A stretch of 25,154 nucleotides of DNA from a virus. Under the pieces are notes generated by a model, which did not search any database, had not been told where the DNA came from, and saw nothing but the letters and a program-made list of their open reading frames with translations. This document shows positions 1 through 25,154 of this stretch, one piece after another; the first letter of the stretch is position 1; the number at the start of each line of letters is the position of its first letter. The position numbers and the translations under genes are program-made. The DNA lies in IMG/VR virus record IMGVR_UViG_3300024348_002678, positions 1-25,154 of that record; one strand, given 5' to 3'.

Positions 1-93
1 TCAGAAGGACTCTTTCTAGCAAATGAACTAAGCAAGACATTAGATAAATTAAACAAGACTTACATATGGGAAAACATCAAGCTTCCTAAATAA
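1..93 (+). CDS. C-terminal end of a plus-strand gene (partial)
   Basis: An open frame enters from the left edge and runs 30 codons to a TAA at 91-93. The other two plus frames are closed by stops within this stretch. The residues are mixed charged and hydrophobic (ends ENIKLPK) and look like an ordinary C-terminus, but no family can be named. It would be the only plus-strand gene in the window, converging on the long minus-strand run. A hairpin followed by six T lies about 100 bases downstream at 194-215 and could terminate it. Confidence 0.5.
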   Translation, partial: SEGLFLANELSKTLDKLNKTYIWENIKLPK

Positions 94-146
94 TATATCT
101 GAACGAACAGATTGTATTAGATCTAAGTATTACTCAGATATGGCAA

Positions 147-173
147 ACATATACTTAGTTGGTTAGTATATGT
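147..173. repeat. Inverted repeat, 9-bp arms
   Basis: ACATATACT at 147-155 is matched by its perfect reverse complement AGTATATGT at 165-173, with a 9-base spacer. No T-run follows on the plus side, so an operator or origin element is likelier than a terminator. Confidence 0.6.
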
Positions 174-180
174 GCCCAAA

Positions 181-200
181 TTATCCACAGGTTATCCACA
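181..200 (+). promoter_or_regulatory. Two DnaA-box-like sequences
   Basis: TTATCCACA occurs at 181-189 and again at 192-200. This nonamer is the classical consensus DnaA box of many bacteria. Two perfect copies 11 bases apart, next to AT-rich DNA and repeats, suggest host DnaA binding. The second copy is also one arm of the palindrome at 194-210, so it could instead be simply part of a terminator stem. Confidence 0.45.
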
Positions 201-215
201 GCCTGTGGATTTTTT
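194..215 (+). terminator. Hairpin with T-run, likely plus-strand terminator
   Basis: ATCCACAG (194-201) pairs perfectly with CTGTGGAT (203-210) around a single central C; the true loop must open a few pairs. The stem runs into TTTTTT (210-215). This shape fits a rho-independent terminator for the gene ending at 93. It overlaps the second DnaA-box-like site. Confidence 0.45.
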
Positions 216-225
216 GTGTGTGGAC

Positions 226-274
226 ATGTGGGCAAAATTTCCTATTTACGACAGCATCTAAAAAATCCCTGAAA
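226..274. repeat. 49-bp direct repeat, copy 1
   Basis: Three conserved blocks are shared exactly with copy 2 at 382-430 in the same order and spacing: ATGTGGGCAAAAT (226-238), CTATTTACGA (242-251) and AAATCCCTGAAA (263-274). By hand count 40 of 49 positions match. The CTATTTACGA block carries a TATTTA hexamer that sits 16 bases after TGGACA (221-226), a weaker version of the promoter in copy 2. Confidence 0.8.
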
Positions 275-375
275 TTTGTAGAAATGTCGACAAATAGATA
301 TAGAATGATATAAAACATATATATAATCTAGCATAATATACCCAGAATTTGTCAGAATTTTATATGAAAAAATGC

Positions 376-404
376 TTGACAATGTGGGCAAAATATGCTA
401 TTTA
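376..404 (+). promoter_or_regulatory. Sigma70-like promoter, plus strand
   Basis: TTGACA (376-381), a 17-base spacer, then TATTTA (399-404). The -35 is perfect and the -10 moderate. The first conserved block of repeat copy 2 fills the spacer, so a protein bound there would block or control the promoter. No plus-strand gene follows, so an RNA or primer transcript is possible. Confidence 0.4.
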
Positions 405-430
405 CGAGGGCTATTGACAAATCCCTGAAA
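382..430. repeat. 49-bp direct repeat, copy 2
   Basis: Matches copy 1 with identical block order and spacing: blocks at 382-394, 398-407 and 419-430. Intervening bases differ, so the three blocks look like the selected elements, such as protein-binding sites on fixed helical faces. Confidence 0.8.
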
Positions 431-560
431 ATATGCCATGTGTCTATATGCTCAAATGGAGCAAATTGGACATTACGGGCATCTTATAAGGAAGCTCAAT
501 TACATAGATATAATTAACTATATATAACTATAGTAATTGTCGACTTATCTATAACCATTT

Positions 561-590
561 TACTCCACATTACTCCACTTTACTCCATAG
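561..590. repeat. Three 10-bp tandem repeats (TACTCCA)
   Basis: TACTCCACAT, TACTCCACTT and TACTCCATAG follow one another with no gap. A 10-base period puts the shared TACTCCA core on the same DNA face each turn, as in iteron-type or operator arrays. Confidence 0.6.
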
Positions 591-614
591 AAAAAGCCTT
601 CTAAGGGGGTTTTT
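591..614 (-). terminator. Possible terminator of the leftward operon
   Basis: On the minus strand, A5 and C5 are followed by a short CCTT/AAGG turn and a C plus T5 tract just after the last minus-strand gene. The stem is imperfect and the loop very tight, so the structural support is weak; position and T-run are the main arguments. Confidence 0.35.
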
Positions 615-639
615 AGACACTTTTAGAGGCGGGGGGATA

Positions 640-891
640 TTAGGATATAGCTCCATATCTGTCTGGATCAGCCAGTATCTCTTGGAGCAAGTTCTCTGGC
701 ATACTATGACCAGCTTTGGAATGAGCTTCCAGATGATCTCTTAATTGATCATCATTAGTTATATTGGTACTATTGGGAAATATACTTAAACCAGACTTAT
801 CTTTATTTAACCAGCATCCAGCACATGTAATATATCCTTCTGTACTTGGATATATGTATATATGGCTATCATAGAATCTGCTATATGCCAT
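640..891 (-). CDS. Small conserved phage-type protein with CxxC and histidines
   Basis: 83 residues. CAGC at 23-26 and two later histidines (HLEAHSKAGH, about 53-62) form a plausible zinc site; the HLEAH-KAGH stretch followed by a Pro and a D-rich end resembles small hypothetical proteins common in actinophages, as a recollection rather than a search. The start is supported by GAGGGCGGGAACCA just upstream. It is the last gene of the leftward run, 16 bases after the preceding gene. Function unknown. Confidence 0.8.
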   Translation of the reverse strand: MAYSRFYDSHIYIYPSTEGYITCAGCWLNKDKSGLSIFPNSTNITNDDQLRDHLEAHSKAGHSMPENLLQEILADPDRYGAIS

Positions 892-906
892 TGGTTCCCG
901 CCCTCT

Positions 907-1038
907 TTATTGCGAACAGAGCAAGCAGATAAATGGTTCATCTGTTGATTTAACGAATAGTTTATTACATGTTGAGCAAGCCACCTTGTAGGTTGGCTCA
1001 AACTCAATATAAGCTTCTAGATTGTCTAGAATTCCCAT
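907..1038 (-). CDS. Zinc-ribbon micro-protein (43 aa)
   Basis: Read directly from sequence: begins MGILDNLEAY and ends LLCSQ. Two CxxC pairs (CSTC and CLLC) 17 residues apart make a textbook zinc ribbon with little else. It starts two bases after the stop of the 254-aa gene upstream, so it is probably co-translated. Function unknown; protein binding or regulation is typical of such peptides. Confidence 0.7.
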   Translation of the reverse strand: MGILDNLEAYIEFEPTYKVACSTCNKLFVKSTDEPFICLLCSQ

Positions 1039-1039
1039 A

Positions 1040-1804
1040 TTACTTGTTTCTTGGGATTAGGGTTTGTGGTCCTTCTGTGCCAAATAGGGACTTCTTAATT
1101 GGGACACAGTTAGGTACTTGCTTACCATTCTTATCCTTCATGCCTACCTGCTTGTATCCAGCCCAGCAAGCCTTCTGCATGTTATCCCAGTTGTCCTCTT
1201 CTTCATTATCAGAGACATAGTTCTTTGAAATCTCTTCATCTGATAGTTCTTCAGACTTAGCCATTTCCTTATGTCCTTTACACTTCTTCATATCGCATCC
1301 GCCATTTGCCTTACACTCCATGCAACCTTCACAATCGCATCCTGCAGTGTCTTCTGTATCATCTTCCATATCATCTTCTTCAATTTCAATGCTAACTGTT
1401 TTAGTAATTGGGTTGACTACATCATCAAGAATATCCTTGATCTCTTCTACAAATTCATTTAGTTCTGCTGACTTCTTCATATTCTTCTCTCTTTCAACAA
1501 TTTTTCTAGACCAGGAGAATCCTGCATCCCCGCCCCAAGCAAGCCACATAATCTTACCATTTGAAGGGTTCTCTGCATTATCCCAATCTTTGCCTTTTTT
1601 ATCTACTTCATGGCGAGAGAAAAAAGAATACATACGCTTAACCGTAGATAGGCTTAAGGATTCACCTCTTGCTAATTGACCAGCTCTTGTCCAGCCTACA
1701 GCAGTTCCTGCACCATTTGCCTTACCCTGCTCCTTGAGCTTAATTGCTCTACGTGCAGCAGACTGCATTCCTGAAGTTGGCTTATATCCTGTCTTTTCGC
1801 TCAT
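1040..1804 (-). CDS. Conserved phage protein with central cysteine cluster and C-terminal VPNCVP motif
   Basis: 254 residues in three parts. Residues about 12-105 match a domain seen widely in phage structural-region proteins (RRAIKL near 19, GTAVGWTRA near 33, SRHEVDKKGKDW near 63, WLAWGGDAG near 87). Residues 156-178 are a dense cysteine cluster (C156, C158, C161, C164, C170, C175, H178) between acidic stretches. The end carries CWAGYKQVGMK and VPNCVP, a pairing common at the C-termini of phage proteins. The start codon lies six bases after TACAAT, so the mRNA may be leaderless. Domain recognition is from memory; the exact role (head assembly or a DNA-associated protein) is not known. Confidence 0.75.
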   Translation of the reverse strand: MSEKTGYKPTSGMQSAARRAIKLKEQGKANGAGTAVGWTRAGQLARGESLSLSTVKRMYSFFSRHEVDKKGKDWDNAENPSNGKIMWLAWGGDAGFSWSRKIVEREKNMKKSAELNEFVEEIKDILDDVVNPITKTVSIEIEEDDMEDDTEDTAGCDCEGCMECKANGGCDMKKCKGHKEMAKSEELSDEEISKNYVSDNEEEDNWDNMQKACWAGYKQVGMKDKNGKQVPNCVPIKKSLFGTEGPQTLIPRNK

Positions 1805-1810
1805 GTTCCT

Positions 1811-1839
1811 ATTGTATCATTTCTATAATTTAAGGTCAC
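1811..1839 (-). promoter_or_regulatory. Leaderless promoter for the 254-aa gene
   Basis: -10 TACAAT (1816-1811) ends six bases before the ATG at 1804. A -35-like GTGACC (1839-1834) sits 17 bases further upstream and matches four of six consensus positions. There is no well-spaced Shine-Dalgarno site. Confidence 0.55.
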
Positions 1840-1884
1840 GTAGTGACTGAATGGTCTCTACTTTCCGCCGCACTTTTTGCTTCA

Positions 1885-2055
1885 CTAATTGCGATCAATA
1901 TTATGTATATCACATACAGGTAATACTTTATGTAATATAGCAGTAATTGTAGTTGACTGCTTTTTACAGATAAAACATTTACTTAATCTATCTTTGTTTC
2001 TCTGTCTAACTGATTCTAAATAAGCTTTAGTCCAAGCATCCTGCTCATAACTCAT
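1885..2055 (-). CDS. Cysteine-pair small protein (56 aa)
   Basis: Begins MSYEQDAWTK. CFIC (about 27-30) and a later CDIH (about 48-51) give a CxxC...CxxH zinc-site pattern; the N-terminal half is charged and probably helical. Its start lies 11 bases inside the preceding gene's end. About 70 bases of non-coding DNA separate its stop from the promoter of the next gene. Function unknown. Confidence 0.65.
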   Translation of the reverse strand: MSYEQDAWTKAYLESVRQRNKDRLSKCFICKKQSTTITAILHKVLPVCDIHNIDRN

Positions 2056-2188
2056 ACTCAACCCTGTCTATAGGTTGATAGTTATCAACAGGCTCTTGTT
2101 CTTGTGGATCATTTTCATCATGCCACATAATATGCATAGACATAAACTTCTCTTCTACTGTGCAATAGCATATAGGACAACTAGACAT
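2045..2188 (-). CDS. Zinc-finger-like micro-protein (47 aa)
   Basis: Begins MSSCPICYC and has H19 and H23 (MHIMWH), giving a C2H2-like arrangement CxxC...HxxxH, followed by an acidic tail. Its ATG overlaps the previous stop as TAATG, which implies translational coupling. Function unknown; a nucleic-acid or protein adaptor is possible. Confidence 0.65.
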   Translation of the reverse strand: MSSCPICYCTVEEKFMSMHIMWHDENDPQEQEPVDNYQPIDRVEYEL

Positions 2189-2346
2189 TAGTCTTTTAGT
2201 CTATCTATTAGTTCGCCGTCCTCTTTTAGGACTCTATCAAAACTATTAAAGAAATTAACGCACCTTGGACATGTATAAGCGGCATAGTTGTTTCTTTCAA
2301 ATAGCTCTAGGTCTGCCGACTTTTGTTTGCAATGACCACAAATCAT
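2188..2346 (-). CDS. Zinc-ribbon micro-protein (52 aa)
   Basis: CGHC at 3-6 and CPRC at about 30-33 form a two-CxxC zinc ribbon, with a charged tail ending DRLKD. The frame stays open upstream to 2418, but that extension lies inside another well-formed small gene; ATG at 2346 makes an ATGA overlap with that gene's stop and has GAGG just upstream, so it is preferred. Function unknown. Confidence 0.75.
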   Translation of the reverse strand: MICGHCKQKSADLELFERNNYAAYTCPRCVNFFNSFDRVLKEDGELIDRLKD

Positions 2347-2483
2347 GCTAACTCCTCTACGGGGATCATGGCCATGCAACGTGTGCAATGCTGATAAGTT
2401 CTGCCAGTAAACGGGCATGAACCTGCTGCAACCAACACATGATCTTTAAATCGACATACAATAGACTTAATTAGATTCTTCAT
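2343..2483 (-). CDS. Cysteine-rich small protein (46 aa)
   Basis: Begins MKNLIKSIVC; the second half holds CPFTG and CTRC. The spacing C-x13-CxxC suggests a metal site. Both ends join neighbours by four-base ATGA overlaps, strong evidence that this short frame is translated. Function unknown. Confidence 0.65.
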   Translation of the reverse strand: MKNLIKSIVCRFKDHVLVAAGSCPFTGRTYQHCTRCMAMIPVEELA

Positions 2484-2710
2484 ATCCAAATCCCTTTTGC
2501 TGCTTCTTGTCTCCATGCGAGATAAGATTTAATGTATACAGCTGAATATGCCGTAGCCATTAAGATAAATCCGTATTGATCTGTTGCTAATGCATATGCA
2601 ATCCAGATACATTCATTTAATAATAGTACTAGCCATCCCCATATTGTCTTACGTCCTACAAAGAATATGCCTGTGACGCCAATTGCTGCTAAAACATATG
2701 ACCACATCAT
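2480..2710 (-). CDS. Small integral membrane protein (76 aa)
   Basis: Three closely spaced hydrophobic segments (about 4-18, 24-41 and 48-62) separated by short polar turns, with a charged C-terminal end. The YGFILMATAYSAVYIKSYLAW stretch (about 46-66) recalls the last helices of PnuC-like nicotinamide riboside transporters, but the protein is far shorter than PnuC (usually above 180 residues), so a transporter call would be unsafe. The ATG overlaps the stop of the upstream gene. A phage membrane protein of unknown role. Confidence 0.75.
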   Translation of the reverse strand: MMWSYVLAAIGVTGIFFVGRKTIWGWLVLLLNECIWIAYALATDQYGFILMATAYSAVYIKSYLAWRQEAAKGIWI

Positions 2711-2979
2711 TTAGATTCCGCTTCTTCTCTTGCCCATTGATCTTCCCATAAGCCCATCAATGATTCATTACCAATATCATCAAAGTAATAACGCTTAGCG
2801 TTACTATTGTATGTCCATCCGTACCATTTATCGCCTTCAGACCATGTTAGATTAGATGGACCTTCTTTTTCGTATTCCCACATTGATCTATCTACAGACT
2901 GATATAATCTTACTTCATCAAATATAGCTTTTCTTAGTGGATCCCACCGAAATATTCTATTAACTAACCAATCAATCAT
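2707..2979 (-). CDS. Hypothetical aromatic-rich small protein
   Basis: About 90 residues from MIDWLVNRIF. It is rich in Trp and Tyr (WSEGDKWYGWTYN, YYFDDIG), with a charged end EDQWAREEAESK. The frame is open back to 3012; ATG at 2979 is preferred because it overlaps the preceding small gene by only eight bases and has AAAGGATCC upstream. No family recognised. Confidence 0.65.
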   Translation of the reverse strand: MIDWLVNRIFRWDPLRKAIFDEVRLYQSVDRSMWEYEKEGPSNLTWSEGDKWYGWTYNSNAKRYYFDDIGNESLMGLWEDQWAREEAESK

Positions 2980-3079
2980 TCTTTGGATCCTTTTCCCATG
3001 TAAGCTTTCCATCTTTATATACAGGCCAATATCCTAATGAACGCCAATCCATACGCATAATCTTTGGTTCTTTACTCAC
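2972..3079 (-). CDS. Micro-protein (35 aa), GTG start
   Basis: Reads (V/M)SKEPKIMRMDW, then a Trp/Tyr-rich middle and KDPKND. GTG at 3079 makes a GTGA overlap with the stop of the helix-turn-helix gene upstream. A downstream ATG (residue 8) is an alternative start. The tight packing is the main support; function unknown. Confidence 0.45.
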   Translation of the reverse strand: MSKEPKIMRMDWRSLGYWPVYKDGKLTWEKDPKND

Positions 3080-3240
3080 ATCAATCTCCGCCAATTTCTG
3101 TAAATACGATATTCATCAAGCCATCTTATGATGGTTGCCTGTGTTACTTTGCAATCTTGAGCTATATCCTCTATGCTTCTTTCCTGAGCCACATATTGAT
3201 CACGTAGCCAGGCTTCATTCATATACCTAGGATTGCCCAT
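3076..3240 (-). CDS. Helix-turn-helix peptide (54 aa)
   Basis: Begins MGNPRYMNEAWLRDQY; the core SIEDIAQDCKVTQATIIRWL (about 22-41) is a clear homeodomain-like/resolvase-type helix-turn-helix, with IA as first helix and TIIRW as recognition helix. It is nearly all DNA-binding domain, so likely a small regulator or an adaptor. It resembles the peptide at 21411-21557 (14 identical residues in a 36-residue ungapped alignment made by eye). A good promoter lies immediately upstream. Confidence 0.8.
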   Translation of the reverse strand: MGNPRYMNEAWLRDQYVAQERSIEDIAQDCKVTQATIIRWLDEYRIYRNWRRLM

Positions 3241-3248
3241 ACTATACT

Positions 3249-3277
3249 ATTGTACCAAATAAGTCAGGCACTGACAA
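3249..3277 (-). promoter_or_regulatory. Promoter for the helix-turn-helix gene
   Basis: TTGTCA (3277-3272), 17-base spacer, TACAAT (3254-3249), then eight bases to the ATG at 3240. Each hexamer matches five of six consensus bases. The transcript would have almost no leader. Confidence 0.65.
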
Positions 3278-3281
3278 GGGG

Positions 3282-3425
3282 TTACTTTGAGCTATTATTG
3301 CATTGCTCAAGAACGGAATTTATCCTTTTAATCTCTTTTTGATTTTCTGTAGTTAATTTATGCCAGGAATAAAGGTTGATGGATAGCAATGCAACCATGA
3401 TAGCAACAATTATTTTATTAAGCAT
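3282..3425 (-). CDS. Single-span membrane peptide (47 aa)
   Basis: MLNK followed by a hydrophobic segment (about residues 5-19), then a polar, helical tail with KEIKRINSVLEQ. This is the layout of a small type II membrane protein anchored by its N-terminus. TATAAT lies seven bases before the ATG. Function unknown. Confidence 0.6.
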   Translation of the reverse strand: MLNKIIVAIMVALLSINLYSWHKLTTENQKEIKRINSVLEQCNNSSK

Positions 3426-3432
3426 AGGATTA

Positions 3433-3438
3433 ATTATA
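3433..3438 (-). promoter_or_regulatory. TATAAT -10 box before the 47-aa membrane peptide
   Basis: TATAAT ends seven bases before the ATG at 3425, close to the six-base spacing seen at nine other genes. No clear -35 box is visible. Confidence 0.45.
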
Positions 3439-3450
3439 CCCTATTTAAGT

Positions 3451-3540
3451 TTATATTGATGAGTCTAACGTTTCATCTATCGCATCATCTATTGTTCTTC
3501 CGCCGTGTTCTGCTGAACAGTTACCACAATTTTTACACAT
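3451..3540 (-). CDS. Cysteine-cluster micro-protein (29 aa)
   Basis: Starts MCKNCGNCSAEHGG and ends with an acidic tail. Cys2, Cys5, Cys8 and His12 could hold one metal ion. AAGGAT lies seven bases before the ATG. The N-terminus resembles MCIECGC of the gene at 3786-3932. Very short, so support rests on the ribosome binding site, the motif and the packing. Confidence 0.5.
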   Translation of the reverse strand: MCKNCGNCSAEHGGRTIDDAIDETLDSSI

Positions 3541-3552
3541 AATAATCCTTAA

Positions 3553-3586
3553 AATAATATGGCCCCATTTCTGAGGCCATATTATT
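3553..3586 (-). terminator. Strong hairpin between small genes
   Basis: A 12-bp perfect stem (AATAATATGGCC with GGCCATATTATT) encloses a 10-base loop. On the minus strand it is followed by TT and then the ribosome binding site of the next gene. It may be a terminator, or an attenuating or stabilising structure. Confidence 0.55.
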
Positions 3587-3592
3587 ATTTAA

Positions 3593-3793
3593 TTATACCT
3601 TCTTAGGTCTTCCCTTTTTAGGTTGTTGATTAAGATTTGTTTCTCTACGAATACCATGCTTATTGGTATCAATCTTTAAACCTTGTCTTGGGTAACGCTT
3701 AGGGGTTTCTCTGCTTGTTACTGCACCCGATGCAGCTCCTGCTGCTGGTGGAGTAGTCATTCCAGTTCCATCTTCTTTTTGAAAATTACTCAT
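3593..3793 (-). CDS. Basic low-complexity protein with AT-hook-like end (66 aa)
   Basis: Starts MSNFQKEDGTGM, passes an Ala/Gly/Pro stretch, then a basic half (RETPKRYPRQGLK) ending KKGRPKKV. GRPKK resembles an AT-hook, which binds the minor groove of AT-rich DNA. The protein is probably disordered and nucleic-acid binding. It ends just before the hairpin at 3553-3586. Confidence 0.65.
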   Translation of the reverse strand: MSNFQKEDGTGMTTPPAAGAASGAVTSRETPKRYPRQGLKIDTNKHGIRRETNLNQQPKKGRPKKV

Positions 3794-3932
3794 TAATGAA
3801 TTGTCTTGTCTGCTCTGGTGTTGATGTCATGTCTAAAGTTAGACCTGATTCACCATCTCTTGACGCATCAACAATAGTTGCTGGCGCAAGATCGGCAACT
3901 CCGAATATGTTGCATCCACATTCAATGCACAT
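3786..3932 (-). CDS. Cysteine-cluster small protein (48 aa)
   Basis: Begins MCIECGCNIFGV; Cys2, Cys5 and Cys7 are packed at the N-terminus, followed by an ordinary soluble tail (LTLDMTSTPEQTRQ). Its stop overlaps the start of the next gene. The same MCxxCG start occurs in the gene at 3451-3540. Function unknown. Confidence 0.6.
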   Translation of the reverse strand: MCIECGCNIFGVADLAPATIVDASRDGESGLTLDMTSTPEQTRQFINE

Positions 3933-3934
3933 TA

Positions 3935-4093
3935 TTACTTACCGTTATTTCCAACGCCAGATCCGTCTTGTGTTGACTTATCTGTTGATGGGAAAGCTGA
4001 TGCAGGATCTGCAGCGTATTGCTCGCCATTCCATGATGTGTTTGTTACTGGCTTAACTTCGTTAAACCCTGTTAAATTTTGTCCGTCTGACAT
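3935..4093 (-). CDS. Polar small protein (52 aa)
   Basis: Begins MSDGQNLTGFNEV and is rich in Asn, Ser, Thr, Asp and Gly, ending VGNNGK; probably disordered. AGGAG precedes the ATG by eight bases, a strong ribosome binding site, and a TATAAT box lies further upstream at 4151-4156. No family recognised; a virion-associated or decoration role is only a guess. Confidence 0.6.
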   Translation of the reverse strand: MSDGQNLTGFNEVKPVTNTSWNGEQYAADPASAFPSTDKSTQDGSGVGNNGK

Positions 4094-4150
4094 TTTATTA
4101 CTCCTATAGGTTTGTTATTTAGATGGTTCTAGAAATCCATCTATAGGTCT

Positions 4151-4156
4151 ATTATA
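4151..4156 (-). promoter_or_regulatory. TATAAT -10 box upstream of the small-gene run
   Basis: TATAAT lies in the 75-base gap between the genes ending at 4169 and starting at 4093. No good -35 is seen (ACAGAT at 17-base spacing). It would give a leader of roughly 50 bases containing the AGGAG site. Confidence 0.4.
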
Positions 4157-4168
4157 GCATTTAGTTGA

Positions 4169-4291
4169 TTAAGATCTGTAGTTAGCATGCCAGCAGGTAT
4201 CGCATATATCTATGATCCCGCCCTCTGCTTTGGCAGCTAGCCTTGTAGCCCTGTTCTTGCAGTTTCCAAATTCACATACATCATTAAACAT
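4169..4291 (-). CDS. Zinc-binding micro-protein (40 aa)
   Basis: Starts MFNDVCEFGNC and ends with CDTCWHANYRS. The pattern C-x4-C ... C-x2-C-x-H is a plausible zinc site. TAATG overlap with the stop of the previous gene supports coupling. Function unknown. Confidence 0.6.
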   Translation of the reverse strand: MFNDVCEFGNCKNRATRLAAKAEGGIIDICDTCWHANYRS

Positions 4292-4437
4292 TACTTAGAT
4301 GGACCCTTGGCTTTCTGGCCCCTATATCCTGTTTTCTTCTTATTCATAGACCCAGGCTTCTTGTATCCTGCCCCATTTGGTGTTGCTGCAATGCGCTGCT
4401 CTAGCGCCTTTTGTATTTTATCTAGGTGTTTGCCCAT
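4291..4437 (-). CDS. Basic, lysine- and glycine-rich small protein (48 aa)
   Basis: Starts MGKHLDKIQKALEQRI and then becomes basic and flexible, with KKKTGYRGQKAKGPSK at the end. An N-terminal helix plus a disordered basic tail suggests nucleic acid contact. The frame overlaps the previous gene by 20 bases. No family recognised. Confidence 0.6.
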   Translation of the reverse strand: MGKHLDKIQKALEQRIAATPNGAGYKKPGSMNKKKTGYRGQKAKGPSK

Positions 4438-4573
4438 TATTTTTTTCTATTATCCTAACTATATATCTTATTACTTCGCTTGGTCTCCACTCTGGAGGAA
4501 GTTCTAAATGTCTTATTTCATCAGCTATTTGACGTCTAAGCTTTTCATCTAAGTATAAGCCTAGGTCGTCCAT
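4418..4573 (-). CDS. Small charged helical protein (51 aa)
   Basis: Starts MDDLGLYLDEKLRRQIADEI and continues with PPEWRPSEVIRYIVRIIEKN. Two amphipathic helices joined by a PPEWRPS turn resemble ribbon-helix-helix-sized phage proteins, but no diagnostic motif is present. The ATG overlaps the stop of the 254-aa gene upstream (TAATG). Confidence 0.65.
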   Translation of the reverse strand: MDDLGLYLDEKLRRQIADEIRHLELPPEWRPSEVIRYIVRIIEKNNGQTPR

Positions 4574-5337
4574 TATATTAAATTTTCTTTAATCTTTTTT
4601 AACAATATATCTCTTGTTCTTGATTTATTAAATATCGCATACGATTCAGAAAGCGGCATCTTGTACCCAAACATGTGTTTGGCATTAATACATTTTCTTG
4701 AATACGTATCGATTTCTTTAGTCAACTCAAATCTTTTAAGATTTATTTTTCTATCAGTTAAAAAGTTAACATAAAATATTGGCTCACCTTTTTTAATATG
4801 CAGCTCACCCTTATTAGCTGCAAGCTGGATCTCAACATTAAGTGTTCTAAACCATTGTCCTATATCAAACTGACCGCTTGTTAAAAACCCATGCTTTAGA
4901 TACTCAACTTGTTGAAGATATGGGCTAGTTAGCATTACTTCTACTGGCTCTTCCGCAAACATATGAAGCCTATAAGAAAACTCAATACTTGGACCAACTG
5001 ACATAGTTTGGTCTCTTGGTGGGTAGCAGGCTATATAGTGTTCAGTTAATGGAGTAATCTTAATCTGATTAACATCTGTAGAAAGTGCTTCATATTCGTA
5101 GCTTGAGTCTATTGGCCAATTCCAAGCATATATATTTTTAGATAGGTTTTTAAATGCAGGACATTTAATAAAAGAGTCTCCCTCTTTTGTCTTGCTTTTA
5201 ATATCAAACTGAGTCCAATACTTAAAAACGTTTACTGGATCTTCATAAAGCATATTCCAGTTTCCAATAGCACCGTCATCCTCTGCTACTGAATTTGGAG
5301 CCCAGTATACATTGATTGGTCCTTTTTCTTTTTTCAT
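4573..5337 (-). CDS. Conserved phage protein of unknown function (254 aa)
   Basis: No signal peptide or membrane segment. It is beta-rich in the middle, with a KCPAF motif (about 59-63), a PSIEFSYRLHMFAEEP stretch, an FDIGQWFRTLNVEIQL segment and a KKGEPIFYVNFLTDR segment. The layout parallels the 240-aa protein at 14943-15665 (KCMPF early; an RLALNMWL-like stretch; EKGTPVAQIFPF late), so the two may be distant paralogs. Proteins of this look occur in large phages and cyanophages (recollection). AGAAAG precedes the start. A terminator-like hairpin lies just upstream. Confidence 0.75.
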   Translation of the reverse strand: MKKEKGPINVYWAPNSVAEDDGAIGNWNMLYEDPVNVFKYWTQFDIKSKTKEGDSFIKCPAFKNLSKNIYAWNWPIDSSYEYEALSTDVNQIKITPLTEHYIACYPPRDQTMSVGPSIEFSYRLHMFAEEPVEVMLTSPYLQQVEYLKHGFLTSGQFDIGQWFRTLNVEIQLAANKGELHIKKGEPIFYVNFLTDRKINLKRFELTKEIDTYSRKCINAKHMFGYKMPLSESYAIFNKSRTRDILLKKIKENLI

Positions 5338-5357
5338 TTAATTCTTTCTGTTAGGGT

Positions 5358-5399
5358 AAAGGCTGGAGATAACATAATTATACATTATCCCCAGCCTTT
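5358..5399 (-). terminator. Terminator-like hairpin after the Ala-rich secreted protein gene
   Basis: A 15-base arm AAAGGCTGGAGATAA (5358-5372) pairs with 5385-5399 apart from one mismatch, around a 12-base loop. It lies in the 90-base gap downstream of the gene ending at 5428. On the minus strand the 3' arm ends CCTTT, a short U-tract. The loop contains TATAAT, so a promoter for the next gene is also possible. Confidence 0.65.
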
Positions 5400-5427
5400 C
5401 GTAAAGCATTTGCTAGAGTGCTATCAC

Positions 5428-6555
5428 TTACTTAAGAAGTGTTACTTTAGCCTTTGGATTCTTTGCATTCCACTTCTTTGCAAGTGCATTAAATGAATCC
5501 TTGATTGCCTTAAGAGCTGCAGCATTATCTGCTGTTAACTTAGCAATCTGTGCATCCTTATCAAGGATAACCTTGTCAGAAGCAGCCTTAGCATCAGCAA
5601 GAGCCTTTGCAGAAGCAGCCTTCTCTGCTGCAAGTGCAGCATCTGATGCAACCTTAGCAGCAGCAGCATCTGCAGCAGCCTTTACGACTGCAGCATCTGA
5701 AATTGCCTTAGCAGCAAGTGCTGCATCCTTTGCAGCCTTCTCAGCAGCAAGTTCTGATACTAGATCACGAACTGCAATTTCTGCAAACGGTGCAAGTGTG
5801 CGAGCAGTCAAACCAACTACGTCTGCAGATGTTGCATCTGTTGATGTTGTTGGAGCGAATGTAATAAGTGTGCGTGATCCAGTTGCTGGTAGTGTTGCAT
5901 TAAACTTTGCAACTCCAAAGTCTGAAAGTGTAGCACCAGTTGTAGCTGTTGCTGTATCAAGTGTTGCTGTTGCAGCAAATACTGTTGCAGTAAGAGACTT
6001 TCCAGAAACCTTGTTTCCAAATACGTCTGTTGCTGTAACTGTGATTTCCTGCTTTGTTCCAGCAGCACCAGTTGCAGGTGCAGCTACTGTTAGGTTATTA
6101 ATCTTACCAGCAGTTCCCTGTACATAGTATGTAAAGGTTGTTCCCTGGTTTGTAACAGTTACTGTTCCAATTGCTGTAGTCTTTGTGTAGACCCAAAATG
6201 TTGCGGTTGTTCCTGTACCAGTTGCAATTGTCAAAGATGCTGATCCTGACGATGCTCCTACTGGTGCAGCAGATGTGTGTAGTGCAGACACGATTGTTGC
6301 GTTTGTTGCTACTACAGAAACATTTGTTCCTGTGTCAACTGTTGCGACGAACCTTAGTGCGTCAGCAGCGTCAACTGTGTTATCTGCAGGGACTGGTAAT
6401 GCAGCAGGTGTAGCAATAGCAGAAGCGGTTGTATTAGCCGTTCCGTCCAACGATACAGCGACTGTCATTACAGCAGCACTTGCAGGTGTTGCTACGATTG
6501 TGCCCAAAGTCATGGCTGCAACCATGGCTAGTGCGATTTTCTTAAATGAGTTCAT
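5428..6555 (-). CDS. Secreted Ala/Thr-rich surface-type protein
   Basis: 375 residues. The N-terminus is a strong Sec signal peptide (KKIALAMVAAMTLGTIVAT, then ASA|A cleavage near residue 27). Residues about 30-255 are Thr/Val/Ala-rich beta-type sequence with TDVFGNKVSGKSLTATV, a pattern typical of bacterial Ig-like (invasin/Big) domains. Residues about 260-345 form an alanine-rich helical/coiled-coil region (repeats of AKAASD and AAAEKAA type), and the end is basic (KKWNAKNPKAKVTLLK). It would be exported and lie at the cell surface. AAGGAG precedes the start. Such secreted proteins are unusual for a phage; it may have been acquired from a host. Confidence 0.8.
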   Translation of the reverse strand: MNSFKKIALAMVAAMTLGTIVATPASAAVMTVAVSLDGTANTTASAIATPAALPVPADNTVDAADALRFVATVDTGTNVSVVATNATIVSALHTSAAPVGASSGSASLTIATGTGTTATFWVYTKTTAIGTVTVTNQGTTFTYYVQGTAGKINNLTVAAPATGAAGTKQEITVTATDVFGNKVSGKSLTATVFAATATLDTATATTGATLSDFGVAKFNATLPATGSRTLITFAPTTSTDATSADVVGLTARTLAPFAEIAVRDLVSELAAEKAAKDAALAAKAISDAAVVKAAADAAAAKVASDAALAAEKAASAKALADAKAASDKVILDKDAQIAKLTADNAAALKAIKDSFNALAKKWNAKNPKAKVTLLK

Positions 6556-6602
6556 TTAATTTATTCTCCTTATTTCCTCTGCCTCTTGATGAGCGCAGAA
6601 TA

Positions 6603-6806
6603 TTAGTTTAGTTCTATTACTTTTACATGGTAAGAACACGGATCTCCGCCTTCATCCCATTCTTGTGCTTCTTCTTCTGTTAATGGTGGTCCGTCATGTG
6701 TATTACAAAATACATCTGATATCCAGCCTCTATCGTAACCATTTTTAAGCCATATTTCAAACTCTACATGGTTAGTGTAGGCTTCATCATATTCTAGATC
6801 ATCCAT
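6603..6806 (-). CDS. Small acidic conserved phage-type protein (67 aa)
   Basis: Contains CNTHDGPPLTEEEAQEWDEG (about 34-53) followed by DPCSYHVKVIEL. The CxTHDG-P-T-EEE ... DPC arrangement is familiar from many actinophage hypothetical proteins and could bind metal through C34, H36 and C57. It overlaps the thioredoxin gene by 13 bases and has GGAG upstream of its ATG. Function unknown. Confidence 0.8.
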   Translation of the reverse strand: MDDLEYDEAYTNHVEFEIWLKNGYDRGWISDVFCNTHDGPPLTEEEAQEWDEGGDPCSYHVKVIELN

Positions 6807-7099
6807 TCGGCCAACTCCTTTACTAAAACATGCTTAGGCTTTGCCCCAACAATCGTTTTAACTGGTTGACCAGACTTAAATAATACCATAGTTGGTATTG
6901 AATGTACAGAGTATTCCTGCATTTTTTTAGGATTCTCATCAACATTTAACTTACCAACGAGTAATCCAGTCTCATTTGATATCTCATCCAGGATCGGTGA
7001 AAGCTTTTTACAAGGCCCACACCATTCAGCCCAAAAATCAACCAAAACTAAATCATTTGTTGATACTACTTCACCAAAGGAATTATCTGTTACGATCAA
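6794..7099 (-). CDS. trxA: Thioredoxin
   Basis: 101 residues, full length for thioredoxin. The active site WCGPC is at 26-30, preceded by the VDFWAEW strand, and the cis-proline loop SIPTMVLF follows at about 67-74; GAKPKH replaces the usual G-x-x-x-K near the end. It reduces disulfides in the cytoplasm; phage thioredoxins may serve ribonucleotide reduction or act as polymerase processivity factors, but neither partner is in this window. The start is TTG at 7099, with AAAGGATAAG upstream; no in-frame ATG would keep the N-terminal strand. Confidence 0.95.
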   Translation of the reverse strand: MIVTDNSFGEVVSTNDLVLVDFWAEWCGPCKKLSPILDEISNETGLLVGKLNVDENPKKMQEYSVHSIPTMVLFKSGQPVKTIVGAKPKHVLVKELAEWMI

Positions 7100-7100
7100 A

Positions 7101-7313
7101 TTACTTATCCTTTAGTGATTCTGCTGCTTCGTTGAATCTATTCATAAATTCTTGAATAACCCAAAGAGTAGTTTGTGTAGCATTCTCTCTTAAAGCCTTT
7201 GACATCTCTTCTGTCTTTTGATCTTCTTCGGCAGCGTTATACCATTTCTGATACAACTCATTACCTAAATCTGAAATAATTCCTTCAAGAATTGTCATTT
7301 GTTGTTCAGCCAT
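7101..7313 (-). CDS. Small helical protein (70 aa)
   Basis: Entirely charged, probably helical sequence starting MAEQQMTILEGIISDLG and containing NAAEEDQKTEEMSKALREN. No cysteine, signal or membrane segment. It overlaps the end of the subtilase gene by eight bases and is followed within two bases by thioredoxin, so it is part of the same transcript. Family not recognised. Confidence 0.7.
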   Translation of the reverse strand: MAEQQMTILEGIISDLGNELYQKWYNAAEEDQKTEEMSKALRENATQTTLWVIQEFMNRFNEAAESLKDK

Positions 7314-8232
7314 TTAGTGCTCCCTCTAGATTAATCAACTTACCGCCCTTAATTTTTGAATTACTTGTAGGCGTAGAAGTTTTAGAAATCAAGTCATATA
7401 CCTGATTGTATGTTAAAGATGGTTTAGCAGAAGATACAGCAATCCATGATGCAGCAGCAGCTTGAATTGATGCTGATGTTCCTGCAATTGGTAACTTTAC
7501 ATTTCCTGGACCATACGTTGTTGTAGTTCCAAGTGCAAAGAAATCAATTAGTTTTGGATCATAGTTTGTGTACACTGCCACTGCTTTAGTTGGCATTGTT
7601 GCTCCAACTGCGATTGATTCTGGCAAGCAAGCAGGCCAACGCAACTTTTCATAGTTAAAGTCATTTCCTGCTGGTAAAAATACTGGAATGTTGCTTGCAA
7701 CAAGTGTTTGGATCTTTGATTGAGTAATTGGAGTCTTTGGGCAATAATCTGATCCAGCAACCCAGTTGCTTGATGCTTGTGCCATTGTTACTGCTTTAAT
7801 ATTATACTTATCCTTATTATCAATAACCCATTGCAAAGCATTATATACAGCAGCCTCTGTTGCAACCTGACGGATACCATCTGGATTGTTGCCAATAATT
7901 CTAATAAACAAAACCTTCATGTTAGGGTTATTTGCTAAAGCAAGGTATGTCATTTGTGTACCGTGATCAAAACCATTTTTAGTAATGAAGTTAGCAGGCA
8001 TTGATGCAGCCCCTGGACCCTCCATATAAGTGCTACCATTTGGACATGGGCCACGCTCTAAAAGACAAACTTCTTGAATAATCTTGCCCTTAAATGATGG
8101 CAAGGATGTGTCAATCGCAGTATCTAGGATTGCTAACGTTGGTTCAAGCGATGTGTTCTTTAATGCAGCATGTGATGCTGTTGGAACAACAAGTAGTAAG
8201 GCTACAAAAGCCGTAGTTATTTTTTTATTCAT
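7306..8232 (-). CDS. Secreted subtilisin-like serine protease (S8)
   Basis: 308 residues. Signal peptide at 1-22 (TTAFVALLLVVPTASHA, cleavage SHA|A). The catalytic set is complete: Asp37 in LAILDTAID, His90 in FDHGTQMTYLA, oxyanion Asn190 in PAGND, and Ser253 in AGTSAS. The length, with little or no propeptide after the signal, marks a compact S8 domain. It would be exported and act at or beyond the cell envelope. The gene opens with TTGACA-N16-TAGAAT and an ATG six bases later, so it heads a transcription unit. A secreted protease is rare in phages; possible tasks are processing of the phage's own secreted surface proteins or of host surface proteins. Confidence 0.9.
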   Translation of the reverse strand: MNKKITTAFVALLLVVPTASHAALKNTSLEPTLAILDTAIDTSLPSFKGKIIQEVCLLERGPCPNGSTYMEGPGAASMPANFITKNGFDHGTQMTYLALANNPNMKVLFIRIIGNNPDGIRQVATEAAVYNALQWVIDNKDKYNIKAVTMAQASSNWVAGSDYCPKTPITQSKIQTLVASNIPVFLPAGNDFNYEKLRWPACLPESIAVGATMPTKAVAVYTNYDPKLIDFFALGTTTTYGPGNVKLPIAGTSASIQAAAASWIAVSSAKPSLTYNQVYDLISKTSTPTSNSKIKGGKLINLEGALNG

Positions 8233-8238
8233 AGGTAC

Positions 8239-8266
8239 ATTCTACTAAATAAAAGCAGGATGTCAA
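8239..8266 (-). promoter_or_regulatory. Leaderless sigma70-like promoter for the subtilase
   Basis: TTGACA (8266-8261), 16-base spacer, TAGAAT (8244-8239), six bases, ATG at 8232. No Shine-Dalgarno site precedes the ATG. The -35 sits just upstream of the last bases of the previous gene's 3' non-coding gap. Confidence 0.75.
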
Positions 8267-8269
8267 TAC

Positions 8270-8449
8270 CTATTCTTTATCTAATTGGTCTAGTTTTGCC
8301 TTGTACCATTTACCAGCGTCAAGCTGTGTAGGTGCAGATAGCCCTTGTGATTCTAATAGATTAGATAGTGTTTGAGTATATAGTTCTACCATCATCTCAA
8401 GTCGTACAACTTGCATTTCAAGCAGTCTTAATCTTTCTGACTTTCTCAT
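8270..8449 (-). CDS. Small coiled-coil protein (59 aa)
   Basis: Starts MRKSERLRLLEMQVVRLEMM and continues with VELYTQTLSNLLESQ. Leucines and methionines at heptad-like spacing suggest a coiled coil over the first 35 residues, followed by GKWYKAKLDQLDKE. The ATG overlaps the stop of the upstream gene as ATGA. Function unknown. Confidence 0.7.
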   Translation of the reverse strand: MRKSERLRLLEMQVVRLEMMVELYTQTLSNLLESQGLSAPTQLDAGKWYKAKLDQLDKE

Positions 8450-8811
8450 TCTTCCGTTCCCATTCTGTCTACAGGGGTAGGTGCCGTAGCAACACTACCA
8501 CAGCTTACACATTCCATATCTAGGAAATATGTAGCAATTTCAAAATCTTCAAAGATTACTTTTAAGTTCCATATGTTTGATCCACATGGGCATAAATGAG
8601 TTGGTGTACCTCTCAAATCAATAGACTTGTCATAACTTTCTGGACGCAACTCTAAAATGTCGTTTGTATGTCTACCAGTGCGCTCTACATCTTCTTTGTC
8701 TATAATGGCTATCTCATAGTTATCAAGAAATAAGCTAATGTTTGTTTTTATTTTCATGACCCAGTAGGTAGCCACGCATGCCAATATAGATACAAGTAGT
8801 AACCACTTCAT
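8446..8811 (-). CDS. Membrane-anchored zinc-ribbon protein
   Basis: From MKWLLLVSILACVATYW the protein has one N-terminal membrane anchor, then a soluble part with CPCG (about 74-77) and CVSCG (about 101-105), a four-cysteine zinc ribbon around FEDFEIATYFLDM. ATG at 8811 is chosen because it lies exactly six bases after TATAAT; the frame also opens at 8826, where an ATG overlaps the previous stop (TAATG) and would add MYNDT. Both starts may be used, one coupled and one leaderless. Function unknown. Confidence 0.75.
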   Translation of the reverse strand: MKWLLLVSILACVATYWVMKIKTNISLFLDNYEIAIIDKEDVERTGRHTNDILELRPESYDKSIDLRGTPTHLCPCGSNIWNLKVIFEDFEIATYFLDMECVSCGSVATAPTPVDRMGTEE

Positions 8812-8817
8812 AGTATC

Positions 8818-8823
8818 ATTATA
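8818..8823 (-). promoter_or_regulatory. TATAAT box six bases before ATG 8811
   Basis: TATAAT overlaps codons 2-3 of the longer version of the gene and ends six bases before the internal ATG. No convincing -35 is visible inside the preceding coding sequence. Confidence 0.45.
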
Positions 8824-8825
8824 CA

Positions 8826-9383
8826 TTAAACTTGAATGTATGTATAGGGGGCTGCCACGCTCATATTAAATTCAGTTGCTGCTTCTAATGCTGCCTTAAT
8901 GCGTAGTCTAGGGTTCTTTTGATGTTTTGTGGCATGCAATGCTCCTAAAGCTATTTGGCCACCACTTCCTTCTGCCATGTAATTCACAACATTCTCACCT
9001 ACGTGAAAGTCTTCGTCTATTGTAAAAATTCTTCCACATAAACCAACAATAAATATTCCACCCGTGTCCTCTTCAGATGATGACCCAATACTTCCGTATC
9101 CGTTTTCTTTAAATGCAGTCTTAACTGAATCAATAAACTTAGTTCTCATAAACTTATCTAAACCTGAGTTAGTTTTTGTTGGTGTATACTTTGGTGGGGT
9201 CCACATGTATTGAAGTATCTGCCCCATTCTAAATGAGTCAGTAAATGCAACAGCGTATTGGCCAACCTTAAAACACTTTGGCTCTTTGCGTGAAAGTATC
9301 CATCCAGACTTATCGTCTGAGGCGGCGTGATCAGATCCCATGTAAACGACACCGTTTTGGGCAATGGCAACTATGCAGGTCAT
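8826..9383 (-). CDS. Proteasome/HslV-like Ntn-hydrolase
   Basis: 185 residues. MTCIVAI at the N-terminus fits a threonine nucleophile exposed by removal of Met1, as in proteasome beta subunits and HslV. Asp18 (MGSD), a lysine at 33 or 36, and the GSGGQIALGAL motif at 139-147 match the family's fold-defining positions. There is no propeptide. Phage relatives are generally annotated as proteasome-like peptidases; no ATPase partner is seen nearby, so the substrate is unknown, and it may act alone. Its ATG lies six bases after TATACT. Family assignment is strong; peptidase activity is inferred. Confidence 0.85.
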   Translation of the reverse strand: MTCIVAIAQNGVVYMGSDHAASDDKSGWILSRKEPKCFKVGQYAVAFTDSFRMGQILQYMWTPPKYTPTKTNSGLDKFMRTKFIDSVKTAFKENGYGSIGSSSEEDTGGIFIVGLCGRIFTIDEDFHVGENVVNYMAEGSGGQIALGALHATKHQKNPRLRIKAALEAATEFNMSVAAPYTYIQV

Positions 9384-9389
9384 ATTCCT

Positions 9390-9395
9390 AGTATA
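9390..9395 (-). promoter_or_regulatory. TATACT -10 box, leaderless start of the Ntn-hydrolase
   Basis: TATACT ends six bases before the ATG at 9383 (intervening AGGAAT is too close to serve as a normal Shine-Dalgarno). The -35 at 17-base spacing, TAGCGT, is weak. Confidence 0.5.
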
Positions 9396-9415
9396 CTAAA
9401 TATAAATTCGAAACG

Positions 9416-9712
9416 CTAGTCCTCGTGATGAGCGATATGTGTTAATCTAATTAGAGTTTCCTCTAATTCACCCTTAACTTCAATTAGTTCTTGAAGGGCT
9501 TCGTAATACTTAGCCTTCCAGTCGTCTAGGTCTTTTTCAACCTTATACAATTTAATCTGGAGATCCTTTAAATCAAGCTTAAGGTTATCTTGTTCTTTCT
9601 CAACCCTACGCTTAATTTCTTTTTTGTGGTCCCTAAAATTAGCAACTACACCTGTCGCTAATCCGCTCAATAGTGATGCTGCTATAGTTAATATTAGGGC
9701 AGTTGTATCCAT
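9416..9712 (-). CDS. Membrane-anchored coiled-coil protein (98 aa)
   Basis: An N-terminal hydrophobic segment (ALILTIAASLLSGLATGVVA, about 5-24) is followed by a long charged helix (residues about 28-90) with heptad leucines and isoleucines, such as DNLKLDLKDLQIKLYKVEKDL. The layout of one anchor plus a coiled coil recalls i-spanin-type or other small phage inner-membrane proteins, but actinobacterial lysis does not need a classical spanin, so no role is assigned. TATAAT lies eight bases before the ATG. Confidence 0.8.
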   Translation of the reverse strand: MDTTALILTIAASLLSGLATGVVANFRDHKKEIKRRVEKEQDNLKLDLKDLQIKLYKVEKDLDDWKAKYYEALQELIEVKGELEETLIRLTHIAHHED

Positions 9713-9720
9713 ATACGTTA

Positions 9721-9726
9721 ATTATA
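9721..9726 (-). promoter_or_regulatory. TATAAT -10 box before the coiled-coil protein
   Basis: TATAAT ends eight bases before ATG 9712, so any transcript would have almost no leader. No clear -35. Confidence 0.45.
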
Positions 9727-9740
9727 CCCTAAAATAAACT

Positions 9741-9977
9741 TTAAACTAATAGTTCTGATGCAGCAATATCTGCTCCACAATACCGTTTCTTAATTATAAA
9801 CTCTTTAACTGAGTCAGATCCTAGCTGTCTGCCAGCCAAAATAATAACCCACCTAGGCTCAAACTTAGAAGAAATACATGATTCACACATAAATAAATTA
9901 ATTGGAATTAATGTAGACTTCTTTAGATTAAGCTTATTTTTTGTTTTATTGCAGCAATAGCACAATATTTTTTCCAT
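9741..9977 (-). CDS. Zinc-finger-like small protein (78 aa)
   Basis: CYCC (6-9) and CESC (31-34) form the likely zinc site; then comes WVIILAGRQLGSDSVKEFIIKKRY. The arrangement of an early CxCC, a middle cysteine, an aromatic-IxxAGxR segment and a helical FxxxY end is shared with the 82-aa protein at 17929-18177, so the two are probably related. The ATG overlaps the previous stop (TAATG). Function unknown. Confidence 0.75.
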   Translation of the reverse strand: MEKILCYCCNKTKNKLNLKKSTLIPINLFMCESCISSKFEPRWVIILAGRQLGSDSVKEFIIKKRYCGADIAASELLV

Positions 9978-10174
9978 TAGTTATCTTCCTCTTGATGCTC
10001 TATAACGATTTCTTCCATTACTGTAAACTCCTCATTATCTAGCATTTCTTCATATTCAATACCATCTTTTTGGTATTTGATTTTTGATGCATATAGGCCA
10101 AGTGAGTCACATGTGCCCCATAGTCTTAACTCATGAATAAAGACTATATTAATTACTTCGTAGTATTCTCGCAC
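9977..10174 (-). CDS. Hypothetical acidic small protein, GTG start
   Basis: About 65 residues from VREYYEVINIVFIHELRL, ending in an acidic tail (VIEHQEEDN). The frame opens with TTG at 10189, but GTG at 10174 has AAGGGG six bases upstream and is preferred. It overlaps the upstream gene by 26 bases. Cytoplasmic; no motif recognised. Confidence 0.6.
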   Translation of the reverse strand: MREYYEVINIVFIHELRLWGTCDSLGLYASKIKYQKDGIEYEEMLDNEEFTVMEEIVIEHQEEDN

Positions 10175-10478
10175 TTGGTACCCCTTCAAGTTCGCATCTT
10201 ACTCCGTAAGATTCGATTAGCTTTTTAACTTTTCCAACATAATCTATTACTTGTTCTTTTTTGATTCCTTCATATTGAACAAAATTATCTTCATATAGTC
10301 TTACTGCTAAAAACTCTGGGTACTGAACTATGTCCAACATAAGATCTGGTACTGGCTTTTTTAATTCTCTTATCTTTGATGACATTTCTTTTGTGTAAAA
10401 TACAGGCTTATTTGGCTCACCATTCCAAAGATTTATACCATGTTTAAAATGGTCTTTATCTTTATTTATGAATTCCAT
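10149..10478 (-). CDS. Hypothetical protein (109 aa)
   Basis: A mixed alpha/beta soluble protein: MLDIVQYPEFLAVRLYEDNFVQY reads as beta strands, followed by a helical part with YVGKVKKLIESYGVRCELEG. No cysteine cluster, signal or membrane segment. It overlaps the WhiB gene by 17 bases and its own end is overlapped by the next gene, so all are one operon. Family not recognised. Confidence 0.75.
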   Translation of the reverse strand: MEFINKDKDHFKHGINLWNGEPNKPVFYTKEMSSKIRELKKPVPDLMLDIVQYPEFLAVRLYEDNFVQYEGIKKEQVIDYVGKVKKLIESYGVRCELEGVPSARILRSN

Positions 10479-10779
10479 TTTTAGCCTTTATCCTTTTCCA
10501 TACTTCCTGTGTCTTATGTACATTTCTTGGCCTGTCTACTTCTCCCGTGTTTAAATATATTCCGCCCCATACTCCCTGCTCACTGTTGCTGACACCAAAC
10601 TCATAACACATTTTTGAAACTGGACAACTAAGGCATGCTTCATCAATGCTCTTTGCTATATTTGGATCAGCTTCATACTTATCATAAAATAAATTTGTAT
10701 CAAGGCCTCTGCATGCTGCTAGATGATACCAGTCAAGGTCATCTTCATCTACGCCAAGTTCATTTAAAATATTTGACAT
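10462..10779 (-). CDS. whiB: WhiB-family iron-sulfur transcription factor
   Basis: 105 residues. Four cysteines fit the [4Fe-4S] ligand set: C23 (AACRG), C49, C52 and C58 in CLSCPVSKMC. The family turn GVWGG is at 69-73, and the basic end (about 84-105) would contact DNA. WhiB proteins bind host sigma factor region 4 and act as redox-sensitive regulators; phage versions can repress host whiB or alter transcription. They occur only in Actinobacteria and their phages, so this gene is the best single clue to the host. It overlaps its neighbours on both sides. Confidence 0.95.
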   Translation of the reverse strand: MSNILNELGVDEDDLDWYHLAACRGLDTNLFYDKYEADPNIAKSIDEACLSCPVSKMCYEFGVSNSEQGVWGGIYLNTGEVDRPRNVHKTQEVWKRIKAKNGIHK

Positions 10780-10993
10780 AATGCTTAGGCAACTTCCAAA
10801 TTCCGTTTTCGTTTACTGGTATTCTCTCTGTAATACCCCATGAATCTTTTCGAAACATTCCCTTTACATTTGTAAAGCCGCCTGGATCTTTTTTCCATAT
10901 TAGTAAGTCATAGTTTTCCCAATATGAATCTTGCTTGCTATGCTTTGATCTTTCCATGAAGACCTCTACACCCTTTAGTGTAAGATTAAGCAT
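10760..10993 (-). CDS. Hypothetical small protein (77 aa)
   Basis: Starts MLNLTLKGVEVFMERSKHSK and continues with a Trp/Tyr/Lys-rich soluble part (YDLLIWKKDPGGFTN). AGGAAAG precedes the ATG at 10993; Met13 (MERSKH) is a less likely start. It is the first protein gene after tRNA-Asn and probably shares that promoter. No family recognised. Confidence 0.65.
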   Translation of the reverse strand: MLNLTLKGVEVFMERSKHSKQDSYWENYDLLIWKKDPGGFTNVKGMFRKDSWGITERIPVNENGIWKLPKHYVKYFK

Positions 10994-11030
10994 TTCTTTC
11001 CTATCTAGTAAGTCCGCCTAGATGATCTTG

Positions 11031-11102
11031 CTGGCCCTCCTGGGATCGAACCAGGGACCTAGAAGTTAACAGCTTCCCGCTCTGCCGCTGAGCTAAGGGC
11101 CA
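11031..11102 (-). tRNA. tRNA-Asn (GTT)
   Basis: A full cloverleaf on the minus strand: acceptor TGGCCCT with AGGGCCA, D-arm TAGCTCAGCGGCAGAGC, anticodon stem GGAAG/CTTCT around CTGTTAA (anticodon GTT at 34-36), T-arm with GGTTCGATCC, and discriminator G. U1 and G73 fit tRNA-Asn. No encoded CCA. A strong promoter sits 30-60 bases upstream. Confidence 0.93.
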
Positions 11103-11113
11103 AAAAGCAGAAA

Positions 11114-11152
11114 CCGTAGTTTCTATGTATTATTATACAGTAAAAACTACGG
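11114..11152. repeat. Inverted repeat around the tRNA-Asn promoter -10
   Basis: CCGTAGTTT (11114-11122) and AAACTACGG (11144-11152) are perfect inverted 9-mers. They flank the -10 box (11132-11137), and the right arm lies within the -35/-10 spacer. This could be an operator, or a hairpin in the 5' end of the transcript for the left arm only. Confidence 0.6.
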
Positions 11153-11161
11153 CTCTGTCAA
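11132..11161 (-). promoter_or_regulatory. Consensus sigma70-like promoter for tRNA-Asn
   Basis: TTGACA (11161-11156), 18-base spacer, TATAAT (11137-11132): both hexamers are perfect. The expected start site near 11125 leaves about 20 bases before the tRNA 5' end. Confidence 0.8.
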
Positions 11162-11168
11162 CGATATT

Positions 11169-11303
11169 TTATAAGAAAATATCTCCATCTGGGATTTTTA
11201 AATCCTCTATCTCTTTGTCTATCTCTAGTATAACTGGATCTATTAAGTATCCAAATATCTGCTGCATATCAGCAGGGGTAATTTCTTTATCTGGGTTATT
11301 CAT
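11169..11303 (-). CDS. Small acidic protein (44 aa)
   Basis: Starts MNNPDKEITPADMQQIFGYL and ends DGDIFL; acidic, helical, without cysteines. The ATG shares an ATGA overlap with the previous gene's stop. Function unknown. Confidence 0.55.
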   Translation of the reverse strand: MNNPDKEITPADMQQIFGYLIDPVILEIDKEIEDLKIPDGDIFL

Positions 11304-11443
11304 TTCTGAATAATCTTTACTATATTGACACCCTTAATCTCTTCATCTACATTGAATATATCTGATACATAGTCTTTTGCATCTGTTTCATTAAAGGCTT
11401 GTACCTCTAGCTCTACATTTAATTTGACTGTATAGGTGTTCAT
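11300..11443 (-). CDS. Small alpha/beta protein (47 aa)
   Basis: Starts MNTYTVKLNVELEVQAFNET, followed by DAKDYVSDIF and a final strand VNIVKIIQK. The beta-alpha-beta layout resembles small phage proteins of about 45-60 residues with a VxAxxxxDAxxYV motif. TATAAT lies exactly six bases before the ATG, so this gene probably begins a leaderless transcript. Confidence 0.7.
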   Translation of the reverse strand: MNTYTVKLNVELEVQAFNETDAKDYVSDIFNVDEEIKGVNIVKIIQK

Positions 11444-11449
11444 AAGTAA

Positions 11450-11455
11450 ATTATA
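11450..11455 (-). promoter_or_regulatory. TATAAT -10 box, leaderless start
   Basis: Perfect TATAAT ending six bases before ATG 11443, directly after the stop of the 96-aa membrane protein gene. The -35 at 17 bases is poor. Confidence 0.55.
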
Positions 11456-11746
11456 TCACTTAGCCGCTTTTTTATCTACTGCTGAAAAAGCTGCATTGAT
11501 CTCAGCAACGGTAAGCTTTCCATCATCTAGGAATCCACGGGCTAGCTTTTCAACAACAGTTGCAACGCCTAATGTTCCAGCAAGGATCACAGCCTTGTAG
11601 GTTTCAATTCCAACCACTGCTCCTGCTCCAATCACTGAAAGTCCTGATGCTGCAAATACAGCAACAATTCTCATAAATATATTATTTATGCTTGCAATTG
11701 CTCCGCTTCCAACCTGTGTTGGCTCTTCTATATACGCTTTTGCCAT
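11456..11746 (-). CDS. Holin-like membrane protein (96 aa)
   Basis: A soluble N-terminus (MAKAYIEEPTQVGSGAIAS), one or two hydrophobic stretches (about 24-45 and 50-62), then a polar end with LDDGKLTVAEINAAFSAVDK. Small actinophage membrane proteins with this DGKLT-EIN tail are often found beside lysis genes. Directly after a second small membrane protein (TAATG-type junction at 11746), so the two may form the holin pair. The endolysin is 4.4 kb upstream, so the link is inferred. Confidence 0.65.
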   Translation of the reverse strand: MAKAYIEEPTQVGSGAIASINNIFMRIVAVFAASGLSVIGAGAVVGIETYKAVILAGTLGVATVVEKLARGFLDDGKLTVAEINAAFSAVDKKAAK

Positions 11747-11973
11747 TATTTATCCTTTCTTAACGGGATTGTTATTAGCCAAATAACTGTAGTTGCCAGT
11801 ACGGCAATTCCAACTATATCTCTGGCTGATCCAGTTAATGTTAACCATGCAATAAAGAAGCCAAGGAGGGTGAATGCTTGTGCAATTAATTCCATTCCTG
11901 CATCTTTAAACCATTTAATTAATCCTTTTAAAGCTTTACCGATTAAAGAAAATGCTTTTTTGATTATCTTCAT
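11746..11973 (-). CDS. Small membrane protein, holin candidate (75 aa)
   Basis: An amphipathic basic N-terminus (MKIIKKAFSLIGKALKGLIK) is followed by two membrane segments (about 28-46 and 51-68) and a basic end PLRKDK. Size, two spans and charged ends match class II-type holins. It overlaps the end of the PA14 protein gene by four bases and adjoins the second holin candidate. Confidence 0.65.
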   Translation of the reverse strand: MKIIKKAFSLIGKALKGLIKWFKDAGMELIAQAFTLLGFFIAWLTLTGSARDIVGIAVLATTVIWLITIPLRKDK

Positions 11974-14138
11974 CTGTTCCTCCTTATTACTGCCCCTGCA
12001 ATTTGTGATGCAATGACCACTGGGACAATTACTTCTTGTGCTTTTTCTCTCTGATCATCTGTCATATCCATACCTAACTCAGAAAAATTAGATAATAGTT
12101 CTATAGGATCCACCGCAAATACTGTTCCAAGCGGGTCTGCTAAGAATGCTTCTGTTTGTACTTCTGTTGTTGCATCTGCTAATGTAAATGGCATTGGGGT
12201 ATCCCCTGCTTCTCCTGCTCTATCTGCAAACTCAACAAATGCTGCTGCGACTGCAGGATTTGATTTCATTATTTCTGCCACCTTTGAAACCTCTCCTGCA
12301 GAAATTCCAAGATCTTTTGCAACTTCTAATTTTGCTTCTTGTGTTAAAGACTTAAGTGTTTGACTAACCGCTGCTGTTTGTTCTGGAGAAAGCTTAACTA
12401 ATTTATTATCTTTACTTGTAAGATTAGCAATAACGCCAGATAAATCTTCTGCATTCCCCGTACCTTTTTCTGGAATAAGTGCTGCTAACTCTGCATCCTT
12501 AATGACTGGATCAATATTCTCTGCTGGTTTAAAATCTGGTCTTGGCAATGGCTTAGGTTCTGGAGAAGGCTCGGCAGAAGGCTCTGGTGTGGGTTCTGGC
12601 TTTACTTCAGGTGTTGGAGCTGGTGTTGGCTTAGGATCTTCTGGTTTTGGCTTTTCTGTAGGTTCTGGCTTTGGTGCAGGATCTTCTGGCTGTGTTGGCT
12701 TTGGACCTGGTTGCGTTGGCTTTGGTCCTGGCTCTTCTGTAGCAGTATTGTTAGTTGGCTTTGGCTCTGGCTTCTCTGTTGGTGGTGAAGAAGGCTTTGG
12801 CTTGTCTGGTTCAACAGTTGGTTTTGGCTCTGGCTTAGGTTGGTTTGCTGCAGCATTGGCTGCTGCTTGAGCAATTGCTCTTTGAATTTCTCTTTGTGAT
12901 TGCTCATCATAGTAACGCCATGCTTCATCAATTGCACCATTGACATCATTGACTGCATTATTAAAATCATTTATGGCACTATTCTTTTCAGACAAAGCAT
13001 TTGCTGTATCATTTACTGCGTTATCATACTCAGACTCTTTATTAGTTAATGTTTGATTTAATGAGTCTAGTACTGCAACCTGTTGATTATATACATTTAG
13101 TTTATCATTATATTCTGCTGAGGCATTATTATAGTCTTGCTGTGCTGCATTTCTTGTTTCAAGTGCTTGGTTGTAGGCATCTATTTGTGCCTGTGTTGGT
13201 CCTGACCCAGATGAGAATGTATTTAAATTACAACTAAAATTTTGTCCCCATACTCTTGGATTTCCAGCATAGTCACATCCTGCACCAGTCATTCCACCAG
13301 GAATTGTCCAGCCAAGATGGTACGATCCTGGACCTCCTCCGTTATACCACCATATCTCTACATCTAAAGTCTTGTCTTCACTTACATTATATGTTGGAGA
13401 CCAAGCACTCCATCTTGCCCCTTGCTCTACCCAGTTGTTAACTGCAAGATTTCCATTAATAAACATTCTAAAACCATCATCTGTGTATCCTGCAAATGCT
13501 ACTGTTGTAAACCATGATGGGACTGTAATTTGTCCAGTAAACTTAACAATTATATTTTCATATCTATTACCGCAAACTGGTAGGTTCATAGAACTAGAAT
13601 TCCAAGTGCCAGAACAAATCACACCACTTGGAGTTGCTATGCTTGGCCATGTTCTGGTTAGATTATATACTGTATATTGAAGACCTGTCCCACTAGCAGA
13701 TTGCATATTTGATTGTGCTGTTTGAAGATTTATATTGGCTAAATCAAGTACATCTTGTGCATCATTCTTATCATTAAGAGCATTATTTTTATTTTCAAGA
13801 GCTAAGGATGCTAGGGCTGTTTGCTCATCTACATTTGACTGAGCGATATTTACTTCTTCTAACGCTAATTCTTCTGCTTCCACCGCATCTTGGTAGTCTA
13901 CAATTGCTGTATCTCTAACATCCTTAAGATTTTTAGCGTACATAAACTTATTTTCCGCTATGTCAATTAAATCTATTAAGCCTTCTTTGTAATCAAGCTT
14001 ATCTACTGCTGAATTTAAATTTTCAATTTGTTTTGCTGCTACTGTTAGCGGATCATCGCCAGCTGCGGGAGACATAAAAAGCCATCCAAATGCAAGCATT
14101 ATGGATGCTGTTATTCTAAATAACCTATTCTTTTTCAA
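11970..14138 (-). CDS. Secreted PA14-domain protein with coiled coils, Pro-rich linker and C-terminal anchor
   Basis: 722 residues. In order: Sec signal peptide (about 1-26); helical region with Asn/Ala/Asp-rich repeats (about 30-145); a PA14-like beta domain (about 150-310) with YTDDGFRMFINGNLAVNNW as its hallmark and several tryptophans; a second coiled coil (about 315-420); a long Pro/Lys/Glu linker (about 430-560) of PKPT and EPKP units; a helical C-terminal domain; and a final hydrophobic stretch VIVPVVIASQIAGAVI with RRNR, which looks like a membrane stop. PA14 domains bind carbohydrate, suggesting wall or glycan contact. The start is TTG with AGGAG upstream. A host-surface or virion adhesion role is inferred. 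Confidence 0.85.
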   Translation of the reverse strand: MKKNRLFRITASIMLAFGWLFMSPAAGDDPLTVAAKQIENLNSAVDKLDYKEGLIDLIDIAENKFMYAKNLKDVRDTAIVDYQDAVEAEELALEEVNIAQSNVDEQTALASLALENKNNALNDKNDAQDVLDLANINLQTAQSNMQSASGTGLQYTVYNLTRTWPSIATPSGVICSGTWNSSSMNLPVCGNRYENIIVKFTGQITVPSWFTTVAFAGYTDDGFRMFINGNLAVNNWVEQGARWSAWSPTYNVSEDKTLDVEIWWYNGGGPGSYHLGWTIPGGMTGAGCDYAGNPRVWGQNFSCNLNTFSSGSGPTQAQIDAYNQALETRNAAQQDYNNASAEYNDKLNVYNQQVAVLDSLNQTLTNKESEYDNAVNDTANALSEKNSAINDFNNAVNDVNGAIDEAWRYYDEQSQREIQRAIAQAAANAAANQPKPEPKPTVEPDKPKPSSPPTEKPEPKPTNNTATEEPGPKPTQPGPKPTQPEDPAPKPEPTEKPKPEDPKPTPAPTPEVKPEPTPEPSAEPSPEPKPLPRPDFKPAENIDPVIKDAELAALIPEKGTGNAEDLSGVIANLTSKDNKLVKLSPEQTAAVSQTLKSLTQEAKLEVAKDLGISAGEVSKVAEIMKSNPAVAAAFVEFADRAGEAGDTPMPFTLADATTEVQTEAFLADPLGTVFAVDPIELLSNFSELGMDMTDDQREKAQEVIVPVVIASQIAGAVIRRNR

Positions 14139-14175
14139 CTATGGCTCCTACGCAAACAATTTGCTTGCTTAGTTA

Positions 14176-14181
14176 ATTATA
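14176..14181 (-). promoter_or_regulatory. TATAAT -10 box upstream of the PA14 gene
   Basis: TATAAT preceded by TGG, about 38 bases before the TTG start, leaving a short leader with the AGGAG site. No clear -35. Confidence 0.5.
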
Positions 14182-14190
14182 CCATTGAGG

Positions 14191-14379
14191 CTATTTAGGA
14201 TTATCTGTCTTATAAAACCCGTTTCCTTTAAACTGTATGCCAAAAGGCGTAAAGTGTCTTATCATTTCTGACTCACATTCTACACAAGTGTATCCTGGAT
14301 CTTCATCCATAATTGATCTATGAGTTGACATTGTTGGGTGTGCATCGTCATATGAGCACTTGTATTCGTATACTGGCAT
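14191..14379 (-). CDS. FmdB-family zinc-ribbon protein
   Basis: 62 residues beginning MPVYEYKCSYDD, the characteristic FmdB N-terminus. The CVEC pair (about 32-35) completes the zinc ribbon with the early cysteine, and the end reads FKGNGFYKTDNPK, the usual FmdB tail. FmdB proteins are putative regulatory zinc ribbons; a phage role is not known. AAAGGATAAG lies before the ATG. Confidence 0.88.
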   Translation of the reverse strand: MPVYEYKCSYDDAHPTMSTHRSIMDEDPGYTCVECESEMIRHFTPFGIQFKGNGFYKTDNPK

Positions 14380-14448
14380 TACTTATCCTTTAAGTTAAAT
14401 GAGCCTTTTTATGACTTGCTCAGGTCTCCTTCGGTAGCGAACCAAAGA

Positions 14449-14868
14449 CTATTTGATCTTAATGATCTTTGGCTTCTTTTCTTCTGGAATAATTCTATCT
14501 ACATTGATATTTAACATTCCATCTTCGATTGAAGCTCCAGTTACTTCCATATATTCACCTAGCCCAAATGTTCTAGTGAACTTACGTGCAGCAATACCTT
14601 TATGTAGATATTCACCGTCTGTAACTTCTGTGATTTCACCCTTAACAATAAGTGTTCCGTTATCTACTGAAACATCAATATCGCTTCTTGTGAATCCTGC
14701 TACTGCAATTGATACCTGATATGTATCTTCGTCTAGCTTTAATACATCGTATGGTGGATATGTTTGGCGTGTTGCAGCCTGATGAACATGTGCCATTCTT
14801 TCCATTTCACGATTAAAACCAATAAAAAAAGGATCTCTAAAAAGATCCAGGGTTAGTGCGTTTACCAT
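14449..14868 (-). CDS. hsp20: Hsp20/alpha-crystallin small heat-shock protein
   Basis: 139 residues, usual for bacterial Hsp20. The N-terminal FNREMERMAHV region precedes an alpha-crystallin domain (about 40-125) with YQVSIAVAGFTRSDIDVSV, DNGTLIVKGE and the ISFxR-like ARKFTRTFGLGE; the end IPEEKKPKIIKIK holds an I-x-I oligomerisation motif. It is an ATP-independent holdase that would protect folding intermediates in the infected cell. AAAAGGAGC precedes the ATG; a TATAAT box 55 bases upstream gives a longer leader than most genes here. Confidence 0.93.
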   Translation of the reverse strand: MVNALTLDLFRDPFFIGFNREMERMAHVHQAATRQTYPPYDVLKLDEDTYQVSIAVAGFTRSDIDVSVDNGTLIVKGEITEVTDGEYLHKGIAARKFTRTFGLGEYMEVTGASIEDGMLNINVDRIIPEEKKPKIIKIK

Positions 14869-14923
14869 TTTTGCTCCTTTTAAGCGAGTTAGTTTAGCAT
14901 CCCCATAAGGCGGATGTATAATA

Positions 14924-14952
14924 ATTATAGCATATTGGATATTTATTCGTAA
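14924..14952 (-). promoter_or_regulatory. Promoter candidate for hsp20
   Basis: TATAAT (14929-14924), with TTACGA (14952-14947) 17 bases upstream as a weak -35. The start site would be near 14917, giving a leader of about 50 bases with a good Shine-Dalgarno site. Confidence 0.5.
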
Positions 14953-15665
14953 GACTTCTTTTGCCAGAACTGACGCATGTAGGACCTATTCATTACTGAC
15001 CTTACTTTAAATGTATCTTGAAGCTCCCGCTTTTTGCTAAAAGGTGGCAAAGACTCATGAACCCAATCTTCTCTTTTAAAAGGAAATATCTGTGCAACAG
15101 GGGTACCTTTTTCAATAATTCCTTCAAAGTCATCACGTAACCACATATTGAGGGCTAACCTTGCATGAACTTGATCTGAATCAATAATTCCAGTCATTGT
15201 TAAGAATGGCAAGTCATACCTATTAAATGGATGAGTAACCATTACGCTGTATCCGCTTGGAGTTTCAATTCTTGGATATGCAATCATTCGCCAAACATAT
15301 TCATTATAGCCATGAGGTACTGGCATTCCTTTTGTTCTATGTAATGGCTGATCTAAATCAAAAAGAACATCGGCTCCTGGTGGTGTTGCTCCCCAATAAG
15401 CCATAGTTCCCTGTGTTTCATTTTTTGCAATCTTTATATCTTGCGGTGTAACAACCATATACCCAGCGGAGAGAGAGTCTAAAAATGGCATACATTTTTT
15501 TACTGTTCCAGCATCTCTTGGGTCTCCCCATTTCATTGCAGGATCCTCTGCTGGTATTCTTTTAAACCATTCTGGTATTGCTAATTTAGCTGGCATTGGA
15601 GGCTGCTCTACTTGGTAAATGTCTTCCGCTGCAGCATAGAACTTAATTGTTTTTTTGTTTAGCAT
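14943..15665 (-). CDS. Conserved phage protein of unknown function (240 aa)
   Basis: Starts MLNKKTIKFYAAAEDIYQ; then PEWFKRIP, KKCMPFLDSLSAGY (about 56-69), SVMVTHPFNRYDLPF, and EKGTPVAQIFPFKREDW near 190. Proteins with the IPEWYKxIP and KxCMPFxDxxxxGY pattern are frequent in large environmental phages (recollection). No signal or membrane segment; beta-rich. Distant resemblance to the protein at 4573-5337. The ATG lies six bases after TATACT. Role unknown. Confidence 0.8.
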   Translation of the reverse strand: MLNKKTIKFYAAAEDIYQVEQPPMPAKLAIPEWFKRIPAEDPAMKWGDPRDAGTVKKCMPFLDSLSAGYMVVTPQDIKIAKNETQGTMAYWGATPPGADVLFDLDQPLHRTKGMPVPHGYNEYVWRMIAYPRIETPSGYSVMVTHPFNRYDLPFLTMTGIIDSDQVHARLALNMWLRDDFEGIIEKGTPVAQIFPFKREDWVHESLPPFSKKRELQDTFKVRSVMNRSYMRQFWQKKSYE

Positions 15666-15671
15666 GTAATG

Positions 15672-15700
15672 AGTATATCATTTCTACTAAAGAATTACAA
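15672..15700 (-). promoter_or_regulatory. Leaderless promoter before the 240-aa gene
   Basis: TTGTAA (15700-15695), 17-base spacer, TATACT (15677-15672), six bases, ATG 15665. It sits in the short gap after the nuclease gene. Confidence 0.6.
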
Positions 15701-15704
15701 TAGC

Positions 15705-16112
15705 CTACTTGCCAGACTTTGCTCTTGCTTTTGCTAAGGCTTGAAAATCTTTAACCTTGGTGTCACCAAGATATCCCCATGCATATCCGTCTGCAATCAT
15801 CTGTTCATTTATTGATACCGTTTGATCATCAACAAATAGCCAGCCTAGTATTCTTCCATATTTTTCAGAAGAATCCATCTTTTCGGTTTTAATCTTTACA
15901 GACTTTGCATCTTTTAATTTATACTTAAGATATTCTTTTGCCTCTAGCCCCAGCTTTTTTTCTGCTAGGTCTTTTGTTCTTGATTCAGGAGTATCTATTC
16001 CAGCAAGTCTTACTCTTGAAGCAAACAATATATCAAAACCAAGGTCGATGAGGACATCAATTGTGTCCCCATCAACTACGGCTTCTACTTTTCGTACGTA
16101 ATACTCGTACAT
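15705..16112 (-). CDS. Staphylococcal-nuclease-type endonuclease
   Basis: 135 residues, one complete OB-fold nuclease domain. Calcium ligands DGDT (14-17) and Asp40, and catalytic Arg35, Glu43 (LAGIDTPES) and Arg87 (KYGRILGW) are all present. There is no signal peptide, so unlike secreted relatives it would act in the cytoplasm, for example on host DNA or RNA. Its start abuts the endolysin stop (TAATG-type). The family is certain; the substrate is inferred. Confidence 0.93.
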   Translation of the reverse strand: MYEYYVRKVEAVVDGDTIDVLIDLGFDILFASRVRLAGIDTPESRTKDLAEKKLGLEAKEYLKYKLKDAKSVKIKTEKMDSSEKYGRILGWLFVDDQTVSINEQMIADGYAWGYLGDTKVKDFQALAKARAKSGK

Positions 16113-16723
16113 TACTTCTTCTTTACTGCGGCCTTTTTTACAGGAGCCGCCTTCTTTACAGGGGCTGCCTTCTTTACAGGTGCTGCTGCTGTCTTAGCTA
16201 CAGGCTTGCCAAATGCTGGTCTGCCAAATCCTACAATGCCTACGATCTGACTTCTACGAAGCTTTGATCCGTTCTTCTTCTTGTAAGCACGATTCTTAAG
16301 GCAACACTCTCCGCCATTTCTTTGATCGCCCTTCTTATCTGAAGAAGTGTTTCCTTCTACAACATCTACAGTTCCGTCTGCATTTACTGCAACAACGATT
16401 CCTACGTGAGAAATTCTATCGACGCCGTCTGATGGGAAATCAAAATAGGCAATATCGCCTGGTTCTGGTGTAGCTGTTTCTGCCATCTGCCATGTTCCCG
16501 CTTTAATAAATGCTTGTGCTCCTGCTGGTGTATAGACTGTATTAGGAACCTTTACCCCTGCTTGATCTGCACACCACATAACAAATGAACCACACCATGG
16601 CTGAAAGTTTGCCTTTGTAAACTTTCCATATTTTGTTTCATTGTCCTTTGGTCCTTCAATAGTTCCAACTTCAGCTAGTGCTACTTCTATTAGTCTTGCT
16701 GCTGATCCTTGTTCTGCTGCCAT
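16112..16723 (-). CDS. CHAP-domain endolysin with basic repeat tail
   Basis: 203 residues. The CHAP amidase/peptidase domain (about 8-130) has Cys44 (QPWCGSF), His106 (ISHVGIV) and Glu123/Asn125 (VEGNTS) as the catalytic set. After about residue 150 comes a Lys/Ala/Pro tail with three KKAAPV units, in place of a recognisable cell-wall-binding domain. It would cleave peptidoglycan at lysis once holins open the membrane. No signal peptide. AGGAG precedes the ATG. Confidence 0.9.
   Translation of the reverse strand: MAAEQGSAARLIEVALAEVGTIEGPKDNETKYGKFTKANFQPWCGSFVMWCADQAGVKVPNTVYTPAGAQAFIKAGTWQMAETATPEPGDIAYFDFPSDGVDRISHVGIVVAVNADGTVDVVEGNTSSDKKGDQRNGGECCLKNRAYKKKNGSKLRRSQIVGIVGFGRPAFGKPVAKTAAAPVKKAAPVKKAAPVKKAAVKKK
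16133..16186 (-). repeat. Three 18-bp tandem repeats in the endolysin tail
   Basis: Three adjacent 18-base units (16133-16150, 16151-16168, 16169-16186) encode six-residue Lys-Ala-Pro units. They differ at a few bases and keep frame, so the tail can lengthen or shorten without a frameshift. Confidence 0.8.
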
Positions 16724-16742
16724 TTTTTATTTCTCCTATTTA

Positions 16743-17186
16743 TTAGTTTACTGATGTCTTTAATGAGGCTGACAATTGCCATGACCAGAACTGATGTTTA
16801 TCAATTCTTTCTGCAAAAAAGTTTGCAAGGCCTTGTTCATTTAAAGAGTTTGCCATAGCAAACCCATCTTTTAAGTCATTTATAATTTGTGAATTTGAAT
16901 CAAATAAATTTCTCATCATCTCTAGTGGTGAGTTTGTTGGAAAATCATACTTTATATTTGAATTTTGCAAGATCTCGTCAATCTGAAAAACAGCTGGTGA
17001 ATTAAGTTTTCTTGACCATTCAGCATAAGTATCAATTGATTCAAATACATCTTCGTATATTTCCTTAAAGAATGCGTGAAGTTCTTTAAATAGAACCCCC
17101 TCTACATTCCAGTGATAACCGTGTGCTTTTGTATAAAATACAAAAGAACTAGATTGTAGTTGTCTTATCTTAGAAATAATATCCAT
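16743..17186 (-). CDS. dps: Dps-like ferritin (DNA-protecting iron storage)
   Basis: 147 residues from MDIISKIRQL. The four Dps ferroxidase ligands are present with the correct spacing: His25 (YHWNVEG), His37 (ELHAFF), Asp52 and Glu56 (SIDTYAEW). Dps dodecamers oxidise and store iron using peroxide and can coat DNA. The frame is open to 17225, but that extension runs into tRNA-Gln; ATG 17186 lies six bases after TATACT and is clearly better. It could shield phage or host DNA from oxidative damage during infection. Confidence 0.88.
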   Translation of the reverse strand: MDIISKIRQLQSSSFVFYTKAHGYHWNVEGVLFKELHAFFKEIYEDVFESIDTYAEWSRKLNSPAVFQIDEILQNSNIKYDFPTNSPLEMMRNLFDSNSQIINDLKDGFAMANSLNEQGLANFFAERIDKHQFWSWQLSASLKTSVN

Positions 17187-17192
17187 GTTAAT

Positions 17193-17198
17193 AGTATA
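17193..17198 (-). promoter_or_regulatory. TATACT -10 box, leaderless start of dps
   Basis: TATACT preceded by TGG ends six bases before ATG 17186. No good -35; the tRNA-Gln gene occupies the region just upstream. Confidence 0.5.
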
Positions 17199-17214
17199 CC
17201 ATTTCCTTTCTTTG

Positions 17215-17285
17215 CTTCTCACCATGGATTCGAACCACGATTCTCGCCTCCAAAGGGCGATGTCCTGCCGTTGGACGAGTGAGAA
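17215..17285 (-). tRNA. tRNA-Gln (TTG)
   Basis: Acceptor TTCTCAC pairs fully with GTGAGAA; anticodon stem TCGCC/GGCGA encloses CTTTGGA with anticodon TTG; T-loop GGTTCGAATCC. U1 is typical of tRNA-Gln and G73 fits. No encoded CCA. Reads CAA codons, abundant in this AT-rich genome. Confidence 0.9.
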
Positions 17286-17289
17286 ATGG

Positions 17290-17360
17290 AGCGGATGATG
17301 AGAATCGAACTCACCCCTTCTGCTTGGAAGGCAGAGGCACTACCAATATGCAACATCCGC
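17290..17360 (-). tRNA. tRNA-Gly (TCC)
   Basis: Acceptor GCGGATG/CATCCGC, anticodon stem TCTGC/GCAGA around CTTCCAA (anticodon TCC), T-arm GAGTTCGATTCTC, discriminator T. The GCGG start is standard for tRNA-Gly. Reads GGA. Four bases separate it from tRNA-Gln. Confidence 0.9.
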
Positions 17361-17364
17361 ATTG

Positions 17365-17437
17365 TGTCCCTAGTTGGATTCGAACCAACGCTGTATAGAT
17401 TTTAAGTCTACCGCCTCTACCGCTGGGCTATAAGGAC
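17365..17437 (-). tRNA. tRNA with UAA anticodon (Leu by codon) on a class I body
   Basis: Acceptor GTCCTTA/TAGGGAC, discriminator A, D-arm GCCC...AGGC, anticodon stem GTAGA/TCTAT around CTTAAAA (positions 34-36 = TAA), T-stem GTTGG/CCAAC. By codon it should be Leu(UUA), but the variable loop is only five bases (ACAGC), whereas bacterial leucine tRNAs have a long variable arm. The fold is otherwise regular. Isotype therefore uncertain. Confidence 0.75.
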
Positions 17438-17442
17438 AATAG

Positions 17443-17515
17443 CGCCTTCGGCAGGAGTCGAACCTGCGACCAAGACCTTAGAAGAGTCCTGCTCTGTCCT
17501 CTGAGCTACGAAGGC
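17443..17515 (-). tRNA. tRNA-Arg (TCT)
   Basis: Acceptor GCCTTCG/CGAAGGC, D-arm TAGCTCAGAGGACAGAGCA, anticodon loop CTTCTAA with anticodon TCT on a stem GGACT/GGTCT with two G-T pairs, T-arm GCAGG/CCTGC, G73 as usual for Arg. Reads AGA, a codon common here and usually rare in high-GC actinobacteria. Confidence 0.9.
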
Positions 17516-17522
17516 ATTTTGT

Positions 17523-17831
17523 TTAATCGTTAGGGATATCGTTATTGGTTTCCATCTCTATTAAACCCATCTCTTGAGCAACCCTTTTTCCTTCATCAGA
17601 CATTTCAATTACTGCCTCAAGATCATCATTATATGTGACTGTAATTAATCCTTTTTCGTAAAGCTGAACCAATGATTCATTTACGTGATCTTCATGTGCT
17701 TCCCAAAGTTCTGGAGCAAGATACTTTGCATCATCTGTTATATTAAAAACAAACTCTCCATCTTTATCTACTCCAGCTAGTTCTACGGCACCGATAGAAA
17801 TATAATAGTCTAACTTATCTTCTTTATCCAT
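17523..17831 (-). CDS. Small acidic winged-helix-like protein (102 aa)
   Basis: Acidic soluble protein starting MDKEDKLDYYISIGAVELAG. Residues about 45-85 (EDHVNESLVQLYEKGLITVTYNDDLEAVIEMSDEGK) read as helix, turn, beta hairpin and helix, like a winged-helix wing and the SDEGK of ArsR/MarR-type folds. No diagnostic motif, so the fold is a guess. It lies between two tRNA genes on the same strand, with GGCGG before the ATG. Confidence 0.7.
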   Translation of the reverse strand: MDKEDKLDYYISIGAVELAGVDKDGEFVFNITDDAKYLAPELWEAHEDHVNESLVQLYEKGLITVTYNDDLEAVIEMSDEGKRVAQEMGLIEMETNNDIPND

Positions 17832-17843
17832 ATCCGCCTTTCG

Positions 17844-17917
17844 TGCAACAAGTAGGACTTGAACCTACGATTACCGAATTATGAGTTCGGGGCTTTAACC
17901 AACTAAGCTATTGTTGC
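17844..17917 (-). tRNA. tRNA-Met (CAT)
   Basis: Acceptor GCAACAA/TTGTTGC, D-arm with TAGCTTAGTTGGTTAAAGC, anticodon stem CCGAA/TTCGG around CTCATAA (anticodon CAT), T-arm GTAGG/CCTAC, discriminator A. The paired G1-C72 end argues for elongator rather than initiator Met; an Ile2 tRNA (lysidine-modified CAU) is the other possibility. Confidence 0.88.
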
Positions 17918-17928
17918 TTAGAAGTATA

Positions 17929-18177
17929 TTATAACGTGCCGTCTTCATTTTTGTCAATAGTATCTTCTACTATTTGCTGTACATATTCTGAAAAATGTTT
18001 GCGAATATTGCCCATTGGCCTTGCGCCAGCGGCTATCCATATTCTTTTATATTCAACTACGTTAGAAAATGTAGTTGGACATAAAACTATTCCATTATAT
18101 TCTTTTAATACAGTAGGAAGCGGAACGTGTTTTCCGCAACACTTGCATTCTTTTGCTTTTTCTTGATACGTGCTCAT
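17929..18177 (-). CDS. Zinc-binding small protein downstream of TerL (82 aa)
   Basis: CKCCGK (about 11-16) and a later Cys (LCPTT, near 33) suggest a metal site, followed by IWIAAGARPMGNIRKHFSEYV and an acidic end. Similar in layout to the protein at 9741-9977. The ATG overlaps the TerL stop by four bases, so it is translated with the terminase. Function unknown. Confidence 0.75.
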   Translation of the reverse strand: MSTYQEKAKECKCCGKHVPLPTVLKEYNGIVLCPTTFSNVVEYKRIWIAAGARPMGNIRKHFSEYVQQIVEDTIDKNEDGTL

Positions 18178-19976
18178 ATTATCATCATCCTGTCCATTGC
18201 GTCCTTTAAGTTTTCTGGCATTCTTGGAGCCCTAATCATATTGAAGGAACTTGTTTCTCCATCTGCTTCTGTTCCAAAATCATTATCAAACGCCATAGAC
18301 TCGTATGTATGGACATTTACTTCTTGATTTGAATCAAATCTAGTTCTACTAATAGCATTATATATAGACCCGCATACGGCGTCTGCTAAGTCTTTAGATC
18401 CTTTTCTAGGGTGATCTACTTTATCTCTCATTATCCTAAGCTGTAGCAATTCATCAATTAATAATTGAATATGGGGTCCAGTTAATCTTTCTTCTAAGAC
18501 AACCATTGCCATGTCATCGTAATGCTTCTTGGCAACAGAAAGAATTTCTGTATTTATTCCGTATTGCTTTAACTGCTGCATCATATCGTGAGAGTTCCAT
18601 CTGTCAAATGTACACACGCTTATATTAAACCCTCTTGTTCTAAGAGATAATATATAATCTTTTACTTCTGTAAAGTCAACAGACTTATCAGAGGTTGGAG
18701 TCCAGTATCTTACGGCATCTATCTCAACAATTGGAGCTGGCTGAGAGTATGTATCAGTTACCTTAACATTTACCCATCTATTTACATGTGCCATCGCAAC
18801 AGCACAGTGGTCATGCTTTTGTGCAAGGTCAACGTGCAAGAAATATTTTTTATCGGGATCTGGTATAAACCATTCTTCCAGTCTACCAAACGTGTCAACT
18901 GCAAGGTGACCTTTATTAAAAGCTTTTTCAACCTTTTCTCTTGATTTAAAAAATGCATCTACTGCTTCTGGAGGCATACATGCAAATCTTGATAGAGCAT
19001 CAGTTGGATTAGTAAAGAATGCAACCTTAAAGTCATCAATAGTTCTAACTGGATTTATTTCCCATGTTGGTCTTTTTAATGCATAAACTTTAGGAATTTT
19101 ATAAGAAACTATATGGTCTTCTTCCCATTGAACCTCAAACTCATTGCCATCTGTTCCGTCTGGAAGATCCGTATCCATTTTAAACTTATGCTCTCTAATA
19201 ATAGTTTCTTTTTGTGCTACTACAGCATCATATCTTTGCTGTATGTAATCATTCTTATAACGTGGGAAAGAAAGCAAAATCACTTTTCCAAAATCTGGAA
19301 AACGAGAATCAACTGATGCCCTATACATATCATAGATTGCACCACCCGTTTTTGCTTGATCATGACCTGTTGTATTCTCAATAGCAAAGCCAGAGATCTC
19401 ATCAAGAATAACTACAATAACGTTATAACCTTCCCAGGCTTCTCTTTCTGAGTGTCCTGAGTGAACTGTAATTGCTTTATCAAATTTAATTTCCGCTGCT
19501 TTGTCGCTATACTTGCCAGCAAACCATGGTGATTTTTCAATGCGTGTCTTAAATCCCTTAAAAAAAACATTGCTTGCCTGCTGAGAGTTAATAGCAATAT
19601 TAATAATATCAATGCTGTCCCCTGGAGGTTTTCCATAATAAGTTGCTGGATCCTTTAGGCATAGAAGTAAATAAACAATATAGGCAACAGCAATAGTTGA
19701 GCAGTAATCTTTACCAGATCCTTTACCAAGTTGAGCGACAACTTCATTTGCAGTTTGTTTAAATCTAACTTTACCTTCGTCTTCTCCAAAAAGCTTAATC
19801 AGTGTTGACTCTTTATATATCTGTGAGCTTTTTTCTATAAGGGTATACTGATACTCCGATAAAGGTGGAAGGCCTAAGTATTCTGGATGGTTTACAAATG
19901 TTCTTAAGTCGACTGGCTTTTCGTCAAACTCTTCGCCATCAAGCATGTCAATAAGATCACCAAAATCAAACGACAT
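18174..19976 (-). CDS. terL: Terminase large subunit (TerL)
   Basis: 600 residues. The ATPase part has a Walker A QLGKGSGKD (82-90; Lys89), a Walker B VIVVILDEIS (186-195; Asp192/Glu193), and RYKND at 239-243 near the expected coupling region. The C-terminal RNase H-like nuclease has Asp383 (LHVDLAQ), Asp458 (CTFDRW) and Asp529/Asp532 (KDLADAV). It pumps DNA into proheads and cuts the concatemer, working with TerS just upstream (11-base overlap) and a portal not seen here. Length and motifs are complete. Confidence 0.95.
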   Translation of the reverse strand: MSFDFGDLIDMLDGEEFDEKPVDLRTFVNHPEYLGLPPLSEYQYTLIEKSSQIYKESTLIKLFGEDEGKVRFKQTANEVVAQLGKGSGKDYCSTIAVAYIVYLLLCLKDPATYYGKPPGDSIDIINIAINSQQASNVFFKGFKTRIEKSPWFAGKYSDKAAEIKFDKAITVHSGHSEREAWEGYNVIVVILDEISGFAIENTTGHDQAKTGGAIYDMYRASVDSRFPDFGKVILLSFPRYKNDYIQQRYDAVVAQKETIIREHKFKMDTDLPDGTDGNEFEVQWEEDHIVSYKIPKVYALKRPTWEINPVRTIDDFKVAFFTNPTDALSRFACMPPEAVDAFFKSREKVEKAFNKGHLAVDTFGRLEEWFIPDPDKKYFLHVDLAQKHDHCAVAMAHVNRWVNVKVTDTYSQPAPIVEIDAVRYWTPTSDKSVDFTEVKDYILSLRTRGFNISVCTFDRWNSHDMMQQLKQYGINTEILSVAKKHYDDMAMVVLEERLTGPHIQLLIDELLQLRIMRDKVDHPRKGSKDLADAVCGSIYNAISRTRFDSNQEVNVHTYESMAFDNDFGTEADGETSSFNMIRAPRMPENLKDAMDRMMII

Positions 19977-20502
19977 CTGCTTCCTCTACTGGGACTGATT
20001 CAATTATTCCAGTAATCTGAGATAATCTTTTTGCAACTTCCATCTTACACTTCGGGCATGTTGCTGTAACTTCTTTTAATATTCTTACAAGAACTTCTTG
20101 CTTGCGTTCTGTTTCAACAATTTGTGAAGCTATTTCATTATTTTCTAATACGCCAACAGATTGAAGCATTGCTATTCTTTTTGTCTCTATATCAGCAATT
20201 AGCTTTAAGGCTCCTGACTTTACCGCCAAGGCTCCCTGTGTGTCTGCATCTTCAACGGTCTTCCAAGCTTCTTTAATAAGCATGGCGTAATGCTGATCTG
20301 CACCTGAGATAGCCTCTCTTGCTCTATCTCTAATTCCACTGTCGCTATGCACGACAGACTTCCACTCGTCAATGAACTCAAGGACTTCTTTCCTTTGGAA
20401 TCCAGTGATGGTGGCAATCTGGGTTGGCGTATTGCCCTTGAGTAGTTCTTCTACGACCTTATTCATACGGTCAAAATGCTGGGCTAACTCTATTTCGCTC
20501 AT
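19966..20502 (-). CDS. terS: Terminase small subunit-like DNA-recognition protein
   Basis: 178 residues. An N-terminal helix-turn-helix (about 20-45, GNTPTQIATITGFQRKEVLEF) is followed by a long helical middle (about 60-130), as in TerS oligomerisation domains, and a late CPKC pair (about 152-155). Its position directly before TerL, with an 11-base overlap, supports the assignment. It would bind the packaging site and load TerL. It opens a unit with a perfect leaderless promoter. Confidence 0.85.
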   Translation of the reverse strand: MSEIELAQHFDRMNKVVEELLKGNTPTQIATITGFQRKEVLEFIDEWKSVVHSDSGIRDRAREAISGADQHYAMLIKEAWKTVEDADTQGALAVKSGALKLIADIETKRIAMLQSVGVLENNEIASQIVETERKQEVLVRILKEVTATCPKCKMEVAKRLSQITGIIESVPVEEADVV

Positions 20503-20508
20503 TACTAT

Positions 20509-20537
20509 ATTATACTTTCAGTTGACTAAAATGTCAA
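20509..20537 (-). promoter_or_regulatory. Consensus leaderless promoter for the terminase genes
   Basis: TTGACA (20537-20532), 17-base spacer, TATAAT (20514-20509), six bases, then ATG 20502. Both hexamers are perfect, making it one of the two best promoters in the window. No Shine-Dalgarno site is present. The -35 overlaps the stop of the upstream gene. Confidence 0.85.
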
Positions 20538-20866
20538 TTAGAATTAGCTTTGGCAATCTTAAGCAGGATTAAGTATCCTATCATGTCATCAATATCATTA
20601 TCTCCAGCAAAGCCAGATCCATTCTTAATTCTATTAATCTTATCATCGATACGAATCTTAATCTGCTCTTGGTTATCCGCCTGAGAAAATATACGAATTG
20701 GACTGAGTGCTGAATCTCCATATGAGATATTTTTATTAATTAGCATCTCTGCAATTTCAAGGCACTGTCTAATAATCTTTTGTCCTGAAGGGGCATCTGT
20801 TGCTATTAACTGTAGATCTGTAATCCAAGCTTGATATCCGCCATCTTTATTTGGGTAGCCCACCAT
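20534..20866 (-). CDS. Nmad1/DUF1599-like protein
   Basis: 110 residues. The stretch AEMLINKNISYGDSALSP (about 39-56), followed by IKIRIDDKINRIKN (about 69-82) and DDMIGYLILLKIA near the end, fits the nucleotide modification associated domain 1 pattern (KNxDYGDS ... RxxDKxxRLKN ... D-GYAIL). This family is common in phages and linked by genome context to DNA base modification, but its activity is not established. GAGGT precedes the ATG. It neighbours a methyltransferase, in keeping with that theme. Confidence 0.8.
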   Translation of the reverse strand: MVGYPNKDGGYQAWITDLQLIATDAPSGQKIIRQCLEIAEMLINKNISYGDSALSPIRIFSQADNQEQIKIRIDDKINRIKNGSGFAGDNDIDDMIGYLILLKIAKANSN

Positions 20867-20868
20867 TT

Positions 20869-21414
20869 TTACCTCTTATTAAATGTTGCAATAAAATGAT
20901 CGTCAATAGGATTATTGGGATCTTTTGAATACTCTATGGTATCTATTGTAAAATATTTTTCAACAATTGGCAATACCTGTGATGCAGAATGATCAATCCA
21001 AGTTCTGCTATGTAGCACCAATCTGTCCGCTATTTGAGACAAATCAGTTAAATATGAATTAAGCTCTGAATCCTCTATATGCTGAAATACAAGGCTTGCT
21101 AATACCATATCAAACTTAAAAGACTTTACATACTCCCAGTCAGTTGTGTATGCTATATTGCTTAGCTTGTTATCTTCTGGTACTAAGCCTATCATGCTTG
21201 GCAAGTCAAAAGAAATAACCTTGTCGTATGTATCTGATAAGGCTACAGAGTTTCTTCCTACTCCACACCCAAAATCTAATGCTGTTGATCCGTGCCCGAA
21301 TAAAGATCTTACCTCATCATACACAGGCATATCTCTTAAAGGGCCATGATACCCAGTAAGTATAAGATCTCCAGCTGTTTCTTGATTGGCGTTTAGCCAT
21401 ACGTCTTTGCTCAT
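20869..21414 (-). CDS. Class I SAM-dependent methyltransferase
   Basis: 181 residues. Motif I ALDFGCGVGRN (45-55), the acidic end of strand 2 ISFDLPS (about 68-74), and the FDMVLASLVFQHIED stretch (about 100-114) define the fold. It lacks an NPPY or DPPY motif, so it is more like a small-molecule, lipid or protein methyltransferase than a DNA adenine/cytosine-N4 enzyme. The ATG overlaps the previous stop (ATGA). Substrate unknown. Confidence 0.88.
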   Translation of the reverse strand: MSKDVWLNANQETAGDLILTGYHGPLRDMPVYDEVRSLFGHGSTALDFGCGVGRNSVALSDTYDKVISFDLPSMIGLVPEDNKLSNIAYTTDWEYVKSFKFDMVLASLVFQHIEDSELNSYLTDLSQIADRLVLHSRTWIDHSASQVLPIVEKYFTIDTIEYSKDPNNPIDDHFIATFNKR

Positions 21415-21557
21415 CTTTTTTTAATCAGTCCAAACTTTTCTAAGTATCTCTGTATAGTCATAGCAGAAACTTTACACTCTTCGGCAATCTCTACAATTGT
21501 TTTCTTTTGTACAGAGTACCTTCTAAACAACCAGTCTTTATTTTGATATAACTTCAT
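21411..21557 (-). CDS. Helix-turn-helix peptide (48 aa)
   Basis: Starts MKLYQNKDWLFRRYSVQ; the core TIVEIAEECKVSAMTIQRYL (about 20-39) is a homeodomain-like helix-turn-helix. The protein is little more than this domain. Four-base overlaps with both neighbours (RuvC-like gene and methyltransferase) support translation. A likely paralog of the peptide at 3076-3240. A regulator or DNA-binding adaptor. Confidence 0.78.
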   Translation of the reverse strand: MKLYQNKDWLFRRYSVQKKTIVEIAEECKVSAMTIQRYLEKFGLIKKR

Positions 21558-22120
21558 CGCTCTGTCAGCACCTTGTTAGCATAATGTGCAATACCAAAGC
21601 TGTCTGCAACGTCAAAATCCACCACATTTAAATCATACTTCCTATTAAAGTAGTCAGCAGTTCTCTGCTTTCTCATGTTTCTTAATTTATTCTGATACCA
21701 GGAATCAGCGTAGCCTGGGTTCTGTGTTCTTATTGCCTGCTTTTCTTCCTTGGTAGGATTCTTATTACCTATATATGCCTGCCAAGAAGAAGGGGATATA
21801 GTTATAACTTTAGCACCTGTAGACATTAGTTCTGCAATAACAACTCCATAAACATATGATAGTTTAATTACAGCATCTGCCGACTTAACAAACACTGCAC
21901 CCTCAACAACAATGTAATCTGACTTCAGTTCTTCTAACATTGAATGCATTTTCTTTTTTGCATCATAAATTTTTTCGTATATGTCTAGACCATTTAGCTC
22001 AATCTTGCCCCACTTTAATGGCTTGTCGTCTTCCATCAAGCAGAAAGCAATAGAGTTTGTTGAGGCATCTATACCTAAAACTCTATTTGCTTTTGTCTTT
22101 GCAAGACTAGCCAATGTCAT
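21554..22120 (-). CDS. ruvC: RuvC-like Holliday junction resolvase
   Basis: 188 residues of RNase H-like fold. Catalytic acids: Asp18 in VLGIDAS, Glu73 in IVVEGA, and Asp170/Asp173 in DFDVADSFGIA. Overall it matches RuvC (about 170 residues) in order and spacing, though sequence between motifs is divergent. It would cut branched DNA before packaging, fitting its place between recombination and terminase genes. Its end overlaps the helix-turn-helix gene. Confidence 0.88.
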   Translation of the reverse strand: MTLASLAKTKANRVLGIDASTNSIAFCLMEDDKPLKWGKIELNGLDIYEKIYDAKKKMHSMLEELKSDYIVVEGAVFVKSADAVIKLSYVYGVVIAELMSTGAKVITISPSSWQAYIGNKNPTKEEKQAIRTQNPGYADSWYQNKLRNMRKQRTADYFNRKYDLNVVDFDVADSFGIAHYANKVLTER

Positions 22121-22385
22121 CTAACATCCTTTTTACTTTGCCTTTTGTGGTCAAGTCAATATTCTTTTCACATGTAGCGCAGTATTCTGTTTTATTGTAT
22201 CTACTTAATTGTATCTTACATCTCTTGCATGGACGAACTGCTCCATTTCTAATAGCTTTCTTCTCATAATATTTTTCCATAATTCTACGATTTGTTGCAA
22301 CTCTGCAGCATTCGTCTGTACAGTATTTTTGATTATGAGTTTTAGGCTCAAAGTCTTTAGCACATTCCTTGTTAGCACAAATCAT
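22107..22385 (-). CDS. Zinc-finger protein with three cysteine pairs (92 aa)
   Basis: MICANKECAKDFEPKTHNQKYC carries C3, C8 and C22, then CTDECC-like ligands near 22-27, followed by a basic helix (NRRIMEKYYEKKAIRN), and a second pair set CKRC (about 53-56) and CATC (about 69-72). The first half resembles the FCS/DUF2116-type zinc finger also seen in HNH proteins; the second is a zinc ribbon. Basic and probably nucleic-acid binding. Overlaps both neighbours. Role unknown. Confidence 0.75.
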   Translation of the reverse strand: MICANKECAKDFEPKTHNQKYCTDECCRVATNRRIMEKYYEKKAIRNGAVRPCKRCKIQLSRYNKTEYCATCEKNIDLTTKGKVKRMLDDIG

Positions 22386-23173
22386 ATCTTAGGCACCACA
22401 AATATATCTAGATCTACAGTACCTTCTGGACCGCCCTTTGCGTAACATTCTTTTTTAATTGGGCAATAGGTACAAGGCATCTTTGATTTAGTTGCACCTT
22501 CTGGTCTTCTTGGAAGATATCCATTTTGAAAGTTATCCCATACTGATTCTAGCCATCTAAATGTACTCTCAATAATTTCTTTATTGCGTTCATTCATGCT
22601 GATTGGGATAACTAATATCTCTTGAGTATTTTTATTTTCATAAAGAAAGAATCCCTCCTTGGCATTCTTTAACTTCATGTAAGTTAAAAGCTGTAGCATA
22701 TGGTTAGCAGATGGCTTCATTTCAGACTGTCTTGTGTCCCAGACTTCTTGCTTAGCAGTCTTAATTTCACCTATTACAAGTTCTCCATCATACTCCATAA
22801 TAAGATCTATAAAACCTCTAATGGGTGGATACTCGTTTATAATTTCTTCTTCTTCAGTTTTAAACTGCGGCATTGTAGAAATAAGCTTTTGAAGTCTTTC
22901 ATGAGCTTGTGTTCCTTGAGCCATGTTAGCCACTGCAACAGCATCATTATCATCAATAAACATAGCACCACTAAAAGCCATATACCAGTATCTTGGGCAA
23001 TTACCATGCCCATAGCCAAGCGAACTTGGGCTAAATGATTTCTTTGTCATCTCACCATCGGCACGTTTTGTATTTCGGTATGACTCATCAAGTAGCTGAG
23101 CAAAAAGCTCAGGATCAAAATACTTTCCTGTATGCTTTTTGAACTTAAGGTTCTTTACAATATCTCTAGCCAT
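22382..23173 (-). CDS. Cas4/RecB-like PD-(D/E)XK exonuclease
   Basis: 263 residues. Nuclease motifs: His91 (GTQAHERL), Asp123 (RGFIDLIME), Glu136/Lys138 (VIGEIKTA) and Gln161 (MLQLLTYM). Iron-sulfur ligands: Cys59 (GNCPRYWY) plus Cys234, Cys237 and Cys243 (CTYCPIKKEC). This is the Cas4/AddB-type arrangement found in many phages, where it probably resects DNA ends for RecA/SSB-dependent recombination; no CRISPR array is present here. TATAAT lies six bases before the ATG. Confidence 0.92.
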   Translation of the reverse strand: MARDIVKNLKFKKHTGKYFDPELFAQLLDESYRNTKRADGEMTKKSFSPSSLGYGHGNCPRYWYMAFSGAMFIDDNDAVAVANMAQGTQAHERLQKLISTMPQFKTEEEEIINEYPPIRGFIDLIMEYDGELVIGEIKTAKQEVWDTRQSEMKPSANHMLQLLTYMKLKNAKEGFFLYENKNTQEILVIPISMNERNKEIIESTFRWLESVWDNFQNGYLPRRPEGATKSKMPCTYCPIKKECYAKGGPEGTVDLDIFVVPKI

Positions 23174-23512
23174 TTATGAATTATACCTAACAACATACTT
23201 GAGTGCATCTACAAGCTTGTCTATGGACTCCTTTACTGAATAATATACATTCTTCTTATTGTTGTTTACTGTTCCCGCTTTATCTTTGGCAATAGTAGAA
23301 TAAACTGAAGACATTACTGCAAACTTAGTAGACATTGCCTGAAGTTCCATGATAAGCATTGGAGCCTTTGCAGAAGGTACATCTGGGTTCATTAGCAGCT
23401 TTACAACAATAGCCAATGCTTTATCTAGATGTTCATCTTTCATAAACTCATGCAAGTCATTAAACTCAGTAATGTTACTGATTAGTTCTAGCGTGTTTTT
23501 GTCTTCTGCCAT
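23174..23512 (-). CDS. Hypothetical helical protein (112 aa)
   Basis: Largely helical: MAEDKNTLELISNITEFNDL, EHLDKALAIVVKLLMNPDVP, and KAPMLIMELQAMSTKFAVMSSVYSTI. Acidic N-terminus and a more basic C-terminus (KNVYYSVKESIDKLVDALKYV). No motif or membrane span. It lies between the small membrane peptides and the Cas4-like gene and its stop abuts that gene's start. Probably a recombination-operon accessory; family not recognised. Confidence 0.75.
   Translation of the reverse strand: MAEDKNTLELISNITEFNDLHEFMKDEHLDKALAIVVKLLMNPDVPSAKAPMLIMELQAMSTKFAVMSSVYSTIAKDKAGTVNNNKKNVYYSVKESIDKLVDALKYVVRYNS
23180..23185 (-). promoter_or_regulatory. TATAAT -10 box six bases before the Cas4-like gene
   Basis: TATAAT lies within the last codons of the upstream gene and ends six bases before ATG 23173. 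The -35 is poor, so it may be an internal, weak promoter. Confidence 0.4.
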
Positions 23513-23592
23513 TTATCTACCTTGTCTATAAACAATCCAAAGGGGTACCCGATTGAAAATCCCAACAATACTCCAAATAAAAAGTATGTCAT
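23488..23592 (-). CDS. Single-span membrane micro-protein (34 aa)
   Basis: Starts MTYFLFGVLLGFSIGYPFGL, a glycine-rich hydrophobic segment, then IDKVDKWQKTKTR, a basic cytoplasmic end. ATGA overlap with the XapX gene's stop; its own end overlaps the next gene by 25 bases. Role unknown. Confidence 0.6.
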   Translation of the reverse strand: MTYFLFGVLLGFSIGYPFGLFIDKVDKWQKTKTR

Positions 23593-23747
23593 GCAAAAGC
23601 CTTTTGAACAATTGCATACCCAATCCATAAACCTACAATTCCCATGAGCCCAGCAAATACTGGTGGTGCTGGGATAGGAAGCTTGAATATACTAAAAACT
23701 CCGCCAACTGCAACTCCAGTAAGTGTTGTATAGATTAATTCCTTCAT
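23589..23747 (-). CDS. XapX-family membrane protein (52 aa)
   Basis: Starts MKELIYTTLTGVAVGGVFSI, followed by FKLPIPAPPVFAGLMGIVGL and a short tail. The LPIPAPP turn between two membrane segments, with GxxxGxxF before and AGxxGIxGxxxGY after, is the XapX (DUF1427) signature. Length is typical of the family (about 50-60). Function of the family is unknown. It overlaps the SSB stop as TAATG, so it is co-translated with a replication protein. Confidence 0.85.
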   Translation of the reverse strand: MKELIYTTLTGVAVGGVFSIFKLPIPAPPVFAGLMGIVGLWIGYAIVQKAFA

Positions 23748-24142
23748 TAGAAAGGAACCTCTACATCATCCATATGCCAATCTTTAATAGGGCTAAATGA
23801 CTTTGGGGCATCCTTAGACAAAGACCATGTAGTTACAGCAATAGTATCTGCATTCACATCGTAAGATGTTCTGCTATTGCCTTCTTTATCTTTCCATGTC
23901 TCTTCGTAGATCTTACCTACAATAACCACTTCTTGACCCTTCTTAAGGGTAGCAATACTTTGTTCCGCCAAACTCTTCCAGGCCTTCACCGTCCACCATG
24001 ATGTGTCTTTGTCATCCCATTGATTGGTTGCATCATTCTTTACACGATCATTTGAAACAATACGAAGTCTTACTCCGCCATTATTTAGCTTAACTGGATC
24101 CTGTCCTACACGACCAACGATTGTAATTGTTGGATTAGCCAT
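23747..24142 (-). CDS. ssb: Single-stranded DNA-binding protein
   Basis: 131 residues. OB-fold motifs: ITIVGRVGQDPV at the start, RLRIVSNDRVK, WWTVKAWKSLAE (about 49-60), KKGQEVVIVGKI and SYDVNADTIA. The C-terminus MDDVEVPF is the acidic tip ending in Pro-Phe that recruits partner proteins, so it is full length, although the linker is short. It would coat phage ssDNA beside the RecA and nuclease genes. GGGAGG lies before the ATG. Confidence 0.95.
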   Translation of the reverse strand: MANPTITIVGRVGQDPVKLNNGGVRLRIVSNDRVKNDATNQWDDKDTSWWTVKAWKSLAEQSIATLKKGQEVVIVGKIYEETWKDKEGNSRTSYDVNADTIAVTTWSLSKDAPKSFSPIKDWHMDDVEVPF

Positions 24143-24443
24143 TTTTATTTTCCTCCCAGAATGCGATCAAGTCTTCTAAGACTGACCACTCAATGATTCC
24201 AAGTCGAACCTTGGAATCCTCACCGATAATTATTTTAAGAGCGGGATGCATATCTCGACTTACCTTAAAAGTATCTGTACAGATTTTAGCCCATACATCT
24301 TTGTTTAAATTAAATGACGCTTTGGATTCCTTGTAGTCTACAAGAAACTGATTCCACTTTGCATCACCTTTTTGATAGTCACCACGGCCACTATTTTTTT
24401 GTGCCTTAGCACCATCTCTTTTTACTTCTGCTCTTTCTGACAT
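24135..24443 (-). CDS. Putative small PD-(D/E)XK nuclease or resolvase
   Basis: 102 residues. GDAKWNQFLVDYKESKASF (about 27-45) carries an acidic residue, a strand and an (D/E)xK triad (DYK), as in PD-(D/E)XK nucleases; HPALKIIIGED and RLGIIEW look like the following strands. The N-terminus is basic (AEVKRDGAKAQKNSGRG), with an early Glu that could complete the active site. In phages, similar small proteins near SSB and RecA are often Holliday-junction-type nucleases. The call is by eye and not certain. Overlaps SSB by eight bases. Confidence 0.5.
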   Translation of the reverse strand: MSERAEVKRDGAKAQKNSGRGDYQKGDAKWNQFLVDYKESKASFNLNKDVWAKICTDTFKVSRDMHPALKIIIGEDSKVRLGIIEWSVLEDLIAFWEENKNG

Positions 24444-24631
24444 TACTGAACCTTAAAAATTGTTTCATGACCCTTAGAACATCTCCAAGACATTACTAAC
24501 TCTATTGGGTCCCATGTAGCTCCATTTACATCCTCATCACATGTGTTACATGCCCTAAGACCTGGAAGCTTTTCTAGACTATATTCTTTTTGCTCAATTT
24601 TTTTATCAAAAAATTCATTAAGATTTGGCAT
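24443..24631 (-). CDS. Zinc-ribbon small protein (62 aa)
   Basis: A charged N-terminus is followed by CNTCDEDVNGATWDP and WRCSKGHETIF. CNTC (28-31) with C-x3-H near the end is a zinc ribbon with three cysteines and a histidine. Its ATG lies 14 bases inside the RecA gene and its stop touches the next gene. It may act as a small adaptor of the recombination genes; function unknown. Confidence 0.75.
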   Translation of the reverse strand: MPNLNEFFDKKIEQKEYSLEKLPGLRACNTCDEDVNGATWDPIELVMSWRCSKGHETIFKVQ

Positions 24632-25154
24632 TTATCTCTTCTTCCAAGCTGTCTGCAACATCTGGATTTTCCTTTAAATATGCTACAGCCTTTGCACGTC
24701 CTTGAAAACGTTCTCCATTTACTGTATACCATGCTCCACCTTTTTCTACAATGCCACACATCTCTGCAACATCTAGTGTTTCACCTATGCGATCTACACC
24801 AAGAGTTTCCCCTTGGTAGTAAAAGTCATATTGTCCCGATAGATTTGGGGGACCGAGTTTGTTGTAATCAATAATCCAGTTAACTGGCCGTCCAACCCTT
24901 TGTTCAATGATCTTGTCGCCAACTTTAATCCCAGCCTTAATAGCATTCGCCTCAGCTTCAGACGACCAGAGTTTAATGACAGTGGAAGAAAAGAACTTGA
25001 CTGCCATGCCACCTGTTGGGATGTGACTAGCATGCATAGATCCAAATTGATTTCGTTGTTGTGAGATGAGAACAAGTAGTGTGTTTTTGTTTGCATAGTT
25101 TAACATCTTGACTGCGTGGGTCATATCCTTTGCTTCAGCGCCGATTTGCTTTGT
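24618..25154 (-). CDS. recA: RecA recombinase, C-terminal part (cut by window edge)
   Basis: The frame is open to the right edge, so the N-terminal half with Walker A lies outside the window. The visible part reads TKQIGAEAKDMTHAVKMLNY, then LLVLISQQRNQFGS (the LVxINQ DNA-binding loop L1 region), and HIPTGGMAVKFFSS (loop L2 with the conserved GG-A-KFY-S pattern), followed by the C-terminal domain ending EEEINAKS. It forms filaments on ssDNA for strand exchange and, in phages, recombination-dependent replication. No internal start should be used. Confidence 0.92.
   Translation of the reverse strand, partial: TKQIGAEAKDMTHAVKMLNYANKNTLLVLISQQRNQFGSMHASHIPTGGMAVKFFSSTVIKLWSSEAEANAIKAGIKVGDKIIEQRVGRPVNWIIDYNKLGPPNLSGQYDFYYQGETLGVDRIGETLDVAEMCGIVEKGGAWYTVNGERFQGRAKAVAYLKENPDVADSLEEEINAKS

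Follow-up and report, generated by a model that had tools for sequence, protein, structure and literature searches.

The window, that is, the whole stretch of 25,154 nucleotides analysed here, is a virus fragment of 25 kb. Its genes include one for a WhiB protein and one for a terminase with 58–64% identity to those of Streptomyces phages of Stanwilliamsviridae, suggesting that the host is likely actinobacterial. A 71.6-kb contig (L106) matched window positions 1–660 at 100% identity and continues leftward. Two gene arms, a short one on the + strand and a long one on the − strand, converge near the left end of the window, where the following features were found.

1–93, + strand: 3′ end of the short arm's final gene, whose start lies left of the window and was read in the 71.6-kb relative
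183–216, + strand: hairpin and T-run, the intrinsic terminator of the upstream + strand gene, containing DnaA-box-like TTATCCACA letters
230–251, + strand: block 1 of copy 1, GGGCAAAATTTCCTATTTACGA (22-bp core), found by degenerate-pattern search and position matrix
263–274, + strand: block 3 of copy 1, AAATCCCTGAAA, in which the AAT sits on the ladder described below
273–358, + strand: helically phased AAT array, with AAT at 273, 283, 293, 304, 325, 335, 346 and 356
376–404, + strand: promoter-like TTGACA-17-TATTTA over copy 2; TTGACA is conserved in close relatives, the second hexamer is not
386–407, + strand: block 1 of copy 2, GGGCAAAATATGCTATTTACGA, found by degenerate-pattern search and position matrix
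414–442, + strand: promoter-like TTGACA-17-CATGTG in copy 2, with the −35 at 6 nt past block 1, as in the mini-Lsr2 promoter described below, and a poor −10
419–430, + strand: block 3 of copy 2, AAATCCCTGAAA, an exact match between the copies, also found by position matrix
561–586, + strand: three ACTCCA repeats in exact 10-bp steps, conserved in most relatives
629–640, + strand: G-rich block GGCGGGGGGATA, just past the minus-strand stop codon and retained by almost all relatives
640–891, − strand: final gene (83 aa) of the long arm, running towards the element region

As the original prediction held, the region is free of genes, since the + strand gene stops at 93 and the first − strand gene is reached at 640. 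Further along the long arm, the N-terminal 110 residues encoded by 1040–1804 (− strand) resemble a domain within capsid protease/portal genes of several marine phages, and PHROG matches on the minus strand were to a thioredoxin (6794–7099), an Hsp20 (14449–14868) and a DNA-binding protein that is Dps-like by eye (16743–17225).

The two copies of the element (226–274 and 382–430; 49 nt each) lie in this convergent intergenic region just past the terminator, with a start-to-start distance of 156 nt, and were identical at 40/49 positions in an ungapped alignment. By comparison, when 2.5 kb was dinucleotide-shuffled 100 times, no 49-nt pair agreed at more than 30/49 positions, and when the whole 25 kb was shuffled 12 times, none exceeded 35/49. 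The first two blocks, written as a degenerate pattern, matched at precisely two places in the window, and 100 shuffles gave no match. The duplication with three exact blocks was therefore real and placed as first described, above all shuffles. Its three-block picture was refined in two ways: the stretch from GGGC to TTTACG forms a single rigid block of 22 bp, and block 3 begins a longer periodic array, of which it is the first rung and which the first reading had missed. The proposed overlap of the blocks with promoter hexamers was also seen, TTGACA at 376 and TATTTA at 399 lying over copy 2 with a 17-nt spacer, and a second TTGACA, at 414 within copy 2, had been overlooked. In copy 1, no convincing promoter was found at standard distances, the best candidate being TCGACA-16-TATAAA at 287. 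The blocks look like protein-binding sites, as had been supposed, and are treated here as putative ones. Note that a small ORF over the copies (MWAK..IY in one frame) was dropped on inspection, because core and block 3 are 9 to 12 nt apart depending on the copy, the stop codons are not the same, and no start is present in the copy ahead of the mini-Lsr2 gene.

A dyad at 183–210 followed by a T-run stands directly before copy 1. In distant relatives, the DnaA-box-like letters are replaced (e.g., GGACATAT...ATATGTCC), while the G+C-rich hairpin and the T-run are retained; because the structure is kept as the sequence changes, 183–216 was read as an intrinsic terminator and not as DnaA boxes. This bears on a replication origin, one of the functions originally suggested, which would comprise iterons, an A+T-rich stretch, DnaA boxes and a promoter. 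A single gene-free region does combine repeats, A+T richness and curvature, and a wedge model predicts the strongest curvature in the window for the 105 bp at 316–421; the TTATCCACA letters at 181–203 and the three ACTCCA repeats would also suit such a site. However, the GC-skew check proposed for a replication start placed the site, where the two arms converge, at or near the maximum of cumulative skew in two 110-kb relatives, with the minimum elsewhere, although skew can follow gene direction. Together with the replaced DnaA-box-like letters and the recurrence of the module at ordinary promoters (see below), this makes an origin improbable. Nothing was found in favour of an RNA-primer promoter. 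As regards the ACTCCA repeats, some distant relatives have TGGAG repeats of the opposite sense, lying nearer to copy 2.

Related phages were searched for further copies, as had been proposed. The module consists of the 22-bp core GGGCNAANNTNNYNNTTTACGR, a gap of 9–12 nt, and then AATCCCTGAAA. Scanning with a position matrix for core plus block 3, in which GGGC and TTTACG were nearly invariant, recovered 230 distinct copies in 108 related loci, instances that are related by descent and do not count as independent events even with similar ones removed. None of the 108 loci had copies on both strands. Copies were kept at the same place in ~14 relatives, and 35 of 50 related contigs had at least one core match with ≤2 mismatches, a count in which some weak single matches may be due to chance, as the reversed control also gave a few. 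The element is thus kept in related phages and is not a chance repeat. In the longest contigs, strong module matches were all in one arm and on one strand, and all copies inspected lay in the short arm, oriented with transcription. The short arm probably carries the early genes, a label that was drawn from gene content (DUF932, DUF7455 and DUF1281-type genes), direction, and opposition to the structural arm.

Gilson, BillNye, Wakanda, Yaboi, Trina and DSL-LC01 gave no match with 0–1 mismatches and no good match. An element common to Stanwilliamsviridae and its neighbours was therefore ruled out, and the module, as judged from these six named relatives, belongs to an environmental phage group and not to the whole family. 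The exact full pattern occurred in 79 of 2.9 million viral contigs versus one 3.7-kb contig among 84,980 prokaryote genomes. A host transcription factor with its own regulon was rejected because of this essential absence from prokaryote genomes, and the recogniser would probably be phage-specific. The single exception (L195), with two full modules, comes from the bin of a Paceibacterota MAG, where it is probably misassigned phage DNA.

We also examined where promoters lie relative to the core. Among promoters with clear hexamers, the −35 started mostly 4–6 or 26–28 nt past the core, ~two helical turns apart, and the same peaks dominated among strong promoters, whereas shuffles were flat (5.8 strong promoters expected per 164 sequences, evenly spread). 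These preferred distances, ~21 bp apart, suggest that RNA polymerase is contacted on one face of the helix. In several relatives, upstream of copy 1 by ~0.9 kb, or by 0.77 kb in the window's twin, a further module copy stands in front of a gene for a 48-aa protein, mini-Lsr2, which has an Lsr2-like PHROG match (E 2.5e-8; Pfam below cut-off) and is conserved in relatives. In L106, left of the window start, this stand-alone Lsr2-like DNA-binding domain gene is found at about −450 to −304 in window numbering, under a third module copy. It is possible that mini-Lsr2 is a competitor of host Lsr2. The mini-Lsr2 promoters were near-perfect TTTACA-17-TATAAT or close to it in 28/28 non-redundant examples, with −35 offsets of 5–6 in 19/28, 26–28 in 7/28, and 31 and 33 in the other two; in some relatives, the module sits 21 bp further from this promoter. 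First-early-gene promoters had their −35 at offset 26–27, as did another early promoter type with TTGTAA or TTGACA and TGTCAGTG in the spacer. At the mini-Lsr2 and first-early-gene promoters, the module thus keeps the fixed distance to −35/−10 expected of a site linked to sigma-70 promoters. Judged from its constant orientation, its restriction to one arm and these promoter distances, the module has a predicted role in transcription regulation.

No gene lies between copy 2 and the convergent arm on the downstream side. The copies might be promoters of one or two small noncoding RNAs that end at a hairpin near 592–607. The terminator before and the hairpin after them, the conserved TTGACA in copy 2, and a single-sequence fold of 440–640 that beats shuffles (z −2.9) speak for such RNAs, but the −10 hexamer is poor, no Rfam match was found, and the consensus fold of 17 relatives reached −0.2 kcal/mol with one compensated pair. 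A structured, conserved RNA was rejected, as the good single-sequence z-scores were lost on alignment and no covarying fold emerged. A short unstructured RNA is compatible with the noncoding RNA explanation, to which we give a slim chance as a whole.

The DNA between copies 1 and 2 has an AAT every 10.5 bp over 8–10 turns, on one strand and in register with copy 1. Compared with dinucleotide shuffles, AAT autocorrelation at lags 10, 11 and 21 had z values of 19, 13 and 24, respectively, and pairwise rung distances peaked at 10–11, 21, 31–32, 42, 52–53, 63 and 73. Counted from copy 1, the rungs lie at 55, 65, 75–76, 86, 97, 107, 117–118 and 128, and the AAT of block 3, at 34, belongs to the same ladder. 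The rung is RAATNT-like with weak C enrichment at +7/+8, and the array is directional, since AAT is 2.2 times as frequent in it as ATT. Chains of 7–10 rungs were typical between the copies, compared with mostly 2 in the null; elsewhere in the window no AAT chain exceeded 4 rungs, and other modules were without a ladder. In 2.1 Mb of fetched DNA, 73 of the 75 ladders with at least 7 rungs were at the module site, to which the ladder is almost unique, many of these being the same locus fetched repeatedly. G+C also oscillates at lags 10 and 21 in the array, and part of the phased-AAT signal could stem from the intrinsic curvature of the DNA and not from a filament.

The distance between copies 1 and 2 was also periodic, falling into classes near 122, 133, 145, 157, 168 and 179 bp. 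The period was 11.35 bp (bootstrap 11.05–11.60; R 0.73) in 35 non-redundant pairs, and in a comparable quantisation test 0/2000 uniform nulls reached the observed spacing signal. Such helically quantised spacing is that of a looping operator pair, and the operator pair named in the original prediction fits in this respect. Note that this period differs from that of the ladder (10.5–10.6 bp). Since both the ladder and the quantised copy spacing are present, several protein molecules probably assemble in fixed geometry at the locus.

In partition sites, a promoter is typically flanked by direct repeats of roughly one helical turn, a layout that would fit a centromere-like site of the parC/tubC type whose iterons are recognised by a ParR/TubR-like protein. 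However, the families searched included no partition gene, and the core alone recurs at early promoters, making this explanation very unlikely. The best rival was the E. coli gyrase motif, in which two periodic 47-bp flanks surround a 36-bp cleavage centre (PMC6379681), and it was ranked so because of the convergent position of the site. The phased A/T array would wrap DNA on gyrase and relieve positive supercoils between the convergent arms, like the central site of phage Mu for replication. The 10.75-bp composition periodicity of the two flanking regions (PMC6379681) resembles the ~10.5-bp periodicity over ~100 bp seen here, in which G+C takes part. However, the array is continuous, without the 36-bp central break, and strand-asymmetric (AAT not ATT), and it is tied to a specific, promoter-linked 22-bp core that is also found alone at promoters without an array. 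A strong gyrase site is given a low probability, but is kept as a competing explanation.

We next compared the locus with known regulatory systems. Actinophage stoperator/operator families (e.g., that of L5) are phage-specific asymmetric sites with constant orientation relative to transcription. Compared by description, the module shares these properties; on the other hand, it is a much longer bipartite site with preferred −35 distances, few copies in one arm and no known repressor. Looping operator pairs (lac, gal and ara) are alike in having two equal sites, here 122–187 bp apart, with quantised spacing and probably bent DNA in between, whereas the sites here are direct repeats and the intervening DNA carries its own periodic array. 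Looping is compatible with the copy-spacing period, but the match is not exact, 11.35 bp being longer than the ~10.9 bp of the lac loop in vivo (PMC1831498). Most alike in its working may be BldC of Streptomyces, which binds direct repeats head to tail (PMC5859096), and the likeness extends to directional AT-type direct repeats ~one turn apart, their variable number, DNA bending and the actinobacterial setting (PMC5859096). However, the BldC protomer consensus is AATTNNNN(C), whereas here a RAATNT rung recurs at a 10.5-bp period and the array is preceded by a separate 22-bp core. Furthermore, the phages had no BldC homologue above cut-off, their small helix-turn-helix ORFs falling under the MerR_1 and HTH_17 cut-offs. 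Because the repeat sequence differs and a homologue above cut-off is lacking, we did not class the element as BldC-type.

When short-arm proteins were scanned against Pfam and PHROG, mini-Lsr2 was the one clear DNA-binding protein. HTH_17 searches returned only sub-threshold matches, in 160–168-aa ORFs, and MerR_1 searches only sub-threshold matches, in very small ORFs. Weak MerR_1-type matches in small ORFs occurred in 16/16 contigs searched. On the minus strand of the window, two very small helix-turn-helix ORFs (48 and 54 aa) are located at 21411–21557 and 3076–3240.

Set beside the features seen directly by comparative sequence analysis (the motif and its distribution, orientation, promoter distances, ladder and quantised spacing), the explanation we favour, at about an even chance, is that a phage-specific transcription regulator uses the element as its cis-regulatory module, acting at early promoters and, at this locus, nucleating an array between cooperating sites. 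Points against it are the lack of a convincing promoter at copy 1, the poor −10 and missing downstream gene at copy 2, and the difference between the copy-spacing and ladder periods. The working unit would be the 22-bp core with a short AAT-type block one turn downstream, placed at several short-arm promoters. In the terminal intergenic region, two to three such modules stand just behind the short-arm terminator, with an array of RAATNT-like half-sites, one per helical turn, between the outer and inner modules and in register with block 1. A protein, presumably phage-encoded, would bind block 1, and further subunits would align head to tail along the AAT rungs. Proteins at copies 1 and 2 would then cooperate, with the intervening DNA bent and a filament or loop formed, either setting the activity of the copy 2 promoter(s), presumably by activation rather than repression, or insulating the convergent arms. 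A more specific version is tentative and, in our view, rather doubtful: the phage-encoded regulator would nucleate at the core and polymerise one way along the AAT ladder, and the 100-bp filament between two cores would act either as a switch or as a boundary where the early and late arms converge.

The viral metagenome collection contains many contigs of this phage group, and the literature we searched contained nothing on how the group times its gene expression. The module appears to be a control site before early genes in a group of freshwater actinobacterial phages, and may serve as a signature for the early promoters of the group. Furthermore, the one-per-turn ladder, in register with a specific core, offers an unusually clear example of a directional protein array that seems to be specified by the DNA sequence itself.
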